Shown here one piece after another: positions 1 to 64,000 of a stretch of DNA of 64,000 bases. This stretch comes from Elusimicrobiota bacterium (lineage in GTDB: Bacteria > Elusimicrobiota > Elusimicrobia > UBA1565 > UBA9628): contig JACPFR010000018.1 in the NCBI GenBank assembly GCA_016182905.1, positions 62,001-126,000 on the forward strand, given 5' to 3'. The translations under genes were made by a program, and so were the position numbers. Each line of letters starts with the position of its first letter. The stretch's first letter is position 1. The notes beneath the pieces were generated by a model. The model was not told where the DNA came from, made no database searches, and was given only the letters and a program-made list of their open reading frames with translations.

Positions 1-488
1 GGCTTGTAGGAGCAGTCGAGGGAGTCCTCGAGCTGATGCCCCGCGCCGCGGTCCATGCAGAAGTTGAACATGATGAAGTCGTACCAGGTCTCGATCGGGT
101 AGTAGAAGATGTTGACGCGCTTGTCGTCGGCGGCGCGCAAGGTGCCGATGTCGTCGGCGTCGACGCGCAGGTTGAAGTTGTGGGTCTTGTAGTACTCGTC
201 GACGTCCACGCCCATGCCCTCGAGCAGGCGGTACATCACGCGCGCGTGGCGCACCTCGTCCTTGACGATCTGCGCGACCTGCAGGGTCTCCTTGATGTCG
301 GGGGACTTCTGGATCCACGGCACGTAGCCGAACGCGCCGGCCAGCTCGGAGTCGGCCTGCATCGACATCAGGTTCGTGAGGTGCTCGCGGTAGTCGTCGC
401 TCATCTCGGACAGCTCGGTGATCTTCTGGCCCTTGGCGATCTTGGCGAGGAGCTTCTCTTCGCGGATGCGGTTCGGTTCGAGGGTCAT
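1..488 (-). CDS. PaaA/BoxB-type ring-epoxidase oxygenase subunit (C-terminus off the left edge)
   Basis: About 162 N-terminal codons are present; the gene runs off the left edge. The protein is helical and ferritin-like and carries VKDEVRHARVMYR, an ExxH diiron ligand motif, placed as in the catalytic subunit PaaA of phenylacetyl-CoA 1,2-epoxidase and in BoxB of benzoyl-CoA epoxidase. Family knowledge: these cytoplasmic enzymes epoxidise the aromatic ring of a CoA thioester. The start ATG at 488 has GGAG about 8 nt upstream. The gene is last of four co-oriented genes (aldehyde dehydrogenase, two crotonases, oxygenase), which supports an aromatic-CoA role. The second ExxH lies outside the window, so PaaA and BoxB cannot be separated. 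Confidence 0.75.
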   Translation of the reverse strand, partial: MTLEPNRIREEKLLAKIAKGQKITELSEMSDDYREHLTNLMSMQADSELAGAFGYVPWIQKSPDIKETLQVAQIVKDEVRHARVMYRLLEGMGVDVDEYYKTHNFNLRVDADDIGTLRAADDKRVNIFYYPIETWYDFIMFNFCMDRGAGHQLEDSLDCSYK

Positions 489-489
489 C

Positions 490-1281
490 TCATTCTCCTT
501 TGAACTGCGCGGGGCGCTTCTCGAGGAAGGCCGTGACGCCTTCGGCGTGATCGGACGTCTTTCCGAGGACCTCCTGCAGCTGGGCCTCGTACTCCATCTG
601 CTCGTCGAGCGACGGGGACTCGGCGGAGCGGTTGACCGCCCGCTTGGTGAGCGCGAGCGCCAGCGGGGGCATCTTCACGAGCTCGGCGGCGAGCATCTGG
701 GCCTCGACGAGGACGAACTCGGCGGGCACGACCTTGTTGACGAGGCCGCAGGCGAGGGCCTGCTCGGCGGTGACGGGCTTGGCGAGCCACATGTGCTCGA
801 GGGCCTTCGAGTAGCCGAGGAAGCGGGGCAGAGAGTAGGTCATGCCGGAGTCGGGGACCAGTCCGACGCGGACGAAGGCGTTCAAGAAGGTGGCCTTCTC
901 AGCGCACACCTTTATATCGGTCGCCAGGATTATGCTGGCGCCGGCGCCCGCGGCGAGGCCGTTGATCGCGCCGATGACGGGCTTCTCCAGACGCCGGATC
1001 TGAGCGACCAACGGATTGAAGTGGTCGCGGAGCTCGTCGCCGAGGGAGAACGACTTGACGGACTGCCGCTTCTTGAGGTCGCCGAGGTCGGCGCCGGCGC
1101 AGAAGGCGCGGCCGCTCGCGGTGAGAATGACGGCCTTGACGGACTTGTCCGAGGACGCTTTTTTGAGCGCTTCGCGGATGCCCTTCATCATGTCCAGGGT
1201 CAATGCGTTCAGGACTTCGGGGCGATTCAGGGTGAGAGTGAGGACGCCGTCTTTGAGCTCGTTGAGGAGATCCATGCTCAT
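490..1281 (-). CDS. Crotonase-family enzyme, PaaG-like isomerase
   Basis: A 263-aa crotonase-fold protein. The motifs FCAGADLGDL, the run RLEKPVIGAINGLAAGAGAS and GLVPDSGMTYSLPRFLG, with the C-terminal EGVTAFLEKRPAQFKG, closely follow PaaG, which isomerises the ring-epoxide CoA ester to the oxepin form. The PDSG segment is the PaaG/PaaB type rather than the classical hydratase PGAGG. The start is taken at 1281 because that ATG forms an ATGA overlap with the stop of the upstream crotonase and has GGAG 8 nt before it; a longer frame would start at 1293. It lies between the hydratase and the oxygenase subunit. A general enoyl-CoA hydratase is the alternative. Confidence 0.75.
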   Translation of the reverse strand: MSMDLLNELKDGVLTLTLNRPEVLNALTLDMMKGIREALKKASSDKSVKAVILTASGRAFCAGADLGDLKKRQSVKSFSLGDELRDHFNPLVAQIRRLEKPVIGAINGLAAGAGASIILATDIKVCAEKATFLNAFVRVGLVPDSGMTYSLPRFLGYSKALEHMWLAKPVTAEQALACGLVNKVVPAEFVLVEAQMLAAELVKMPPLALALTKRAVNRSAESPSLDEQMEYEAQLQEVLGKTSDHAEGVTAFLEKRPAQFKGE

Positions 1282-2069
1282 TTGCCGCTCCAAACGGGCT
1301 TTCGTTTTTCCGCGAAGGCCTTCATGCCCTCTTTCTGGTCCTGCGTGTCGAACAAACGGTAAAACGACTGGCGCTCGAATGACAGACCTTCCGACAACCG
1401 CGAATCTAACGATTCACGGACTGAAGCTTTCGCCGCCTGCACGGCGAGCGGCGGTTGAGCGGCGATGGTGTGGGCCAACTTTTTAGCTTCGCTTAAAAAC
1501 GATTCCACCGGCACGACTCGATTCACCAAACCCAATGACAGGGCCTCGCGCGCCGTCAGTTTTCGGCCCGTGAGGTTCATCTCCATGGATAAAGCCTTGC
1601 CGACGGCTTTGGTCAATCTCTGAGTGCCTCCGGCGCCGGGCATAACGCCTATTAATACCTCCGGCTGGCCGAAGACGGCGGTTTCGGAAGCGACGATCAT
1701 GTCGCAGGCCATCGCCAATTCGCATCCGCCGCCCAAGGCGAAACCCGAAACGGCGGCGACGACCGGCTTTTTCAGGTTCCCGATCCGGTCCCAATTCGAC
1801 AGGTGGCGAGCGAGCTGCTTTTCGGCGGCTGCGCCGCCGGTGATATCCTTCATCTCGGCGATGTCGGCGCCGGCGGCGAACGCCTTCGGAAGACCCGCGA
1901 GGACCATGGCGTGGATGCTCGGATCTCGGTCGAATCCGCCCAAGGCCTCGGAAACGGCGTCCATGACGGAGATCGACAGAGCATTCAACGCCGACGGACG
2001 ATTGATCGAGACGACGCCGATCTTTCCTTCGACCTCGACCAACACCTCGGCGGCGGCGGTCTGAGCCAT
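1278..2069 (-). CDS. Enoyl-CoA hydratase (PaaF-like)
   Basis: A 263-aa crotonase-fold protein with both catalytic glutamates of classical enoyl-CoA hydratases: GGGCELAMACD and GQPEVLIGVMPGAGGTQRL. The oxyanion-hole segment AFAAGADIAEM is also present. It should hydrate 2,3-enoyl-CoA intermediates. Next to a PaaG-like isomerase and a PaaA-type oxygenase, a role in the beta-oxidation-like lower steps of phenylacetate breakdown is inferred. It starts 1 nt after the aldehyde dehydrogenase stop and overlaps the next gene by 4 nt, so an operon is likely. Its codons look slightly less G+C-rich than those of its neighbours, which alone is weak evidence for anything. Confidence 0.85.
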   Translation of the reverse strand: MAQTAAAEVLVEVEGKIGVVSINRPSALNALSISVMDAVSEALGGFDRDPSIHAMVLAGLPKAFAAGADIAEMKDITGGAAAEKQLARHLSNWDRIGNLKKPVVAAVSGFALGGGCELAMACDMIVASETAVFGQPEVLIGVMPGAGGTQRLTKAVGKALSMEMNLTGRKLTAREALSLGLVNRVVPVESFLSEAKKLAHTIAAQPPLAVQAAKASVRESLDSRLSEGLSFERQSFYRLFDTQDQKEGMKAFAEKRKPVWSGK

Positions 2070-2070
2070 C

Positions 2071-3576
2071 TTAGTTGAGGTCCACCCAGACCGACTTCAG
2101 CGACGTGTAGTTCTCGAGGGCGTACTGGCCTTTCTCTCGTCCGTAACCGGATTGCTTGACGCCGCCCCACGGCGCCGCCGCGTCCACGAAGTGGTAGCAG
2201 TTGATCCAGACCGTGCCGGCCTTGAGCTTGGCGGCGGCCTGATGGGCCTTCTTGACGTCCTTGGTCCACACGGCGGCGACGAGGCCGTAGTCGCTCGAGT
2301 TGGCGCGCGCCATGACCTCGTCGAGGCCGTCGAAAGGCATGACGGACACGACCGGCCCGAAGATCTCCTCGCGGGAGATCTTCATCTCGTCCTTGACGCC
2401 GCCGAACACCGTCGGCTGGACGAAGTAGCCGGGGCCCGAGGCGGCCGCGCCGCCCGCGAGCAGCTGCGCGCCTTCCTTCTTGCCCGACTCGATGTAGGAG
2501 AGGACCCGGTCGCGCTGCTCGGCCGAGACCAAGGGCCCCATGTGCGTCTTGGGGTCGAGAGGGTTGCCCTGCTTGACGGTCTTGGCCCGCTCGGCGAGTG
2601 CCGCGACCATCTTGTCGTAGGCGGGGCGCTCGATGAAGACGCGGGAGCCGGCGGAGCAGCACTGGCCCTGGTTGTAGAAGATGCCCATGAAGATGCCCTT
2701 CGCCGCGGCCTCGAGGTCGGCGTCGGCGAACACGATGTTGGGGGACTTGCCGCCCAGCTCCATCGAGATGCGCTTCATGTTGCCGGCCGAGGCCTTCACG
2801 ACCTCGCGGCCGACCTCGGTGGAGCCCGTGAAGGTCACCTTGTCGATGCCCATGTGCCGGGCGATCGCCGCGCCGGCCGTGGGGCCGAAGCCCGGCACGA
2901 CGTTCACGACGCCCGCGGGGACTCCGGCCTCCAGGAGCAGTTCTCCTAGCCAAAGAGCGGAGAGCGGCGTCTGCTCGGCCGGCTTCAGGACGACGGCGTT
3001 GCCGCAGGCCAGGGCCGGGGCGAGGCGCTCGACGGCCATCAAGAGGGGGAAGTTCCAAGGTATGATGGCCCCGACCACGCCGACGGGCTCGCGCACGGTA
3101 TAGTGGAGGAACTTCGCTCCCGGGAAATAGGGCACGGAGACCGGGGTCGTCTCCCCGTGGATCTTCGTGGGCCAGCCGCCGAAGTAGCGCAGGAGGCCGA
3201 CGGCCAAAGGCAGGTCGCCGTTCTTCGCCTCGCGGATCGGCTTGCCGTTGTCGAGCGACTCGAGCTGGGCGAAGGCCTCGGCGCGGGCCTCGAGCAGGTC
3301 GGCGGCCTTGTGCAGGATCTTCTCCCGCTCCGCGGGAGAGAATCTGGACCAAGATCCGTCCAGGGCCTTGCGCGCGGCGGAGACGGCGCGGTCGATGTCG
3401 GCGGAATCGGCCTCGGCGACGATCCCGAGGGCCTCGCCGGTCGCCGGGTTCAGGGTCGCGAAGGTCTTGCCGGACGCCGCGTCGGCGGGCAGGCCGTCGA
3501 TCAGGAGCTTGTGGACCTTGCGCGACAGGAATTCCTTCAGAAGGGGGTGAACTTCGGGCAAAATGGCGGTGCTCAT
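2071..3576 (-). CDS. NAD(P)-dependent aldehyde dehydrogenase (phenylacetaldehyde/betaine-aldehyde class)
   Basis: A 501-aa ALDH with the standard landmarks: IIPWNFPLL, KPAEQTPLSA, FTGSTEVGR, the catalytic Glu in MELGGKSPN, the nucleophilic Cys in NQGQCCSAGSR and EEIFGPVVSV. It oxidises an aldehyde to the acid with NAD(P)+. The start ATG at 3576 has an excellent GGAGG 5-9 nt upstream; the open frame continues far beyond it but that stretch is not coding-like. As first gene of the paa-like cluster it is plausibly a phenylacetaldehyde dehydrogenase feeding the pathway, but the substrate cannot be read from the sequence. Confidence 0.85.
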   Translation of the reverse strand: MSTAILPEVHPLLKEFLSRKVHKLLIDGLPADAASGKTFATLNPATGEALGIVAEADSADIDRAVSAARKALDGSWSRFSPAEREKILHKAADLLEARAEAFAQLESLDNGKPIREAKNGDLPLAVGLLRYFGGWPTKIHGETTPVSVPYFPGAKFLHYTVREPVGVVGAIIPWNFPLLMAVERLAPALACGNAVVLKPAEQTPLSALWLGELLLEAGVPAGVVNVVPGFGPTAGAAIARHMGIDKVTFTGSTEVGREVVKASAGNMKRISMELGGKSPNIVFADADLEAAAKGIFMGIFYNQGQCCSAGSRVFIERPAYDKMVAALAERAKTVKQGNPLDPKTHMGPLVSAEQRDRVLSYIESGKKEGAQLLAGGAAASGPGYFVQPTVFGGVKDEMKISREEIFGPVVSVMPFDGLDEVMARANSSDYGLVAAVWTKDVKKAHQAAAKLKAGTVWINCYHFVDAAAPWGGVKQSGYGREKGQYALENYTSLKSVWVDLN

Positions 3577-3652
3577 TCGTCCTCCGGGGCTCGTCGAGCG
3601 GCTGGCTTTATTCAACCAAATTCGGAGGGAATTGACACCGTCGGCTCGCCCA

Positions 3653-3681
3653 TTGACAGGGGGGCGGGGCGGGGCTAAACT
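3653..3681 (+). promoter_or_regulatory. Consensus sigma70-type promoter for the membrane kinase gene
   Basis: TTGACA (3653-3658), a 17-nt G-rich spacer, then TAAACT (3676-3681). The hexamer ends 6 nt before codon 3688, the spacing seen at many start codons in this window. That points to a leaderless start at 3688, although the codon there is GTA. Confidence 0.7.
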
Positions 3682-3687
3682 GAGGTC

Positions 3688-4881
3688 GTAAGGAACGAGG
3701 CGGCCGCGCACTCCGCGTTCAAGTTCCAGGAGATCGCCTTCTCGATCTGCATGGGCGCGGTGGCCGTCCTGAGCCGCGACAACCCCCACTTCTCCTCGCC
3801 CGGGATCCTCTGGGCGTTCGCGGGGCTGCTGGCCTTCAACCTCGCCTATCAGCTCGCCCTGCGCCGGCGCGGCGAGGTCTGGTTCGTCCCGATGGTCTCG
3901 ATGGCGGTCAACACGGTGCTCGTGACCGCGGTCCTCGCCAGCTCGGGCGGAGAGGACTCGGGCTTCTGGCCGATGTACCTCCTGCCCATCTTCACGGCCT
4001 GCCTCTATCTCCAGGCGCGCCACGTCGTCATGGCCGCGGCCTTCTCCTGCGCTTTCCTCGGCGCCCTGCATCTCACCCCGGCGGACGGCGAGGCCGCCGC
4101 CCTGACCGCCGCCGAGCTGGCCATCAAGGTGATCGTGCTCGTCATGTCCGCGGGGGTGACCTCGCGCTTCGCGCAGCGCGAACGCAGCGCGCGCGAGGCG
4201 CTGGATCTGGCCCGCGCCGACCTCGACCGCCTGTCGGCCGACGTCGACCGCGGCGAGCGCGCGCGCCTCGACGGCCCCGGGCGGTCCGGGTTCATGGAGG
4301 GGATCCTCTACGACGTGCACGCCCGGCTCGCCGTGATCCTCGGCAGCGCTGAGGTCCTGCGCCGGGAGCTCGGGGAAGCCTCGCCGCTGGCGGAAGACGC
4401 CGAACGGATCGAATCGGCCGCGCGCGCGCTCGGCCGGCTGACCGCCGACGTCCTTCGCCGCCGCCCGGGGGAGGACGTCTCCGAGTGCCGCCTGGACCGC
4501 ATGACCGAGCAGGTCCTCAGTCTCGTGGCCCACACCATCAACGACCGGAAGATCGCCCTCGAGACGCGCATCGAGCCGGAGTTGCCGGCCGCGCGCGGGA
4601 GCGCGCCGCACGTCCAGCAGGCCCTGCTCGAGCTCGTCACCATCGTCTGCACCCGCGCCAAGCGCGGCTCCCGCCTATCGGTCGTCGTCCAGTCCGAGGA
4701 GCACGAGGTCCGCGCCCGCCTGCGCTTCGCGGCCCCGGAGGAGAGCACTCCTCCGCCCCTGGCCGCCCAGCGGCGCGTCCTGGCCGCGTACGGAGGCGAC
4801 GTGCGCGCCTTCGGCGCGGGACGCAACTGCGAGCTGCTCGTCAGCCTCCCGGCCGCGAGTCCCCGCGGCGTCGGGGCTTGA
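3688..4881 (+). CDS. Membrane-anchored, degenerate histidine-kinase-like protein
   Basis: The N-terminal half has about five hydrophobic segments (for example ILWAFAGLLAFNLAYQLAL and AAELAIKVIVLVMSAG), followed by a coiled linker and a kinase-like region. A DHp-like helix reads DVHARLAVILGSAEVL, so the His is there but the usual HELRxPL context is eroded. The ATPase region lacks a recognisable N box (LLELVTIVCTRA) and the G boxes are weak, so kinase activity is doubtful. The first ATG is at 3751, but 21 in-frame upstream codons (RNEAAAHSAFKFQEIAFSIC...) complete a first membrane helix and begin 6 nt after a consensus -10. GTA at 3688 is therefore suggested as the start; 3751 is the conservative choice. 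Confidence 0.6.
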   Translation, partial: VRNEAAAHSAFKFQEIAFSICMGAVAVLSRDNPHFSSPGILWAFAGLLAFNLAYQLALRRRGEVWFVPMVSMAVNTVLVTAVLASSGGEDSGFWPMYLLPIFTACLYLQARHVVMAAAFSCAFLGALHLTPADGEAAALTAAELAIKVIVLVMSAGVTSRFAQRERSAREALDLARADLDRLSADVDRGERARLDGPGRSGFMEGILYDVHARLAVILGSAEVLRRELGEASPLAEDAERIESAARALGRLTADVLRRRPGEDVSECRLDRMTEQVLSLVAHTINDRKIALETRIEPELPAARGSAPHVQQALLELVTIVCTRAKRGSRLSVVVQSEEHEVRARLRFAAPEESTPPPLAAQRRVLAAYGGDVRAFGAGRNCELLVSLPAASPRGVGA

Positions 4882-4906
4882 CGTCCCCGCGAATTAGGGA
4901 TATAAT
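4878..4906 (+). promoter_or_regulatory. Strong sigma70 promoter of the di-heme peroxidase
   Basis: TTGACG (4878-4883), a 17-nt spacer and TATAAT (4901-4906). The -35 box overlaps the stop codon of the upstream kinase-like gene. Transcription should begin around 4913, inside the adjacent Fur-like operator. Confidence 0.85.
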
Positions 4907-4914
4907 TAATCCGT

Positions 4915-4929
4915 TGATAATTATTATCC
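4915..4929. promoter_or_regulatory. Fur/PerR-family operator (7-1-7 box)
   Basis: TGATAATTATTATCC matches the Bacillus-type 7-1-7 Fur consensus TGATAATNATTATCA at every position but the last. It lies just downstream of the -10 of the peroxidase promoter, across the expected transcription start, where a bound repressor would block initiation. Confidence 0.75.
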
Positions 4930-4942
4930 AATAGGGGGCCCC

Positions 4943-5968
4943 ATGATCCGCCTGCTCGCCGCCGTCCTGCTCGCCGCTTCCGCGTCGCCCGCCGCGACCG
5001 CCGCCCACGCCGGGGATTTCGACGGCCCCGAATACCCGTACAAGGTCCCGCTCGGCCTGAAGGCGCCCGACGTCCCCGCGGACAACCCGGTCACCGACGC
5101 CAAGGTCGACCTCGGCAAGAGGCTCTACTTCGACAAGCGCCTGTCGCGCGACGGCACCGTCTCCTGCGCGACCTGCCACGCCCCGGAGAAGGGCTGGACC
5201 GACCAGTCGCCGGTGTCCACGGGCATCAAGGGGCAGAAGGGCGGCGTGTCCGCGCCGACAGTGCTCAACTCCGCCTACATGGAGTTCCAGTTCTGGGACG
5301 GCCGCGCCCCGAGCCTCGAGGAGCAGGCCAAGGGCCCCATCCAGAACCCGCTCGAGATGGGCTTCACGCACGAGGAGGCCGTCGCCCTCCTCAAGACGAT
5401 CAAGGGCTACGCGCCGCTGTTCAAGAAGGCGTTCGGCGACGAGGGCATCGACATCGACCGCGTGGCCAAGGCCATCGCCACCTTCGAGCGCACCGTGCTG
5501 ACCGGCGACGCGCCCTACGACCGGTGGCAGGCGGGCGACGAGAAGGCGATGAGCGAGTCCGCCGTCCGCGGCCACCGCGTGTTCAACGGCAAGGCCAACT
5601 GCGCGATCTGCCACGACGGCTTCAACTTCTCCGACTCCGACTTCCACAACATCGGAGTCGGCATGACGGTCAAGGAGCCGAACCCCGGCCGCTTCGCCCG
5701 GACCAAGGACCCGAACCACACCGGCGCCTTCAAGACCCCGACTTTGCGCAACCTCGGACACACCGCGCCCTACATGCACGACGGCTCCGAGGCGACCTTG
5801 GAGGCGGTGGTCGATTACTACGACCGCGGAGGCGCGGCGAACCCGCATCTCGACGGGCGCATGAAGCCCCTCGGCCTCACCGCGCAGGAGAAGAAGGACC
5901 TCGTCGCCTTCATGAACGCGCTCAACGGCGACCCGGCGGCCGTCAAATTTCCTAAAATGCCGGAATGA
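4943..5968 (+). CDS. Periplasmic di-heme cytochrome c peroxidase (MauG/CcpA family)
   Basis: A 341-aa protein with a signal peptide (about residues 1-23, ending AHAG) and two c-type haem sites, CATCH at 75-79 and CAICH at 220-224, spaced as in bacterial di-haem peroxidases. Family role: reduction of periplasmic H2O2 with electrons from a small cytochrome c or cupredoxin. The segment TPTLRNLGHTAPYMHDG is typical of the C-terminal high-potential haem domain. AGGGGG precedes the ATG. The gene has its own consensus promoter with a Fur-like box on the start site, so iron or peroxide control is expected. The next gene overlaps its stop codon by 4 nt. Confidence 0.9.
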   Translation: MIRLLAAVLLAASASPAATAAHAGDFDGPEYPYKVPLGLKAPDVPADNPVTDAKVDLGKRLYFDKRLSRDGTVSCATCHAPEKGWTDQSPVSTGIKGQKGGVSAPTVLNSAYMEFQFWDGRAPSLEEQAKGPIQNPLEMGFTHEEAVALLKTIKGYAPLFKKAFGDEGIDIDRVAKAIATFERTVLTGDAPYDRWQAGDEKAMSESAVRGHRVFNGKANCAICHDGFNFSDSDFHNIGVGMTVKEPNPGRFARTKDPNHTGAFKTPTLRNLGHTAPYMHDGSEATLEAVVDYYDRGGAANPHLDGRMKPLGLTAQEKKDLVAFMNALNGDPAAVKFPKMPE

Positions 5969-6453
5969 CAGAGACCCAAGCCTCGCCCTGGCCCCTCCCC
6001 GGCTGGGAGGAAGTCCAGCCGTTCCCGTTCGCCGCGGCGAGGGGGGCCTTCGCGGGCATGACCGGCACGGAAGGCCGCATCGTCCTCAAGTACTACCGCC
6101 GCGAGGACGGGTCTTTGGTGGCGACCGCCCGGTTCGGAAGCCTGTCCGAGGGCGCGCCGGGGCTCGTGCACGGCGGGGCGCTGCTGACGGCCCTCGACGA
6201 GGCCCTGGGCGCCGCGGCCTGGCTCGCCGGACGCCCGGTCATGACCGCGCGCCTGACCACCGAGTTCCGCAAGGGCGTGCCCGTGGGGGCGACCATGCTC
6301 GTCGAGACGCGCCTGATCCGGGAGCGCCACCGCCTCGTGCTCCTCGAGGGCACGCTCAGCGACGCCGACCACGTCGTCTACGCCTACGCCGACGGCCGCT
6401 TCATGGTCCTGGCCGATTCCGACCAACGCCGTATTTTAGGACGGGCGGCGTGA
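5965..6453 (+). CDS. Hotdog-fold thioesterase (PaaI/4HBT-like)
   Basis: A 162-aa protein with the hotdog thioesterase helix GLVHGGALLTALDEALG, in which the acidic residue after HGG is the usual catalytic position, and a following TARLTTEFRKGVPVGATM strand. The family hydrolyses acyl- or aryl-CoA thioesters in the cytoplasm. It starts by an ATGA overlap with the peroxidase gene. A link to the phenylacetate-type cluster 2.4 kb away is possible, but it is separately transcribed and the substrate is unknown. Confidence 0.75.
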   Translation: MTETQASPWPLPGWEEVQPFPFAAARGAFAGMTGTEGRIVLKYYRREDGSLVATARFGSLSEGAPGLVHGGALLTALDEALGAAAWLAGRPVMTARLTTEFRKGVPVGATMLVETRLIRERHRLVLLEGTLSDADHVVYAYADGRFMVLADSDQRRILGRAA

Positions 6454-6486
6454 ATAAAAACGGCGAAAAAAGGTTAATATCCCGCT

Positions 6487-7671
6487 ATGAGACTCGCTAA
6501 AAGCTTTTCCCGCCTCGGAACCGAGACCGCCTTCGAAGTCCTCGCCCGCGCTCGCGCGCTCGAGGCCCAGGGCCGCAAGATCGTGCACCTCGAGATCGGC
6601 GAGCCCGACTTCGACACTCCCGTCAACATCCGTGAGGCGGCCAAGAAGGCCCTCGACGCGGGCCACACGCACTACGGCCCTTCCGCCGGCCTGCCCGACA
6701 CGCGCAAGGCCATCGCGGAGTACGTGAGCAAGTCCCGCGGCGTCTCCTACGCGGCCGAGGAGACGGTCATCGTCCCCGGCGGCAAGCCGATCATCTTCTT
6801 CACCATCCTCGCCTTGGTCGAGCCCGGCGACGAGGTCATCTACCCCAACCCCGGCTTCCCGATCTACGAGTCGATGATCAACTACGCCGGCGGCAAGCCC
6901 GTGCCCCTGCCCATCCGGGAGGAGCTCGACTGGGACTTCGACGCCGAGGAGTTCGAGAGGCTCCTCACGCCCAAGACCAAGCTCGTCATCCTCAACTCGC
7001 CCGCCAACCCGACCGGCGGCGTGATGAGCCGGGAGACGATGGACCGCGTGGCGAAGGCGCTGGCCAAGTTCCCCGACGCGATGCTGCTCGCCGACGAGAT
7101 CTACTCCCGCATCGTGTACGAGGGGAAGCATCTGTCCTTGCTCGCCTACCCGGGCATGAAGGAGCGCACCATCCTCCTCGACGGCTTCTCCAAGACCTGG
7201 GCGATGACCGGCTGGCGCCTGGGCTACGGCGTCGGTCCCAAGTGGCTGATCGACGCGATCGCCAAATTGTCGACCAACGACCACTCCTGCGTCCCCGCGT
7301 TCTCCCAGTACGCCGCGATCGAGGCCCTGACCGGCCCGCAGGACTCCGTGACCGCGATGGTCGCCGAGTTCAAGCGCCGCCGCGACGTGATCGTGAAGGG
7401 CCTGAACGCGCTGCCGGGCGTCACCTGCAAGACGCCGAAGGCGGCGTTCTACGTCTTCCCGAGCATCAAGGGCACGGGGCTCAAGTCCAAGGCCCTGGCC
7501 GACGCCCTGCTGGCCGAGGCGGGGGTCGCGTGTCTTCCCGGCACCTCGTTCGGCGCCATGGGCGAGGGCTACCTGCGCTTCTCCTACGCCAACTCGGTCG
7601 CCAACATCGAGACCGCTCTGGCGTCGATGACGGCGGCCCTGCCCAAATTGTCGGCGGTCGCCGCGAAGTGA
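6487..7671 (+). CDS. PLP-dependent class I aminotransferase (aspartate aminotransferase-like)
   Basis: A 394-aa fold-type I aminotransferase. Visible landmarks are HLEIGEPDFDTP near the N-terminus, LNSPANPTGGV, LLADEIYSRIVYEG and the PLP-lysine segment FSKTWAMTGWRLGYG, with the C-terminal arginine region LRFSYANS. It transfers amino groups between an amino acid and a 2-oxoacid, most likely aspartate or an aromatic or alanine-like substrate. TAATAT lies exactly 6 nt before the ATG, suggesting a leaderless message. The exporter gene overlaps its stop by 4 nt. Confidence 0.85.
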   Translation: MRLAKSFSRLGTETAFEVLARARALEAQGRKIVHLEIGEPDFDTPVNIREAAKKALDAGHTHYGPSAGLPDTRKAIAEYVSKSRGVSYAAEETVIVPGGKPIIFFTILALVEPGDEVIYPNPGFPIYESMINYAGGKPVPLPIREELDWDFDAEEFERLLTPKTKLVILNSPANPTGGVMSRETMDRVAKALAKFPDAMLLADEIYSRIVYEGKHLSLLAYPGMKERTILLDGFSKTWAMTGWRLGYGVGPKWLIDAIAKLSTNDHSCVPAFSQYAAIEALTGPQDSVTAMVAEFKRRRDVIVKGLNALPGVTCKTPKAAFYVFPSIKGTGLKSKALADALLAEAGVACLPGTSFGAMGEGYLRFSYANSVANIETALASMTAALPKLSAVAAK

Positions 7672-9416
7672 GCGCGGACAGGAGGTCGCTCGACCGCCTC
7701 CTGACCTACGTCAGGCCGCACCGCGTCCGCCTGCTCCAGGCCGTCGTCGTCATGGTCGGCATGGCCGCGCTCAACGGCACCCTCGTGCGGGTCCTCGGGC
7801 CCATCACGAACAGCCTGTTCATCGACTCCGACCCGGTGAAGCTCAAGCGGGTCGCGCTGATGATCCCGGCGATCTTCTTCCTCAAGCTCATATTCCAATA
7901 CACGCAGAGCTACCTGATGAGCTGGCTCGGGCAGAGGATCACCCAGGAGATCCGCGAGGACCTGTTCACGCACCTGCACGCCCTCCCGATGGACTTCTTC
8001 TGGAAATCCAAGGCGGGCGAGGTCCTGGCGAAGCTCACCAACGACATGACCGCCCTGCAGTCGGCGCTGCAGTTCGTCCCGCTGTACGCGATCCGGGACT
8101 CCCTGACCATCGTCTTCGTCCTGATCATCATGATCACGACCAACCCGAAGTTCGCGCTGGTCGCCTTGATCGTCATCCCGGTCGCGGGCGGCGTGCTGGG
8201 CGTGCTGGGCCGCAAGCTGCGCTCCTCCGGGCGCCGCGGCCAGGAGGTGATGGGGGAGATCTACCACCGCTTCCAGGAGAGCCTGCAGGGCATGCTCGTC
8301 GTGAAGTCGTTCAACTACGAGAAGGGCTCGATCGCGAAGTTCCGCGTGGAGAACGACGAGTTCTTCCACCAGATGATGCGCTACTTCAGAGCGACCGCGC
8401 TGTCGGGGCCGCTGATGGAGTTCCTCGGCTCGCTCATCATGGCCGCCATCGTCTGGCTCGGCGGCTCCGCCATCGGCGCGGGCCGCATGACCGCGTCGCA
8501 GTTCGCGGTCTTCATCGGCTCATTCTTCATGGCTTACGGACCGATCAAGAACCTCGCCCAGATGAACTCGACCCTCCAGCTCGGCCTGGCCGCCGCGGAG
8601 CGCATCTTCTCGATCTTGGACGAGAGTCCGTCCGTCGTCGAGCCGCGCCATCCGCTGCCTTTCCCCGCGCTCACGCAAGGCGTGGTGTTCGAGAACGTGT
8701 CCTTCAAATATCCGTCCCGCGAGCTCTGGGCGCTGAAAGACGTTTCCCTCACGATCAAACCGGGCGAGGTCGTCGCGTTGGCCGGTCCGTCGGGTTCCGG
8801 AAAAACGACGTTCGTTCATCTGCTCCTGCGTCTGTTCGATCCGACCGAAGGTCGCATCCTCATCGACGGCATCGACCTCAAAGACATGTCCTCTCACGAA
8901 CTGCGCGCGCGGCTGGGCCTCGTCTCCCAGGAGACGATCCTCTTCAACGACACCGTGTTCGGCAACGTCGCCATCGGCCGCGAGGGCGCCAGCCGCGCCG
9001 ACGTGGAGAAGGCCCTCGCCGTGGCCGACGCCTCCGAGTTCGTCGGCGCGATGAAGCAGGGCCTCGACACGCCGCTCGGGGACCGCGGCGCGCGTCTCTC
9101 CGGCGGCCAGCGCCAGCGCCTGGCCATCGCCCGCGCCGTCCTCAAGGACCCGAAGCTGCTCATCCTCGACGAGGCGACCTCGAACCTCGACGCGGGCAGC
9201 GAGCGCTCCGTGCAGAACGCCATGGAGCGCCTCTATCCCGGCCGCACCGTCGTCATGATCGCCCACCGCCTGTCCACCGTGCAGAAGGCCGACCGCATCG
9301 TCGTCATGCGCCACGGGCGCATCGAGGAGATGGGGAGCCACGGCGAGCTGATGGCCAAGAACGGCGTCTACGCCACCTTGACCCGCTACCAGCAGCTCGA
9401 GGCGTCGGAGGCGTAG
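7668..9416 (+). CDS. ABC exporter, MsbA/lipid-A-type half transporter
   Basis: A 582-aa fused membrane-ATPase half transporter. The N-terminal half has six predicted helices. The C-terminal domain has Walker A GPSGSGKTT, Q-loop LVSQETILFND, signature LSGGQRQRLAIA, Walker B KLLILDEATSNLD and H-loop MIAHRLSTV, all intact. The length and the YNQSYL/FFWKSKAGEVLAKLTND cytoplasmic region fit the MsbA/LmrA exporter group. The GTG start at 7668 forms a GTGA overlap with the aminotransferase stop; the open frame running upstream from 7242 is out-of-frame shadow. Lipid A or lipid export is the usual role, drug export the alternative. Confidence 0.85.
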   Translation: MSADRRSLDRLLTYVRPHRVRLLQAVVVMVGMAALNGTLVRVLGPITNSLFIDSDPVKLKRVALMIPAIFFLKLIFQYTQSYLMSWLGQRITQEIREDLFTHLHALPMDFFWKSKAGEVLAKLTNDMTALQSALQFVPLYAIRDSLTIVFVLIIMITTNPKFALVALIVIPVAGGVLGVLGRKLRSSGRRGQEVMGEIYHRFQESLQGMLVVKSFNYEKGSIAKFRVENDEFFHQMMRYFRATALSGPLMEFLGSLIMAAIVWLGGSAIGAGRMTASQFAVFIGSFFMAYGPIKNLAQMNSTLQLGLAAAERIFSILDESPSVVEPRHPLPFPALTQGVVFENVSFKYPSRELWALKDVSLTIKPGEVVALAGPSGSGKTTFVHLLLRLFDPTEGRILIDGIDLKDMSSHELRARLGLVSQETILFNDTVFGNVAIGREGASRADVEKALAVADASEFVGAMKQGLDTPLGDRGARLSGGQRQRLAIARAVLKDPKLLILDEATSNLDAGSERSVQNAMERLYPGRTVVMIAHRLSTVQKADRIVVMRHGRIEEMGSHGELMAKNGVYATLTRYQQLEASEA

Positions 9417-10073
9417 ATGAAAGCCGTCATCTTCGACATGGACGGCGTCATCGTCGACTCCGAGGCGCAGTGGAAGGCCGTCGAGGCGGAGTTCTTCCGG
9501 GAGACGGTGTCCGGCTGGAAGGCGGCCGACAATGACCGCATCACCGGCCTCGGCGTCGAGGACCTGCACCGCTTCCTCGTCAAGGAATACGACTTCTCGA
9601 TGGGCAAGGTCGAGTTCCTGGCCCACTGCGACGTCTCCGCGACGAAGGTCTACCGGGACCGCGTGGACTGCTCCGAGGGCTTCCTCGAGCTGGCGCGGCA
9701 CCTGAAGCACAAGGGCGTGCGCACGGCGATCGCCTCGTCCTCCCCGGAGCGCTGGATCAAGATCGTCGTCGAGCGCTTCGAGCTGACGCCGCTGCTCGAC
9801 GCCATCGTCTCGGCCGACGACGTGGGGGGGAAGACCAAGCCGCTCCCCGACATCTACCTCGAGGCGGCCGCCCGCCTCGACCTGCCTCCGGGAGAGTGCC
9901 TCGCCATCGAGGACTCCTCCATCGGCCTGCTCGCCGCCAAGCGCGCCGGCATGAAGGTCGCCGCCTTCCGCACCGAGCACAACGAGGGCCAGGACATGTC
10001 CGGCGCCGACTTCGAGCTGGGCAGCTTCGCCGGCCTCAACTACGAGCGCTTGATCTCGCATCTGCGCCGTTGA
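9417..10073 (+). CDS. HAD-superfamily phosphatase (beta-phosphoglucomutase-like)
   Basis: A 218-aa HAD subfamily IA hydrolase. Motif I is VIFDMDGVIVDSE (both Asp present), motif II IASSS, motif III the Lys in GKTKPLPDIY and motif IV IEDSSIGLLAAKRAGM. It starts immediately after the stop codon of the exporter gene, so it is co-transcribed. The likely role is dephosphorylation of a small phosphorylated sugar or nucleotide, or phosphoglucomutase activity; the specificity loop does not decide this. Confidence 0.85.
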   Translation: MKAVIFDMDGVIVDSEAQWKAVEAEFFRETVSGWKAADNDRITGLGVEDLHRFLVKEYDFSMGKVEFLAHCDVSATKVYRDRVDCSEGFLELARHLKHKGVRTAIASSSPERWIKIVVERFELTPLLDAIVSADDVGGKTKPLPDIYLEAAARLDLPPGECLAIEDSSIGLLAAKRAGMKVAAFRTEHNEGQDMSGADFELGSFAGLNYERLISHLRR

Positions 10074-10084
10074 CCCGACGGCGC

Positions 10085-10104
10085 GACTGTCGTTGACGAC
10101 AGTC
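10085..10104 (+). terminator. Stop-proximal perfect hairpin, TTGA loop
   Basis: GACTGTCGTTGACGACAGTC: an 8-bp perfect stem with a TTGA loop, 11 nt after the HAD stop codon and about 50 nt before the strong terminator. It has no U-tract. It belongs to a set of similar 3' hairpins in this window. Confidence 0.5.
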
Positions 10105-10156
10105 CCGATGTGAACGATGGGGATGAGTCCGTAGTCCGCGCGGCCCGATAAAGACG

Positions 10157-10195
10157 AAGGCCGGCGCCGCTTGAAGCGGCGCCGGCCTTCTTTTC
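10157..10195. terminator. Strong bidirectional intrinsic terminator
   Basis: A 14-bp perfect G+C-rich stem (10157-10170 with 10176-10189), loop TTGAA and a TTTT run after it; A-rich sequence on the other side gives a T-rich tail for the opposite strand. It separates the plus-strand HAD gene from the convergent lipoprotein gene. Confidence 0.9.
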
Positions 10196-10210
10196 AGTAA
10201 GGCCCGTCGG

Positions 10211-10852
10211 CTAGTCGAACTTGAGGGTCGAGGGATCGACCGCGGCGGCCTTCTCCAGGATCACGCGGCGGTCGCGGCCGCGCGGGAAGTCCGGGATGCG
10301 CGGCTCGCGGTGGTTGGGGCGGCACCACGAGGTGTAGCGGCGCTCGTTGCAGCGCGTCGCGTAGCGCGACGAGAAGGAGCCGAGCTCGGCGCCGGCGGCG
10401 GAGCGGAAGCCCACGCTCCAGTTCTCGTCGCAGGGGTCGAAGGTCGTCTCGACCATGCAGGTCTGGCTGCCCTGGTCTTCCCAGTTCGACCAGCGCTGGC
10501 TGGGGCCGGTGATCGCGTAGGAGCGGGCGCTGGCCATGTCCACGGGCTGGCCGATCTCGGAGCCCTTCAGCGTGAAGTTCCCGGTCCGGTAGTCGCCGGC
10601 CACGGCGGCCTCGAGCTCGACGTCGGGGCGGCCGCTCTGCTTGACGCGGATCGCGATCGACTTGTCGGAGGAGCCCTTCTTGAACGTGATCTCGGCGGAG
10701 CCGGCGACGAGCGTCGCGGGCCCGGCCTTGCCGTTCAGGGGGATGCCGGCGGCGCCGGCGGTCAGCACGATCTGTCCGGAACGCGTTTCTTTGAAATCGC
10801 ATCCGGCTACGGCGAGGAGCACGGCGACGAGGGGGAGGGATCGGCGGTTCAT
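10211..10852 (-). CDS. Uncharacterised lipoprotein
   Basis: 213 aa. The N-terminus is a lipoprotein signal peptide with lipobox LAVAGC (Cys at about 18), so the product is probably lipid-anchored. The mature part has no family I recognise; it has five further Cys (QTCMVETTFDPCDENW, TRCNERRYTSWCRP) that could form disulfides and a basic C-terminal region. TAGAAT lies 7 nt before the ATG. It is transcribed alone, ending at the shared terminator. Confidence 0.65.
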   Translation of the reverse strand: MNRRSLPLVAVLLAVAGCDFKETRSGQIVLTAGAAGIPLNGKAGPATLVAGSAEITFKKGSSDKSIAIRVKQSGRPDVELEAAVAGDYRTGNFTLKGSEIGQPVDMASARSYAITGPSQRWSNWEDQGSQTCMVETTFDPCDENWSVGFRSAAGAELGSFSSRYATRCNERRYTSWCRPNHREPRIPDFPRGRDRRVILEKAAAVDPSTLKFD

Positions 10853-10896
10853 GACGATTATTCTAGCACGCCCATAAATTCGCGGCGAAGGAAATT

Positions 10897-10918
10897 GGGC
10901 CTTAAGGCCCGGTTTTTT
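10897..10918. terminator. Palindromic hairpin with T6 on the plus strand
   Basis: GGGCCTTAAGGCCC (10897-10910) followed by GGTTTTTT. It lies just downstream of the minus-strand FGGY kinase stop, but the T-run is on the plus strand. It can end the kinase message only weakly (AATTTCC tail) and would act better against plus-strand read-through. Confidence 0.4.
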
Positions 10919-10925
10919 CAGGGCC

Positions 10926-12401
10926 TTATAGCACGACTTCGCGGCTGAGGCGCTGGGTCGACTCGACGAAGCTCGTCCACTCCGCGCGGCGCTTGGCGCG
11001 CGCGCCCTCCTCGGACTTCGGCGCGAACGTCTTCTCCACGCGCGCGTCGGCCATGCGCTCGGGGTCGGGCAGGCCCGCCGCCTTCGCGGCGAGGATCGCG
11101 GCCCCGAGGGCCGTCGCCTCGACCTCCTTGCGGCGCTCGAGTGTCGCGCCCAGCGCGTCGGCCTGGAAGCTCATCATCGCGTCCGCGCGCGACAGGCCGC
11201 CGGCGACGCGCGCGCGGGTCACCGGCGAGCCGGAGGCCGTCATCACCGCGGCCGCGTCGGCGAGGAGCATGCACAGCCCTTCCGCGGTGGCGCGGACGAG
11301 GTCATGCTTGGTCGTCTGCGAGTCGAGTCCGAAGAAAGCCGTCTTGGTCTTGTAGTCCCATCTAGGCGCGCCGAGCCCGCCGATCGCGGGCAGCATCAGC
11401 ACGCGCCGCTTTGATTTTTTAAAGGCCTCGTCGACGGCCTTGGCGTCCTTCATCAGCCCCAGGTTGTCCTTGAGCCACTCGAACGAGGTGCCGGCCGCGT
11501 GGACGGTGCCCTCGAGATAGTAGCCGCGCAGGCCGCCGACGGTGGCCGCCGCCGAGGCGAGCAGGCCGGGCGCGCGCTCGGGGCGCGGGCCGGTGTGGCG
11601 CAAGAGGAAGGCGCCGGTGCCGTAGTTGGCCACCGCGTCGCCCTCGTTGGCCGCGCCGAGGCCGATCGCGGCCGACTGCTGGTCGCCGACCGCGGCCAGC
11701 AGCGGTATCTTGCGGCCTTTGCGCTCGATGACGCCCCAGTCCCCCGCCGACGAGCGGATGGAGGGGAGCAGCTCGGCCGACAGGCCGAACAAGGCGAGAA
11801 GGGCCGGGTCCCAGGCCGCCGTGTCCAGGTTCATCAGGAGCATGCGCTGGGCGCAGGTGGGGTCGGCCGCGACGACCGCGCCCTTCGTCAGGCGGGCGGC
11901 GATGAAGGTGGAGACCGGCGCGCACAGCAGGCGGCCCGCGTCGGCCAGCGCACGGACCTTGGGGGCGCGGTCGAGGAACCAGCGGATCTTGGGGGCGGAA
12001 TAATAAGGAGTCGCGTACAAACCGGACAGGCCGTGCACCTCGCCTTGGCGCTCCTGGAGCGGCGCGACGAACTCCGCGGCGCGGCCGTCCATCCAGGATG
12101 GGGCGGACGCGGCGGGCTTGAAGCTCCCTTTCTCGCAGAAAACGACGGTCGAGCGCTGAACCGCGAGGCCGGCGGCGAGCACGCGGTCCTTGGGGCCGAG
12201 CCTGGAGAGGACCGCGTCGAGGGCCGATTCCAAGGTCTTGGCGAGCTCGAGAGGGTCGTGCTCGACCCAGCCGGCCTTCGGCCGTTTCGTGCGCACGGGG
12301 CGCTGCGCGAGGGAGACGATCCTGCCCTTCAGGTCGAAGAGCACGGCGCGCGAGGAAGAGGAGCCCTGGTCCAGAGCGAGGAGAAGGTCGCGGGTCTTCA
12401 T
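10926..12401 (-). CDS. FGGY-family carbohydrate kinase, glycerol-kinase-like
   Basis: A 491-aa FGGY kinase with the N-terminal phosphate loop LLALDQGSSSSRAVLFD, GWVEHDPLEL and AVGDQQSAAIGLG (catalytic-base Asp), plus the C-terminal nucleotide region VAGGLSRADAMMSFQADALG. Overall layout and GWVEHDP are those of GlpK. The glycerol-contacting motif NQRET of GlpK reads VQRST here, so the Glu that binds glycerol is Ser, and WQCRRT is SWMDGRA. The phosphorylated polyol may therefore differ from glycerol. GGGAG lies about 11 nt before the ATG. It follows the nuclease gene with a spacer holding two palindromes. Confidence 0.75.
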   Translation of the reverse strand: MKTRDLLLALDQGSSSSRAVLFDLKGRIVSLAQRPVRTKRPKAGWVEHDPLELAKTLESALDAVLSRLGPKDRVLAAGLAVQRSTVVFCEKGSFKPAASAPSWMDGRAAEFVAPLQERQGEVHGLSGLYATPYYSAPKIRWFLDRAPKVRALADAGRLLCAPVSTFIAARLTKGAVVAADPTCAQRMLLMNLDTAAWDPALLALFGLSAELLPSIRSSAGDWGVIERKGRKIPLLAAVGDQQSAAIGLGAANEGDAVANYGTGAFLLRHTGPRPERAPGLLASAAATVGGLRGYYLEGTVHAAGTSFEWLKDNLGLMKDAKAVDEAFKKSKRRVLMLPAIGGLGAPRWDYKTKTAFFGLDSQTTKHDLVRATAEGLCMLLADAAAVMTASGSPVTRARVAGGLSRADAMMSFQADALGATLERRKEVEATALGAAILAAKAAGLPDPERMADARVEKTFAPKSEEGARAKRRAEWTSFVESTQRLSREVVL

Positions 12402-12428
12402 GTCACGGTCTCCCGGTTGGCGGAGTAA

Positions 12429-12444
12429 CTATCCTCAAGGATAG
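12429..12444 (-). terminator. Stop-proximal hairpin, TTGA loop (copy 1)
   Basis: On the minus strand this reads CTATCCTTGAGGATAG, a perfect hairpin after the nuclease stop codon. The same 17-mer including the following T occurs in the same orientation after the OsmC gene at 22414. Confidence 0.45.
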
Positions 12445-12450
12445 CTGATC

Positions 12451-12470
12451 GACTCGCACCGGTGCGAGTC
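12451..12470 (-). terminator. 20-bp perfect palindrome after the nuclease gene
   Basis: GACTCGCACCGGTGCGAGTC, fully self-complementary, begins 7 nt after the stop codon of the minus-strand nuclease gene. It has the same length and GACT...AGTC ends as the hairpin at 10085. Confidence 0.45.
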
Positions 12471-12477
12471 CCTCGCC

Positions 12478-13617
12478 TCACAGGCCCTTAAGCTTGAGAT
12501 CCGTCGATTCGACGCGCTCGCCGAGCTCGGCCAGGCGCGAGCGCAGGTCCGCGTCCACGGCCTTGTCCTCGAGGAGCTTGTTGACGAGGGGCGCCGAGGG
12601 CGCGAGGACCTTCTCGTACAGGCCCGCCGTCTTCAGCATCTCGAGGACCTTCTTCTTGTCCTGGAACTCCCACCTCAGGACAGGGGAGGAGGCGACCTCG
12701 AAGCGCTCGCCGAAGGCGCGGACGTAGTTCTTCTTCTTGAGCGCGGCGGCCAGCTCCTTGGCGGCGGCGGCGGCCTCGGCCTTGGCCGCCTCGACCTTGG
12801 CCAGGGCGTCGCCGTACTTGTCGACGAGCGCGGCCAGCTCCGGCTCGCCGGAGGGCTTCGCGGCGACGGCGGGCATGCCCGCGTACTGGTCCTTGTAGAT
12901 CGGGCACAACGGCTTGTAGTCGCACCAGCGGCAGGCGTTCTCGGTCGGCTTCGGGTCGAAGCGCTCCTTCGTGATGCCCTCGGCGGTGTCCACGATGCGT
13001 TTGGTCAGCTCCTTGACCAGCGGGGCGCCGCGGCGCACGGTGCGGTGTTCTTTGAGAGTGGGGAGATGATAAAAAATGAGCTCGCCGACTTCGGCGCCGA
13101 GCTGGCTCTCGCAGGCGAACTGGTACATGGTGAGCTGGGCGTCGATGTCCAGACGCCCGGCGGCGAGCTTCTTGCCGGTCTTATAATCGAGGATCGACAG
13201 GCGCCCGTCCGGGAGCTTGTCGATGCGGTCGACCTTGCCGGTCAGGGGCACGCCCTCGTATTCAAAATTAAAGTTGTACTCGACCGAGAACGGGACGTGG
13301 AACGACTTCGCGTGCTTGTCGTGAAAACGGGCGAGGAGCTGGCGGCCTTCCTCGAACAGCTCCGCCTCGTGGTTCTCGTCGCGATAGCCGGTGTTCACCC
13401 AGATCTCGCGGAAGTGCTTCAGCAGGTCCTCGAGGCTCGGGGCCTTGGCCTCCTTCGGGCCGTAGAAGTACTCGAGCGCCAGATGGACGCTTTGTCCATA
13501 AGAGAAGAAGTGCTTGGGCTTCTCCGGGATCTTGTCGACGTACTTGAACTTGTACTTCTGCGGGCACTCGTTGTAGAGCGTGATCGACGAGTGGGACAGG
13601 GGGCGGGGGAGGTTCAT
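12478..13617 (-). CDS. RecB/Cas4-like PD-(D/E)XK nuclease
   Basis: A 379-aa protein of the PDDEXK_1 group. Catalytic elements are the His in GQSVHLALEYF, the Asp in LTGKVDRIDKL, the DxK in LSILDYKTGKK and the QLTMYQFA helix. Four Cys (C18 in YNECPQKY and three in ACRWCDYKPLCPIY) are placed to bind a 4Fe-4S cluster, as in AddB and Cas4. A Lys/Ala-rich coiled segment follows. It probably acts in DNA end processing or repair. No AddA/RecD helicase or cas genes are nearby, so it is a stand-alone exonuclease-like protein. Confidence 0.85.
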   Translation of the reverse strand: MNLPRPLSHSSITLYNECPQKYKFKYVDKIPEKPKHFFSYGQSVHLALEYFYGPKEAKAPSLEDLLKHFREIWVNTGYRDENHEAELFEEGRQLLARFHDKHAKSFHVPFSVEYNFNFEYEGVPLTGKVDRIDKLPDGRLSILDYKTGKKLAAGRLDIDAQLTMYQFACESQLGAEVGELIFYHLPTLKEHRTVRRGAPLVKELTKRIVDTAEGITKERFDPKPTENACRWCDYKPLCPIYKDQYAGMPAVAAKPSGEPELAALVDKYGDALAKVEAAKAEAAAAAKELAAALKKKNYVRAFGERFEVASSPVLRWEFQDKKKVLEMLKTAGLYEKVLAPSAPLVNKLLEDKAVDADLRSRLAELGERVESTDLKLKGL

Positions 13618-13659
13618 GCGGCGCTCCGCGCCGTCCGACTATCTTTCATAAGCAGGCCG

Positions 13660-14478
13660 CTATTTTACCAAATCCCCGTCGAAGCGGCTGAGTTCGGTGT
13701 TCGGGTTCTCGAAGCCGGGGCCGCCGATCGTCGTCTTCACCCGGCCGACGCCCGGGCAGTAGTAGTCGTAGCGCCAGGAGCCCTTGAAGGCGCTGTCCTT
13801 CTCCCGGATCTTGAGGCAGCCGCTGAAGGTCCCGGCGGCGGCAGTGACCGTGGTCGAGGCGGAGACGACGAGGTACTCGACCTTCGACTTGCCGCGCTTG
13901 GCGCTCCAGGACTGCGCCTCGTTGTACGGATAGCGCAGGATCGCCTCGCGGCCGTCCTTGTCCACGCGCCAGACCGCCCAGTCGGCCTTCTGGTAATACT
14001 CGGTCTTCGTCAGGATGCGCTTGTCGCCGGCGTACAGCGCCGACGAGATGGAGCCGACCGAGCCGGAGGACGCCCGCGCCTCCCACTCGAGGCGCATCGC
14101 CTGACCGCGGCTGGCGCTGTCCACGTACACCCAGGTCCGGCCGGCGTCGGTGGGGAAATAGTCGGGGCAGCGCAGGAGGCCGGTCTTGGCGCGCTCGAGA
14201 CAGGCGGTCAGCTTCGGGAAATCGCGGGCGGCGGCCTCGTAATGGGCGCGAGCCTCGCCGCAGCGGCCGAACACGGTCCGGTACAGTTCCGCCGCGCGCA
14301 GGCGCACCTCGCACGCGCGCGGGTCCTTCGGGCGCGAGGCCAGGAACTTCTCGTACTGCTTCACGGCCTGCACCGGGCGCCGCGCGTCCTCCTGGAGCGT
14401 GCCCGAGAGGTAGTGATAGGTGTCGCAGCCCGCGAGGAGAGCGGTGGCGGCGAGGGCGGCGATCCGGAGGGGGTTCAT
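13660..14478 (-). CDS. Lipoprotein with N-terminal TPR-like region
   Basis: 272 aa. The signal peptide ends in lipobox LLAGC (Cys at about 18). The next ~80 residues (QAVKQYEKFLASRPKDPRACEVRLR and following) look like one or two TPR-type helical repeats; the remainder is beta-rich and unfamiliar. The start ATG overlaps the stop of the upstream membrane protein (ATGA), so the two are translationally coupled. Its function is unknown; outer-membrane assembly or envelope lipoproteins often have this TPR layout. Confidence 0.65.
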   Translation of the reverse strand: MNPLRIAALAATALLAGCDTYHYLSGTLQEDARRPVQAVKQYEKFLASRPKDPRACEVRLRAAELYRTVFGRCGEARAHYEAAARDFPKLTACLERAKTGLLRCPDYFPTDAGRTWVYVDSASRGQAMRLEWEARASSGSVGSISSALYAGDKRILTKTEYYQKADWAVWRVDKDGREAILRYPYNEAQSWSAKRGKSKVEYLVVSASTTVTAAAGTFSGCLKIREKDSAFKGSWRYDYYCPGVGRVKTTIGGPGFENPNTELSRFDGDLVK

Positions 14479-15008
14479 CGCTTTTCAGAGTATGCCACTT
14501 TCAGGCGGCGGACCAATACGGGAACGACGATCATCGCGCCGAGGACGATGAGCATCGTCGTGTTCGGGTCCTTGAAGTAGGCGTTCAGGCGCAGGGTCGA
14601 ATACGCGATCACGGCGTAGTACATCATGTCGCCCGCGATCGCGATCGCCCAGCCCGCCACGAAGCCGTGCCCGGCGGCCATGGCCGCCGCGCGCCCCGTC
14701 ATCGGGTCGACGCCGAAGGCGACGAGGATCAAGGCGAACGGCCCGGCGCCTTTGCCGCCGTAATGGGCCGCCGCGCGGTCCATCGCGGCCTTCATCGCCG
14801 CGCCCGCGCGGGCCAGGAAGTCGATCCTCCGGGCGACCGCCGCGAGGAGGCGCAGGACGGGCTCGAAGGCGACGGCCAGGATCAGGTCCGACGCGAAGTA
14901 CAGCCCCGCGGTGACCGGCCACGCCAGGCCGGTCTGGCGCGCGAGGAGCACGCCGGCGGGTATGCCGCCGCCGACGGGGATGAGGAAGAGCAGCAGGACC
15001 GGGAGCAT
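14475..15008 (-). CDS. Small polytopic membrane protein
   Basis: 177 aa with about four hydrophobic segments (LPVLLLFLIPVGGGIPAGVLL, LYFASDLILAVAFEPVL, GHGFVAGWAIAIAGDMMYYAV, TMLIVLGAMIVVPVLV). The layout suggests the loosely defined small multidrug-export/COG2426-type membrane proteins, but I cannot assign it. TAGAAT ends 5 nt before the ATG and touches the palindrome at 15019-15038, so transcription may begin at the start codon. It is coupled to the TPR lipoprotein downstream. Confidence 0.6.
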   Translation of the reverse strand: MLPVLLLFLIPVGGGIPAGVLLARQTGLAWPVTAGLYFASDLILAVAFEPVLRLLAAVARRIDFLARAGAAMKAAMDRAAAHYGGKGAGPFALILVAFGVDPMTGRAAAMAAGHGFVAGWAIAIAGDMMYYAVIAYSTLRLNAYFKDPNTTMLIVLGAMIVVPVLVRRLKVAYSEKR

Positions 15009-15018
15009 GATTGATTCT

Positions 15019-15038
15019 AACTGTTTCCGGAAACAGTC
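15019..15038 (-). terminator. Stop-overlapping palindrome (family GACTGTTTCCGGAAACAGTT)
   Basis: On the minus strand it reads GACTGTTTCCGGAAACAGTT, beginning inside the radC stop codon. An identical 20-mer in the same orientation follows another gene at 49640. It also fits CTGT-N8-ACAG, the E. coli LexA box format, and sits just upstream of the -10 of the next gene, so an operator role is possible. Confidence 0.5.
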
Positions 15039-15603
15039 ACAGAAGGCCGCTTTCCCGGAAACTGAAGAAAGAAGACTCGGACACGATCACGTGGTCGGCC
15101 AGCGGTATGCCGAGCAGCTCCCCGGCGCGCTGCAGGCGGCGCGTCGCCTCCCGGTCCTCGGCGGAAGGCGACGGATCGCCGGAGGGATGGTTGTGGACCG
15201 CGACGACGGCCGCCGCTCCGTGCGAGATGGCGGGAGCGAACACCTCGCGCGGATGGACGAGGCTCGCCGACAGGGTCCCCACCGAGACCGTCTCGATGCG
15301 CAGGAGCTGGCGCCGGGCGTTGAGGCACAGGACCAGGAAGTGCTCCTTGCGGGCGCAGCGCGCCTCGGAGGGCACGAGGCCCGCGGCGGCGCGCGCCCCG
15401 TCGACCACCGGCCGCGGGTCGAAGGCCCGGCGGCGCTTGGCGTACTCCTCGAGGGCGGCCTCCCGGCCACGGCCGCCTCCTTCCTTCACGATCGATTCGG
15501 CGCGGCGCGCGGTCACGCTCAGGATCACGGAGACCAGCTCGGCGTCGGTCAGCGCCTCGGGGCCCCGGCGCGCCAGCTTCGCCCGCGGATGCTCCTGGTC
15601 CAT
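15037..15603 (-). CDS. radC: RadC-family JAB-domain protein
   Basis: A 188-aa RadC-like protein. It has a reduced helix-hairpin-helix-like N-terminus (RGPEALTDAELVSVIL) and the JAMM metalloprotease-like motif HNHPSGDPSPSAED. The family is widespread and its old role in DNA repair is doubtful. Family length is usually about 220, so the N-terminus is short. The start is set at ATG 15603; an in-frame GTG at 15612 overlaps the upstream stop as GTGA and is a real alternative. The stop codon lies inside a perfect 20-bp palindrome. Confidence 0.8.
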   Translation of the reverse strand: MDQEHPRAKLARRGPEALTDAELVSVILSVTARRAESIVKEGGGRGREAALEEYAKRRRAFDPRPVVDGARAAAGLVPSEARCARKEHFLVLCLNARRQLLRIETVSVGTLSASLVHPREVFAPAISHGAAAVVAVHNHPSGDPSPSAEDREATRRLQRAGELLGIPLADHVIVSESSFFSFRESGLL

Positions 15604-15608
15604 GACGC

Positions 15609-16325
15609 TCACCGGCCCGCCGTCTCGGCGACCCGGGAGGCGTCGTCCTCGGCCAGATCGCCCGTCACGACGGCCTTGCCGCCGATGAGCCGGACCTCGT
15701 AGCTCTCGAGGCCGTTCGACCAGCACCGGGCCCCGCCGCTCTCGCCGGCGAACACGAAGCCGTCGGGCGCCCACGGCCCGGTCTCGACCGCGGCCTTCAA
15801 AGGCTCGACCGGAGCGGGCAGGGACAGCTTGACGATCCGCTCCCGGCGGCGCAAGGTCCCGTCGTCGCGGTACGTCTCGCGCTTCATCAACAGGCCGCTG
15901 TCCCGGTCCACCCACAGCGCCCGACGCAGGATCCCGGACCGCAGCCTGAGCTCCAGCTTCCAGGTCCTGCGCTTGGCGACGACGCCCCCGGTGGACACGG
16001 TGACCGCGTAGAGGCCCCGCAGCCGGGCGTGAGCCGGCACGGCGTCCTCGCGAACGTGGACCTGAACGAGGGGGGCGGCTTTCTTCTTCGGCGGAAGAGT
16101 CTCGCGGCGGATCATGCCCGCTCGCGAGGAGACCAGGACCTTGAGCGCCTTAGGCTTCGCTCCGGCGAGGAACACCTGCACCCGCTCCACTCCCGCGTAG
16201 CTCGTCGTCGGACCCGACAGCATCTTCAGCAGGAGCTCATCGGCTCCCGGCCGGGCCTGCCGGGGCTTGGCCTGAAGCGGGAGAGCGGCGAGGAGGACCG
16301 CAACGACAAGATCAAATCTCGTCAT
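15609..16325 (-). CDS. RseB/MucB-like periplasmic sigma-factor regulator
   Basis: 238 aa with a signal peptide (ending LPLQA). The N-terminal LLLKMLSGPTTSYAGVERVQVF and the following beta-rich domain resemble the LolA-like domain of RseB/MucB (compare the usual SYEGTFVY). RseB binds the periplasmic part of the anti-sigma factor and senses envelope damage. Here it is third in a sigma, anti-sigma, RseB-like order, which strongly supports the call. Its ATG lies inside the end of the anti-sigma gene. Confidence 0.65.
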   Translation of the reverse strand: MTRFDLVVAVLLAALPLQAKPRQARPGADELLLKMLSGPTTSYAGVERVQVFLAGAKPKALKVLVSSRAGMIRRETLPPKKKAAPLVQVHVREDAVPAHARLRGLYAVTVSTGGVVAKRRTWKLELRLRSGILRRALWVDRDSGLLMKRETYRDDGTLRRRERIVKLSLPAPVEPLKAAVETGPWAPDGFVFAGESGGARCWSNGLESYEVRLIGGKAVVTGDLAEDDASRVAETAGR

Positions 16326-16662
16326 CGTCGCCTCCGTCGTCGTCCGACCACAGGTCCGCCAGGGCCTGCGGGGCCGCGCTCTCGATCCTCTGGACCGGAC
16401 GCTCCGCGACCGCCGGCGGGGCCTCCCGCCCGGGGACCGCCCGAAGGATCAGCATCCCCACGCCGGCCGCGGCGAACGCGGCTCCGGCCCCGTACGCCCA
16501 AGCTCCTCCGGACAGGGCTTCCCTCAAGCCGTCCCAGATCGATGGCGCCGGCTTCCGGCTGCGGGCCATGCGCTTGAGCTCGTCCTTCAGGCTCTGCGGA
16601 GCCGGGACGAGCAGGGACTTCATCGCGGCTTTCGCCAGGCGGGCGTCGTCGTCTTCATTCAT
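16312..16662 (-). CDS. Single-pass anti-sigma factor candidate
   Basis: 116 aa: a charged cytosolic N-terminus (MNEDDDARLAKAAMKSLLVP), one membrane helix (GGAWAYGAGAAFAAAGVGMLILRAV) and an acidic periplasmic tail ending DDDGGDDDEI. It has no zinc-binding HxxxCxxC. The ATG forms an ATGA overlap with the ECF sigma gene. Position and topology are those of RseA-like anti-sigma factors; sequence similarity is too low to prove it. A longer frame reaching 17145 is a shadow of the sigma gene. Confidence 0.65.
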   Translation of the reverse strand: MNEDDDARLAKAAMKSLLVPAPQSLKDELKRMARSRKPAPSIWDGLREALSGGAWAYGAGAAFAAAGVGMLILRAVPGREAPPAVAERPVQRIESAAPQALADLWSDDDGGDDDEI

Positions 16663-17198
16663 AGGGTGACCTCCAGGGCCAGCAGTCGTTCCTTCAGCGC
16701 CGTGCGCGCGCGCACGATGCGCGAGCGCAGGGTGTTCAACGGGCAGCCCATCGCCGCGGCCGCCTGTTCGTAGCCGAGCCCTTCCAGATCGATCATCATC
16801 AGGACCGCCCGGGCGTCCGGGGTGAGAGCCCGCATCGCGCGGCGCACCAGCTTCGCGTTCTCCTCGCGCTCCAGGCGTTCGAGAAGCGACGTCTCCCGTA
16901 TGTCCGCGATCCCATCGGCCACCGTCAGCCCCGACTCGTCGATCGGCAGGTCCAGCGACTGACCGTGCCGCTTCTCGTAGCGCTTCGTCCCGTCCAGGTA
17001 AAGATGCTTCAAGACGGTCAAAAACCAGGCCTCGAAGGGCATGGACGGGTCGTGGGTGCCGATGCGGTCCATGGCCTTGGCGAAAGCCTCCTGGACGAGC
17101 TCCTTGGCGTCCTCCTCGTTGCCGCACAGGCCCATGGCGAAGCAATAGGCCTTATTCGCCGTCGCGTCGATGAGGGCGTCCCAGTCCATTTCGATCAT
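16659..17198 (-). CDS. ECF-family RNA polymerase sigma factor
   Basis: 179 aa from ATG 17198 (MIEMDWDALID). Sigma region 2 is visible in DAKELVQEAFAKAMDRIGTHDPSMPFEAWFLTVLKHLYLD. Region 4 reads ALTPDARAVLMMIDLEGLGYEQAAAAMGCPLNTLRSRIVRARTAL, a canonical HTH. An open frame extends upstream to 17288, but those residues overlap the promoter and are not sigma-like. It is first in an operon with an anti-sigma candidate and an RseB-like protein, which implies an envelope-stress regulon. The putative promoter has the ECF form and may be autoregulated. Confidence 0.9.
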   Translation of the reverse strand: MIEMDWDALIDATANKAYCFAMGLCGNEEDAKELVQEAFAKAMDRIGTHDPSMPFEAWFLTVLKHLYLDGTKRYEKRHGQSLDLPIDESGLTVADGIADIRETSLLERLEREENAKLVRRAMRALTPDARAVLMMIDLEGLGYEQAAAAMGCPLNTLRSRIVRARTALKERLLALEVTL

Positions 17199-17208
17199 TC
17201 TACCTACC

Positions 17209-17235
17209 ATACGATCGAGGGGGGCAAAAAGTTGC
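17209..17235 (-). promoter_or_regulatory. Candidate ECF-type (autoregulated) promoter
   Basis: On the minus strand GCAACTT (17235-17229) matches the ECF -35 core GGAACTT at 6 of 7 positions, followed after 14 nt by TCGTAT (17214-17209), a partial match to TCTGAT. Initiation would fall a few nt before the sigma-factor ATG. Confidence 0.5.
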
Positions 17236-17295
17236 ATCCCCGGATGTAAGTTTACGCGTAATATCGTTGTAACAGATTTAAGATACATTTAAGCC

Positions 17296-18213
17296 ATGGA
17301 CGCGACACAGCCGCAGTGGGAAGACCTGGTGATCCGCGAGGCTCCGAAGTCCGGACTGGAGCCCGCGAAGCCCGCCGCCAAGAACCACGTCCCCACGGCC
17401 CTCCGCCGCCCCGACTCGAAGGTCCAGGCCGCCTATCTGGCCCACGAGCTCCGCGCGCCGGTGACCTCCATCCGCCTCGGCCTCGAGATCCTCTCGGAGC
17501 AGATCGAGACCAAGCTCCAGGCCGACGAGAAGCAGATGCTTTCCTTGGCGATCCGCAACACGATGCGTCTCGAAGGTCTCGTCAACGACATCATGGATTA
17601 CAGCAAGATCGCGGCCGGCAAGCTCGCGATCGTCAAGGAACCCTGTGACGCCCGGACGATGGTCGACGACGCCGCCGACTCGCTTCGCGCCATGGCCACC
17701 GCCAAGGGCGTGAAGATCAACAAGGACTTCGCGCCGCTGCTGCCGCGCTGCGCGGCGGAGAGCCGCCGCGTCGTCCAGGTCCTGATGAACCTGATCTCCA
17801 ACGCGATCAAGTTCACGCCCGCCCGCGGCACGGTGACGGTCACCGTCGCCGAGGGCAAGTACGAGCACGCCGGGACCTTGCTCTTCAAGGTCAAGGACAC
17901 GGGCTGCGGCATCGCCCACGACGAGCTCGAGAAGATCTTCGGGATGTTCGAGCAGGCCTCCGGCTCCCAGGCGCGCCAGGCGCAGGGCACCGGCCTCGGC
18001 CTGACCCTGGCGCGCGCGATGGTCGAGCTCCACGGCGGGCGCATCTGGGCCGAGTCCTGGAAGGGCTCGGGCTCGACCTTCTGCTTCACCGTCCCGATCG
18101 CGACCGTCGACATGGTCCGCCCCGTCGAGGTCTACGCGGAGCCGCTCCAGCTCCACGGCCTGCTGCTCGACGTCGCCCGCCGCCTCAACGCCTTCGTGGC
18201 GATGTTCGTCTAG
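17296..18213 (+). CDS. Cytosolic sensor histidine kinase without a recognised input domain
   Basis: 305 aa. After ~45 unstructured residues comes the phosphoacceptor AYLAHELRAPVTSIRLGLEIL. The ATPase domain has the N box MNLISNAIKFTPA, G1 VKDTGCGIAHDE and G2 GTGLGLTLARAMVE, all intact. There is no membrane helix or PAS domain; a hydrophobic C-terminal tail (LHGLLLDVARRLNAFVAMFV) may be a partner or membrane contact. TACATT ends 6 nt before the ATG, a leaderless arrangement. The gene is divergent from the ECF operon and upstream of a second kinase and a response regulator, which may be its partner. Confidence 0.85.
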   Translation: MDATQPQWEDLVIREAPKSGLEPAKPAAKNHVPTALRRPDSKVQAAYLAHELRAPVTSIRLGLEILSEQIETKLQADEKQMLSLAIRNTMRLEGLVNDIMDYSKIAAGKLAIVKEPCDARTMVDDAADSLRAMATAKGVKINKDFAPLLPRCAAESRRVVQVLMNLISNAIKFTPARGTVTVTVAEGKYEHAGTLLFKVKDTGCGIAHDELEKIFGMFEQASGSQARQAQGTGLGLTLARAMVELHGGRIWAESWKGSGSTFCFTVPIATVDMVRPVEVYAEPLQLHGLLLDVARRLNAFVAMFV

Positions 18214-18279
18214 AACGCGCACCCTACCTGTTACACGCCGTATATCGTCAGCGCGGCCGCCTCCTGTCTAGAATGAGAC

Positions 18280-19440
18280 GTGGCCACCGCCCTTTTGAAG
18301 GAGACCGACTTCCGCGCCCTGTTCGAGGGGGCGCCGGACCTCTATCTGGTCCTGACTCCGGACCACCGGATCGTCGCCGCGAGCGACGCCTACCTGCGCG
18401 CGACGATGACGCGGCGCGAGGACATCCTCGGGCGGGACCTCTTCGACGTCTTCCCGGACAACCCCGCCGACCCCCGGGGCTGCGGGGTCGAACGCATCCG
18501 CCGCGCCTTGGAGGAGGTCGTGAGGGAGCGGCGGGAGGAGACGGTGCCCGTCCTGAAGTACGACATCCGACGGCCTGAATCCGCGGGCGGGGGCTTCGAG
18601 GAGCGCTACTGGAGGCCGCGCTTCACTCCGATCCTGGACGCCGACGGGAAGCTCTCCTTCATCATCCACCGCGGCGAGGACGTGACCGAGTTCGTGCGCC
18701 TCAAGCGGCGGAGCGTGGAGGATCTGGAGAAGGAGATCGCCGAGCGCACCGCCCAGCTCCAAGCCAGCGTCGCCTATCTCGAGGCCTTCTCGCACACGAT
18801 CGCCCACGACCTCCGGGCGCCGCTGCGGGCCCTGGAGGGCTATTCGCGGATCCTGCTCAATCGTCTCGCCGGTTCGGCCTCGCGCGAGACGACGGAGATC
18901 CTGCACCGCATCAGGCGCGCGGCCCTGTGGATGGACCGCCTGACGCAGGACGTCTTGAACTACAGCCGCATCGCCCGCGAGGACGGGGCTCTGACCCGCG
19001 TCGACCTCGACGGGGTCGTGGCCTCCGTCCTCGAGCACTACGCCGGCATGCTGGAGGGCGCGTCCGTCCGCGTCCACGGCCCCCTGCCGCCCGTCCTCGG
19101 ACAGGAGTCGCTGCTGAGCCAGTGCGTCGCCAACCTCCTCGACAACGGGCTCAAATTCGTCCCCTTGGGACGGAAAGCGGAGGTGGAGATCGGAGCGGAG
19201 GAGCGCGAGGGGAAGGTCCGGCTCTGGGTCGCCGACAACGGGATCGGCGTCGAGCCCGGCTTCCGCGACAAGATCTTCCTGCCCTTCGAACGGCTGCACC
19301 CCAAGGGCGGCCGCGCGGGGACCGGGATCGGCTTGGCCGTCGTCAAGCTGGCGGCCGAGCGCATGCGCGGGACCGTCGGATTCGAGTCGGAGCCGGGGCA
19401 GGGCAGCCGTTTTTGGCTGGAGCTGGAGTCCGCGACGTGA
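18280..19440 (+). CDS. PAS-domain sensor histidine kinase
   Basis: 386 aa from a GTG start. PAS domain at about 10-135 (LFEGAPDLYLVLTPDHRIVAAS...), a coiled linker (LEKEIAERTAQLQASVAYLEAF), the phosphoacceptor HTIAHDLRAPLRALEGYSRILL, N box NLLDNGLKFVP, G1 VADNGIGVEP and G2 GTGIGLAVVKLAAERM. The HDLRAPLRALEG form is that of bacteriophytochrome-type and related soluble kinases. TAGAAT ends 5 nt before the GTG. It overlaps the response-regulator gene, so the two should form a pair. Confidence 0.85.
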   Translation: MATALLKETDFRALFEGAPDLYLVLTPDHRIVAASDAYLRATMTRREDILGRDLFDVFPDNPADPRGCGVERIRRALEEVVRERREETVPVLKYDIRRPESAGGGFEERYWRPRFTPILDADGKLSFIIHRGEDVTEFVRLKRRSVEDLEKEIAERTAQLQASVAYLEAFSHTIAHDLRAPLRALEGYSRILLNRLAGSASRETTEILHRIRRAALWMDRLTQDVLNYSRIAREDGALTRVDLDGVVASVLEHYAGMLEGASVRVHGPLPPVLGQESLLSQCVANLLDNGLKFVPLGRKAEVEIGAEEREGKVRLWVADNGIGVEPGFRDKIFLPFERLHPKGGRAGTGIGLAVVKLAAERMRGTVGFESEPGQGSRFWLELESAT

Positions 19441-19883
19441 CGATGCCCGCCGGCTCCGCCGTCCTGATCGCGGAGGACAACGAGGACGACCGCTATCTCC
19501 TGACCGAGGCCCTCCGCATCGCCGGGGTCGGCCATCCGGTGCGGTTCGTCGAGGACGGCCGGCAAGCGGTGGCCTACCTCTCCGGGACCGGCGCCTTCGC
19601 GGACCGGACGAGGTTCCCGCTGCCCGGCCTCGTCGTGCTCGACTACAAGATGCCGTTCATGAACGGGATCGAAGTCCTGCAATGGATCCGCGCCTCGGAC
19701 ATGAAGCGGCTGCCGGTGATCATACTGAGCGCGTCCTCCTTGCCCGGCGACGTCGAGCGCGCCTACGACCTGGGCGTGAACTCGTATCTCATGAAGCCCT
19801 CGTCGATCGAGACCCTCGCGGGCCTGGTGAAGGCCCTGAGCGCCTATTGGCTGACGTTCAACGAGTACCCGCGCGTGCCTTAA
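19437..19883 (+). CDS. Single-domain response regulator (Rcp1-like)
   Basis: 148 aa, receiver domain only: acidic pocket LIAEDNEDDRYLL, phosphoacceptor Asp in LVVLDYKMPFMNG, Thr/Ser switch VIILSAS and Lys in SYLMKPSS. The 'EDNxDDRYLL...A..' form with a long loop before the phosphoacceptor is typical of the Rcp1 group paired with phytochrome-like kinases. GTG 19437 makes a GTGA overlap with the kinase stop; ATG 19443 is the alternative. No output domain is present, so it signals by protein contact or phosphorelay. Confidence 0.85.
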   Translation: MTMPAGSAVLIAEDNEDDRYLLTEALRIAGVGHPVRFVEDGRQAVAYLSGTGAFADRTRFPLPGLVVLDYKMPFMNGIEVLQWIRASDMKRLPVIILSASSLPGDVERAYDLGVNSYLMKPSSIETLAGLVKALSAYWLTFNEYPRVP

Positions 19884-19912
19884 AACCGCGACTTTGCTAA
19901 CATAGCCGCACG

Positions 19913-20788
19913 ATGAGAGCCCTCCTTCCCGTCTTCGCGTGCGTCCTGATGTGCGCCTCGGCCGCCGTCCGCGCCGAGGAGACGGAAGCCGGGCCTCTCT
20001 GGAAGAGCGCGGTCCGCGGCGCCGTCGGGACGGGCGGCTACCTGGGACGAGGCGCCTCGCTCCAGTACGGCGACGTCTGGCGCCTGAAGGGCAGCTACTC
20101 CGACTATCGCTTCGACGGCTCGACGGGCACGACGCGCACGGCCGGCCTGCGCGCGTCCTATCAGGGAGAGAACCTCGCCGTCGGGCTGACCGCCTCGGTC
20201 ACGCCGCGCAACGACGCCTACGCCAACCGCGGCTTCGGCGCCGACGCCGGCTGGACCTTCCTCCTCGACGAGTCCGACGAGCCCTCCGGGGTCGAGGAGC
20301 TCGAGCTGGGCGCCTTCTGGTCGCAGACCCGCCACTCTCAGATCGTGCCCGCGACGCCGGCGCTTCCGACGCGGCGCAACGTCATCATCAACCAGAACGA
20401 CCTCGGAGTCACCGCCTCGGTCACGGCCTGGGACCTGACCGTGTCCGTCGACGCCTCGCGCTCGCTCTACGACCAGGACTTCAACGACCTCCCGACGGCC
20501 GCCCGCCGCCGCCCGCGCCTGGCCGAGACCGCCTCCCTCGTCAACGGCTTCCCCGACCGCAGCGGCACCGTCCGCCTCGATTACTCGCGCTGGCTCGCGT
20601 TCAGTCCCTACGCCTCCCTCACCGCGACCCGCTACAAGATCCAGCCCCAGCCCGCCTCGGCGGCGGCGAGCGCCGGCGCGGCGATGAGGTTCGGCGGCCT
20701 CGGCCTCGACCTCGGCTACGAGCTCGTCCGGCAGAAGGGCTCGCCCGACACCAAGTACCTCAACTTCGGCGCCAGCTTCAGGTTCTGA
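19913..20788 (+). CDS. Outer-membrane beta-barrel protein
   Basis: 291 aa with a signal peptide ending AAVRA|EE. Alternating aromatic/hydrophobic strands run through the mature protein, for example LKGSYSDYRFDG and GYELVRQKGSPDTKYLNFGASFRF, and the chain ends with a Phe, the usual outer-membrane insertion signal. The ligand is unknown. The MFS gene begins at its stop codon. TAACAT lies 9 nt before the ATG. Confidence 0.7.
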   Translation: MRALLPVFACVLMCASAAVRAEETEAGPLWKSAVRGAVGTGGYLGRGASLQYGDVWRLKGSYSDYRFDGSTGTTRTAGLRASYQGENLAVGLTASVTPRNDAYANRGFGADAGWTFLLDESDEPSGVEELELGAFWSQTRHSQIVPATPALPTRRNVIINQNDLGVTASVTAWDLTVSVDASRSLYDQDFNDLPTAARRRPRLAETASLVNGFPDRSGTVRLDYSRWLAFSPYASLTATRYKIQPQPASAAASAGAAMRFGGLGLDLGYELVRQKGSPDTKYLNFGASFRF

Positions 20789-21963
20789 TCACCGATTCGC
20801 CCGCCTTCCGCCAGAGCCGCCCGGTCCTGCTGACGACCTTCACCAACAAGGTCGGCTCGATCGGCCTCAGCCTGATCGCGATCCTCCTCGTCGAGCGCGG
20901 GGTCTCGACCGGGGAAGGCGCCTTGGTGCTGTCCGCGCTCAAGGGCACGATGCTCGCGGGGACCCTCGCCGGCGGCGCGCTGACCGACCGCGTCAACTCG
21001 CGGACTTTGGTGCTCGCCGCTTTGCTCATGTCCGCGGCGGGCCTGGGCTTCCTGCCGTTCCAGACCTCGATCTGGCTGATCCTGTTCTTCGGCATGCTCG
21101 CGCAGTTCTCCGAGGCGCTGATGGCCGTGGTCCAACGCCTGCTCCTGATGGACCAGGTCGAGCGCGCCCATCAGAAGGAAGCGCTGGGCTGGATGCGGAT
21201 GGTCAACAACTTCGCGCAGATCTTCAGCTTCACGGTCGGGGCCGCCGGCTCGCGGCTCGGGCTGCTGCCGCTGTTCCTGTTCGACTCCGCGACCTCGCTG
21301 GGCGCGTTCTTCATCGGCCGCGAGATACTGCCGCGGCGCGAGGGGCCGTCCGGGGACCGCGGCCGCCTGGGCGGAGAGGACGCCGGCGGCGCCGCGTCCA
21401 AATGGACCTTCTTCCGCTGCGCGGTCGTCCTGATGGGCTGGTCGTTCTTCTACGAGCTGTTCATGGAGGGAGGCGCGGGACGCCTCGAGGTCCTCCATCC
21501 CGGAGAGGGCCTGCGCCGCTTTTCGACGATGATGATCCTCAACACGGTCCTGTGCGCCGCCTTCGCCGTGCAGGCGACCAGGCTCTTCCGCAGGCCCTGG
21601 ATCACGATGGCGGGAGGGATGCTCCTGACCGTGCTCGGCATCCTGCTCGCCGGCTGGGGCATGGCGTCCCAGGCCTGGGTGTTCGCCGGCATGCTCCTGC
21701 TCACCGTGGGCGAGCTCATGGTCGGCTCCACGGCGCAGTTCGCCTTGATGCGCCTGACGCCGGGCGGCGGCCGCTCGGGCTTCTATTACTCCCTGGGCAT
21801 CACCTTGATGCAGGCCGGCCGGATCGCCGGCGCGGCCGTGGCCTTTCCGTTGCTTATACACGCCGCGAGACTGGGTCCGTTCACCGCCCTGATGATCGGC
21901 GTGTTCGGCCTCCAGCTCGCCGTGCTGTGGTCTCTGCGCGGCGAGATCGGACGCCTGGCCTGA
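20785..21963 (+). CDS. Major-facilitator-superfamily transporter (probable CTG start)
   Basis: 392 aa, about 12 hydrophobic segments with the MFS loop GALTDRVNSRTLVLAALLMSAAGLGFLP between helices 2 and 3. The reading frame has no ATG, GTG or TTG before the first membrane helix. CTG at 20785 overlaps the stop codon of the barrel gene as CTGA, analogous to the ATGA/GTGA couplings elsewhere here, and is taken as the start. The first later alternative (TTG near 20926) would delete helix 1. The substrate is unknown; drug or metabolite efflux is usual for this group. Confidence 0.75.
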   Translation: MITDSPAFRQSRPVLLTTFTNKVGSIGLSLIAILLVERGVSTGEGALVLSALKGTMLAGTLAGGALTDRVNSRTLVLAALLMSAAGLGFLPFQTSIWLILFFGMLAQFSEALMAVVQRLLLMDQVERAHQKEALGWMRMVNNFAQIFSFTVGAAGSRLGLLPLFLFDSATSLGAFFIGREILPRREGPSGDRGRLGGEDAGGAASKWTFFRCAVVLMGWSFFYELFMEGGAGRLEVLHPGEGLRRFSTMMILNTVLCAAFAVQATRLFRRPWITMAGGMLLTVLGILLAGWGMASQAWVFAGMLLLTVGELMVGSTAQFALMRLTPGGGRSGFYYSLGITLMQAGRIAGAAVAFPLLIHAARLGPFTALMIGVFGLQLAVLWSLRGEIGRLA

Positions 21964-22010
21964 AGAATCCTTTCCCGGCCCCGAGCATCTCAATAGAAGG
22001 GGAGAAACCT

Positions 22011-22406
22011 ATGGAGATGAAGATACGCTTTCCGGGCAACAAGAAGGTGACCGCCGAGTTCGACGGCTTCACCGTGACGACGGACCAGCCGAAGGAGGCG
22101 GGGGGCGACGGCAGCGCGCCCGCGCCGTTCGACCTGTTCCTCGCCTCGCTCGGGACCTGCGCCGGCATCTTCGTGCTGAGCTTCTGCCGCAAGCGCGACC
22201 TGCCGACCGAGGGCCTGGAGCTCACGCAGACCGCCGAATGGGACGAGGCCGCTCACCGGGTCTCCAAGATCGTCTTGAAGATCACCTTGCCCAAGGGCTT
22301 CCCCGAGAAGTACCGCGACAGCGTCATCTCGACGGCGAACCTGTGCACGGCCAAGAAGCACATCCTGAACCCGCCCGCCTTCGAGATCGTCGCCGAGGCG
22401 TCCTGA
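22011..22406 (+). CDS. OsmC/YhfA-family protein
   Basis: 131 aa with the OsmC-family layout: APAPFDLFLASLGTCAGIFVLSF carrying one conserved Cys and TANLCTAKKHI the second. OsmC/Ohr proteins reduce hydroperoxides with these Cys, although the YhfA branch lacks a proven function. AAGGGGAG about 7 nt before the ATG decides the start; the longer open frame upstream is a shadow of the MFS gene. A perfect hairpin follows 7 nt after the stop. Confidence 0.85.
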   Translation: MEMKIRFPGNKKVTAEFDGFTVTTDQPKEAGGDGSAPAPFDLFLASLGTCAGIFVLSFCRKRDLPTEGLELTQTAEWDEAAHRVSKIVLKITLPKGFPEKYRDSVISTANLCTAKKHILNPPAFEIVAEAS

Positions 22407-22413
22407 GGCAACG

Positions 22414-22429
22414 CTATCCTTGAGGATAG
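22414..22429 (+). terminator. Stop-proximal hairpin, TTGA loop (copy 2)
   Basis: CTATCCTTGAGGATAG followed by T, identical in sequence and relative orientation to the element after the nuclease gene at 12429-12444. It lies 7 nt after the OsmC stop codon and has no U-tract. Confidence 0.45.
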
Positions 22430-22467
22430 TCAATGACGCGGAGCCGGATATTTAGCACCTTATACCC

Positions 22468-23742
22468 ATGAACATCCTCGTCCTCAACTCCGGCTCCTCC
22501 TCGATCAAGTTCCAGGTCGTGCAGACCGACCAGGACCTCATCGCCAAAGACGGCGACCGCTGCCTGGCCAAGGGGCAGGTCGAGCGCATCGGCAGCCTGT
22601 CGCTCGTCGCCTTCCAGGCGACCGGGCGCCCGCCGCTGAAGGAAGACGTGCCGCTGCGGGACTACCGCTCCGCGCTCGACCGCATCGTGCGCTGGGTCAT
22701 CTCGCCGGAGTCGGGCATCGAGGGCATCAAGTCGATGGCCGACATCCACATCGTCGGCCACCGCGTCGTCCACGGCGGGGAGAAGTTCCGCTCCTCGACG
22801 GTCATCGACGACGCCGTGCTCGCGGGCATCGAGGACTGCATCGAGCTCGCCCCGCTGCACAACCCCGCCAACATCCGCGGCATCCGCGCCGCCGCCGAGG
22901 TCTTCGGCCGGGGCGTGCCGCAGGTGGCCGTGTTCGACACCTCCTTCCACGCGACGATGCCGGAGACCGCCTACCTGTACGGCATCCCCTATCACCTGTA
23001 CCGCCGCTACAAGATCCGCCGCTACGGCTTCCACGGCACCTCGCACCGGTACCTCGCGTACCGCTACCGCGTCCTCAACGACATCCCGAAGGAGAAGGTG
23101 AACATCATCACCTTGCACCTGGGCAACGGCTGCTCGGCGTGCGCGATCAAGGGCGGGGACTCCGTCAACACCAGCATGGGCTTCACGCCGCTCGAGGGCA
23201 TGGTGATGGGTACCCGCGCCGGCGACGTCGACGTCTCGGTGATCGAGTACCTGTCGCACAAGGAGGGCCTGAGCCTTCCCGACATGATCACGTTGCTCAA
23301 CAAGCAGTCGGGCCTGCTCGGCCTGTCGGGCCTGACCAGCGACATGCGCGAGCTCCTCGAGGAGGAGAAGGAGAACGGCGACCGCCGCGCGACCTTGGCC
23401 GTCGACGTGTTCTGCGCCAGCGCGCGCCGCCGCATCGGCTCCTACCTGGCGGAGATGGGCGGAGCCGACGCTTTGGTCTTCTCCGGCGGCATCGGCGAGA
23501 ACTCCCCGGCGATCCGCAAGCGGATCTGCGCGGGTCTCGAGGCCCTGGGCATCGACCTCGACTCGGCGCGCAACGCCGCCCTCAAGGGGGGGCAGACGGG
23601 GGAGATCTCCGCGAAGGCCTCGCGCGTGAAGATACACGTGATCCCCACGAACGAGGAGCTCCTCATCGCGCGGGACGCCTTCCGCGCGGTGTCCGGCCTG
23701 CCTCAGCCGACCTTCTCGCCGCGCAAAGCCCGCAAGTCCTGA
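22468..23742 (+). CDS. ackA: Acetate kinase
   Basis: A 424-aa member of the ASKHA fold. Signature segments: [15 protein letters not shown] at the N-terminus, [14 protein letters not shown], the run [40 protein letters not shown] and [15 protein letters not shown]. It interconverts acetate plus ATP and acetyl phosphate, for overflow metabolism or acetate use. No phosphotransacetylase gene is adjacent. Slightly longer than the usual ~400 aa because of the C-terminal tail. Its stop codon lies inside a hairpin shared with the convergent mmsA stop. Confidence 0.95.
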
Positions 23743-23754
23743 CGGCGGCGTCAG
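23739..23754. terminator. Hairpin containing both convergent stop codons
   Basis: CTGACG-GCGG-CGTCAG: a 6-bp stem in which the TGA stop of ackA and the TGA stop of the opposite-strand mmsA form the two arms. No U-tract on either strand. Confidence 0.4.
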
Positions 23755-25250
23755 CCGTGCGTGGGCATCGTGAACTGCGCGCCCTTGCGGATGCCGGCGG
23801 GCCAGCGCGAGGTCACGGTCTTCGTGCGCGTGTAGAAGCGCACGCCGTCGGTCCCGTGCTGGTTGGCGTCGCCGAAGGCGGAGTTCTTCCAGCCGCCGAA
23901 CGAATAGAACGCGAGCGGCACCGGGATCGGCACGTTGACGCCGACCATGCCGGCCTGCACGCGCGAGGAGAACTCCCGCGCGGCGTCGCCGTCGCGGGTG
24001 AAGATGGACACTCCGTTGCCGAACTCGTGGTCGTTGGGCAGGCGCAGGGCGTCCTCGAAGTCCTTCGCCCGCATGACGCACAGCACCGGTCCGAATATCT
24101 CTTCTTTGTAGATGCGCATCGCCGCCGTGACCCCGTCGAAGAGGCAGCCGCCGAGGAAGAATCCCTTCTCGTGGCCCGGCACCTTCACGCCGCGCCCGTC
24201 GACGACGAGCTTCGCGCCTTCCTTGACGCCCGCCTCGACGTACTCGATCACCTTGGCGCGGTGCGCGCCCGTGACGAGCGGCCCCATGTCGGAGTCCTTT
24301 TCGGTCGGCAGGCCGACCTTCAAGCCCTTGAGACGCTCCTTCAGCAGCGCGATCAGCTTGTCGGCCGTCTCGTCGCCGACGGCGACCGCGACGGAGATCG
24401 CCATGCAGCGCTCCCCGGCCGAGCCGTACGCCGCGCCCATCAGCGCGTCCGCGGCCTGGTCCAGATCGGCGTCGGGCATCACGATCATGTGGTTCTTGGC
24501 GCCGCCCATCGCCTGCACGCGCTTGCCGTGCGCGGACGCCGTCGAGTAGACATGACGCGCGATGGGCGTCGAGCCGACGAAGCTCACGGCCTGGACGCGC
24601 GGGTCGGTCAGCAAGGCGTCCACCGCCTCCTTGTCCCCGAGCACGACGTTGAGAACGCCGGGGGGGCCGCCGGCCTCGAGGAAGAGCTCCGCCAGGCGCA
24701 GCGGGCACGAGGGGTCCTTCTCCGACGGTTTGAGGATGAAGGTATTGCCGCAGGCGATCGCGACCGCCGACATCCACAGCGGGACCATGGCCGGGAAGTT
24801 GAAGGGCGTGATGCCCGCCACGACGCCGAGCGGCTGGCGCATCGAGTGCATGTCGACGCCGGTGGAGACGCCGGGGGAGAACTCTCCTTTCAGGAGGTGC
24901 GGGATGCCGCAGGCGAACTCGACGACCTCGTTGCCGCGGATCAGGGACCCCTTGGCGTCGGCGTGGACCTTGCCGTGCTCGGAGGAGATCAGATCCGCGA
25001 TCTCGTCGGCGTGCTTCTCGAGCAGGGCCTTGAACTTGAACATGACTCGCGCGCGCGCGATGGGGGAGGCGGCGGCCCAGGCCGGGAAGGCCTCCGCGGC
25101 GTTCGCGACGGCGGCCTCGACCTCGGATTTGGAGGCGAACGGGGCGCGCGAGGCGACGAGGCCCGTCGACGGGTTGAAGACGTCGCCGAAGCGTCCGCTC
25201 TTGCCGGACACCTTCTTTCCGCCGATGAAATGTCGAAGCTCTTGAGGCAT
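23751..25250 (-). CDS. mmsA: CoA-acylating methylmalonate-semialdehyde dehydrogenase
   Basis: A 499-aa ALDH of the MmsA class: [53 protein letters not shown] and the catalytic Cys in [14 protein letters not shown]. The AKNH segment replaces the catalytic Glu region of ordinary ALDHs, as expected for CoA-dependent members. It converts (methyl)malonate semialdehyde to propionyl- or acetyl-CoA in valine, inositol or beta-alanine breakdown. GGAGG lies 4-8 nt before the ATG. It stands alone here, without other valine genes. Confidence 0.92.
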
Positions 25251-25424
25251 GAGTCCTCCGGGCGGCGATTTCGCCGCCTGGATTATTGTACCTCAACTCA
25301 GGCGCGTCCCATGGAGGGTTTGCAGATGCCCTGTATTTCGAGGCCGTTCCGGGGCTACAAAACCGCAGCGAAAACTTATTCCCTTCGCCATGGCGGGCGG
25401 AGGGATAATCGGATTGAGTTTGCC

Positions 25425-25619
25425 ATGAGCAAGCCGAACATCAAGGCACAACGTCTGGCCGCGCTGTTCTTGCTTGGCAACGCGCTCTTCAACTATCCCC
25501 TGCTGGCGCTCTTCAACCGGCCCGTGATGCTGGGCGGATTTCCGCTGTTGCTTGTGTATATGTTCTCCGCCTGGGCGCTCCTGATCGTTCTCCTGGCGCT
25601 GGCGAGCGAGAGGAAATAG
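25425..25619 (+). CDS. Small two-helix membrane protein upstream of the symporter fusion
   Basis: 64 aa with two hydrophobic segments (RLAALFLLGNALFNYPLLALF and LLLVYMFSAWALLIVLLAL) and short basic ends. It ends 2 nt before the GTG of the symporter-GGDEF-EAL gene, so the two are co-translated. Small proteins of this kind (DUF485/DUF3311-like) commonly precede sodium:solute symporter genes. The frame is open further upstream with an ATG at 25327, but the 25425 start fits the family size. Confidence 0.7.
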   Translation: MSKPNIKAQRLAALFLLGNALFNYPLLALFNRPVMLGGFPLLLVYMFSAWALLIVLLALASERK

Positions 25620-25621
25620 CC

Positions 25622-28600
25622 GTGCCGGCCTGGGTCATCGTCCTCGCCGGCGGGTCCTACCTCGGTCTGCTCTTCGTCATCGCCTACCGCGGCGACAAGG
25701 CGGCCGATGCCGGACGCAGCATGATCGCCAATCCCTACGTGTACGCGCTATCGCTCGGCGTCTACGCCACCGCCTGGACGTACTACGGCAGCGTCGGTCG
25801 CGCCGCCGCCAGCGGCGTCGGCTTCCTGCCCGTCCACCTCGGCCCGACCATCATGGCCGCCCTGTGGTGGGCGGTGCTGCGCAAGATCATCCGCATCGCC
25901 AAGGACAACCGCATTACCTCGCTTGCCGACTTCATCTCCTCGCGCTACGGAAAAAGCGCGGCGCTGGCCGGTCTGACGACGGTGATCGCGGCGGCCGGCG
26001 TCACGCCCTACATCTCCCTGCAGTTGAAAGCGGTCTCCACCAGCTTCACCGTCCTGCGCGCCTATCCCGAGATCCTGACGATCGCGCCGGGGGCGCAAAG
26101 GGTCTGGCACGACACCTCGTTCTACACCGCCCTGATACTGGCCGCCTTCACGCTCGTCTTCGGCACCCGCAAGCTCGACGCAGCCGAGCGCCACGAGGGC
26201 ATGGTCGCGGCGATCGCCTTCGAATCGGTGATCAAGCTCCTGGCCTTCCTCGCCGTCGGCGTCTACGTCACCTGGTTCCTGTTCGACGGCTTCACCGACA
26301 TCTTCGCCCGGGCGGCCCGGGTGCCCCGCCTCGCCTCGGAGTTCACCATCGGCGGCGGAGAGGTCGACATCTACCACAGCTGGGCCTCGAGCATCTCGCT
26401 GGCTTTCCTCGGCATGCTGGCCAGCCTGTTCCTGCCGCGGCAGTTCCAGCTGGCGGTGGTCGAAAACGTCGACGAGGCCCACTTGAACAAGGCGATCTGG
26501 CTCTTTCCTCTCTATCTCTTCCTGTTCAACATCTTCACCTTCTCCGTCGCCTACGGCGGCGCTCTGAGCTTCCCCGACGGCCGCGTGGACCCCGACACCT
26601 ACGTCCTCGCCGTGCCGATGTCCGGACAGCAGCGAGCCCTGGCCCTGGTCGCGTTCCTCGGCGGATTATCGGCCGCCACCGGCATGGTGATCGTCGAGAC
26701 CATCGCGCTGTCGTCGATGGTCTGCAACGACCTGGTGATGCCGGTCCTTCTCCGCATCAAGCCGCTGCGCCTGTCCGGACGCGCCGACCTCACCGGCCTC
26801 CTGCTGGCCATCCGGCGCGGCGCGGTCGTGCTCATCCTGCTGTGCGGCTACGCCTATTGCCGCATGGCCGGAGAAGCCTACGCCCTCGTCGAGATCGGCC
26901 TGATCTCCTTCACCGCCGTCGCGCAGTTCGGACCGGCGCTGCTCGGCGGGCTCTACTGGAAAGGGGGCACGCGGAACGGGGCGCTGGCCGGTCTCGGAGC
27001 CGGATTCCTGGTCTGGGCTTACACCTTGATCCTGCCGACCTTCGCACGTTCCGGCTGGCTGCCGATGCCGCTCGTCGAACGGGGCCCCTTCTCGATCGAC
27101 CTCCTGCGGCCGCTCGCCCTCTTCGGCCTGGAGGGCCTCGACAATATCTCCCACGCCGTTCTCTGGAGCATGTTCGCCAATATCGGCGCCTACCTGACGG
27201 TGTCGATCATGAGCGGCCAGAGCTCCGTCGAGCGGACGCAAGCGGCGCTCTTCGTCGACGTCTTCAAGCACGACCGGGGCGCCGAGCGGACCTGGCGGAC
27301 GAGCGGTTCGCTGCCGGATCTCCAGGCCCTGATGAGACGCATCCTCGGCGCCGAAGGCGCCGAACGGGCGTTCGCCGACTATGCCCTGGAGCATGGCCTG
27401 GGGCCGCCGTGGAAGATCGACGCGGAACTGGCCCGCTATTGCGAGGCGAGGCTAGCCGGCGTCGTCGGCTCCGCCTCCGCGCGGGTCCTGCTCTCCTCGG
27501 TGGTCGAGGAAGACATGCTGCGCGACAGCCTGACCGGCCTGCCCAACCGCTCGCTGCTGTTGACCCGGGTGGAGGATGCCCTGGACCGGAGCCGGCTCGA
27601 ATCCGGCCGCCGTTTCGCGCTGCTCTTCATCGTCCTCGACCGCTTCCGCACGATCACCTACAGCCTCGGCGGCGCCGGCGGCGACGAGCTTCTGATCGCC
27701 GTCGCGCGGCGCCTCGGAGACGCCCTTTACCTCGGCGACACTTTGGCCCGCGTCGGAGACGCGAGCTTCGCTGTACTCCTCGAGGCGTCGAAGGACGCGG
27801 ACGAGGCGGTGCGATTCTCCGACAAGCTCCAGGACGCGCTCTCGGCCGGCTTCCGCGTGGACGGCAAGGAGGTGTTCACCGCCGTCAGCATCGGGATCGC
27901 CCATGGCCGGCCGAGCTACGCCGGCGCGAGCGACCTCCTGCGCGACGCCGAGACCGCCGCGCATACCGCATTGCGGCTGGGCGGGGCGCGGCACGAGGTG
28001 TTCGCCGCCGGCATGCGCGAGCTCGTCGTCGCCCAGCTGGAAGTGGAGACCGCGCTGCGCCACGCGGTCATCGGGGGCAAGGAATTCCGCGTCTATTACC
28101 AGCCCGTCGTCTCGCTGAAGACGGGCCGGCTGACGGGGTTCGAAGCGCTCGTGCGCATGCGTCGCTCCGACGGCAGCCTGCGGCCCCCGAGCGAATTCAT
28201 CCCGCTCGCCGAGGAGACCGGGCTCATCGTCACCATCGGTCTTTGGGTGCTGACGGAGGCCTGCGGACAGATGCGCGCCTGGCAGCGCTCCCACCCGGAG
28301 CATCCGCCTATGCAGGTGAGCGTCAACCTCGCCGGACGCCAGTTCGCCCAGCCCGACCTGCCGGAACAGATCGCGGCAGTGCTGGCGAAGACCGGTCTCG
28401 ATCATGGCAGCCTCAAGCTCGAAGTGACCGAAACGGTGATCATGGAGCACAGCGCGGCGGCGGCGGCGGTGCTCGGCCGCTTGCGCTCCCTCGGCATAAA
28501 GCTGCTGATGGACGATTTCGGCACCGGCTATTCCTCGCTCTCCTACCTGCACCGCTTCCCGGTCGACACGCTCAAGATCGACGCCTCGTTCGTGCGCCGG

Positions 28601-28816
28601 ATGGACGTCGACCGAAAGGACGCGGACATCATCGGGGCCATCGTCACCTTGGCTCATACCCTGGGCATGGACGTCGTCGCCGAAGGCGTCGAGAATGCCG
28701 AGCAGCTGGCTCAACTGCGCGCGCTGGGGGTGGAATACGGCCAGGGCTATCACTTCGGCCGGCCGGTCGACGCGGCGGCGGCCGAGGCGCTGATCGGCGT
28801 CCGGCCGACCTGGTAG
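25622..28816 (+). CDS. Sodium:solute-symporter / degenerate GGDEF / EAL fusion (putative c-di-GMP phosphodiesterase sensor)
   Basis: 1064 aa from a GTG. Residues ~1-500 are an SLC5-type symporter core of about 13 helices (YATAWTYYGSVGRAAASGVG near the start), as in CbrA-like transporter-sensors. A soluble linker follows (~520-620, ...AGVVGSASARVLLSSVV). The GGDEF domain at ~625-790 has LRDSLTGLPNRSLL, but the signature is RVGDASF in place of RxGGDEF, so cyclase activity is probably lost. The EAL domain at ~805-1055 has FEALVR, DDFGTGYSSLSYL and AEGVE intact. It is predicted to bind or transport a solute and change c-di-GMP. Known CbrA proteins carry a histidine kinase instead. Confidence 0.85.
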   Translation: MPAWVIVLAGGSYLGLLFVIAYRGDKAADAGRSMIANPYVYALSLGVYATAWTYYGSVGRAAASGVGFLPVHLGPTIMAALWWAVLRKIIRIAKDNRITSLADFISSRYGKSAALAGLTTVIAAAGVTPYISLQLKAVSTSFTVLRAYPEILTIAPGAQRVWHDTSFYTALILAAFTLVFGTRKLDAAERHEGMVAAIAFESVIKLLAFLAVGVYVTWFLFDGFTDIFARAARVPRLASEFTIGGGEVDIYHSWASSISLAFLGMLASLFLPRQFQLAVVENVDEAHLNKAIWLFPLYLFLFNIFTFSVAYGGALSFPDGRVDPDTYVLAVPMSGQQRALALVAFLGGLSAATGMVIVETIALSSMVCNDLVMPVLLRIKPLRLSGRADLTGLLLAIRRGAVVLILLCGYAYCRMAGEAYALVEIGLISFTAVAQFGPALLGGLYWKGGTRNGALAGLGAGFLVWAYTLILPTFARSGWLPMPLVERGPFSIDLLRPLALFGLEGLDNISHAVLWSMFANIGAYLTVSIMSGQSSVERTQAALFVDVFKHDRGAERTWRTSGSLPDLQALMRRILGAEGAERAFADYALEHGLGPPWKIDAELARYCEARLAGVVGSASARVLLSSVVEEDMLRDSLTGLPNRSLLLTRVEDALDRSRLESGRRFALLFIVLDRFRTITYSLGGAGGDELLIAVARRLGDALYLGDTLARVGDASFAVLLEASKDADEAVRFSDKLQDALSAGFRVDGKEVFTAVSIGIAHGRPSYAGASDLLRDAETAAHTALRLGGARHEVFAAGMRELVVAQLEVETALRHAVIGGKEFRVYYQPVVSLKTGRLTGFEALVRMRRSDGSLRPPSEFIPLAEETGLIVTIGLWVLTEACGQMRAWQRSHPEHPPMQVSVNLAGRQFAQPDLPEQIAAVLAKTGLDHGSLKLEVTETVIMEHSAAAAAVLGRLRSLGIKLLMDDFGTGYSSLSYLHRFPVDTLKIDASFVRRMDVDRKDADIIGAIVTLAHTLGMDVVAEGVENAEQLAQLRALGVEYGQGYHFGRPVDAAAAEALIGVRPTW

Positions 28817-28899
28817 ACTCAGCCGGCGACGATCGTGCAGGCATAGAACCTCCCCGGGCCGACATCCTTTATTGTGAATCCATTTGCTTTAATACACTC

Positions 28900-29060
28900 G
28901 CCGCACCCCGACGCATCCGCAGGAAGCCGGTGTAATTCCGGCACGGTACCGCCACTGTAAACGGGTAGCCCGCCGCAATGTCACTGTCCTAGAAAGGATG
29001 GGAAGACGCGGCAATGGGCGACGATCCGTAAGTCAGGAGACCTGCGTCGGGCAACCTCGA
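28900..29060 (+). promoter_or_regulatory. Cobalamin (adenosylcobalamin) riboswitch
   Basis: Conserved core elements are present in order: GAAGCCGGTGTAATTCCGGC, the GGTACCGCCACTGTAAACGGG block, GGGAAGACGCGG and the B12 box around AAGTCAGGAGACCTGC. An outer helix forms between CCCGACGC (28907-28914) and GCGTCGGG (29044-29051). The Shine-Dalgarno AAGGAGGA follows at 29063-29070, with CCTC just before it that could sequester it. Control at translation is inferred. Cobalamin should repress the receptor gene downstream. Confidence 0.93.
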
Positions 29061-29076
29061 GTAAGGAGGACCACCC

Positions 29077-31128
29077 ATGGTCCCGACACGCATCGCCGTC
29101 CTTGCCGCCGTCCTAGCCGTCCTTCCCGTCGCCGCCCGCCCCGCCGCCCTCACCGGAGACTCGCTCTTCCGGGATATCCGCTCCGCCTCGCGACTGCCCG
29201 ACGCGCCGATCGACGAGCGCCGCTATCCCGGAACCGCCCGGGTCCTCGACGCCGCCGACCTGCGCCGGCTCGGAGGCGACACCGTGGCCGACGCCATCGG
29301 CCGTTTGCCGGGGGTCGTCCTTTATAACCAGTCCGGGAACCCGTTCCAGCCCACGCTCGACCTTCGCGGCTGGAACGCCTCGCCCGGGCCCGCGACGATC
29401 GTCCTCGTCGACGGCGTGCGCGTCAACGAGGCCGACCTGGGCCAGGTGAACTGGCAGCTGATCCCGCTGGAGACCGTCGAAAGGATCGAGGTCCTGCCCG
29501 GACCGAGCACGATCTACGGCAAGGACGCATTGGCCGGGGTCGTCGCGGTCTTCACCAAGCGGGGGACCAAGAAGACCGCGGCGACGGCCTCGGCGGGCCT
29601 GGGCTCGTACGGCCGGGCCGAGGCCGACGCGTCCGCGCGCGGGACGGCGGGAGGCTGCGACTACGCCGTGTCCGGCGTGCACGCGCGAGAGGACGGCTAC
29701 CGCCGCGGCGCCTCCTCGCGCATGACCGGCGTCAACGGCAGCCTCGGCCGCCGCACCTCGAAAGACGACCTGCGGCTGACCTACGCCTTCGCCGACGACC
29801 GCCTCGACCAGGGCGGCTCGCTGACCCAGGGGGAGTTCGAGGCCGACCCGCGCCAGCGCGTCAGCCTCGTGAAGACGGACAGCCTCCTCAACGCCGTGAC
29901 CCTCAACGGCCGCCGCACCCTCTTCGAGGGACTGTCGGGCGCGGTCATGGCGCAGTTCCGCGAGCGCCTGGAGAACACGCCGCTCAACCGCGGCCGCTCC
30001 TCGACGTCGGCCAGCTCGGCGAAGCTGCGCGGCGCCGGCGGGGCGGGGCAGCTCACCGCGGACGGCGAGCTCGCCGGCCGGCGGCTGACCTTGAACGGAG
30101 GCGTGGAGGGCGCGCGCGCCGACGCCGAGTCCTCCTCGGCCGGCGACTTCGGCGGGTTCCCGTTCCGCAGCGCGAGCGGCACGCGCGACACGCGCCTCGG
30201 CTCGTGGCTGACGGGCACGGCGGACCTGTGGCCCTCGGGACCCGTCCTGACCGCGGGCGCGCGTTGGGACCGCACGACGATCGACTATAAGAACCGGATC
30301 ACGCCGGCCAACGACGGGTTCCGCTCGTACGCGCGGACCTCGCCGCGCGTCGGGATGAACTGGGAGGTCGGGGGCGGCGCCTCTTTGCGCGCCTCGTACG
30401 CCGAGGCGTTCCGCGCTCCGACCTCCGGCGAGCTGTCGGCGCTGGGACCGTTCCCCTCGACCCCCGATCTTCGCCCCGTGAAGACGCGGAGCTGGGAGAC
30501 CGGCGCGGGCTGGCGCCACCCCGCGTGGGGGGAGGCCGACGTGACCCTGTACCGCGCGCTCGCCGAGGACGAGATCTACGCCGTCTTCGACCCCGTCGCC
30601 GGCTTCGGCCAGAACCGGAACATCGACCGGACCCGACGCCAAGGGGTCGAGGTCTCTCTGCGCCCGCGCGTCGGGAAGGCCGACGTCCACGTCGACTACT
30701 CGTACACGGAGGCGACCTTCCAAGGCCGCTTCCAGCTCGACAAGGCCCCGTTCCCGGCCACGCAGACGGTGACCCCGGGCTCCGAGATCCCGATGGTCCC
30801 GCGCCATCGACTATCAGTCGGCGCGTCCGTTCCTCTGCCTCGGGGCTTTCGCGCCGGCGCCGGGGGCCAGTGCGTGGGCTCGAGCCGCTTCTTCGGCGAC
30901 GAGGCCAACCTGGAGCGCAAGCTCCCCGGCTACTGCACGCTCGACCTCGACGCCTCGCTCGAGCGGGGGGCCTGGACCGTCAGCCTGGGAGCGAAGAACG
31001 TCCTCGACGAGGGCTACGCGACGCGCGGCATCCTGTCCGCGTCGGGCGGGCGCCTCGAGCGCTTCGTCGTGCCCGCCGTCGGGCGCACGGTCTCCGCGCG
31101 CCTGCGCTGGAGGTTCGCCGCGCCCTGA
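29077..31128 (+). CDS. btuB: TonB-dependent outer-membrane receptor, BtuB-like (cobalamin/corrinoid uptake)
   Basis: 683 aa: signal peptide (to about residue 24), a plug domain with VADAIGRLPGVVLYNQSGN, LRGWNASPGPATIVLVDGVRV and VERIEVLPGPSTIYGKDALAGVVAVFTK, then a ~22-strand barrel region. The chain ends RLRWRFAAP, so the last strand is followed by three residues rather than ending in Phe. Substrate assignment rests on the cobalamin riboswitch in its leader. AAGGAGGA 6-14 nt before the ATG decides the start. No BtuCDF genes are in the window. The gene ends at a terminator that contains a promoter. Confidence 0.88.
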   Translation: MVPTRIAVLAAVLAVLPVAARPAALTGDSLFRDIRSASRLPDAPIDERRYPGTARVLDAADLRRLGGDTVADAIGRLPGVVLYNQSGNPFQPTLDLRGWNASPGPATIVLVDGVRVNEADLGQVNWQLIPLETVERIEVLPGPSTIYGKDALAGVVAVFTKRGTKKTAATASAGLGSYGRAEADASARGTAGGCDYAVSGVHAREDGYRRGASSRMTGVNGSLGRRTSKDDLRLTYAFADDRLDQGGSLTQGEFEADPRQRVSLVKTDSLLNAVTLNGRRTLFEGLSGAVMAQFRERLENTPLNRGRSSTSASSAKLRGAGGAGQLTADGELAGRRLTLNGGVEGARADAESSSAGDFGGFPFRSASGTRDTRLGSWLTGTADLWPSGPVLTAGARWDRTTIDYKNRITPANDGFRSYARTSPRVGMNWEVGGGASLRASYAEAFRAPTSGELSALGPFPSTPDLRPVKTRSWETGAGWRHPAWGEADVTLYRALAEDEIYAVFDPVAGFGQNRNIDRTRRQGVEVSLRPRVGKADVHVDYSYTEATFQGRFQLDKAPFPATQTVTPGSEIPMVPRHRLSVGASVPLPRGFRAGAGGQCVGSSRFFGDEANLERKLPGYCTLDLDASLERGAWTVSLGAKNVLDEGYATRGILSASGGRLERFVVPAVGRTVSARLRWRFAAP

Positions 31129-31139
31129 TCCGCGGGGGC

Positions 31140-31193
31140 TTGACAAGCCCGGCATCTGTGACTATAATGGTTACAGTTGCCGGGCCTTTTTTT
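31140..31193 (+). promoter_or_regulatory. Consensus promoter nested in an intrinsic terminator
   Basis: TTGACA (31140-31145), a 17-nt spacer and TATAAT (31163-31168): a perfect sigma70 consensus. The spacer and downstream bases also fold: GCCCGGCA (31147-31154) with TGCCGGGC (31178-31185), then CTGTGAC (31156-31162) with GTTACAG (31170-31176), leaving the loop TATAATG, followed by T7 (31187-31193). Read-through RNA from btuB would form the terminator. RNA initiated at about 31175 lacks the 5' arm and escapes. Confidence 0.8.
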
Positions 31194-31237
31194 AAGGGTT
31201 CATATGTAACAGACTCAGTTGCGTTAGGAGGCTATCC

Positions 31238-31819
31238 ATGAAAACGGTATTGTTCGGAGCGACGGGAATGATCGGACGGCGGATCGCGGCGGAGCTCGCG
31301 GCGCGCGGCCACGAGGTGTCCGCGCCGCGGCGCGACGTCCTCGACCCGGATTCGATCGCGGCCGCGGCGAAGGGCGCGGACGCCCTGCTGAGCGCGTACG
31401 GCCCCGGACCCGCGGGAGACGTCTCCAGCGTGGTGAAAGCCGCGGAGTCCCTCGTGGCGGGCGCGAAGAAGGCGGGTGTGCGGCGCCTCATCGTGGTCGG
31501 CGGAGCGGGCAGCCTCAAGGCCGGCGGCGCGGACCTGATCGATTCGCCCCAGTTCCCGGCGGCGTGGAAGGGCATCGCCCAGGCGCACCGGGAGTCGCTC
31601 GCGGTCTTCCGCGCCTCGGGCCTCGACTGGACCTTCTACGCCCCGGCCGCCCTGATCGAGCCCGGGAACCGGACCGGGAAGTACCGGACTGGCGGCGGGG
31701 ACCTGATCTCCGACGCCCAAGGGGCGAGCCGCATCTCCGCCGAGGACTACGCCGCCGCGTTCGTCGACGAGCTCGAGGCGCCCCGCCGCGCCGGAAGCAT
31801 CGCGACCGCCGCCTACTGA
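31238..31819 (+). CDS. NAD(P)-binding epimerase-like protein (NmrA/YwnB type)
   Basis: 193 aa Rossmann-fold protein with the dinucleotide motif LFGATGMIGRRIAAEL, VRRLIVVGGAGSLK and LDWTFYAPAAL, the layout of atypical SDRs such as YwnB. It probably binds NADPH and acts as an oxidoreductase or redox sensor; there is no classical YxxxK. TTAGGAGG lies 6 nt before the ATG and the strong promoter at 31140 drives it, so unlike many genes here it has a conventional leader. A GTTACAG/GTAACAG pair in that leader could bind a regulator. Confidence 0.75.
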   Translation: MKTVLFGATGMIGRRIAAELAARGHEVSAPRRDVLDPDSIAAAAKGADALLSAYGPGPAGDVSSVVKAAESLVAGAKKAGVRRLIVVGGAGSLKAGGADLIDSPQFPAAWKGIAQAHRESLAVFRASGLDWTFYAPAALIEPGNRTGKYRTGGGDLISDAQGASRISAEDYAAAFVDELEAPRRAGSIATAAY

Positions 31820-31838
31820 TGACCGAGAGGAGGGACCT

Positions 31839-31976
31839 ATGATCACGATCGAACGCGACACGACCCTGTCCGCCCCCGCGGCGGCGCCCGAGTGCGAGCG
31901 GCCCGTGTTCCGCTGGACCGAGGATTCACGGATCGTCCGCGGCTGCGCGGATAAGGGAGCCAGGGCGGCGCGATGA
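31839..31976 (+). CDS. Small hypothetical protein
   Basis: 45 aa (starts MITIERDTTLSAPAAAPECE, ends GCADKGARAAR). No family is recognised. The support is contextual: AGGAGG lies 4-10 nt before the ATG, it follows the epimerase-like gene by 19 nt, and its TGA overlaps the next start as ATGA, a spacing that looks like a translated, coupled ORF. It may only serve to couple translation of the dioxygenase. Confidence 0.45.
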   Translation: MITIERDTTLSAPAAAPECERPVFRWTEDSRIVRGCADKGARAAR

Positions 31977-32746
31977 AGCGCGCGCCCGTCTTATTCATCG
32001 GCCACGGAAGCCCGATGCACGCCCTCGCCGACGACGCCTTCACCCGGACGCTGGCGCGGCTGGGGCGGGAGATCGGCAAGCCGGCGGCCGTGCTCTGCGT
32101 CTCGGCGCATTGGCTGACGGAGGGGACCCGGGCGACGGCGATGGAGAAGCCCCGGACGATCCACGACTTCTACGGCTTTCCCGCGGAGTTGGGCGCCATC
32201 GAATATCCGGCGCCGGGCAGCCCGACCATCGCCGCGCTCGCGCGCGAGGCCGTCGGCGGCTCCGTGGAGCTGGACGCAGGGGACTGGGGTCTGGACCACG
32301 GCGCCTGGGCGGTCCTGCGCCACATGTACCCGGCGGCGGACGTCCCCGTCGTCCAGCTCAGCGTGGACCTCGCGCGGCCGGGCGCCCATCATCTGGCGCT
32401 CGGACGGAAGCTGGCGGCGCTGCGCGAGAAGGGAATCGTGATCCTGGGCAGCGGCAATATCGTCCACAACCTCTCGAGGCTGGTCTGGGACGAGCGCGCC
32501 GAGCCCCACGCGTGGAACGCCGAGTTCGACGCGTTCGTCAAAGCCCGCACCGAGGCGGGGGACGCCTCCGCTCTGGCCGGCGATCCGCGCGCGATGCCGG
32601 GGGGAGCGCTCAGCGTCCCCACGCCGGACCACTGGTACCCTTACCTGTACGCGCTCGGGGCGGCGGACGGAGATCCCGTACGCTGGGAATACGAGGGGCT
32701 GGAGAACGCGTCGCTCTCGATGCGCAGCGCGAGCTTCGGGCTCTAG
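31973..32746 (+). CDS. LigB/DODA-type extradiol dioxygenase (YgiD-like)
   Basis: 257 aa. N-terminal LFIGHGSPMHAL supplies one metal His, VLCVSAHWLTEGT another, and WGLDHGAWAVLRHMYP and VILGSGNIVHNL complete the class III extradiol active site as in 4,5-DOPA dioxygenase YgiD. It opens catecholic rings with O2; the natural substrate in bacteria is uncertain. The ATG overlaps the small upstream ORF. The gene ends overlapping the stop of the convergent hydrolase. Confidence 0.88.
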   Translation: MKRAPVLFIGHGSPMHALADDAFTRTLARLGREIGKPAAVLCVSAHWLTEGTRATAMEKPRTIHDFYGFPAELGAIEYPAPGSPTIAALAREAVGGSVELDAGDWGLDHGAWAVLRHMYPAADVPVVQLSVDLARPGAHHLALGRKLAALREKGIVILGSGNIVHNLSRLVWDERAEPHAWNAEFDAFVKARTEAGDASALAGDPRAMPGGALSVPTPDHWYPYLYALGAADGDPVRWEYEGLENASLSMRSASFGL

Positions 32747-33495
32747 GCGGCGCCGACCCAGGCCAGGACGCGCTCGGCGGACTCGCGCGGCGAGGAGCCG
32801 AGGACGTTGTGGTCGGCGGAGCGGATGATGACCTCGCCCCTGTAGCCGGGGCACTCGCGCTCGAGCCAGCGCGTGACCAGCGGCCAGGGCACGAGCGGGT
32901 CGATCATGCCGCCGAGGTAGTGGACCGGCGCGCGCGTGGCGCGGGCGGTCGCGCGAGGGTCGCTCTTGACGATCAGGCTCAGGCGCCAGCTCATGGCCGC
33001 CCACTCCCGGCTCCCGCGGTTCCGGGCGAAGGAGAGGAGTTCCTCGGCCTCCTCCGGCCCCCGCCGCGCGAGAGTGTTGCACGCGACGGTGTACGCTTGG
33101 TAGGCGGGATTGACGATTCCCGAGGGCACGCCGGAGAGCAGCGCCTGGAACAGGCGGGCCCCCCACGGCCACGGGTGCCTCACGAAGCCGCCGGCGAGCA
33201 CGACGCCGTCGGCCGCGAACCCGCGCGCCAGCAGCGCCCAGCCCACCTGGGAGCCGAAGGACTGGCCCAGCAGCCAGCCCGAGGTCACGCCGCGGGCGGT
33301 CAGCTCGGCGTGAACGAGGCCGGCGAGCCGTTCCAGCGTGATCTCGTCCTTCGAGTAGGCGAACTCGACGAAGCGCACGCGCGGGCCGAGCGCGCGGCGG
33401 AACGCCCCGATCAGGCCCCAGTCGCCGTGGATGCCCGGCAGATAGATGACCGTGGGGCCGGCGCCCTCATGGACCCGGATCTCGACTCCGCTCAC
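32743..33495 (-). CDS. Alpha/beta hydrolase
   Basis: 250 aa. The nucleophile elbow is GQSFGSQ, the acid is probably the Asp in YLGGMIDPLVPW and the base the His in IRSADHNVLG; an oxyanion loop follows VIYLPGIHGDWG. It is a soluble hydrolase or esterase of unknown substrate. The GTG start at 33495 is chosen because TAGACT lies exactly 6 nt before it. It is convergent with the dioxygenase, the two stop codons overlapping. Confidence 0.8.
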   Translation of the reverse strand: MSGVEIRVHEGAGPTVIYLPGIHGDWGLIGAFRRALGPRVRFVEFAYSKDEITLERLAGLVHAELTARGVTSGWLLGQSFGSQVGWALLARGFAADGVVLAGGFVRHPWPWGARLFQALLSGVPSGIVNPAYQAYTVACNTLARRGPEEAEELLSFARNRGSREWAAMSWRLSLIVKSDPRATARATRAPVHYLGGMIDPLVPWPLVTRWLERECPGYRGEVIIRSADHNVLGSSPRESAERVLAWVGAA

Positions 33496-33558
33496 CGGGA
33501 TAGTCTACGAGTTTGGGAACTTTTCATGGCCCTCGATCGTATGATGAGAGAGGGGGGA

Positions 33559-33586
33559 TTGACAATCATACACCATGCTATATACT
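33559..33586 (+). promoter_or_regulatory. Promoter of the vapBC operon
   Basis: TTGACA (33559-33564), 16-nt spacer, TATACT (33581-33586). The -10 ends 6 nt before GTG 33593. Any start upstream, such as ATG 33575, would lie before the transcript begins. Confidence 0.8.
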
Positions 33587-33592
33587 AATGAG

Positions 33593-33829
33593 GTGAGGCG
33601 AACACAGATACTGCTGGAGGACCGGCAGCACCGCGCGCTCCTGTCGCTGTCGCGCCGGACCGGCCGAGGCGTCTCGGAGTTGGTCCGGGGCGCGATCGAC
33701 CGGCTGCTCGGCGGGGAGAAGGATCCCGCGTCCGCGCGGAAGCTCTCGGACATCCGGGCGCTCGCCCGCGACCCCGGAGGGCCGGCGGCGGCCGATCACG
33801 ATCGCGCGCTGTACGGCAAGGACTCTTGA
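33593..33829 (+). CDS. Ribbon-helix-helix antitoxin (VapB-like)
   Basis: 78 aa. The N-terminal RRTQILLEDRQHRALLSLSRRTGRGVSELVRGAIDRLL is a beta-strand plus two helices of the RHH/MetJ-Arc type used for DNA binding and operon autoregulation; the rest should wrap the toxin. GTG 33593 is preferred over the in-frame ATG 33575, which overlaps the -10 box. The stop overlaps the toxin start (TTGA). Confidence 0.8.
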   Translation: MRRTQILLEDRQHRALLSLSRRTGRGVSELVRGAIDRLLGGEKDPASARKLSDIRALARDPGGPAAADHDRALYGKDS

Positions 33830-34224
33830 ACCGGGTCTTCGTCGACACTTCGGGCTGGTACGCCTACGCCCGCGCCGACGAGCCGGCGCACGACGCGGTC
33901 CGAAAGGCGCTCGAGCGCTGGGAAGGGCGCCTCGTCACGACCGACTTCGTGTTCGACGAGATCGTCACGCTCGCCCGCCTGAGGCTCGGCTTCGCCCACG
34001 CCGCGAGCATCGGCGAGACCTTGCTCGATCCGGGCGTCGTCGAGCTCGTCCGGCTGCTTCCCGAGGACTTCGAGGACGCCTGGAGCCTGTTCAAGAAGAA
34101 CACGGACAAGGGCTGGTCCTTCACCGACTGCTCCTCGTTCTCCGTGATGCGCAGGCTCCGCCTGTCGGAGGCGATCGCGACCGACCGGCATTTCCGCCAG
34201 GCCGGCTTCGGAACGCCGGTCTAG
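33826..34224 (+). CDS. PIN-domain ribonuclease toxin (VapC-like)
   Basis: 132 aa PIN domain with the four acidic positions: Asp in NRVFVDTSGWYAY, Glu in FVFDEIVTLAR, Asp in SFTDCSSFSVM and Asp in AIATDRHFRQAG. VapC toxins cleave tRNA or rRNA when the antitoxin decays. The TTG start overlaps the antitoxin stop. The 3' end overlaps the convergent M3 peptidase stop by 4 nt. Confidence 0.87.
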   Translation: MNRVFVDTSGWYAYARADEPAHDAVRKALERWEGRLVTTDFVFDEIVTLARLRLGFAHAASIGETLLDPGVVELVRLLPEDFEDAWSLFKKNTDKGWSFTDCSSFSVMRRLRLSEAIATDRHFRQAGFGTPV

Positions 34225-36653
34225 CGCGGCGCGTTGCGCCGATCGTAGACCGCGCGCGCCTCGACGGCGAAGCGGTAGGCGGCTTCGTAGCGCGCCGCGG
34301 CGTCCTTCGACGGCGCGCCCAGCCCGGAGAACCAGGTCAGAGGGTTCCACCAGACGCGGCGCAGGCGGGCGAGGTTCGCCTCCGAGTGGTACAGGTACTC
34401 GAAGTAGACGGTGCGGCCGTCGATCTTCACGCGCACCTGCGGGTTGTCCGCGGAGAAGTGGGAGAGGAACTCGAGCGTCACGCCCTTGGGCAGGGCGCCG
34501 ACGCGCGCGCGCGCGGCGATGACGGCCGCCATGGCCTCGGGGCCGAACTCGCCGACCATGCTGACGCCTTCGGACGCGCCGGCGGCCGGCTTCTCGTCCT
34601 CGAGGGAGCGCATGAACGCGTCTTCGCTCGGCTCGCGGCCGAGGAAAGCCTTGAGCGACTCCTCCTCGGAGCGCTCGGAGCCGGTCTCCAGGATGTCGCG
34701 GCGATAGCGCCCGCCGACGGCGGGGTTCAGCGGCCCCTCGGCCTGGAAGGCGGAGTAGATGTCGGAGTCGAAGACGAGCGACCACAGGTAGGAGTAGTAG
34801 CCCGCGCCGTAGCCGCCCATCAGGTGGCCGAAGCTCGCCGCGGAGTTGCCGCCCGGCGCGCCGGGCATGCCGGTGATCTCGGCGACGACGCGGTTGAACT
34901 CGGCGGACGGGTCCGCCGGGACGAGCGAATGCAGCGCCATGTCGGCCGCGGCCATCGCGATCTGCTGGAGGGTCTGGACGCCCTCGTTGAAGCGGCGCGC
35001 GGCGGTCATTTTCTTGAAGAGCGCGTCCGGCAAGCGCTCCCCCGTATCCCAGCGCCCCGAGATCTCGGCGAGGACTTCCGGCTCCCACGCGAAGTTCTCG
35101 AGCATCTGTGACGGGGCCTCGACGAAGTCGAGCGCGACGGACGTGCCCGAGAAGGACATGTGGCGCGCCTTGGTGAGGGTCTGGTGCATCAGGTGGCCGA
35201 ACTCGTGGAAGAAGGTCTCCACCTCGGCGTGCGGCAGGAGCGCGGGCTTGCCCGGGATGGCCTTGGGGAAGTTCGCGACCATCGCGGCGGCGGTCTGGTC
35301 GTAGCCGCCGGGGACCTCGCGGCCCATCAGCAGGGGGAACGCGGCCGCGTGGGTGTACTTGCCCTCGCGCGGGTACAGGTCCAGGTAGAAGTGGCCGATC
35401 AGCTTGCCCGTCTTCGTGTCGACGATCTCGAAGAGCCGCACGTCGGCGTGCCAGACGGGACCGCCCTTGACCTCGCGGAAGGTCACGCCGAGGATGCGCT
35501 GGTAGACCTTCATCACGCCGGAGACGACGCGATCGACGGGGAAGTACTGGCGGACCTCTTCCGCGTCGTAGGAGTACCGCTCCTCGCGCAGGATGCGGGA
35601 GTAATAGCCTCGCTCATGATCGCCGACCTCGGTCGCGGCGGGGTCGTCGCGGCGCTTGACCTCGAGCACGGCGGCGAGTTCGGCCCTGGCGCGCTCGCGG
35701 ACCTTGTCGGTCAGGCGCGAGAGGAACTCGGCGACGCGCTGCGGCGTCTTGGCCATGCGGTCCTTGAGCGCCATCGTCGGGTAGTCCTGATGGCCGAGGA
35801 GGACGGCCAGCTCGCGGCGGAGCTCCAGGCCCTCCTTCAGGATGGGAAGGTTCTCGGGAACGGCCCGGTTCTCGTATTTGTGGTTGAGCGCGCGGCGCAG
35901 CTCGCCGTTCTTGGCGTAGCGCATGAACGGCACGTAGCTCGGATAGTCGAGGCCGACCTTGTACTTGCCGTCGGCGGTCTTCTCCAGCCCGGCCTTGTAG
36001 TCGGCGGGGAGACCCGCCAGGCCGTCCTCGTCCACCTCGAGCCAGTCCTTGCCCTCGTTGATGTTGATCTCGAAGCGCGAGGAGAGGTCGTTGAGCTTGC
36101 GCTGGATCGCCTTGAGGCGCTCGCGCTGCTCGGGCGGCAGGCCGAGACCGCTGTCCCGGTAGTTGCGCAGCGTCACGTCGAGCAGCTTCTGGTCGGCGGC
36201 GTCGAGCTTCTCGCCCTTGGCGGCCGCGGCCTCGACGCGCTCGTAGATGTCCGTTCGCTGGCCGAGCTCGACGAAGCGGCGGTTCATGACCTTCTCGATG
36301 GCCTGCGCCGTCATGCGCACGCCCTTGTCGGGGGAGACGTGGGCGTTGAAGACGAGCGGGATCATCGCGCGCACGTAGTCGCCGACGGCCTTCTCCTGGG
36401 CCAGCACGGTGCCGGCGTAGCTCGCCTGCGCGACGGGCGCGGCGACGATGCGGGCCAGCTCGCCGTCGAGGGCCGCGGACGCCTCGCGGTACGCCTGCCG
36501 CATCTCGGGGCGGCTCAGGTCGAAGCGCAGCGCCGGGACGGAGGGCGCGCCGCCGGGGACGGCGGAGGCGGACCGGCCGACGACCTGCGCCGAGGCCGGA
36601 AGGGCGGGCGAAAGGGCCAGCAGCAGCGCGAGAAAGAGGGGGAGCTGATTCAT
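34221..36653 (-). CDS. Secreted M3-family metallopeptidase (oligopeptidase/Dcp-like)
   Basis: 810 aa. A signal peptide (ending ALPASA) targets it out of the cytoplasm. The zinc site VETFFHEFGHLMHQTL is the M3 HExxH, with the third ligand Glu expected in SGTSVALDFVEAPSQMLEN. The M3 fold occupies ~70-690; the last ~110 residues are an extension with VKIDGRTVYFEYL of unknown role. Dcp-like peptidyl-dipeptidase or oligopeptidase activity is expected. TAGGAT lies 6 nt before the ATG. Confidence 0.9.
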   Translation of the reverse strand: MNQLPLFLALLLALSPALPASAQVVGRSASAVPGGAPSVPALRFDLSRPEMRQAYREASAALDGELARIVAAPVAQASYAGTVLAQEKAVGDYVRAMIPLVFNAHVSPDKGVRMTAQAIEKVMNRRFVELGQRTDIYERVEAAAAKGEKLDAADQKLLDVTLRNYRDSGLGLPPEQRERLKAIQRKLNDLSSRFEININEGKDWLEVDEDGLAGLPADYKAGLEKTADGKYKVGLDYPSYVPFMRYAKNGELRRALNHKYENRAVPENLPILKEGLELRRELAVLLGHQDYPTMALKDRMAKTPQRVAEFLSRLTDKVRERARAELAAVLEVKRRDDPAATEVGDHERGYYSRILREERYSYDAEEVRQYFPVDRVVSGVMKVYQRILGVTFREVKGGPVWHADVRLFEIVDTKTGKLIGHFYLDLYPREGKYTHAAAFPLLMGREVPGGYDQTAAAMVANFPKAIPGKPALLPHAEVETFFHEFGHLMHQTLTKARHMSFSGTSVALDFVEAPSQMLENFAWEPEVLAEISGRWDTGERLPDALFKKMTAARRFNEGVQTLQQIAMAAADMALHSLVPADPSAEFNRVVAEITGMPGAPGGNSAASFGHLMGGYGAGYYSYLWSLVFDSDIYSAFQAEGPLNPAVGGRYRRDILETGSERSEEESLKAFLGREPSEDAFMRSLEDEKPAAGASEGVSMVGEFGPEAMAAVIAARARVGALPKGVTLEFLSHFSADNPQVRVKIDGRTVYFEYLYHSEANLARLRRVWWNPLTWFSGLGAPSKDAAARYEAAYRFAVEARAVYDRRNAPR

Positions 36654-36751
36654 GCCGCCATCCTATAAAGAGGGCGGCCCGGCAGTATGAGCCGGAGGGC
36701 CCAACGCGGCCGCGTCAGAGGACCTAGGCCGGAAATTGCTATCCTCAAACG

Positions 36752-37741
36752 ATGAGCACTTTCCTCTCCGGCCCGCGCAAGGCCTCCTACGCGCTGTTCG
36801 CGCTCGCGCTGATCGTCGTGGCCCGGTTCAACCTCGGCCCGTGCGTGCTGGCCGGCCTCGTCTCGTTCATGATCATGGACCTCACCGAGCGCGGCCTGCG
36901 CCGCCGCGGGGCCAAGATCCGCGTCGCGCGCTGGGCCGCCCTGGCCATGTTCGCGGTCATGGCCGTCGCGCTGTCCTGGATCTTCATCGCCTTCGTGCGC
37001 GTCGGCGTGGCCCGCCTGCCGGTGCTCCTCGACACCGTGCTGCCCCGGCTGACGACGCTCTCCACCGAGTGGGGGTACGAGCTCCCCGTGGACAACGCCC
37101 TCGAGCTGCGCGACCTCCTCGTCACGTCGGCCAAGGAGAACTTCGCCTCCGTCACCAAGACGAGCGGCCTGCTCACGCGCGGCTTCTTCCTGGTCCTCGT
37201 CGGAGTGTTCGCCGCCGCGATGCGGTTCCTGACCCCGCACGAGGAAGGCGGAGGAGCGAACCTCTACGAGGCCCTGCGCGAGGAGTTCTCCGCGCGCGTG
37301 CGCCTGTTCGTGCGCAGCTTCGAGCTCGTCGTCGGCGCGCAGGTCGCGATCTCCACGGTCAACACTATCCTGACGGCGGTCTTCCTCTACGCGATGGGCT
37401 TCCCGTTCAAGACCTTCCTGATCCTGACCGCGTTCGTCTGCGGCCTCGTGCCCATCGTCGGCAACGTCATCAGCAACGTCGCCATCGTGACCGCCGGCCT
37501 GACCGTCTCGGTGCATCTCGCGACGTTCGGGCTCGCCTACCTCGTCGTCATCCACAAGCTGGAGTACATCCTCAACAGCCGGATCATCGGCGGGTCCATC
37601 GACACGCCGATGTGGATGACCTTGCTCGGGCTCGTCGCCGGCGAGGCGCTGATGGGCGTGCCCGGCATCCTGCTGGCCCCGGCGCTGCTGCACTACGCGC
37701 GCGCCGAGCTGCGGGACCTTCCCGTGCCCGCTACGACCTGA
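36752..37741 (+). CDS. AI-2E/PerM-family membrane permease
   Basis: 329 aa with about seven or eight hydrophobic segments and the family C-terminal part: NTILTAVFLYAMGFPFKTFLIL, LVPIVGNVISNVAIV, LVVIHKLEYILNSRIIGGSIDTPMW and GVPGILLAPALLHY. Family members export autoinducer-2, act as Na+/H+ antiporters or have unknown substrates. TATCCT lies 6 nt before the ATG. It is convergent with the GH57 gene, the coding ends overlapping by 11 nt. Confidence 0.85.
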   Translation: MSTFLSGPRKASYALFALALIVVARFNLGPCVLAGLVSFMIMDLTERGLRRRGAKIRVARWAALAMFAVMAVALSWIFIAFVRVGVARLPVLLDTVLPRLTTLSTEWGYELPVDNALELRDLLVTSAKENFASVTKTSGLLTRGFFLVLVGVFAAAMRFLTPHEEGGGANLYEALREEFSARVRLFVRSFELVVGAQVAISTVNTILTAVFLYAMGFPFKTFLILTAFVCGLVPIVGNVISNVAIVTAGLTVSVHLATFGLAYLVVIHKLEYILNSRIIGGSIDTPMWMTLLGLVAGEALMGVPGILLAPALLHYARAELRDLPVPATT

Positions 37742-40040
37742 TCCCGAGCAGGCGCCCCAGGACGTCCGCCTCCGGCGCGGCGTGAGCCTGCGCCTTCAGC
37801 CAGCGGAACACGCGCACCTGGGCGGCCGGACGCCAGTCGTGGAGGCCCGCGACGTCCGCGGCCGCGGCCGCCTCGATGAGCTCCCGGCAGGACCCGTCGG
37901 CCGAGCCGTTCTCCAGGCCCGCGAGCAGGCGCTCGACGCCGCGCGCGAAGGACTGCTCGGCGCGGGCGGAGGGGGCGGGCAGGCCCGCGGCCTTGGCGCG
38001 CGCCACGACCGCCTTCAGCTCGTCGAGCGCGCCGAAGGCGTCCTCCTCGAAGCGCCGCGCCGCGTCGGCCAGCGCGTGGCCCAGCGACAGGCTCGTCTCC
38101 TCCTCGAGGCCGGGCGGCAGGGGCAGGCCGAGGCCGCGGAACTGCTCGGCGAGCGTCAGCGCGTCCTCGAGCTGGTCGCGCCCGGCGGCCTCCCAGCGGA
38201 TGAGCCGGCGCTTGAGCACCGTCGTCAGCACCTTCTCGCGCTCGTCGGGGCGGAGGTCGCGGAGGAGGAACAACCGGCCCGGCGGCAGCGCCGCCTCCGC
38301 GCCGCCCGCGGCCGCGTGCAGCAGGCTGTCGAAGCGGTCGTCGGGCAGGTCGCCCGCGCAGACGAAGGCCTGCACGCGCTGGCCCTTGAGCACCGCCGCG
38401 AAGAAGGTCCGGGTCCAGCTCGCGCCGGTGCAGCCGTCGAAGAAGGCCGCCCGGCCCGCCGCCACGGTGATGCCGCCCTCGACTCGGCGCGTGAAGCGCT
38501 CGCTGTCGGCGCGGTGGTGATGCACGAAGGCGGGGGGCTGGTCCTCGAACAGCAGCGACACGGCGTAGTGCGCGGCGACGTGGTCGGGCGTCACGATCTG
38601 GGTCTTCACGAGCCTCTCCCAGACGCCGCCTTCGTCCTTCAGCGCGGAGACGAAGTCGGCCTCGAAGTCGGCCCCGAAGACGCGCGCGAGCTCGAGGGCG
38701 CGGGCCGCGTACAGGAGGACCTGGACGGGCTCGATGCGCGAGAGCTGGTCGAAGAACCAGCCGCAGCTCGTGAACATCATCAGCGAGTGGCGCTGCAGCT
38801 CAAGGAGGCTCAGCGCCCGCACGCGCGCGGCCTCGTCCTTCGCCGAAGGCGCGTGACGGGAGAGGAAGGCCGCGACGTTCTCCTCGGAGCGGTCGAGCAC
38901 GACGGAGATGTAGGCGTCGCGCGCGGCCCAGGGCTCGGGCAGCAGCCCGGCGGACTCCTTCTCGTACAGCGCGTCGAGCTTGTCGCGCAGGCCCTCGAGC
39001 GCCGAGCGGAGCGGCGCGCGCCACTCGAGGCTGGCCCCGTCCACCGCGCCGCACCCGCAGGCGGAGCGCCAGCGCTCGACGCCGTGCGGGCAGCTCCAGG
39101 AGGTGCCGCCCTCGCGCAGGCGCACCTCCAGCCGCGGCGGATGCTTGGCCAGCCACCAGCCGAGGTTGACCGGCGTGACGGTCTTGGCGGGAAGGGCGTA
39201 GCGCAGGAAATGGGCGAGGCCCATCTCGGCGAAGGACTCGTGATGGCCGTAGGACTCGCCGTCGGTGGCGAGCAGGGCCAGGCCGTCCTCGGCCGTCGGC
39301 GGGAGGCGGGAGACGACGCGGCCGGCGAAGGCGTTGCTGTCGCTCATCGCGCGCTCGAACGCCACGGACCGGGACAGGGGGCCGTCGTAGAAGAAGACGG
39401 CCAGCCTGCTCTTTCCGTCCGTCCATTGATAGGCCGTGCCGGGCCGAAGGGCGTCGGCGGCGCTTTTAAATGCGCCCCCTGAAAGGGGGCGCACGGCGTC
39501 GGCCTGGTGCGGCTCGAGGATCACGAACTTGACGCCCTCCGCGGCGACGGCGGCCATGGTCGCGTCGTCGGTCGCGCACTCCGGGAGCCACAGGCCCTCG
39601 GCCTCGCGGCCGTACCGCGTCTTGAAATCGGCCAGGCCCCAGCGGATCTCGGTCAGGCGGTCGCGGGGGGAGGCCAGAGGCAGGATCGAATGATGGTACG
39701 CCTGCGCCAGCGCGTTCCCGTGCCCTTCCAGGCGCGCGGCGCTCTCCTTGTCGGCCGTGAGCAGCCGGGCGTAGCCGTGGGGATGGGCGTCCTGGAACCA
39801 GGCCAGCAAAGTCGGGCCGAAGTTGAACGACATCCAGGCGTAGTTGTCGACGATGTCGGTGATGCGGCCGTCGCTGTCGACGACCCGGGCCTCGCCGTTG
39901 GGCACGTAGCACTCGCGCGAGATGCGCGCGTTCCAGTCGTGGTCGCGGCCGGCCGACGGCTGGCGCTCGACCGCGCCCGTCCAGGGGTTCTCCCGGGGCG
40001 GCTGGTAGAAATGTCCGTGCACGCAGGCGAATCGCTTCAC
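37731..40040 (-). CDS. GH57-type glycoside hydrolase with DUF3536
   Basis: 769 aa from GTG 40040. N-terminal CVHGHFYQPPRENPWTG is the first conserved motif of GH57 alpha-glucan enzymes, and EGLWLPECATDD probably carries the catalytic Glu. The C-terminal ~350 residues (SCGWFFDQLSRIEPVQVLLYA, FVHHHRADSERF) match the DUF3536 companion domain. The likely role is cytoplasmic alpha-glucan (glycogen-like) processing. TAAAAT lies exactly 6 nt before the GTG and decides the start. A G+C-rich hairpin inside the gene (39470-39490) is read as coding. Confidence 0.85.
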   Translation of the reverse strand: MKRFACVHGHFYQPPRENPWTGAVERQPSAGRDHDWNARISRECYVPNGEARVVDSDGRITDIVDNYAWMSFNFGPTLLAWFQDAHPHGYARLLTADKESAARLEGHGNALAQAYHHSILPLASPRDRLTEIRWGLADFKTRYGREAEGLWLPECATDDATMAAVAAEGVKFVILEPHQADAVRPLSGGAFKSAADALRPGTAYQWTDGKSRLAVFFYDGPLSRSVAFERAMSDSNAFAGRVVSRLPPTAEDGLALLATDGESYGHHESFAEMGLAHFLRYALPAKTVTPVNLGWWLAKHPPRLEVRLREGGTSWSCPHGVERWRSACGCGAVDGASLEWRAPLRSALEGLRDKLDALYEKESAGLLPEPWAARDAYISVVLDRSEENVAAFLSRHAPSAKDEAARVRALSLLELQRHSLMMFTSCGWFFDQLSRIEPVQVLLYAARALELARVFGADFEADFVSALKDEGGVWERLVKTQIVTPDHVAAHYAVSLLFEDQPPAFVHHHRADSERFTRRVEGGITVAAGRAAFFDGCTGASWTRTFFAAVLKGQRVQAFVCAGDLPDDRFDSLLHAAAGGAEAALPPGRLFLLRDLRPDEREKVLTTVLKRRLIRWEAAGRDQLEDALTLAEQFRGLGLPLPPGLEEETSLSLGHALADAARRFEEDAFGALDELKAVVARAKAAGLPAPSARAEQSFARGVERLLAGLENGSADGSCRELIEAAAAADVAGLHDWRPAAQVRVFRWLKAQAHAAPEADVLGRLLGIRS

Positions 40041-40078
40041 CCGGCTATTTTACTTAATCGGACTGCTATAATTCGCGG

Positions 40079-41884
40079 GTGGAACCGGTCCGGGTCGAAA
40101 GAACGATCAAGCTGAAGTCCTCGCCCGCGGACCTATGGCCGCAGGTATCGAACACCGACCGGATCAACCGGGCGCTCGGCCTCCCCGCGACCGAGTCGTC
40201 CGCGCCCGACCCGAAGGACCTGCGCAAGACCGTGCGCTCGCGCCTTCTGGGCCTGCCCGTGACCTGGCTCGAGGCCCCGTTCGAGTACGTCGACGGGCGC
40301 TTCTACACGCTGGCCCGCGACTTCGTCAACGGCCCGATCCTCCGCTACGAATGGGGCTTGACGCTCGCCGCCGACGGCGCCGGCACGACCGCAGTCCTTC
40401 ACGGGGCCTTCTGGCCGCGGTGGGGGTTCGCGCGGCCGCTGCTGCGCCTGGCCGCGTCGAAGACCCTCGGCGACATCGCCTGCCTCATCACGAGCATCGA
40501 CGACTCGCTCGCGCGCGTCGGCAGCTTCCCGGCCCCGCGGCGCACCGTGACCGCCGTCGACGCGGCCTTGTTCGCCTCGCGGTCCCGGGCGCTGCGGGAC
40601 GGGAGCGCCGCCAAGGACGCGGTCGAGCGCCTGCTCGCCCACCTCGAGGGAGCGCCGGACGACGAGGTGCGCGGCATGCGCCCGTTCGAGCTCGCCGACC
40701 GCTGGGGCCTGCCGCGCGCCGACGCCCTCCGCGCCTTCCTGCACGCGGTCAAGACCGGCCTGCTCGACCTGAAGTGGGAAGTGCTGTGCCCGAACTGCGC
40801 GGCGCCGAAAGAGTCGCTGGGGAGGCTGTCGGACCTCAAGACCACCTCGCACTGCGGCTCGTGCGAGATCGAGTACGGCGTCGACCTCGGAACCTCGGTG
40901 GAGCTGCGCTTCACGGTCCATCCGAGCGTGCGCGACGCCAAGGGCGCGGTATTCTGCGTCGGCAGCCCCGCCCACACGCGGCACGCCTCCGCCCAGCTCC
41001 GCCTCGACGGCGCCGCGGCGCGGGCCGTGGACCTCGACCTCGAGGCGCGCTCGTTCGTCGTGAGATCGCTCCAGACGAAGCGCGCGGTGCGCCTGCGCCC
41101 CTCGGCCGCCGGCCCCGCGACCGTCTCCATCGACTTCGCCCGCGCCGCCGACGGCGACGAGATCGCCTTCCGCCCCGGGCCCGTGAGGGCCGTTTTCCAG
41201 CCGACGCTCGAGCCCGCGCTCGTGCGCGTCGAGAACGAGGACTGGAAGGACGCCGCGGCCTCGGCCGCGCTCGTGACCACGATGCAGGAGTTCCGGGACC
41301 TGTTCTCCGCCGAGGTGCTGGCGCCCGGCGTGGAGATCGGGGTCAAGAACCTCGCGCTGCTCTTCACCGACCTGAAGGGCTCGACCGCGATGTACGAGCG
41401 GGTCGGCGACGCGGCCGCCTACGGCGTCGTGCGCGACCATTTCGACTGGCTGACCGCGATCATCGCCGCGCGAGGCGGCGCCGTCGTCAAGACGATCGGC
41501 GACGCGGTGATGGCCGTGTTCCCGTCCGGCGCGGGCGCGCTCGAGGCGGCGCTCGACATGCAGGAGCGCATCGGCGAGCTGTCCGCGAAGCTGGCGCCGC
41601 GCGAGCCGGTCACGCTCAAGATCGGCGTGCACCAGGGGCCGACGATCGCGATCAACGCGGGCGGCCTCCTCGACTACTTCGGGACCATGGTCAACGTCGC
41701 CGCGCGCGTGCAGAACGAGAGCGCCGGGGGGGACGTCGTCATCACGAAGGCGATCGAGGCGGACCCGGCCTGCCGCGCGGTCATGGACCGCCGCTGTCCC
41801 GCCGCGGAGCGCGTGACGATCGCGCTCAAGGGCCTCAGCGGCGAGTTCGACCTCGAGCGCCTGACGATCCGCGAGCCGAAGTGA
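40079..41884 (+). CDS. Class III adenylate/guanylate cyclase with SRPBCC-like and zinc-ribbon (DUF5939) domains
   Basis: 601 aa from GTG, 6 nt after TATAAT. N-terminal ~150 residues look like an SRPBCC/START-type ligand domain (VERTIKLKSSPADLWPQVSN). The middle holds CPNCA...HCGSCEIEYG, a four-Cys zinc ribbon. The catalytic domain from ~425 has metal Asp in LFTDLKGST and IGDAVMAVF, Lys in VKTIGD, Asp in LDYFGTMVNVAAR and the stabilising Asn and Arg, all intact. It should make cAMP; no membrane segment is visible. It is divergent from the GH57 gene across 38 bp. Confidence 0.87.
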   Translation: MEPVRVERTIKLKSSPADLWPQVSNTDRINRALGLPATESSAPDPKDLRKTVRSRLLGLPVTWLEAPFEYVDGRFYTLARDFVNGPILRYEWGLTLAADGAGTTAVLHGAFWPRWGFARPLLRLAASKTLGDIACLITSIDDSLARVGSFPAPRRTVTAVDAALFASRSRALRDGSAAKDAVERLLAHLEGAPDDEVRGMRPFELADRWGLPRADALRAFLHAVKTGLLDLKWEVLCPNCAAPKESLGRLSDLKTTSHCGSCEIEYGVDLGTSVELRFTVHPSVRDAKGAVFCVGSPAHTRHASAQLRLDGAAARAVDLDLEARSFVVRSLQTKRAVRLRPSAAGPATVSIDFARAADGDEIAFRPGPVRAVFQPTLEPALVRVENEDWKDAAASAALVTTMQEFRDLFSAEVLAPGVEIGVKNLALLFTDLKGSTAMYERVGDAAAYGVVRDHFDWLTAIIAARGGAVVKTIGDAVMAVFPSGAGALEAALDMQERIGELSAKLAPREPVTLKIGVHQGPTIAINAGGLLDYFGTMVNVAARVQNESAGGDVVITKAIEADPACRAVMDRRCPAAERVTIALKGLSGEFDLERLTIREPK

Positions 41885-42357
41885 AGGCCCGCTGCTTCCC
41901 GCCCGTCGCCGGCAGGAGGACGAAGGTCCTCATCCTCGGGTCCTTGCCCGGGCTCGCCTCGCTGCGCCTCGGCCAGTACTACGGCCATCCGCAAAACCGG
42001 TTCTGGGAGCTTCTGGGATCGGCGCTCGGCGAAGACCTGCGCCGCCTTCCGTATAAAAAGCGGCTCGCGCGCCTGAAGGCCCGGGGCGTCGCGCTCTGGG
42101 ACGTCGTGGCCGAGGCCCGGCGCCCGGGGAGCCTCGACTCCGCGATCCGCGGCGAGTCGCACAACGAGGTCGCCGCGCTCGTCGCGCGGCTCAAGCCGCG
42201 CGCGGTCTTCCTCAACGGCCTCAAGGCCGCGGCGGCCTTCCGCCGCTGCGCCCCGGGGCTGCCGGCGACCATCCTGCCCTCGTCGAGCCCGGCGAACGCC
42301 TCGGTGCCGTGGGCGCGGAAGGCCCGGGCCTGGCGCCGCATGCGCGCCTACCTATAG
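41881..42357 (+). CDS. DNA-deoxyinosine (hypoxanthine) glycosylase, UDG superfamily
   Basis: 158 aa. UDG-fold motifs are VLILGSLPGLASLRLGQYYG followed by HPQNRFWELLG, with VALWDVV and the second motif ILPSSSPAN. The GxLPG...YGHPQNRFW form is that of the Mug-related hypoxanthine/uracil glycosylases that remove deaminated bases. GTG 41881 makes a GTGA overlap with the cyclase stop. Confidence 0.85.
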   Translation: MKARCFPPVAGRRTKVLILGSLPGLASLRLGQYYGHPQNRFWELLGSALGEDLRRLPYKKRLARLKARGVALWDVVAEARRPGSLDSAIRGESHNEVAALVARLKPRAVFLNGLKAAAAFRRCAPGLPATILPSSSPANASVPWARKARAWRRMRAYL

Positions 42358-42371
42358 TAGAATTGCGGACC

Positions 42372-43127
42372 ATGAAGGCCCTCCTGTGCGCGCTGCTCCT
42401 CGCGGTCCCCGCGGCCGCCGCGGAGCCGGACATCCGCGACCTCGTGGACAAGGCCAACAAGGCCCTGCGCGGCGACTCGAGCCACGGCCGCCTGACCATG
42501 ACCATCGAGACGCCGGAGTGGAAGCGCTCGCTCGAGATCGAGGGCTGGAACAAGGAGCGCACCTACGCCTTCATCAAGATCCTCGCCCCGGCCAAGGAGC
42601 GGGGGAACACCACCTTGCGCCGCAAGACCGAGATGTGGGTCTGGCTGCCGAAGGTCGAGCGCGTGATCAAGATCCCTCCCACGATGATGCACTCGACCTG
42701 GCAGGGCTCGGACTTCACCTACGAGGACATCGTCAAGGCCGACTCCATCGTCAAGGACTACACGCACAAGCTCCTCAAGACGACGAAGGAGGAGGGGCGC
42801 ACGGTCTACCACATCGAGGCGACCCCGAAGCCCGACGCGCCCGTCGTCTGGGGCAAGGTGCTGACCGACGTGGCCTATTACGACGACGACGGATCGGTCA
42901 TACCCCTCAACGAGCTCGACTACTCCGAGCGCGGCGAGCTCATCCGCACGATCACGCTCTCCGACGTCAAGGTCATGAGCGGGCGGCGCGTGCCGGCGCG
43001 GCTGGAGTGCGTGCCCGCGCGGAAGCCGGGCCAGCGCACGATTCTCCATTACAAAGAGCTCGAGTTCGATATCCCGCTGGAAGAGAATTTCTTCAGCTAC
43101 CAGCGCCTGCAGAAGGGCGGGGGCTGA
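42372..43127 (+). CDS. Outer-membrane lipoprotein-sorting (LolA-like, COG2834) protein
   Basis: 251 aa with a signal peptide (ending AAAA|EP). SHGRLTMTIETPEWKRSLEIEGW, RRKTEMWVWLPKVERVIKIPP and the run SDFTYEDIVKADSIVKDYTH are typical of the periplasmic LolA-like proteins encoded next to FtsX-type permeases. It probably carries lipids or lipoproteins for the ABC system downstream. TAGAAT lies 8 nt before the ATG. The permease starts 2 nt after its stop. Confidence 0.82.
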   Translation: MKALLCALLLAVPAAAAEPDIRDLVDKANKALRGDSSHGRLTMTIETPEWKRSLEIEGWNKERTYAFIKILAPAKERGNTTLRRKTEMWVWLPKVERVIKIPPTMMHSTWQGSDFTYEDIVKADSIVKDYTHKLLKTTKEEGRTVYHIEATPKPDAPVVWGKVLTDVAYYDDDGSVIPLNELDYSERGELIRTITLSDVKVMSGRRVPARLECVPARKPGQRTILHYKELEFDIPLEENFFSYQRLQKGGG

Positions 43128-43128
43128 C

Positions 43129-44343
43129 CTGCTCCGCCTCGCCTGGCGCAACGTCTGGCGCAACCGCCGCCGCAGCCTGATCAACGTGGCCGCGATGGGC
43201 TTCGGCCTGGCCGCGATCATGCTCGGCCAGAGCATGATCCGCTCCCTTCAGATCCAGCTCGTCGAAAAGGCGACGGGCTCGATCACGGGGCACGTGCGCG
43301 TCCAGCGCAGCGACGTCGACGAGTCCAAGTTCCCCGACAAGTTCATGCCCGACCCCGAGCCGGCCGCGAAGGTCCTCGACGCCGACCCCCGGGTCGCGAT
43401 CTGGGGCCGGCGCATCCAGATGACCGGCCTCGTGTCCGCGCCGAGCGCGTCCCTGGGCGCGCTGATCTGCGCCGTCGAGCCCGACCGGGAGAAGAAGCTC
43501 ACCGACATGTCCTCCTACATCAAGGAGGGGACCTATCTCGAGACGGACGGCAAGGGCATCGTCATGGGCCGCAAGATCGCCAACCGCCTCGACGTCCGCC
43601 TCGGGGAGAAGGTCGTCATCATGGCCCAGGCCGCGGACGGCTCGATGGGCGCCGAGGCCTTCCGCCTCGTCGGGATCCAGGTCACCGGCTCGGAGTCCTT
43701 CGACGGCCAGATCGTCTGGATCCCGCTGAAGGCCATGCAGGAGATGCTCGGCCGCCCCGGCCAGGCCAACCAGCTGGCGGCGCGCGTCGTCGACATCGAG
43801 GCCGCCGAGGCGGTCGCCGCCGACGTCGACGCGCGGCTGCCGCCGGGCAACATCCGCGCGATCAGCTGGAAGAAGATCGACCGGGAGATCATCGGCATCC
43901 AGGCCTTCCAGAACGGCATCCTGACCGTCGTGCTGTTCATCGTGTTCGCCATCGTGGCGCTGGGCATCCTCAACACCCAGCTGATGAGCCTGTTCGAGCG
44001 CGTGCGGGAGTTCGGCGTGCTGATGGCCATCGGCGCCCGCCCGCGCTGGATCGTGCGGCTGATCCTGGCCGAGTCGCTCGTCCTCGGCCTCGTCGGGACC
44101 TTGCTCGGCCTGACGCTCGGGGCCGCGATGATCGCGTACTTCGGCCGCAACGGCCTTCATCTTCCCGTCGGCGAGGCCTTCTCCTACTTCCTGCCTTTCC
44201 CGTCGGTGATCTACCTCGTCCCCGCGTGGCGCATGCACGCCTTCGCCTGCTTCTCCGTCTTCCTGATCACCTTGCTGGCCTCCTTGCCCCCGGCGCTGCG
44301 CGCCGGGCGGCTGAAGCCGGCGGAGGCGCTGCGCCATGTCTAA
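43129..44343 (+). CDS. FtsX/LolE-like ABC transporter permease (probable CTG start)
   Basis: 404 aa. N-terminal LRLAWRNVWRNRRRSLINV is the standard cytoplasmic start of MacB/LolC-type permeases, followed by a helix, a large periplasmic domain and three C-terminal helices (VVLFIVFAIVALGILNTQLM, LGLVGTLLGLTLGAAM, HAFACFSVFLITLLASLPPAL). No ATG/GTG/TTG precedes that conserved N-terminus; CTG at 43129 does and is taken as start. ATG 43186 would remove it. The ATPase gene overlaps its end. Confidence 0.82.
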   Translation: MLRLAWRNVWRNRRRSLINVAAMGFGLAAIMLGQSMIRSLQIQLVEKATGSITGHVRVQRSDVDESKFPDKFMPDPEPAAKVLDADPRVAIWGRRIQMTGLVSAPSASLGALICAVEPDREKKLTDMSSYIKEGTYLETDGKGIVMGRKIANRLDVRLGEKVVIMAQAADGSMGAEAFRLVGIQVTGSESFDGQIVWIPLKAMQEMLGRPGQANQLAARVVDIEAAEAVAADVDARLPPGNIRAISWKKIDREIIGIQAFQNGILTVVLFIVFAIVALGILNTQLMSLFERVREFGVLMAIGARPRWIVRLILAESLVLGLVGTLLGLTLGAAMIAYFGRNGLHLPVGEAFSYFLPFPSVIYLVPAWRMHAFACFSVFLITLLASLPPALRAGRLKPAEALRHV

Positions 44344-45025
44344 GCTCGTCGAGGTCTCCAACCTCCACAAGGTGTACCCCGGCGGCTCGAAGGTCGCCGC
44401 GCTCAAGGGCATCGACCTCGTGATCGCGCGGGGGGAGTTCACCGCGCTGGCCGGCCCGTCGGGCTCGGGCAAGTCCACCTTGCTCAATATGATCGGGACG
44501 CTGGACCGGCCGACGAAGGGGACGGTCAGCTACGACGGCCACGTCGTCTCGTCGCTGGGGGCCGATCCCCTTTCAGATTTCCGCCTGCGCTCGCTCGGCT
44601 TCGTGTTCCAGGCCTACAACCTCATCCCGGTCCTGACCGCCGTCGAGAACGTCGAGTATCCTCTCGTGCTGCAGGGCATGGACGCGGCCGAACGCCGCGC
44701 GCTCGCGGAGGAGGCCCTGGCCTGGGTCGGGCTCGAGACCTACGCCGAGCGCCGCCCCGACCTGCTCTCCGGCGGCCAGCAGCAGCGCGTCGCCGTCGCC
44801 CGCGCGATCGTCACGCGCCCGTCGCTCGTGCTCGCCGACGAGCCGACGGCCAACCTCGACTCCAAGACCGGCGCCCAGCTCTTAGACCTCATGGAAGGAT
44901 TGAATCGCGACCACGGCATCACCTTCCTGTTCTCGAGCCACGACGGCGCGGTCCTCGAGCGCGCCCGACGCGTCGTCCGCCTCCAGGACGGCGAGCTTCT
45001 CTCCGACGAAACGCGAACGGATTGA
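44336..45025 (+). CDS. LolD/MacB-type ABC transporter ATPase
   Basis: 229 aa ABC ATPase: Walker A GPSGSGKSTLLN, Q-loop FVFQAYNLIPVLTAVENV, signature LLSGGQQQRVAVARA, Walker B SLVLADEPTANLD, H-loop FSSHD. The LIPVLTAVENV and ADEPTANLD forms are those of the LolD/MacB/FtsE group. It pairs with the upstream permease and LolA-like protein in a lipoprotein or lipid trafficking system. Its stop codon overlaps the TTG start of the barrel gene, exactly where the inverted-repeat element begins. Confidence 0.92.
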   Translation: MSKLVEVSNLHKVYPGGSKVAALKGIDLVIARGEFTALAGPSGSGKSTLLNMIGTLDRPTKGTVSYDGHVVSSLGADPLSDFRLRSLGFVFQAYNLIPVLTAVENVEYPLVLQGMDAAERRALAEEALAWVGLETYAERRPDLLSGGQQQRVAVARAIVTRPSLVLADEPTANLDSKTGAQLLDLMEGLNRDHGITFLFSSHDGAVLERARRVVRLQDGELLSDETRTD

Positions 45026-46221
45026 ACCACAAAGACACAAAGACACGAAGGACGAGCGGCAAGAGGGTTAACGTCGACGTAAACCTTCTCTTCCGTTCTT
45101 CGTGTCTTTGTGCCTTTGTGGTTCTTTCGTTTCCGTCGCCGGCCTCGGCCGGCGTGAAGGCCGGCGGCTACCTCAAGGACTTCTGGCAGTACTCCCATTC
45201 CGCCCTCGACGGCCGCGCCTACAACCTCAACACCGCCCGCGCGCGCCTGACCCTCGACGCGGAGAAGTCGGCGCTCAAGGCGCACGTCGATTTCGACCAG
45301 CAGGTCGCCGCCGGCTCCTTCTTCCGCACCACGGAGTTCCGGCAGTTCGGCTACGCGCCGCCCAAGCCCTGGCTCGACATGGAGCACACCGTCTCGACGG
45401 GCACGACCAACGGCTACGGCGTCGGCGCCTACCGCGCCTGGGTCGGCGTCGAGGACGAGAGCGGCGTCGTCCGCGCCGGCCGCCAGCGCATCGCCTGGGG
45501 CAGCGGCAAGCTCTGGAACCCGACCGACGTCCTGAACCCCTACGACCCGACGACCGTCGAGCGCGACGAGCGCCGCGGCGTGGACGCCCTGTACGGCCGC
45601 GCGGGAGTCGGTTCCCTCGGCCAGGCCGAGCTGGCCTGGGCGCCGGGCGACTATTGGGTCGATCACGCCCTACTCGCGCGAGGGCGCGCGAACTGGGAGG
45701 GCTGGGACGCCGCGCTGATGGGCGGCAAGATCCCGGGCTCGACGGCGTCGTTCGTCATCGGCGGCGACTTCGCCGGCGCCGTCCTCGAGGGCACCGCCCA
45801 CGGGGAGGTCGCCTGGTTCAGCCCCGAGACGCGGACGCCGTATTGGAAAGCCGGCCTGGGCTACGATTACAACTTCCCGTCGGGCACGGCGGTCCTCGTC
45901 GAGGTCTACCACGCCGGCAACGGCCAGGCCGACCCGCGGCGGTACGACTACGCGTCCCTGCGCGCGGGCAAGGAGCAGGGCGTCGCCCGGAACTACGCGG
46001 GCGCGACCTTCACCAAGGACCTGCACACCTTGCTCAAGCTCGAGTGCGCCGCCCTCGTCAACGCCGACGACGGCTCCACGCTCGCCTACCCGAGCCTGTC
46101 CTGGAACGCGCTCCCCGACCTGTGGCTGACCGCCGCGTGGCGGCGCTTCGGCGGCGACGCGCTCGACGAATTCGGGCGCCAGCCCAACGCCGCCGTGCTG
46201 ACCGCGCAATATTGGTTTTAA
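45022..46221 (+). CDS. Outer-membrane beta-barrel protein with repeat-encoded signal peptide
   Basis: 399 aa from TTG 45022 (TTGA overlap with the ATPase stop). Residues 1-~35 (NHKDTKTRRTSGK..., then LLFRSSCLCAFVV) are translated from a ~101-bp inverted-repeat element; they continue into SFPSPASA|G to give a basic n-region, hydrophobic core and AxA cleavage site. The mature protein has beta-strands throughout and ends AVLTAQYWF with terminal Phe. It lies downstream of LolA-like, permease and ATPase genes, so it may be the barrel those genes serve. No other start codon would give a signal peptide. Confidence 0.75.
   Translation: MNHKDTKTRRTSGKRVNVDVNLLFRSSCLCAFVVLSFPSPASAGVKAGGYLKDFWQYSHSALDGRAYNLNTARARLTLDAEKSALKAHVDFDQQVAAGSFFRTTEFRQFGYAPPKPWLDMEHTVSTGTTNGYGVGAYRAWVGVEDESGVVRAGRQRIAWGSGKLWNPTDVLNPYDPTTVERDERRGVDALYGRAGVGSLGQAELAWAPGDYWVDHALLARGRANWEGWDAALMGGKIPGSTASFVIGGDFAGAVLEGTAHGEVAWFSPETRTPYWKAGLGYDYNFPSGTAVLVEVYHAGNGQADPRRYDYASLRAGKEQGVARNYAGATFTKDLHTLLKLECAALVNADDGSTLAYPSLSWNALPDLWLTAAWRRFGGDALDEFGRQPNAAVLTAQYWF
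45024..45124. repeat. Inverted-repeat (MITE/palindromic) element, KDTKTRR type
   Basis: Terminal 27-nt arms 45024-45050 and 45098-45124 are inverse complements with one mismatch (outer sequence GAACCACAAAGACACAAAGA). The interior is itself nearly palindromic around ACGTCGACGT. Both strands translate to related peptides (NHKxTKTRR...VDVN...CLCxFVV). Repeats with this peptide signature are scattered through many bacterial genomes. Confidence 0.85.
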
Positions 46222-46235
46222 GCTAGACTGTCGCC

Positions 46236-47375
46236 ATGACCGCCATCGCCCTCGCCGCCCTCCTGGCCTCGTCCTCCGCCGCCGCGCCGGGGCCGAAGGC
46301 CCCCGAGCTCAAGATCGCCAAGGTCTTCAACGCCCCGGTCTCCGAGGTCAAGAGCCTCGCGAGCCTCAAGGGCAAGGTCGTCTTCGTCGAGTTCTGGGCC
46401 ACCTGGTGCGCGCCGTGCGTCGCGGGCGTCCCGCGCACGAACCGCCTGATCGACGCGCTCAAAGGGGAGCCCGTCGTCTTCCTCTCCGTGACCGACGAAC
46501 CCGCGGACCAGATCGCGGCGTTCCTCAAGACCCACGAGTTCAAGTCCTGGGTCGGCGTGGACGAGGCGAGGTCGTCGCTCAAGGCCTACAAGGTCCGCGG
46601 CCGTCCCGACGGCTACCTGATCGGCAAGGACGGGACCTTGCTCGCGCGGATCTTTCCCGATTCCCTCAAGGAAAGCGACGTGCGCGACGCGATCGCCGGC
46701 CGCTTCACGCCGGTCCCGGTCAAGTTCGGCGGCGGCGAAGGACCCGCCCTCCCGGCGGCGTCCGGCCGGACCCTCTTCGAGGTCCTGATCTCCTCGGCCG
46801 CGGGCGAGCCTTCCATGAGCCGCGGCGACGGCATGCTCGAGGGCGGGGGGCTTCCGTTCTCCGCCCTCCTCGCCTGGATCTGGGACGTCGAGGACGAGCA
46901 GGTCGTCGTCGACGCCCCGGCGCCCGACTCCTTCAACTTCCGGCTCCGGACGCCGCCGGAGGGCTTCGAGCGAGGCCGCGAGCTGCTGAAGCAGGCGGTG
47001 CAGGCCGCCTTCGCCGTGCGCGTGGAGCCCATGATCAAGGAGACCGACGTCTTCCTGCTGACCCTGTCCACGGAGGCGGGCGCGCCGCGTCCGCAGCTCG
47101 GGGACCCGGCGCTCAAGCCCGGGATCATGGCCTCCGGCGGCGGCCGCCTTCTCGGCCGGTCGACGATGGCCCGTTTCGCGAAGGCGCTCTGGATGGGCTC
47201 TCCCAAGCCGGTCATCGACGCCACCGGCCTCGACGGGCTGTATTTCCTCGACCTCGAGTGGAAGCGCCGGGACGACGCCGCCCGCGACCGCGCGCTCGCG
47301 GCTCACGGGCTGAAGCTCGTCCCCGGACGGCGCGAGGTGGAATTCCTGCGGGTCCTGCCCGCCAAGAAGGACTAG
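46236..47375 (+). CDS. TlpA-like thioredoxin fused to DUF3738
   Basis: 379 aa with a signal peptide (ALAALLASSSAAA). Residues ~25-160 form a thioredoxin/TlpA domain with the redox motif FWATWCAPCVAGVPRT. Residues ~170-375 match DUF3738 (TIGR03435 type), ending DGLYFLDLEWKR...GLKLVPGRREVEFLRV. The protein should be exported and may reduce or rearrange envelope disulfides. TAGACT lies 6 nt before the ATG. The next genes are DsbD-like and another thioredoxin-like protein, a redox cluster. Confidence 0.85.
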   Translation: MTAIALAALLASSSAAAPGPKAPELKIAKVFNAPVSEVKSLASLKGKVVFVEFWATWCAPCVAGVPRTNRLIDALKGEPVVFLSVTDEPADQIAAFLKTHEFKSWVGVDEARSSLKAYKVRGRPDGYLIGKDGTLLARIFPDSLKESDVRDAIAGRFTPVPVKFGGGEGPALPAASGRTLFEVLISSAAGEPSMSRGDGMLEGGGLPFSALLAWIWDVEDEQVVVDAPAPDSFNFRLRTPPEGFERGRELLKQAVQAAFAVRVEPMIKETDVFLLTLSTEAGAPRPQLGDPALKPGIMASGGGRLLGRSTMARFAKALWMGSPKPVIDATGLDGLYFLDLEWKRRDDAARDRALAAHGLKLVPGRREVEFLRVLPAKKD

Positions 47376-47382
47376 CGCGGCG

Positions 47383-49041
47383 ATGCGCGGCCTCGTCTTC
47401 GCCGCCCTCCTCGCCGCGCCCGCCTCGGCCGGGCACGTGAAGGCGGCGCTGTACGCGGCCGGCGAGCGGGCCGCCCTCGTCCTCCGGCACGATCCCCATT
47501 GGCACACCTACTGGTCCAACCCCGGCGACTCCGGCCTGGCCACCAAGCTGACGCCGGGCATGCTCGAGTTCCCGGCGCCGGAGCGCATCGTCGCCGGGCC
47601 GCTCACGAGCTTCGGCTACTCCGGCGAGGTCGCGATCCCGGCCCGGCTCCCGAAAGGCGCGCGGCGGTTCACCGCGACCTGGCTCGAGTGCGCCGAGGTG
47701 TGCGTCCCCGGCCGGGCCGAGCTGACCCCCGAGGCCGGGCGCCGCGAGCTCGTCTCCGAGGCCTGGGAGCGCCTGCCCAAGCCCGACCCGGCCGCGGCCC
47801 TCGGCGCGTTCCGCCGCGGCGACCGCGTCGTCCTCGAGCTCGCCGGCCGCCACCCGCTCGCCGAGTTCTTCCCGTCGGCGCCCGGCGCCTTCGAGGGCGC
47901 GCGCGGGGCCGTCGCGGTCGCCCCGACGCGCACCGAGCTCGCGCTGCAGAAGGCCCCCGGCGCCCCGGACCTCGCGGCGCTGTCCGGCGTGCTCGTCCGT
48001 CCCGGCCTGCCGCCCGTCGCGGTCTCCGTGCCCGTGTCCGCGGGGGGCGTCGCCCTGCGCAACCTCCTGCTCGCCTTCCTCGGCGGGCTGCTGCTCAACC
48101 TCATGCCCTGCGTGTTCCCCGTGCTCGCCCTCAAGGTGGCCGGGCTGCTCGAGCGCCCGGGCCGCGGCCACGCGCTGGCGTACACGCTCGGCGTGATGAC
48201 GAGCTTCCTCGCGCTCGCGGGAGGCCTGCTCGCCGCGCGCGCCGCGGGCGCCTCGCTCGGCTGGGGCTTCCAGCTCCAGTCGCCGTGGGTCGTCGGCGCG
48301 CTCGCCGCGCTGTTCGCCGCGATCGGCCTGAACCTGCTCGGCGCCTTCGAGGTCGGCACGCGCCTGATGTCCCTCGGCGCGCGCGGCGGCGGCGGCTCGT
48401 TCTCCTCCGGCGTGTTCGCCGTCGTCGTCGCCGCGCCCTGCACCGCGCCGTTCATGGGCGCGGCCCTCGGCTGGGCGCTGTCCCGCCCGGCCTGGGAGGC
48501 GCTCTCGGTGTTCGCCGCCCTCGGCCTCGGCACGGCGGCGCCTTACGCCGCCCTCGCCTCCTGGCCCGCCTTGCTCGAGCGCCTGCCGCGTCCCGGCCCG
48601 TGGATGGTGACGCTCAAGAAGCTGCTGTCGGTGCCGATGTTCACCACGGCCCTCTGGCTGCTCTGGGTGCTGTGGCGCCTGCTCGCCCCGCCGGTCTCCG
48701 CCGACACGCTCTGGAAGACCTGGTCCCCCGAGGCCGTTCAGGAAGCCCGCGCCTCCGGCAAGACCGTCTTCGTCGACTTCACCGCCGCCTGGTGCCTGTC
48801 CTGCCAGGTCAACGAGCGCGTCGTGCTGTCGCGCCCGGAGGTCAGGGCCGCGCTCGGCAAAGGGATCGCGTTCAAGGCCGACTGGACGGACAAGAACCAC
48901 GTCATCGAGGCGGAACTCGCCAAGCATGGACGCGCCGGCGTGCCGCTGTATATCGTCTATCCGAAGGGCGGGGAAGCCGTCACCTTGCCCGAGATCTTGA
49001 CTCCGGGCCTCGTGCTCGAGACATTGGGGGAGAAACCATGA
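47383..49041 (+). CDS. DsbD-like transmembrane thiol:disulfide interchange protein
   Basis: 552 aa. A signal peptide is followed by a periplasmic DsbD_N-like domain (HDPHWHTYWSNPGDSGLATK). The membrane domain of about eight helices has paired Cys in LMPCVFPVLALKV and VVAAPCTAPFMG. The C-terminal thioredoxin domain has FTAAWCLSCQVNE. This is the DsbD electron relay from cytoplasmic thioredoxin to the periplasm. It is 7 nt downstream of the TlpA-DUF3738 gene and overlaps the next gene by 4 nt. Confidence 0.9.
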   Translation: MRGLVFAALLAAPASAGHVKAALYAAGERAALVLRHDPHWHTYWSNPGDSGLATKLTPGMLEFPAPERIVAGPLTSFGYSGEVAIPARLPKGARRFTATWLECAEVCVPGRAELTPEAGRRELVSEAWERLPKPDPAAALGAFRRGDRVVLELAGRHPLAEFFPSAPGAFEGARGAVAVAPTRTELALQKAPGAPDLAALSGVLVRPGLPPVAVSVPVSAGGVALRNLLLAFLGGLLLNLMPCVFPVLALKVAGLLERPGRGHALAYTLGVMTSFLALAGGLLAARAAGASLGWGFQLQSPWVVGALAALFAAIGLNLLGAFEVGTRLMSLGARGGGGSFSSGVFAVVVAAPCTAPFMGAALGWALSRPAWEALSVFAALGLGTAAPYAALASWPALLERLPRPGPWMVTLKKLLSVPMFTTALWLLWVLWRLLAPPVSADTLWKTWSPEAVQEARASGKTVFVDFTAAWCLSCQVNERVVLSRPEVRAALGKGIAFKADWTDKNHVIEAELAKHGRAGVPLYIVYPKGGEAVTLPEILTPGLVLETLGEKP

Positions 49042-49625
49042 AGACCGTCCTCGCCGCCGTCCTGCTGTCGCTCGCGTCCGCCGCCCACGCCGCCCCCGAG
49101 CTGGGCAAGCCCGCGCCCGACTTCACGCTCACCGACCAGAGCGGCAAGCCGGTCAAGCTCTCCGACTCCAAGGGCAAGCTCGTCGTCCTCGAGTGGTTCA
49201 ACGAGGGCTGCCCGTTCGTGCAGAAGCACTACGGCTCGAGGAACATGCAGGGCCTGCAGAAGAAGTACGGGGCCAAGGGCGTCGTCTGGTACACGATCGT
49301 GTCCTCCAAGGAAGGCAAGCAGGGCCACCTGACGCCCGCCGACGCGACGGACCGCCTCAAGGCCATGTCGTCGAAAGCCATCCTGCTCGACGGGAAAGGC
49401 GACGTGGGCCGACTCTACGGCGCGAAGACCACGCCGCACATGTTCGTCGTGGACAAGAAGGGCGCGCTGATCTACATGGGCGCCATCGACGACAACGCCA
49501 GCGCCGACCCCGAGGACGTGAAGACCGCGAAGAACCACGTCGCCGCCGCGCTCGACGAGGCTCTCGCCGGCAAGCCGGTCTCGACGCCCTCGTCGCGCCC
49601 CTACGGCTGCTCGGTCAAGTACTGA
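49038..49625 (+). CDS. Periplasmic redoxin/AhpC-TSA-like thioredoxin-fold protein
   Basis: 195 aa with a signal peptide (ASAAHA|AP) and a peroxiredoxin-like fold: APDFTLTDQSGKPVKLSDSKGK, then VVLEWFNEGCPFVQKHYGS. The redox site has one Cys (GCPFVQKHY), not CxxC, as in the family of redoxins with FNxxCPFVxKHY; another Cys is near the C-terminus (PYGCSVKY). Its electrons plausibly come from the overlapping DsbD-like gene. GGGGGAG lies before the ATG. Confidence 0.82.
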   Translation: MKTVLAAVLLSLASAAHAAPELGKPAPDFTLTDQSGKPVKLSDSKGKLVVLEWFNEGCPFVQKHYGSRNMQGLQKKYGAKGVVWYTIVSSKEGKQGHLTPADATDRLKAMSSKAILLDGKGDVGRLYGAKTTPHMFVVDKKGALIYMGAIDDNASADPEDVKTAKNHVAAALDEALAGKPVSTPSSRPYGCSVKY

Positions 49626-49639
49626 TCCGCCAGCAACGC

Positions 49640-49659
49640 GACTGTTTCCGGAAACAGTT
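49640..49659 (+). terminator. Stop-proximal palindrome (second GACTGTTTCCGGAAACAGTT)
   Basis: An exact second copy of the 20-mer after radC, again in gene orientation and 14 nt after the stop codon. A further inverted repeat follows: GAAAGGCCC (49660-49668) with GGGCCTTTC (49692-49700). No U-tract is seen after either. Confidence 0.5.
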
Positions 49660-49740
49660 GAAAGGCCCTTAGGACCAACGGTTTCGAGTCGGGGCCTTTC
49701 GGCCCATGACCGGATCCTCGGCGCGAGGTATACTGGAATA

Positions 49741-50916
49741 ATGAATTTTTCTCCCCGATTCGCGGCCCTCTTGATGGCCGCCGCCCCCGTCTCCGCCTTC
49801 GCCGCCGGCTACGCCGATCTGCCCGATCCCGCGCTCGTTCTGGCCGGGCTCAAGGCCGCGCGGCCGGCCGCCTTCGCGCCCGCGTCGCGCCCGCTCCTCC
49901 TCGCCGATCCCGCCGACCGCGCCGACGTCGACGCGCTGTGGGCCCGCATCCAGGACTCGCCGCTCGGCCGCGAGCTCTCCGCCGCGTTCACGGCGCGCGG
50001 ACGCCCCGTGCGCGTCGTCTTCGAGGATATGAAGACGACCGTCTCGGAGGACGGCCTCGACGGCCAGAAGGGCAGGTCCGATTTCGAGTCGAAGACATTC
50101 GTCGTCGGCCTCTCCACTCTCCTGCGCGATCCCCGCTGGCGCGACGAGGGCGCCGGGACGCTCGCGCACGAGCTGCTGGGCCACTGCGACCGCTATCAGG
50201 CCCTGCCTCCGGGGCTCTCCACCTCGACCTATCACCTCTACGCCGGAGACGAGACCTACGCCAGCCTCGTCGGCTGGATCGTCACCCTCGAGCTGGGCTC
50301 CCGCGCCCACGCGTCCGAGGCGCTTGCGATGGCCGAGGGACGCGCCGCCATCGAATCCAATCGCCGCTTCCTCAACCTCGCCTACGCCCAGGCCCTGAGC
50401 CTCCGCGAGATGTCCGCGCCCGCCGGGGCCTACGCCGCCCGCCGCGACGACGCCGCCCGCGCGCGCAAGGATAACGCGGGCAATATCGCCCTCCTCGAGT
50501 TCATGGCCGCCGCCGCGGATCACTTCGTCGCCGCTCACGGCGAGGATCCGACGCGTTACGCGGCCCTGCGCGCTTCGCTCGAGACCAAGCGAGCGACCCT
50601 GGCCGCGAGCGACTCCCGCTTCGAGAACGCCGAGTCCTGGCTCGGCCGGCTCGCCGACCGACACGCCGAGGGCGGCTCGGAGACCTCGGCCCTTCGCGCC
50701 GCCGCCTCCCATCCCTACTTCGCCGACGTGGAGCGCCTCATCGCCGCCCTGTCGGCGCGGGTCCGCGCCGTCGCCCGCCGGCCCGAGGCCGCCGCCGCTC
50801 CTTCAGCCGAGGCTTCCTCGGACGTCGGTCAGGACGAACTTCTCTCCAAGATGAAGTCGGACGCGGCGGTCCACAGGGATTTCTGGTCGGCCGCCGCCGC
50901 CCGCCTTCCGCCCTAG
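49741..50916 (+). CDS. Secreted protein with HExxH motif
   Basis: 391 aa with a signal peptide (ending SAFAA). No family is recognised. TLAHELLGHCDRY contains HELLGH, a zinc-metalloprotease-type HExxH, and an acidic residue in YHLYAGDETYASL could be a third ligand; the C-terminal ~150 residues are helical. It may be an envelope protease, but there is no homology support. TATACT lies 6 nt before the ATG. It ends convergently with the aminopeptidase gene, overlapping by 4 nt. Confidence 0.7.
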   Translation: MNFSPRFAALLMAAAPVSAFAAGYADLPDPALVLAGLKAARPAAFAPASRPLLLADPADRADVDALWARIQDSPLGRELSAAFTARGRPVRVVFEDMKTTVSEDGLDGQKGRSDFESKTFVVGLSTLLRDPRWRDEGAGTLAHELLGHCDRYQALPPGLSTSTYHLYAGDETYASLVGWIVTLELGSRAHASEALAMAEGRAAIESNRRFLNLAYAQALSLREMSAPAGAYAARRDDAARARKDNAGNIALLEFMAAAADHFVAAHGEDPTRYAALRASLETKRATLAASDSRFENAESWLGRLADRHAEGGSETSALRAAASHPYFADVERLIAALSARVRAVARRPEAAAAPSAEASSDVGQDELLSKMKSDAAVHRDFWSAAAARLPP

Positions 50917-51856
50917 CGCTTTTTCAGCGCCGCCCATGGCGAGCGGCGGTCGAGCGCCTTCAGCGCGGCGACCGTCTTCTTCCAGTCGCCCTCGTTCTTC
51001 GCGTGCAGCGCGTCGAACAGCGCGGGCTCCCCGCGGTAGGTCCGGTGCGCCGCCACGACGGCGTTGTTGAGCTTCTCCGGGAGCGCGAGGCCGGTCTTCG
51101 CGGCCTCGGCGCGGGCCCAGTCGAAGAGCTTCTCGCGCCCGGGGCCGCCCTTCTTGTAATGGTCCTCGAGGAGCTTGGCGAGCTCGTCATAGAGGACGCC
51201 CAAGGTCTCGGAGCGCGCGCGGCCGGCTTCCCACTCGGACAGCTCCGGCGAGGCGTCGCCGAAGCGCTCGGTCAGGTACCGCTTCACGCCGCGCTCGCCG
51301 GCCCAGGACGCCATCGCCTCGTTGAAGGACTGATCCCGGGTGTTCACCGTCCCGTGCGTCAACTCGTGGATCAGAAGCTCGGCCAGGTCGCCGGGGCCGT
51401 AGCCCAGGACCGACGACGGCAGCGGGTCGGAGACCGGCAAAGGCGTGTTGTAGGCGGACGCCGGGACCACCGTCGAGTCGAAGCCCTTTTTCTCCCAAGC
51501 CGCCGCTTCCTTCTCGGCCCATTCCCGGCGGAAATGCCCCTTGTACGGGAATCCCAGGAACGGCTTCGGCGTCAACGAGTCCTGCGGGCAGGCGTACACG
51601 AGCCAGGTGACGGCGCCGTCGACGGGCGTCCAGTCCTTGTAGTCGCGCGACGGCGACAGCCCGAGCTTCTCCACGGCATAGGCGCGCGCGTCGACGGTGA
51701 GCTTGAGCTTCTCCCGCCGGCCGGGCGCGGTGGAGGGATCCTTGATCGTGTCCGCGATGGGACGGCTGTTCCAAAGAAGGCGGGCGTGGCCCTCGGCCGA
51801 GCGGTAGGCGTAGCAGCCCGAGAGGAGGAGGAGAGGGAGAAGCCCTAAGGCTCGAC

Positions 51857-51872
<16 letters not shown>
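50913..51872 (-). CDS. Predicted aminopeptidase lipoprotein (COG4324 type)
   Basis: 319 aa from GTG 51872. A lipobox LLLLSGC follows a short basic start, so it is lipid-anchored. LAELLIHELTHGTVNTRDQSFNEAMASWAGERG has HELTH plus a downstream Glu, as in the predicted zinc aminopeptidases of COG4324 (DUF2265). The gene begins inside the end of ispG, a 16-bp overlap, so it is translated from the ispG message. The longer frame reaching 52565 is a shadow of ispG. Confidence 0.78.
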
Positions 51873-53848
<1,976 letters not shown>

Positions 53849-53873
53849 CGGGAGAAAATTATATCATTTCCCC

Positions 53874-54263
53874 ATGAATCTACCGACGACGCTGGGCATA
53901 AGGCATATCGCGCTGTTCACCGGGGATATGGCCCGCGCCGAGGCGTTCTATTGCGGGATGCTGGGCTACCAGGTGGAGTGGCGTCCCGACGCGGATAATC
54001 TGTATTTGACCATGAACGGGCAGGATAATCTGGCCCTACACAAGACAACGCCGGGCCCGGAGGGCCCGGAGACGCGCCTCGACCACTTCGGCATCGTCCT
54101 CAGGAAGGCGGAGGACGTCGACGCCTGGTACGAGCACCTCAAGGCGTACGCGGTCAAGGCGCCCAAGACCCACCGCGATGGCGCCCGTTCCTTTTATCTG
54201 AAGGATCCGGACGGCAACGGCCTGCAGTTCATCCACCACCCGCCCATAGCGGACCGAGCCTAG
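53874..54263 (+). CDS. VOC/glyoxalase-fold protein
   Basis: 129 aa with two betaalphabetabetabeta units: LGIRHIALFTGDMARAEAFYCGMLGYQVEW and LDHFGIVLRKAEDVDAWYEHLK...FYLKDPDGNGLQFIHHP. The metal-site His and Glu/Gln positions (RHIALF, LDHFGI, GLQF) suggest a metal-dependent lyase, isomerase or dioxygenase-like fold. Substrate unknown. TATCAT lies exactly 6 nt before the ATG. Confidence 0.82.
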   Translation: MNLPTTLGIRHIALFTGDMARAEAFYCGMLGYQVEWRPDADNLYLTMNGQDNLALHKTTPGPEGPETRLDHFGIVLRKAEDVDAWYEHLKAYAVKAPKTHRDGARSFYLKDPDGNGLQFIHHPPIADRA

Positions 54264-54297
54264 GTCTGATATACTCCGCGAAACCGGAAGGAGACCC

Positions 54298-54708
54298 ATG
54301 AAACTCGCCTCCAGAACCCAGCGCTTTCTCGCCGCTCTCGCCGATGGATTCATCGTCGGCGTCCCTTACGTCATCGGGACGCTCGAAGCCGCCCCGGTCG
54401 CCGTGCGCCTGCTCGGGGTCGTCGCCTCGCTCGCGCTGCTCGTCACCCAGCTCGTCCTCGTCAGCAAGCACGGGCAGACGCTCGGCAAGCGGTTCCTCGG
54501 CATCCGGATCGTGATGAAGGACACCTTGGAGAACGGCGGCTTCGTGGTCAACGTCCTCAAGCGCGGCCTGCTCAACGGCCTGCTCAGCCTCATCCCCGGC
54601 TACTTCCTGGTGGACAGCCTCTTCATCTTCCGTGAGGACCGGCGCTGCATCCACGACCTCATCGCGGGCACCTGCGTGATCGAAGCCGAGCCCGCCGTGG
54701 TACAATGA
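54298..54708 (+). CDS. RDD-family membrane protein
   Basis: 136 aa with about three helices. N-terminal SRTQRFLAALADGFIVGVPYVIG is the RDD motif region (conserved Arg, Asp), followed by GQTLGKRFLGIRIV and the C-terminal DRRCIHDLIAGTCVIE with the third conserved Asp. The function is unknown; transport has been suggested for the family. GAAGGAG lies 5-11 nt before the ATG, so this gene has a conventional leader. Confidence 0.82.
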   Translation: MKLASRTQRFLAALADGFIVGVPYVIGTLEAAPVAVRLLGVVASLALLVTQLVLVSKHGQTLGKRFLGIRIVMKDTLENGGFVVNVLKRGLLNGLLSLIPGYFLVDSLFIFREDRRCIHDLIAGTCVIEAEPAVVQ

Positions 54709-54712
54709 CGGG

Positions 54713-56227
54713 GTGGAAAGCCCCTCCGTCGACAAACTCGAAGATATCCGCCGCAGCCTCGCGATCCTGGAATCGGTCGTCTCCGACCCGGAGCTGATCC
54801 GGGAGCTCAGCGAGGACGAGCGCATCCGCCTGATGAAGGCGGCCGGGAAGCTCTCCCGTCCGACCCGCCTCCAGCGCTCCCGGATCTCCCGGCTCGAGCG
54901 CCAGGAAGCCAAGCTGGCCGCCGCCGAGGCCGACCGCGCCGCGCGCGCCGCCTCCGGCATCCGCACCGCGCGCCTGGCCCCCGTGTTCACCGCGCCGGCT
55001 CCGGCTTTGCCTCCGCCGCCTGATACTCCCGAGCGGCACCTCTCGCGCCCCCAGGGCTGCTACTGCTGCAAGCAGGACTTCACGAAGCTCCACCACTTCT
55101 ACGACAACATGTGCCCGGACTGCGCCGAGTTCAACTACGCCAAGCGCTTCCAGACCGCCGACCTGAACGGCCGCACCGCCTACATCACCGGCGCGCGCCT
55201 GAAGATCGGCTACCACGCCGCGCTCAAGATGCTGCGCGCGGGCGCCCGCGTCATCGTCTCGACGCGCTTCCCGCACGACGGGGCCAAGCGCTTCGCCGCC
55301 GAGGAGGACTTCAAGGACTGGAGCCATAGGGTCAAGGTCTACGGTCTTGATCTTCGGCACTCTCCCAGCGTGGAGATCTTCTGCCGCTACCTGAACCAGA
55401 CCGAGGACCGCCTCGACGCTTTGCTCAACAACGCCGCGCAGACCGTGCGGCGCCCCGTGGGTTTCTACGAGCATCTTCTGCCTTACGAATCCCTGTCTTG
55501 GTCCGGGTTGTCCCAGAACGAGAAGAGCATACTGTCCGGCCACTACGAGGTCACCGCCGCGCTGCCGCACGAGCAGACCGGCGCGCTCGTCTCCCTCGAC
55601 AACGGTCCGGTCGGCATCGGCCTGAAGGACTCCGCCGCCCTGTCCCAGGTGCGCATGGTCTACGACGACAAGATCACCGGCAAGGATATTTTCCCTTCGG
55701 GGAAATATGACCAAGATCTCCAGCAGGTCGATCTGCGCACGATGAACACCTGGCGCATGACCTTGGCCGAGGTGCCCACGCCCGAGCTGCTCGAGGTCAT
55801 GCTGATCAACGCCGTCGCCCCGTTCATCCTGGCCTCGAAGCTCAAGCCGCTGATGCTGCGCCACAAGACCGGCGACAAGCACATCGTCAACGTGACCGCG
55901 ATGGAGGGCATCTTCTCCCGCGGCACGAAGACCGACAAGCACCCGCACACGAACATGGCCAAGGCCGCGCTGAACATGCTGACCTTGACCTCGGCGCGGG
56001 ACTACGTCAACGACGGCATCTGGATGAACGCCGTCGACACCGGCTGGGTCACCGACGAGGACCCCGTCGTGCACTCCCTGCGCAAGCAGGCCGTCCACGA
56101 CTTCCAGCCGCCGCCCGACGTGGTCGACGGCGCCGCCCGCATCCTCGACCCGTGGTTCGTCGGCCTCAACACCGGCGAGCACGTCTCCGGCAAGTTCCTC
56201 AAGGACTACAAGCAAGCCAACTGGTGA
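54713..56227 (+). CDS. SDR-family protein with N-terminal zinc-knuckle and altered active site
   Basis: 504 aa from GTG, 6 nt after TACAAT. The first ~90 residues are helical and charged. A four-Cys site CYCCKQDF...MCPDCAEFN (~115-142) probably binds zinc. A short-chain dehydrogenase fold follows with TAYITGARLKIGYHAALKML (cofactor loop) and LDALLNNAAQTVRR. The usual catalytic YxxxK reads HTNMAKAALNML, so Tyr is absent (Thr at that position) and the Ser region reads NVTAMEG. Either a different chemistry or a non-catalytic role is likely. The next VOC gene overlaps it by 4 nt. Confidence 0.75.
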   Translation: MESPSVDKLEDIRRSLAILESVVSDPELIRELSEDERIRLMKAAGKLSRPTRLQRSRISRLERQEAKLAAAEADRAARAASGIRTARLAPVFTAPAPALPPPPDTPERHLSRPQGCYCCKQDFTKLHHFYDNMCPDCAEFNYAKRFQTADLNGRTAYITGARLKIGYHAALKMLRAGARVIVSTRFPHDGAKRFAAEEDFKDWSHRVKVYGLDLRHSPSVEIFCRYLNQTEDRLDALLNNAAQTVRRPVGFYEHLLPYESLSWSGLSQNEKSILSGHYEVTAALPHEQTGALVSLDNGPVGIGLKDSAALSQVRMVYDDKITGKDIFPSGKYDQDLQQVDLRTMNTWRMTLAEVPTPELLEVMLINAVAPFILASKLKPLMLRHKTGDKHIVNVTAMEGIFSRGTKTDKHPHTNMAKAALNMLTLTSARDYVNDGIWMNAVDTGWVTDEDPVVHSLRKQAVHDFQPPPDVVDGAARILDPWFVGLNTGEHVSGKFLKDYKQANW

Positions 56228-56577
56228 AGATCAAGCACATCGCCTTCACGCTGTATCCGGTCAAGAACATGGCCCGCGCACGCAAGTTCTACGAGAAGGT
56301 CCTCGGCCTCAAATTGGGGAAGAACTACGAGAACGCCTGGGTCGAATACTACCCGGGAGGCACCGCCTGCTTCGCCATTTCTACGATGGTCCCCCAGGTG
56401 AAGCCGAGCTCGAACGTCGCCTTCGAGGTCGCCGACCTCGACAAGGCGGCGAAGAAGCTCGCAGCCGCCAAGGCGAAGCTCGTCGCGAAGCCCTACGAAA
56501 CGCCCGTCTGCCGCTTCGCCGTGTACCGCGACACCGAAGGCAACTCCTTCCTGATCCACGCTAAGAAGCGCGCGTAA
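56224..56577 (+). CDS. VOC/glyoxalase-fold protein
   Basis: 117 aa: KHIAFTLYPVKNMARARKFYEKVLGLKLG and NVAFEVADLDKAAKKL...FAVYRDTEGNSFLIHAKK, the two halves of a VOC domain. GTG 56224 overlaps the SDR stop (GTGA), so the two are coupled and may act on the same substrate. Function unknown. Confidence 0.82.
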   Translation: MKIKHIAFTLYPVKNMARARKFYEKVLGLKLGKNYENAWVEYYPGGTACFAISTMVPQVKPSSNVAFEVADLDKAAKKLAAAKAKLVAKPYETPVCRFAVYRDTEGNSFLIHAKKRA

Positions 56578-56614
56578 GACCTCGCCCGCCGCGGCACACC
56601 CTTGTCGACCCCTG

Positions 56615-56646
56615 TCTGAGTAATGTATTTAAATACATTACTCAGA
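56615..56646. promoter_or_regulatory. Perfect 32-bp palindrome, probable operator
   Basis: Each arm is 16 nt (left arm TCTGAGTAATGTATTT; right arm its exact complement), A+T-rich in a G+C-rich region. It ends 7 nt before the ATG of an HTH gene, the position of an autoregulatory operator. There is no T-run downstream, and it is 38 nt after the upstream stop. Confidence 0.75.
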
Positions 56647-56653
56647 TAGGACC

Positions 56654-57034
56654 ATGCCAAGGCTATCCCGGGGCTCCGTCGTCCAGCTTCAAGCGATCAA
56701 CGAGTCGATCCGCTACGCCGGCCATGCCCCGAAGGCCGCGACGCATCCACCGGGCTTCTATCTGCGCGCGCTGCGCGGCAAGATGCGGATGAGTCAGGCC
56801 CAGCTCGCGCGCAGAAGCGGGGTCGACCAAGGGCAGATCGCGCGCATCGAGCTGGGGAAAGTCGAGGCCGAGCTCAAGACCTTACGGAAGCTGTTCGACG
56901 CTCTCTTCTGCGATCTGCTGGTCATCCCGAAGCCGCGGCAGCACCTCGGCGACGCCCTCGCGGCTCGCAACGCGGAGTGGGAACGCCCGGATCACGGGCA
57001 CACGAGCCTCCGGGCCGACCAGCCGCCTAAGTGA
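56654..57034 (+). CDS. XRE-family HTH regulator, MmyA-like
   Basis: 126 aa. The HTH is ALRGKMRMSQAQLARRSGVDQGQIARIELGKVEAELKTLRKLFDAL, followed by FCDLLVIPKPRQ. The N-terminal VVQLQAINESI and the HTH plus DLLVIPKP tail resemble 'mobile mystery protein A', usually paired with the Fic protein MmyB, which is absent here. A perfect palindrome sits in front of it, so it probably represses itself. It is convergent with the symporter gene, overlapping by 8 nt. Confidence 0.78.
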   Translation: MPRLSRGSVVQLQAINESIRYAGHAPKAATHPPGFYLRALRGKMRMSQAQLARRSGVDQGQIARIELGKVEAELKTLRKLFDALFCDLLVIPKPRQHLGDALAARNAEWERPDHGHTSLRADQPPK

Positions 57035-58232
57035 AGCGCCGGCCGGCGGCGCGGTCGATGAGGATCGAGATCATCATGTCGCCGAGCACGTTGACGACCG
57101 AGCGCGCGCGGGCCAGGATCCAGTCCACGGTCAGCAGCAGCGGCAGGAGCTCGACCGGCAGTCCCACCGTGGCGAGGACGAGCGACAGTGAGATGAAGCC
57201 CGCCTCGGGGATGCCCGCGATGCCCATCGCGGCGATCAGGCAGGAGAACGCGGCCGAGAGCTGCTGGCCCATCGTCAGGTGCAGGCCGTGGGCCTGCGCG
57301 ACGAAGAGCACGGCCATCGCCTCGTAGAGGATGATCCCGTCGTTGTTGAGGTTGGTGCCCACGCAGGCCCCGAGCGTCGAGGAGGACTTCGACACGCCGA
57401 GGCCGTCGAGCGCCTTGAGCGTGACCGGCAAGGTGGCGAGGCTCGAGTTGGCCCCGGCCGCGTAGACCACCGGCTCGCGCGCCTCGCGCCAGAAGCGCCC
57501 GAGCGGCATGCGCACGTACGCGACCAGCCAGCTTTGGTAGACGATCAGGGGGTGGAGGATCAGGCCGAGCAGGCCCACGCCGACGTAGGCGGCGAGGCCT
57601 TTCAGCGGGTCCACGCCGTACTTGCCGATCGAGCTCGCGACCACGCCGAACACCGCCAGGGGCACGGCCTGGATGATCCAGGAGAGGAGGACCTCCATCG
57701 CGCGGCGCAAGGTCGCGACGGCCTTCTCCACGCTCGACACGTCCTCGCCCATGTTCTTGAGCTTGCGCAGGGCTAGGCCGAAGGCCAGGGACAGGACGAC
57801 GAGGGGGAAGATCGCGTTGTCGGCGAGCGGCTGGACGAGGCTCGGGGGGACGAAGTTGCCGAGGAAGGCCGCCAGGCCGAGCTTCTTGCCCGCCGCCGCG
57901 GCGAGCGCCTCCCCGTTGGCCCCGCCGGCCGCCGTCAGGTGCAGGCCGGGCTTCAGGACGTTCGACAGCAGCAGCCCGATGCCGAGCGCGAGCACGGCGT
58001 TGACGGCGCAGAAGAAGCCCATGCGCGCGCCGTCCTTGGCGCTGACCTCGGTGGTCAGGACGGCCCCGATGATGGTGAACACCAGCAGGGGGGCGGCGGC
58101 GAGCTTGATCGCCTGGATGACGACCTTGCCGATCTCGCCCAGGACCGCGGCGTCGGCGCCGAGATACCAGCCGACGGGCAGGCCGAGGGCCAATCCCAGG
58201 AGGATGCGCCCGGTGAGACCGGAATGTCGCAT
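57027..58232 (-). CDS. Dicarboxylate/amino acid:cation symporter (DAACS, GltP/GltT-like)
   Basis: 401 aa, about eight helices plus two re-entrant hairpins. Signature pieces are AAGANSSLATLPVTLKAL (Ser-rich hairpin), GACVGTNLNNDGIILYEAMAVLF and IAAMGIAGIPEAGFISLSLVL, with VDWILARARSVVNVLGDMM near the end. Transport of glutamate, aspartate or C4-dicarboxylates with Na+ or H+. The start at 58232 is preferred because TATGAT lies 7 nt before it; in-frame ATGs at 58241 and 58244 overlap that -10. Confidence 0.9.
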   Translation of the reverse strand: MRHSGLTGRILLGLALGLPVGWYLGADAAVLGEIGKVVIQAIKLAAAPLLVFTIIGAVLTTEVSAKDGARMGFFCAVNAVLALGIGLLLSNVLKPGLHLTAAGGANGEALAAAAGKKLGLAAFLGNFVPPSLVQPLADNAIFPLVVLSLAFGLALRKLKNMGEDVSSVEKAVATLRRAMEVLLSWIIQAVPLAVFGVVASSIGKYGVDPLKGLAAYVGVGLLGLILHPLIVYQSWLVAYVRMPLGRFWREAREPVVYAAGANSSLATLPVTLKALDGLGVSKSSSTLGACVGTNLNNDGIILYEAMAVLFVAQAHGLHLTMGQQLSAAFSCLIAAMGIAGIPEAGFISLSLVLATVGLPVELLPLLLTVDWILARARSVVNVLGDMMISILIDRAAGRRFT

Positions 58233-58279
58233 GGCGCCCATCATAGCAACTGAAATTAGCGAAATGGTAATGTCTCTTC

Positions 58280-58624
58280 ATGGTCAAGAAGATCGCCGCA
58301 CCCAAGAAAACCGTCGTCAAGGCGCCCGTCAAGAAGGCGGCCCTCAAGGTCGTCATCGATTACCCTGCCGCCCAGGAAGTCGTCCATCCGGGGCATTACG
58401 CCATCCGCCTCACCGCCGCCGGCGCCACCCAGGCGCAGGTGCGCTTCGACGGCGACGAATGGTCCGATTGCCGCGACTCGTTCGGCCACTTCTGGTACGA
58501 CTGGGCCCCGCAGTCCGGACGCGTCCGCCTCGAGGCCCGCGCCCGGGCCGGGAAGGGCCGCTGGAGCGCCGTCGCCTCCCTCGACGCCGTCATCAAGCCT
58601 CACGAGGTCTGCCTGGTCGGATAG
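58280..58624 (+). CDS. Small protein with Lys/Ala-rich start and beta-sandwich-like domain
   Basis: 114 aa. The first ~22 residues are Lys/Pro/Ala-rich and basic, the rest (HYAIRLTAAGATQAQVRFD, WYDWAPQSGRVRLEARA) looks like a small Ig- or carbohydrate-binding-type fold. No signal peptide. No function is assigned. TAATGT lies 6 nt before the ATG. The lipoprotein-like secreted gene follows by 4 nt. Confidence 0.65.
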   Translation: MVKKIAAPKKTVVKAPVKKAALKVVIDYPAAQEVVHPGHYAIRLTAAGATQAQVRFDGDEWSDCRDSFGHFWYDWAPQSGRVRLEARARAGKGRWSAVASLDAVIKPHEVCLVG

Positions 58625-58628
58625 CGGC

Positions 58629-58963
58629 GTGCCGCTCCTCCTCCTTCTCTCCTCGCTCCTCGCGTCCGGGGCCTTCGCCAAGGCCATGCCCGTCGAGCTG
58701 GGCAAGGAGTTCCGCCTGAGGAAGGGAGAGGTCGCCGCCATCGCGGGCACCAAGGCCACCCTGCGCATCGTCAAGTTCATCAACTCGCCGTGCCCGAAGG
58801 GCGCCTACTGCGTCTGGAGCGGCCAGGCGGTGATCACCGAGCTGACCGTGGACGGGAAGGTCGTGGACCCGAAGGCGAAGACCTATCCCTACGACGTCTC
58901 CGTCAAGAAAAGCGACTACAGGACCTACGCGATCCTCGTCGTCGGCCTGCGCACGCCCCCTTA
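58629..58963 (+). CDS. Small secreted protein whose stop codon lies in a tRNA fragment
   Basis: About 111 aa from GTG with a signal peptide (LLLLLSSLLASGAFAKA). A disulfide-like motif SPCPKGAYCVWSGQAVITEL is present, of the C-x5-CVWxG type seen in small exported proteins of unknown role. The last codons (ACG CCC CCT TAG) and the stop are the first bases of a truncated tRNA-Arg copy beginning at 58955, so the natural C-terminus may have been changed when that copy arose. A strong terminator follows at 58989. Confidence 0.65.
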
Positions 58964-58987
58964 GCTCAATGGATAGAGCTCCTGCCT
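58955..58987 (+). repeat. Truncated 5' copy of tRNA-Arg(UCU)
   Basis: 33 nt identical to 59069-59101, covering acceptor, D arm and half of the anticodon arm, plus three identical bases before it. The sequence then diverges into a terminator, so no tRNA can fold. Confidence 0.85.
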
Positions 58988-58988
58988 C

Positions 58989-59025
58989 GAGGCCGACCGG
59001 AACGACCGGTCGGCCTCTCTTTCTT
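58989..59025 (+). terminator. Intrinsic terminator
   Basis: 12-bp perfect stem GAGGCCGACCGG / CCGGTCGGCCTC with loop AACGA, then TCTTTCTT. It ends the message of the small secreted protein and separates it from the tRNA gene. Confidence 0.9.
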
Positions 59026-59030
59026 AATAT

Positions 59031-59051
59031 TAGAAGGCAGGAGCTCTATCC
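59031..59051 (-). repeat. Inverted 21-nt tRNA-Arg fragment
   Basis: The exact reverse complement of tRNA-Arg positions 59085-59105 (D arm to anticodon TCT). It can also pair with 17 nt of the truncated sense copy (58971-58987), enclosing the terminator. It lies where the -35 region of the tRNA promoter should be. Confidence 0.85.
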
Positions 59052-59053
59052 GC

Positions 59054-59059
59054 TATAAT
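59054..59059 (+). promoter_or_regulatory. -10 box of the tRNA promoter
   Basis: TATAAT ending 9 nt before the tRNA. The -35 position (about 59031-59036, TAGAAG) falls in the inverted tRNA fragment and is poor. Confidence 0.65.
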
Positions 59060-59068
59060 GAGAATCAC

Positions 59069-59140
59069 GCCCCCTTAGCTCAATGGATAGAGCTCCTGCC
59101 TTCTAAGCAGGCAATCCAGGTTCGATTCCTGGAGGGGGCA
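59069..59140 (+). tRNA. tRNA-Arg (anticodon UCU)
   Basis: 72 nt. Acceptor GCCCCCT pairs with AGGGGGC; D arm AGCTC...GAGCT; anticodon stem CCTGC/GCAGG with loop CTTCTAA giving anticodon TCT; T arm CCAGG-TTCGATT-CCTGG; discriminator A. CCA is not encoded. A T7 run starts 2 nt after the gene. It reads AGA (and AGG by wobble), rare codons in this G+C-rich genome. Confidence 0.97.
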
Positions 59141-59162
59141 ATTTTTTTGGTATTGTGGGGGC

Positions 59163-60602
59163 ATGATGAAAATCCCTCTTTTCGCCGCCGTCGTGCTCGT
59201 CGCCGCCCTTTCGCCGTTGCGCGCCGCCGCTCCCGCCGGCGATGCCGCCCTGCGCGCGTCGCTCGAGAACGTGCTGACGATGTCCGACGAGGACTATCGC
59301 GACGCGGCGAAGAGCGCGCCCGCCGGGGCGAGCTGGGCCGGGCTCGAGCGCCCGGCGCTGCTGCGGACCGGATTCAAGAGCCTCGCGGCGTCGCGCCGCA
59401 AGCTCGCCGTCGAGGCGGGCCTCATCGCCGCGGGACGCGAGATCGAGGCCGACGCCAAGGCCGCGGGCCCCGACGCGGACCTGCTCCAGGAAACGGGCTG
59501 GTGGAGCGACGTCAACGCCTGGGCCGACTCGCACCGGTACCAGTACCGCGGCCCCACGGCGGTGGCCGCCGTGCGCGGCGGGCGCAAGCTGTCCACCGAC
59601 GCGGATAAAGAGGTGACGCGCCTTCTGGCCGCCGCGGACAAGGGCAACCACCTCGAGGCCGCGCAGGCCTACGACCAGATCGCCGGAATGTTCGCCCCGG
59701 CCGCGCCGGCCCCCGCGTCCGTGCCCGCCGCCAAGGCCTTGTCCGCCAAGGAGATCTACCAGCGCGCCGCGCCGTCCGTCGTGCTCATCCTCGCCGCCGA
59801 GAAGGAGGGCGCGGGGGAGCTCGGCACCGGCAGCGTCGTCGAGGGCGGGCGCATCCTCACGAACGCCCACGTGGTGGTCAACGACAAGACCGGCCGTCCG
59901 TTCTCGGCGGTCCGCGTCTACCTCAAGCCCGAGCGCGTCAGCGGCGACACGAAGCGCGACCTGCAGGGGCCCATCACCGCGAAGGTCGCCCGCTTCGACC
60001 GCGGCCTCGACCTGGCGCTCCTCGAGCCCGAGACCAAGGTCAAGGCCGGCGCGCTGCCGCTCGGCGACGACTCGTCGGTCGAGCCCGGGGACTCCGTCGT
60101 CGCGATCGGCCATCCCGAGCAGGGCGGCCTGTGGACGCTCACCCAGGGCGTGGTCAGCACCGTGATCGCCGACCTCGGCGGGGTCAAGGGCAAGGACGCC
60201 TTCCAGACCGACGCGAGCATCAACCGCGGGAACTCCGGCGGGCCGCTGCTCGACCGCTCGGGCGCCATCATCGGCGTGAACACCTCGATGGCCCGCAAGG
60301 CCGCCGACGGCCTCACCATCACGAGCGTCAACTTCTCGGTGAAGTCCTCCGTCGCCCGCCGCTGGATGGGCGGCGAAAGCGCGCCGCCCGTCGCCGTCGC
60401 GGCGGCCGAGGCTCCCGTCGCCGAGGCGCCCGTCATCGAGGCTCCGAAGGCTCCCGTCGAGCCGCCGCCCGCCCCGAAGACGAAGCCCGTGATGCTGACG
60501 CCGCAGGCGCCTTACCGCATCGAGAACGTCCTCGAGGCCGAGATGAGGGAGATGGAGGACCTCGAGGGCGAGATGCGCCGCGAGATCGAATCGCGCCGCT
60601 AG
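59163..60602 (+). CDS. Exported S1C (DegP/HtrA-like) serine protease without PDZ
   Basis: 479 aa with a signal peptide (ending LRAAA). Residues ~25-195 are a helical domain I do not recognise. The trypsin-like domain (~200-400) has the His in RILTNAHVVV, the Asp in RGLDLALLE and the Ser in INRGNSGGPLLD. The C-terminus is Pro/Ala-rich with a final coiled helix (ENVLEAEMREMEDLEGEMRREIE) in place of PDZ domains. Envelope quality control or a specific cleavage role is inferred. TATTGT lies 6 nt before the ATG. Confidence 0.85.
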   Translation: MMKIPLFAAVVLVAALSPLRAAAPAGDAALRASLENVLTMSDEDYRDAAKSAPAGASWAGLERPALLRTGFKSLAASRRKLAVEAGLIAAGREIEADAKAAGPDADLLQETGWWSDVNAWADSHRYQYRGPTAVAAVRGGRKLSTDADKEVTRLLAAADKGNHLEAAQAYDQIAGMFAPAAPAPASVPAAKALSAKEIYQRAAPSVVLILAAEKEGAGELGTGSVVEGGRILTNAHVVVNDKTGRPFSAVRVYLKPERVSGDTKRDLQGPITAKVARFDRGLDLALLEPETKVKAGALPLGDDSSVEPGDSVVAIGHPEQGGLWTLTQGVVSTVIADLGGVKGKDAFQTDASINRGNSGGPLLDRSGAIIGVNTSMARKAADGLTITSVNFSVKSSVARRWMGGESAPPVAVAAAEAPVAEAPVIEAPKAPVEPPPAPKTKPVMLTPQAPYRIENVLEAEMREMEDLEGEMRREIESRR

Positions 60603-60609
60603 ACGCTTC

Positions 60610-60795
60610 CTAGAGCAGGAAGAGGAAGACGCTGGCCAGGGTCAGGAACGCGCCCGAGAACATGCGCGAGACGCTGGCCTCCCTGCGGCCGGTCGTCAGG
60701 TAGTACATCCCGACGGCCATGAGCACGACCGACAAGGACATCTTCCCCATGACCTTGGGGGTGATGACGAGCCAGGGCTTGGCCCCTTCGCTCAT
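60610..60795 (-). CDS. Small two-helix membrane protein
   Basis: 61 aa: short N-terminus, helix VMGKMSLSVVLMAVGMYYL, a basic turn TGRREAS and helix MFSGAFLTLASVFLFLL. The ATG overlaps the stop of the HEAT-like gene (ATGA), which is the main evidence for translation. Function unknown. Confidence 0.65.
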   Translation of the reverse strand: MSEGAKPWLVITPKVMGKMSLSVVLMAVGMYYLTTGRREASVSRMFSGAFLTLASVFLFLL

Positions 60796-61838
60796 TTCTT
60801 GAGGCCCTCGGCGTTCTCCAGGACCCACTTCTCCCAGCTCGCGTAGTCGCGGCGGTCGTAGGCCTTCTGCGAGAGCTGCCCGAGGACCGTGTAGGCCAGG
60901 TCGTGGCTGCCGGGCTCCGAGAGCTTGAGGATGTCGACGAGGCGGGGCGCCGCCGCGAGGATCTTTCCGCGGGAGCGCGCGTCGTCGACCATCGGCACGA
61001 GGAGGCCGAGCGTCTTGCCGCGCGCGGAGCCGCTCGGGTCGTCGAGGAGGGGGACGATCATGTCGGCGTCGACGCGCAGGTCCTTGCGGTGGTTGATGAC
61101 GTCGGCCAGGATCTGAAGGCCCGCCCCGCGGACGACGGGAGACGGGTCCTTCAAGGCGGCGAGGCAGGACTCGATCACCTTCTCGCCGCGCGAGCCGTAG
61201 CTGAGGACGAAGAGGGCGGCGGCGCGCTTGTCGGCGTCGGCCTCGTGAGCGAGCACCGTGCGCAGCTCCCGCTCCTTGGACTGGGCCCCGACGACGAACT
61301 TCTTCTGGAGCGCGTCGAGCTCGGGCGTCGCCCCGCCCCACAGGCAGTAGAAGCCGGGGCAGTCGGGACGGTCGATCGGCATCTGGCCGCGGCGGGTCAG
61401 GGCCGAGCCGAGCTCGTAATAGCTCTTCCAGGCGGCGAGCAGGCCCTCGGGGTCGGCCGTGTTCCGCTTCGGGGCGGGCACGAACGCGAGGCGGCCGCGA
61501 TCGGCCTCGTCGACGACGTCGAAGGTGACGTACATCGCGTGGTCGACGGAGGTGAAGTACTCGGAGATCGTGAGGCCGGCGTAGGCGACGCCCGGGATCT
61601 TGGCGGCCTCGCGCTCGATCCCCTTGCGGATGACCTCGGCCTTCTCCGCCGAGGCGGGGCGGCGATGGTTGCGGAGGACGACGATCTCGGCGATCCTCTT
61701 GCCGAACAGCTCCTTGGCCTTGTCCGGCGTCAGCACCGACGAGCGGTAGACGTCGAGGCCGCGCAAGGTCGCGGTCGATTGGGCCCGCGCCGGGGAGGGC
61801 GCGGCCGCCAGCATCAGGAACATCGCTATGGTCATCAT
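60792..61838 (-). CDS. Exported HEAT-repeat-like protein
   Basis: 348 aa with a signal peptide (LMLAAAPSPARA|QS). Residues ~30-130 are a mixed domain (VAYAGLTISEYFTSVDHAMYVTFDVV). From ~200 on, repeated helix pairs (VIESCLAALKDPSPVVRGAGLQILADVI, MIVPLLDDPSGSARGKTLGLLVPMV) are HEAT-like. Probably a periplasmic scaffold. TATAAT lies 8 nt before the ATG, back to back with the epimerase promoter. Confidence 0.7.
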   Translation of the reverse strand: MMTIAMFLMLAAAPSPARAQSTATLRGLDVYRSSVLTPDKAKELFGKRIAEIVVLRNHRRPASAEKAEVIRKGIEREAAKIPGVAYAGLTISEYFTSVDHAMYVTFDVVDEADRGRLAFVPAPKRNTADPEGLLAAWKSYYELGSALTRRGQMPIDRPDCPGFYCLWGGATPELDALQKKFVVGAQSKERELRTVLAHEADADKRAAALFVLSYGSRGEKVIESCLAALKDPSPVVRGAGLQILADVINHRKDLRVDADMIVPLLDDPSGSARGKTLGLLVPMVDDARSRGKILAAAPRLVDILKLSEPGSHDLAYTVLGQLSQKAYDRRDYASWEKWVLENAEGLKK

Positions 61839-61874
61839 CGTCCGGGATTATAGCCATTTTGCTATCGTCGTTCC

Positions 61875-62924
61875 GTGTCCAGAACCGCCGTGGCGTCCGC
61901 GCGCGTCTTCCTCGTGGAATCGAGGCTCAAGCGGCCCTTCATCACCGCCCAGGGCCGGAGGGAGTCGACCGTGAACGCGGCCGTCCTCCTGCACCTGAAG
62001 GGCGGCGCGGAAGGCTATGGGGAAGCGTCGACCTCGATCGCGCAGAAGCACCTGACCCCGGCCGCCCTGCGCCGGGCCCTCGAGAGGATGGCCGTCCGCG
62101 CCCGCGGGCGGGACGCCCGCGACTGGCGCGCGCTCGTCGACGAGGCCTGGGCGCGGCACGGGGACCTGAGCCCCGCGGTCGCCGCCTTCGAGGCGGCCCT
62201 GCTGTCGGCGCTGGCGGCCGAGGCCGGGACGGACCTCGCCCGCTGGCTCGGCGGGGCGTCCCGGCGCCTCGAGACGGACCTGACGATCTCGGCCTCGAAC
62301 GACCCCGAGGAGACGCGCTCGGCCGCCGCCGAGGCCGCCGCCGCCGGCTACCGGACGCTCAAGGTCAAGATCGGGGGGAGGGCGGACGACGACATGGCGC
62401 GCGTGCTCGCCGTGCGCGCGGCGGCGCCGAAGGCCCGCCTCCTGCTCGACGGCAACCAGGGGTTCACGCCGGCGGGGGCGCTGCGCTTCGTCTCGGCGGT
62501 GCTGAAGACGGGCGCGGACGTGGAGCTGTTCGAGCAGCCGACGCCGAAGGGGGACCTCGCGGCGCTGGCCTTCGTCTCCCGGCGCTGCCCCGTCCCGGTC
62601 GCCGCCGACGAGAGCGTCGCGACGCCGGCGGACGCCGCGCGCGCCGCGGACGCGGGCGTGACCGCGATCAACGTCAAGCTCGCGAAGTCGGGCGTCTCCC
62701 GCGGGCTCGAGATCGCGGCGGTCGCGCGGGCGGCGGGGCTGCCCTTGATGATCGGCTGCATGGCCGAGACCGCGCGGGGGCTCGCGGCGAGCGTCCACCT
62801 GGCGCTCGGCACCGGCTTCTTCCGCTGGCACGACCTCGACAGCGACGTCCTGCTCGTCGAGGACGCGGGAGAGCGCCGCGAGGCCGGCTGGGTCCGGCGC
62901 GGACGCTTCGCGTCCTTAGACTAG
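61875..62924 (+). CDS. Dipeptide epimerase (enolase superfamily, L-Ala-D/L-Glu epimerase-like)
   Basis: 349 aa from GTG, 6 nt after TATCGT. Enolase-superfamily sites are LKVKIGG (KxK, catalytic Lys), metal ligands Asp in LLLDGNQGF, Glu in ELFEQPT and Asp in VAADES, second catalytic Lys in INVKLAKSG, and substrate loop GCMAET with HDLDSD near the end. The LDGNQG...GCMAE form is that of dipeptide epimerases, linked to murein-peptide recycling. Divergent from the HEAT-like gene; convergent and overlapping with the phosphoesterase. Confidence 0.88.
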   Translation: MSRTAVASARVFLVESRLKRPFITAQGRRESTVNAAVLLHLKGGAEGYGEASTSIAQKHLTPAALRRALERMAVRARGRDARDWRALVDEAWARHGDLSPAVAAFEAALLSALAAEAGTDLARWLGGASRRLETDLTISASNDPEETRSAAAEAAAAGYRTLKVKIGGRADDDMARVLAVRAAAPKARLLLDGNQGFTPAGALRFVSAVLKTGADVELFEQPTPKGDLAALAFVSRRCPVPVAADESVATPADAARAADAGVTAINVKLAKSGVSRGLEIAAVARAAGLPLMIGCMAETARGLAASVHLALGTGFFRWHDLDSDVLLVEDAGERREAGWVRRGRFASLD

Positions 62925-63824
62925 CTCCCACCAGCGGCGCTCGCGCGCGTCGTGGGTGGGGAGGATCACCAGGCCCTGCGGGATGTGGAACACCTTGCCG
63001 TCGTGGGAGTGCACGCGCTCGCGGATGCCGGAGTGCGTGATCTCGACGGTCAGGTAGTGATGGAAGCTGTCCGAGTTGCCCGAGGGGAACAGCGCCGAGC
63101 CGCCGCCGCCGGTGAGCACGTAGCGCACGCCGCCGTGGTCCTGGACGCCGAAGGCGTGCACGTGGCCCATGTAGACGCGGCTGACCTTCGCCGCCGAAAC
63201 GATGTCCGCGAACTCCCGCGAGCCGCCGATGAAGCCGCCGAGCTCGTGCACGCGCCCGACTCCGCCCCACAGGCTGAGCTGGACCGGGGGCATGTGGGTG
63301 AACACGATCTTGCGCCCGGGGAAGTCGAGCGCCATCCTCAGCCACTTGAGCTGGGTCCGGGTCACGCGCTTGGCGCTCGAGTCGAGGACCACGAAGCGCA
63401 CGCCCGCGTGGTCGAAGAAGTAGTTGGGACGGCCGAACAGGCCGCGGTAGAGGGTGGAGTGGGATTTCCCGTTCGGCCGGGAGCGGTCATGGTTGCCGAT
63501 CACCGTGAGGTAGGGGCGGCCCGTCCAGGCCCGGCGCAGGTGGCGCAGGAAGCTCTCGTAGTTCGACCGGGTGCCCTTGCTGACCATGTCCCCGAGCTGG
63601 ACCGTGAAGGTCAGGTCCTGGGACTGGAGCTCGTGCATCTGGTCGTGGAACACGCCCTCGCGGTTGAACAGCTTGCGGTAGATCCAGAAGCGGGAAGGCT
63701 CGACGTCGCCGAGCACGGCGAAGGACACCTTGTCGCCGCCGTGGCTGGGCAGGCGCGACAGGCGGCGCAGCTGCCGCTCGGTGCGGAAGCGGGAAGCCAT
63801 CAGGACGAGCTTCTCCGGGACCAT
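62916..63824 (-). CDS. Calcineurin-like metallophosphoesterase
   Basis: 302 aa with the five metallophosphatase motifs: FAVLGDVE, VQLGDMVS, VIGNHDRS, VFTHMPP and YMGHVHAFGV. No signal peptide or membrane segment. Substrate unknown; cyclic nucleotide or phosphodiester hydrolysis is usual. The start ATG at 63824 has TATCCT exactly 6 nt before it, so the in-frame ATGs at 63830 and 63860 lie in or before the -10 and are rejected. The 3' end overlaps the epimerase by 9 nt. Confidence 0.87.
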   Translation of the reverse strand: MVPEKLVLMASRFRTERQLRRLSRLPSHGGDKVSFAVLGDVEPSRFWIYRKLFNREGVFHDQMHELQSQDLTFTVQLGDMVSKGTRSNYESFLRHLRRAWTGRPYLTVIGNHDRSRPNGKSHSTLYRGLFGRPNYFFDHAGVRFVVLDSSAKRVTRTQLKWLRMALDFPGRKIVFTHMPPVQLSLWGGVGRVHELGGFIGGSREFADIVSAAKVSRVYMGHVHAFGVQDHGGVRYVLTGGGGSALFPSGNSDSFHHYLTVEITHSGIRERVHSHDGKVFHIPQGLVILPTHDARERRWWELV

Positions 63825-63858
63825 ACCCATAGGATAACGGTTTTGATAGGATGCCGCC

Positions 63859-64000
63859 ATGCTCAGGGAGCTGCGCGGCCTCGCGCGGGAGACGGCGGTC
63901 TACGGCCTGTCCACCGTCCTCGGACGGCTGCTGAACTTCCTGCTCACGCCGCTGTACTCGCACCTCCTCGAGCCCTCCGACAACGGCGCGATGCAGTCGA
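63859..64000 (+). CDS. Start of a polysaccharide flippase-like (MATE/Wzx) membrane protein, cut by the right edge
   Basis: 47 codons: GLARETAVYGLSTVLGRLLN then FLLTPLYSHLLEPSDNG. The VYGLSTVLGRLLNFLLTPLYSHLL helix is the usual first segment of oligosaccharide/O-antigen flippases. TAGGAT lies 6 nt before the ATG; its promoter is back to back with that of the phosphoesterase gene. Confidence 0.7.
   Translation, partial: MLRELRGLARETAVYGLSTVLGRLLNFLLTPLYSHLLEPSDNGAMQS

Follow-up and report, generated by a model that had tools for sequence, protein, structure and literature searches.

Transporter-sensors of the CbrA type carry an SLC5 transporter fused to a histidine kinase, and their transporter half may or may not signal: CbrA itself has a PAS domain, a partner regulator and a kinase that works independently of SLC5. 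The locus described here raises this question in a different form, namely whether an SLC5-type input can govern the breakdown of c-di-GMP within a single polypeptide, and how a gene of this kind came to lie in the genome of a member of the Elusimicrobiota. The window, as the analysed stretch of 64,000 nt is called throughout, corresponds to positions 62,001 to 126,000 of contig JACPFR010000018.1 (assembly GCA_016182905.1). An earlier reading of the sequence alone proposed that it encodes an SLC5 domain joined to a degenerate GGDEF and an intact EAL domain, preceded at a distance of 2 nt by a gene for a 64 aa two-helix protein. Both genes are real, and comprise the following features.

25425..25619, + strand: 64 aa two-helix hairpin membrane protein, predicted CbrX-like small subunit (conservation, invariant residues, purifying selection)
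25622..28816, + strand: SLC5-STAC-GGDEF-EAL protein, 1064 aa (Pfam, phmmer, predicted structure)
25622..27241, + strand: SLC5 transporter domain, residues ~1-540 (phmmer match to PDB 10ed; fold match to CHT1, SGLT1 and NIS)
26234..26236, + strand: K205, equivalent to CbrA K196 at the Na2 site (alignment; role from PMC13022988)
27242..27505, + strand: STAC four-helix domain, residues ~541-628 (10ed alignment; helices of the model)
27521..27991, + strand: degenerate GGDEF domain, residues 634-790, with the signature GDASF at 27755-27769 (Pfam, residue table)
28052..28765, + strand: EAL phosphodiesterase domain with the full catalytic residue set (Pfam, residue table)

The reading frames of both genes are unbroken, with the stop codon of the small ORF separated by two bases from the GTG start of the large one. 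As 11 homologues share the architecture, a frameshift joining two separate genes is excluded. The large protein aligns over its residues 7-622 with the SLC5-STAC chain of CbrA (PDB 10ed; phmmer E=2.4e-66). Neither the Pfam SSF model nor a search of NCBIfam gave an SSF match in the transporter half, hence the assignment to SLC5 rests on the 10ed match and on the fold. The predicted structure resembles the SLC5 transporters CHT1, SGLT1 and NIS (Z ~30, rmsd 3.1-3.7 Å over 440-470 residues), and this LeuT-type fold, together with the sequence kinship, places the transporter half in the SLC5 family; the AlphaFold2 model has a mean pLDDT of 77.7 and a pTM of 0.60, a moderate confidence at which the packing of the domains is not readable from it. 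The 10ed alignment continues through the STAC domain, which sits between the transporter and GGDEF and has helices at residues 564-625 in the model. The only output domains recognised by Pfam are GGDEF (residues 634-786, E=1.5e-27) and EAL (residues 811-1048, E=3.7e-77); DHp and CA kinase domains were not found, and there is no PAS domain between STAC and GGDEF. Hence the three domains and the GDASF signature read from the letters are borne out, although the STAC domain, the absence of PAS and the Na2-site lysine had been overlooked.

The proposed kinship to transporter-sensors of the CbrA type, with a c-di-GMP output, is likewise supported. The protein shares with the CbrA/CbrX system of Pseudomonas (SLC5-STAC-PAS-histidine kinase) homology over the 615 residues of SLC5-STAC, the lysine in the Na2 site and a hairpin gene upstream, but its output is GGDEF-EAL rather than PAS and histidine kinase, and it has no partner response regulator. 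Closer relatives of the input are betaproteobacterial SLC5-STAC histidine kinases of around 920 aa, in which PAS was not detected: their SLC5-STAC regions are 58-65% identical to that of the window protein, the pocket is nearly the same and the upstream hairpin gene belongs to the same family, but the output is HisKA-HATPase instead.

Scanning 84,980 species genomes, together with plasmids, yielded 11 further SLC5-STAC-GGDEF-EAL proteins, a lower bound given that short exact peptide matches were needed for detection. They come from the Rhodocyclales, Burkholderiales, Pseudomonas and one Lysobacteraceae bin, the individual sources being that bin, Pseudomonas benzenivorans, P. tumuqii, Thauera terpenica, three Azoarcus, Dechloromonas, Noviherbaspirillum, Aromatoleum and Rhodoferax. 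Across 299 genomes of the genus Pseudomonas, full-length matches were confined to the two species already found. The remaining matches of the wider scan, around 920 aa long, were histidine kinases where checked. In a tree of the SLC5-STAC region, whose rooting is uncertain owing to a very distant outgroup, the 12 members form one clade (support 100) among the histidine kinases, and the window protein is nested within it (support 97), its nearest relative being that of Rhodoferax with 77% identity. Because the GGDEF-EAL clade branches among histidine kinases, one input has come to be combined with two different outputs, and on this phylogeny the clade is an output swap. P. benzenivorans and P. 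tumuqii also carry a 62%-identical version of kinase length in addition to a true CbrA (G341:C20:67152-68549 and G342:C13:130058-131455).

Fusions of STAC with GGDEF or diguanylate cyclase domains have been mentioned before (PMC5715377, PMC7096432), a precedent that the sequence-only reading had missed. The SLC5-STAC-GGDEF proteins of Korycinski et al. 2015, as represented in PMC5715377, share STAC and a c-di-GMP-type domain with the window protein; within that account and the rest of the literature searched, the combination with an EAL hydrolase and a dead GGDEF is not described. No description of SLC5-STAC-GGDEF-EAL was found in this literature, though Korycinski et al. 2015 could list the architecture. 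With that proviso, the architecture counts as a variant of the CbrA-type transporter-sensors not described so far, and it is not unique to the window. A second pairing of SLC5-STAC with a c-di-GMP hydrolase fold was observed in another family of the host phylum (L102:3233-6292, - strand), where a 1019 aa protein, again with a small hairpin ORF upstream, combines SLC5-STAC with GGDEF and an HD-GYP-type domain. It differs from the window protein in having HD-GYP in place of EAL, an intact GGDEF and a distant transporter (38% identity).

The catalytic state of the two output domains is uniform across the clade. In the alignment, E841, N902, E934, D964, D965, K985, E1021 and E1024 of the EAL domain are kept in all 12 members, and Q1041 in every member that reaches this position, one being truncated by the end of its contig; the window protein therefore has the Glu, Asn, Asp-Asp, Lys and Gln set of an EAL phosphodiesterase. 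In PleD, metal is bound by D327 and E370, guanine by N335 and D344, and the phosphates by K442 and R446 (PMC7288161). None of the 12 members has kept the equivalents of D327, N335, K442 and R446, which are V, T, L and G respectively in the window protein, and only that of D344 among the guanine ligands is retained. The GGDEF signature is also degenerate throughout, GDASF in the window having as counterparts GDDQF, HGQDF, SGQDF, GGESF, GGENF, GGDDF, GGDSF and PGESF, such that the GG[D/E]EF motif and these four GTP and metal residues of an active diguanylate cyclase are missing from the window protein. Within the clade, the transporter (66-78% identity) and EAL (69-80%) are the most conserved parts and GGDEF (52-67%) the least. 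With the EAL set kept and the four GTP and metal residues lost in every member, the protein should act solely as a phosphodiesterase, and the dead cyclase and intact EAL noted for one gene extend to the entire clade.

The best solved tandem matches of the GGDEF-EAL region are MorA and RmcA (5m3c). Both are around 42% identical to it, and RbdA 33%; the EAL active-site residues are the same, but in RmcA and MorA the GGDEF motif is intact, as are its Asp and Asn ligands, and in none of the three is the input a transporter. In RmcA, the GGDEF domain senses GTP (PMC7825114), and GTP bound there controls EAL. The structural kinship would fit an RmcA-type phosphodiesterase gated by GTP with a transporter input added, and a GTP-sensing GGDEF had been suggested for the window protein. 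However, the Asp, Asn, Lys and Arg positions on which such binding depends are replaced in all 12 members, which makes a GTP-sensing role unlikely and leaves GTP gating as a very improbable account of the whole protein.

The signal might also run in the opposite direction. LapD and FimX are degenerate GGDEF-EAL proteins that serve as c-di-GMP receptors, and an EAL domain acting mainly in this way could gate the uptake of a solute. A role for STAC in controlling the flow through SLC5 has indeed been suggested (PMC5715377). Yet the catalytic EAL residues are invariant in 12/12 members, unlike the non-catalytic domains of LapD and FimX, and among solved tandems RmcA and MorA come closest; hence this direction of signalling seems improbable, if less so than gating by GTP.

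In the transporter, K205 corresponds to K196 of CbrA, the residue that occupies the Na2 site there (PMC13022988), and the lysine is present in 12/12 GGDEF-EAL members and 72/72 of the related kinases aligned. Since the residue is kept as in CbrA, the analogy with that protein makes coupling to protons likely (PMC7096432). The predicted pocket consists of Y48, T50, W52, T53, F68, H72 and F430, where CbrA has Y, S, W, A, F, Y and F (S53T, A56T and Y75H relative to CbrA); the position of CbrA F248 could not be aligned reliably to the window protein. H72 is the one unusual pocket position of the window copy, a point that speaks against the favoured reading given below. The Azoarcus and Aromatoleum members (L006, L007, L010 and L084) adjoin gbcA, gbcB, gbdR and a betaine/choline ABC transporter, genes of glycine-betaine catabolism. 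Their pocket reads F,T,W,G/S,F/Y,N,K,Q/L/F against Y,T,W,T,F,H,K,F in the window, suggesting a shift of substrate within the clade. Betaine was not assigned as the substrate of the window protein, given this difference in pocket and the unrelated neighbour genes of the other members. Nor was the top fold match to CHT1, a choline transporter, taken as a sign of specificity, CHT1 being tied with other SLC5 proteins.

Homologues of the hairpin gene lie upstream of 12/12 GGDEF-EAL members and of nearly all the related kinase genes, with N23, P25, F30, P40, W50 and E62 invariant. Between the window and Rhodoferax (L012) copies dN is 0.15 and dS 0.63, from which the gene is under purifying selection; this, and its presence ahead of almost every relative, argue that the small ORF did not arise by chance. 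Pfam and NCBIfam gave no family for the small ORF, and neither single-sequence nor profile searches of the PDB gave a match. CbrX is a hairpin translationally coupled to CbrA (PMC6591292) that co-purifies with it and packs on TM3 and TM8, although it is dispensable for growth on histidine (PMC13022988). The 64 aa protein shares the two helices of CbrX and the position of its gene, next to and ahead of an SLC5-STAC gene, but is not recognisably CbrX in sequence: hhalign gave a probability of 60%, and the HMM scored CbrX no higher than shuffled CbrX. The suggestion that the 64 aa protein is a subunit of the large one thus gains from the conservation of the gene and from CbrX being a stably bound partner in the CbrA structure (PMC13022988), and by this analogy it is likely to be one.

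We therefore favour, as moderately probable, the reading that the pair is an acquired transceptor cassette in which SLC5-STAC controls a phosphodiesterase through a dead GGDEF domain, with the hairpin protein on the transporter. The SLC5 part would be a proton-coupled transporter or sensor with STAC on its cytoplasmic face, where the domain packs in CbrA (PMC13022988). STAC would feed directly, with no PAS in between, into a GGDEF domain that serves as a structural relay, and the active EAL domain would cut c-di-GMP to pGpG. Most likely, occupancy or turnover of the transport site would shift STAC and the GGDEF-EAL dimer and so set the phosphodiesterase rate, whilst the hairpin would pack on the transporter in the way that CbrX does in the CbrA structure. 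The host is likely to contain c-di-GMP for such an enzyme to degrade, since the genome has ten GGDEF-domain matches (that of this protein included) and just one other EAL domain; the enzyme could therefore be of consequence to the cell.

Because PAS is absent, SLC5 and STAC are the only evident input. The experience with CbrA nevertheless gives reason for caution: no effect of histidine on its kinase activity was observed, the protein still activates its target without the SLC5 domain, deletion of STAC had little or only partial effect, and the transporter domain of CrbS can substitute for its own (PMC7096432, PMC5715377). Hence SLC5 may not be a signal input, and the window protein could be a membrane-anchored phosphodiesterase in which SLC5 only transports or anchors and EAL is constitutive or answers a cytoplasmic cue. 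This uncoupled alternative is the more serious of those considered but still doubtful, for the transport-site residues and K205 are conserved across the clade, STAC is retained, the fusion has been kept in 12 members, and there is no cytoplasmic sensor domain that could receive such a cue. A more specific proposition is that of a switch contained in one protein. A proton-coupled transport site, by being occupied or by turning over, would directly govern c-di-GMP hydrolysis, with STAC and the dead GGDEF domain as relay and the hairpin as a dedicated subunit; transporter inputs of this kind would have been combined with kinase, EAL and HD-GYP outputs on separate occasions. In our judgement this proposition stands at an even balance. 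With no PAS, no partner and a direct enzymatic output, coupling would be measurable in one purified protein; if present, it would link nutrient uptake directly to whether the cell leaves a biofilm or stays out of one.

How the pair reached this genome can be seen from its flanks.

25290..28875, no strand: inserted two-gene cassette, approximate extent (empty site in congener G009:C134, ends of flank homology)
23751..25250, - strand: host flank, methylmalonate-semialdehyde dehydrogenase (93-95% identical in three congeners)
28894..29063, + strand: host flank, cobalamin riboswitch (upstream of the TonB-dependent receptor)
29077..31128, + strand: host flank, TonB-dependent receptor (82-89% identical in four congeners)

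The large gene is absent from 18/18 other genomes of the host genus, and only 3/341 genomes of the host phylum, the window's own included, have an SLC5-STAC match. In the congener G009, on a short contig of 3.7 kb, the dehydrogenase adjoins the receptor and riboswitch, constituting an empty site: homology ends near 25251-25295 and resumes at 28870, with 27 bases between. A further congener, G007, is homologous along the dehydrogenase flank up to 25305. The insert of ~3.6 kb holds two genes only, so the neighbourhood is genuine host DNA rather than a contaminant contig. An artefact of fusion, assembly or binning would account for a gene that is foreign by phylogeny, but the flanks are 82-95% identical to those of congeners, the empty site fits an insertion and 11 homologues have the same architecture; this explanation is accordingly extremely improbable. 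Horizontal transfer of the two-gene cassette from a proteobacterium, a possibility raised in the sequence-only reading, is well supported by the tree position, the empty site, the absence from 18 congeners and the phylum survey. The argument from codon usage made in that reading is weak evidence of transfer, as the large ORF and the neighbouring genes are close in codon usage. As the clean insertion also shows, a switch of this kind can pass from one phylum to another as a unit of two genes.

An insertion borne by a transposon was considered and rejected, there being no transposase in the insert and only a 6 bp TATTGT at its edges. This motif, at 25284-25289 and 28870-28875, may represent a target duplication, microhomology or chance. 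On the downstream side, the genes preceding the cobalamin riboswitch and TonB-dependent receptor differ between congeners; the receptor is likely to be one for vitamin B12.

Follow-up and report, generated by a model that had tools for sequence, protein, structure and literature searches.

How does a gene for a predicted outer-membrane protein come to have its start codon and signal peptide inside a palindromic repeat? The question is raised by a locus in the window, by which we mean the whole 64,000-nucleotide stretch of Elusimicrobiota DNA that was analysed, where a repeat element occupies the junction between an ABC ATPase gene and a porin-like gene. The genome containing the window (G000) is a draft of 3.98 Mb in 63 contigs. 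The locus has the following features.

43186 to 44343, forward strand: FtsX/MacB-type ABC permease, given for context (FtsX 60.0 bits, MacB_PCD 45.5 bits).
44336 to 45025, forward strand: ABC ATPase, the gene upstream of the porin (ABC_tran 117.4 bits), with stop codon TGA at 45023-45025.
45006 to 45008, forward strand: ACG at the ancestral porin start position, where G003, G007 and other genomes have ATG; with respect to the ATPase the substitution is silent (alignment, by eye).
45015 to 45054, forward strand: left arm of the inverted repeat, giving the basic n-region NHKDTKTRRT.. when translated from 45022.
45022 to 45024, forward strand: TTG start codon, which shares bases with the ATPase stop (TTGA); its use in the cell is inferred.
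45022 to 45150, forward strand: element-encoded signal peptide of 43 codons, MNHKDTKTRRTSGKRVNVDVNLLFRSSCLCAFVVLSFPSPASA; that of the G009 orthologue is also element-encoded and equally long.
45024 to 45124, no strand: palindromic repeat element, a 101-nt self-match to the opposite strand and one of the 43 element places examined in the genome.
45062 to 45089, no strand: central palindrome of the element, around AACGTCGACGTAAACC.
45094 to 45133, forward strand: right arm of the inverted repeat, giving the hydrophobic core (..SSCLCAFVVLSF) in the porin frame.
45151 to 46218, forward strand: mature porin-like protein with a C-terminal Phe and a Porin_4 match below cut-off; stop codon 46219-46221.

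The initial annotation had described an element of about 101 bp with 27-nt inverted ends behind the ATPase gene, which it labelled 'LolD-type'. The length agrees with the self-match; the arms proved longer, at 40 nt each, are 85% complementary and enclose a second, nested palindrome. Folded as RNA, the element reached -79 kcal/mol (z = -8.9), and none of 200 shuffles was equally stable. The next gene past the porin (46236-47375) fuses thioredoxin/AhpC-TSA and DUF3738 and has a signal-like start by eye.

The porin-like ORF (45022-46221) encodes 399 aa from the TTG. No stop interrupts its frame over the 226 codons ahead of 45022, and only two ATG, GTG or TTG codons lie in frame before Gly44, TTG 45022 and GTG 45118. 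A start at the GTG would yield just MVLSFPSPASA. The proposals that TTG 45022 leads in frame into a basic n-region and hydrophobic core, and that no other start gives a signal peptide, were thus borne out, with the left arm as n-region and the right arm as core. By our own rule, without SignalP, the signal meets Sec type I criteria (net charge +5, core score 2.76, ASA/G, where the slash here and below marks the junction with the mature part) and is comparable with the native signals of orthologues. The core score is a 10-aa Kyte-Doolittle mean. Export status throughout was judged by eye and by crude rules of this kind, without a signal-peptide predictor or protein data; initiation at the TTG, Sec export and cleavage of the element-encoded signal are inferences from sequence.

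The mature protein was harder to place. Its Porin_4 match scored 22.9 bits, under the cut-off of 27, and the family was matched in two of eight aligned members, the window's own included. No PDB relative was found at E 0.1, and NCBIfam gave no family match for the porin or for the lipoprotein C1 described below. An AlphaFold model from the eight aligned sequences had a mean pLDDT of 27.2 and was unusable; the strands that it placed from residue 44 onward are meaningless at that confidence. Of the beta-barrel ending in Phe that had been suggested, the terminal Phe stands, while the barrel remains weakly supported.

The junction was compared with that of relatives. Porin matches were found in 37 of the 58 genomes searched (G000 included), and 5' ends were examined at 18 porin loci (L030-L047), 16 from the genus, again with G000, plus G028 and G029 from the family. 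Both arms were present at two of these loci, in G000 and G009; three others had a single arm-like 9-mer each, with one mismatch, which was taken as chance. Seven element-free orthologues of the same genus (G001, G003, G006, G007, G008, G011 and G014) have an ordinary signal peptide and a common mature start, as in G003, where the signal reads MRPGLASVLALLLAAPASA/GVKAGGYLKDFW (mature start GVKAGGY). In all six cases computed (all seven but G006), the native porin ATG falls within the last part of the ATPase gene, and the same ATPase neighbour precedes the porin in relatives. In the window, the order runs from the ATPase end through the element to the old cleavage site; the native core is gone, and about 35 nt have been lost (by eye). 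The G009 junction carries an element of a different arm subtype at the same place and in frame, again with a 43-codon signal.

Since the element-free orthologues join a different, native signal to the same mature protein, these alignments support replacement of the ancestral porin signal peptide by the element, with the cleavage site kept. The initial annotation had reached this reading from the window alone and held that repeat-free orthologues with the same N-terminus, or an assembly error, would refute it. The N-termini of those orthologues differ, and the conservation of the upstream and downstream neighbours argues against an error. The repeat could still have caused a false join, as assemblies fail at repeats and this metagenome-assembled genome is a draft in many contigs. 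We give such an artefact almost no credence: in the aligned cases both junction flanks agree with relatives, another genome, G009, has an element at the same porin junction, and the element is merely about 100 bp long.

The repeat is not confined to the porin. An arm pattern with at most two mismatches gave 45 + 40 matches in G000 and 0 + 1 for a reversed control, so the element is a dispersed repeat and not a product of chance. Genes were called around 43 element or half-element places in 42 G000 loci, with coding-potential training seeded with four genes of the window locus. These places omit the five weakest arm matches, all single with two mismatches (C3:7074, C18:45188, C21:139, C48:28273 and C50:52862), and some of the single-arm places retained may be chance, for example L094, which lies within a gene, and L076.

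A search for further copies at gene 5' ends, proposed with the original claim as a check, revealed five additional signal cores in G000. With the porin, the six genes whose cores come from elements or half-elements encode a lipoprotein, two TPR proteins, a DsbH-like thioredoxin and an OmpH/Skp-like protein. The element is complete, with its two arms, in five of them: the porin, the lipoprotein, the DsbH-like protein and the two TPR proteins. Three of these proteins, the lipoprotein, TPR C6 and Skp, have native signals in relatives. In several of the non-porin cases the exact start is ambiguous, as two or more start codons lie in frame within the element or ahead of it.

The lipoprotein C1 reads ..SWCLGVFVVIPFVSGC/SFGRLKPG in G000 versus MRRALAVAVAAGLLGAC/SFGRLKPG in G003. 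By eye, its lipobox is FVSGC/SFG with the element (L095) versus LGAC/SFG in the native orthologues L102 and L103; Pfam gave no family match for this protein. The TPR protein C53 has an element-coded core in G000 (..VLCVFVSLWFILAVAVLPSSVRA/EKTEPG). In G003, G007 and G009 it shares a single open frame with an upstream domain and a native core. In these genomes (L122-L124, from G003, G009 and G007), a domain taken from its motifs to be RdgB/HAM1-like is joined to the TPR part by a hydrophobic stretch, while in G000 (L096) the element splits the frame into two genes. The second TPR protein, C6, has an element-coded core in G000 versus native MRTSLLALLLALAPVSAHA/GG in G003. Its native ATG-Arg-Thr is retained and reads through the element; initiation at an ATG within the element would produce MPSTLKPFVLCAFVSLWFILSVQPARA, which is more usual.

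The DsbH-like (DUF255) protein C5 also has an element-coded core, and its G007 orthologue has a hydrophobic stretch without a clear start. The native DsbH-like genes L142 and L143 (G007, G008) have a signal-like N-terminus without a sensibly placed ATG, GTG or TTG, and perhaps use a rare start codon. For the OmpH/Skp-like protein C49, the signal MKSTRLFVSLCLCGSFVLSSVPARA/IEL comes from a half-element common to G000 and G003, and other species have native signals.

Half-elements also encode signals elsewhere in the genus. One provides the core of the C53 TPR protein in G006, and in G008 a decayed copy may have the same role (by eye). Two were found in G015, both without orthologue comparison: a HEAT-repeat lipoprotein, ..LFVSLCLCGLPFLSAC/SEV, with lipobox LSAC/SEV in L207 (by eye), and an SBP_bac_5 protein, MNIKPRRLASWCLCGLFLPASA/Q, read from a TTG. 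Two fused genes thus have a lipobox ending in Cys at the mature junction, which by eye indicates a type II signal. Several further candidates were rejected and counted against the fusion class. L088, like its orthologue L219 in G009, has a native core with its own GTG start beyond the element, and in L098, L071, L073, L074/L214, L076, L080 and L089 the genes' own signals begin after it.

We then asked which genes face elements. The survey covered 61 element places in 60 loci (42 from G000 and 18 from relatives), with 46 facing gene 5' ends in all. In the genes classed as fusions, any start codon past the element is too close to the conserved domain to allow for a signal peptide; in L207 and L211, the TTGs at the element end are just a few residues away from it. 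Eight facing genes start in or read through an element, and every one is exported-looking; among the remaining 38, 10 have a signal peptide (Fisher p = 1.7e-4), and removal of five G009 duplicates left 8/8 versus 8/33 (p = 1.3e-4). Both classings were made by eye with the hypothesis known, which is a weakness. The bias would follow if insertions in cytosolic genes were lost: because the arms have signal-like readings, an insertion into a signal region may be survivable, whereas a cytosolic gene hit at its start should be disrupted. This explanation is an inference.

Sequence constraint persists in the affected genes. For the porin, dN/dS was 0.145 between the element carriers G000 and G009, 0.162 for the element-free pair G003-G007 and 0.134-0.210 for four mixed pairs; as estimated from these ratios, the porin is still under purifying selection. 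Between G000 and G003, dN/dS was 0.123 for the lipoprotein, 0.148 for TPR C53, 0.185 for TPR C6 and 0.223 for Skp. The DsbH-like value (0.311, against G007) was higher than the others. No stop codons were found in the mature parts of any of the six genes compared.

We consider it highly probable that a MITE-like palindrome took the place of the porin's start and signal peptide, with recurrence at other envelope genes. The before-and-after sequence, the reading frame, the recurrence and the continued purifying selection are observations; initiation, export, cleavage and the insertion process are inferred. A dispersed palindrome of this kind would have inserted just past the ATPase stop codon, and insertion together with the loss of about 35 nt would have replaced the start and signal of the porin-like gene, next in the operon. 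The element would then supply the TTG, coupled to the upstream stop by TTGA, the n-region from its left arm and the core from its right arm, while the old c-region and cleavage site were retained. Such a replacement works, on this view, because translation of the arm repeat (ACAAAGNCACNAAG) is rich in Lys/Arg and that of its complement in Phe/Val/Leu/Cys, whichever the orientation and in several of the frames; several other envelope genes in the genus were overwritten likewise.

The hairpin over the start region counts against this explanation, as it could hinder initiation. No clear Shine-Dalgarno site for TTG 45022 was seen by eye, and TTG is generally a weak start codon. The insertion might instead have destroyed the signal, leaving a fortuitous open frame and a pseudogene or non-exported product. 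The long, unusual n-region, the weak start and the strong hairpin are what would be cited for such an outcome, which we judge very unlikely given the stop-free mature parts of all six genes, dN/dS of 0.123-0.223 in five of them, with the DsbH-like protein at 0.311, and the restriction of the pattern to exported-looking proteins (8/8).

The capacity of the repeat to be read as a signal was surveyed with a crude rule, a basic n-region followed by a hydrophobic core. Signal-like readings made up 73 of 192 (32 full-length copies with six readings each, not independent), compared with 35 of 1920 dinucleotide shuffles (1.8%) and 152 of 9000 random stretches of the window. At least one such reading was present in 31 of the 32 copies. 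Reverse-strand readings were among them, in keeping with the prediction that the opposite strand encodes a similar peptide; the related idea that either orientation of insertion could supply a signal gains support from this survey and from the five further G000 genes. An ATG (23) or TTG (5) in frame with NHKDTK was found at 28 of 79 arm termini, against a background of 2.6% for ATG, TTG or GTG. Hydrophobic cores scored 1.9-3.0 in 11 element-coded signals and 2.6-3.1 in 10 native ones. The n-regions of whole-element signals are longer than native ones (about 20-40 aa) and include acidic residues, and the G009 porin signal has a crude n-region charge of 0.

Placement may reflect a different role. 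Of the 43 elements, 35 are no more than 50 nt from a stop codon; by setting, the 43 comprise 24 tandem, 12 convergent and 5 divergent cases and 2 at locus edges. In tight operons, placement near stop codons brings the element onto the start of the next gene, which would account for the encounters. The same distribution, the strong hairpin and the location of the majority of copies outside genes would be expected of a REP-like hairpin at gene ends, acting in mRNA stability, termination or coupling, with signal coding a tolerated, unselected by-product. Some arm positions have also changed on both sides: across four pairs of orthologous copies in G000 and G009, 10 changes were both-sided, 10 one-sided with pairing kept and 12 broken. 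Compensatory evolution of the arms is therefore real in places, not strong, and modest overall. Same-site arms changed on both sides in L030/L031, L099/L216 and L070/L220; these modest hints could reflect structure-preserving change, arm conversion or separate insertions.

We regard a REP-like role as somewhat likely. It is compatible with replacement of the porin signal by the palindrome and contests only export as the purpose of the element. It leaves unexplained the signal-coding half-elements that have no hairpin (Skp in G000 and G003, TPR in G006 and two G015 genes).

The same half-elements, perhaps with the decayed one in G008, raise the possibility that the signals came for the most part from just the right arm, by partial copying or short template switching, and not from whole insertion followed by deletion. 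A further point in its favour is that native DNA was replaced instead of simply interrupted. The five G000 genes with whole two-arm elements speak against such an origin, which we think unlikely without setting it aside.

The history of replacement by the palindrome was followed through relatives. Among 340 genomes of the phylum, eight contain the exact arm pattern; they belong to a single genus, and G000 has 27 + 27 of the matches. The numbers suggest a burst of the element, with 54 exact arm matches in G000 versus 1 in its sister G003; G009 has 5-12, depending on the pattern used. G003 and G006 have one exact arm match each, the signal-coding half-elements of Skp and TPR respectively, although degenerate copies could be missed. 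A six-gene tree gave ((G000,G003),(G009,G007)) with support of 1.00 and 0.79; the porin alone placed G000 with G009 at a weak 0.65. An element at the porin in G000 and G009 but not G003, set against the grouping of G000 with G003, requires recombination, loss or two insertions.

The element meets the MITE criteria of short length (about 100 nt), inverted repeats (40-nt arms) and dispersed copies (43 places examined). In the six genes aligned (five whole elements and the Skp half-element) native DNA was replaced, not cleanly interrupted, and a target duplication is unreadable. REP sequences associated with RAYT are described, in the part of the source available, as 20-40 bp palindromes with a GTAG or CGTC head (PMC3733652). 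A REP/RAYT origin was rejected: the element is about 100 nt long, its termini (consensus around TGAACCACAAAG) lack a conserved head of either type, and none of the five Y1_Tnp ORFs in G000 had an arm match (at most one mismatch) in its locus of about 3.3 kb. These five REP-type ORFs are L201-L205, on G000 contigs C16, C25 and C12, three of them on one contig. Rfam returned only hairpin look-alikes (MIR6462, mir-1270), far under gathering scores, and a plasmid collection gave no match to the element at E 1e-5. The GxxExxY protein family was considered as a possible partner of the element; the literature found, judged by title, had no bearing on this.

The closest precedent is the Yersinia palindromic repeat RU-2/YPAL, reported to form the signal peptide of YPO1552 (Delihas 2007, PMC2759123, PMC2229807). 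According to the accessible portion of that work, YPO1552 homologues of other genera have unrelated predicted signals, and YPO2495 also received a predicted signal (SignalP probability 0.722; PMC2759123). YPO1552 is the main case there and rests on SignalP; the available text contains no junction alignment with an orthologue lacking the element. The Elusimicrobiota repeat differs in affecting six genes of one genome, with both cleavage types, before-and-after alignments and a frame survey.

Other families share some of these properties. Rickettsia palindromic elements (Ogata et al.) are likewise palindromes, of about 100-150 bp, fused in frame to genes and translated; they differ, as far as the consulted sections state, in lying within many conserved protein genes and in being neutral or slightly harmful in the one enzyme tested, gmk (PMC2229807, PMC10969869). 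The Elusimicrobiota repeat instead appears to form a start and an export signal, and belongs to a different phylum. ERIC/RU-1 and other bacterial MITEs resemble it as short, multi-copy inverted repeats that are mostly intergenic, sometimes fused to ORFs, and include some hydrophobic frames (PMC10969869). In the main text of that review, as available, the term 'signal peptide' does not occur. A study of signal gain and loss in Enterobacterales found, in the portion accessible, no transposable elements near N-termini with ISEScan and deemed signal gain by random prepending unlikely (PMC5952966). The present case is one of replacement, by a repeat that ISEScan, an IS-element tool, would presumably miss. 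As far as we searched, the literature holds no recurrent replacement of signal peptides by a palindromic repeat, nor any such case for Elusimicrobiota. To that extent RU-2/YPO1552 would be the one clear precedent in print, and the recurrence and before-and-after alignments appear to be new.

The recurrent co-option of a palindrome family as signal peptides is real and larger than the initial annotation saw, with export inferred from sequence and selection. It is possible, and we offer it only tentatively, that the family acts as a portable export-signal cassette, often with a start codon at its edge and with arms serving as n-region and core in several frames and either orientation. Such a cassette, spreading just past the stop codons of operon genes, would have repeatedly overwritten envelope signals for both signal peptidases within one genus, its signal copies would outlast the rest of the family, and it could also make a cytosolic ORF exported. 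We propose a survival rule by which only genes that require a signal tolerate such insertions at their starts. Because of the shortness of the repeat, such genes may be overlooked or given wrong starts by standard IS finders and gene callers, and we infer that the phenomenon may be commoner than known. The gain and exchange of signal peptides are poorly understood, and this locus with its sister cases provides concrete examples before and after the event. They suggest that spreading "junk" DNA can become a working part of a protein.
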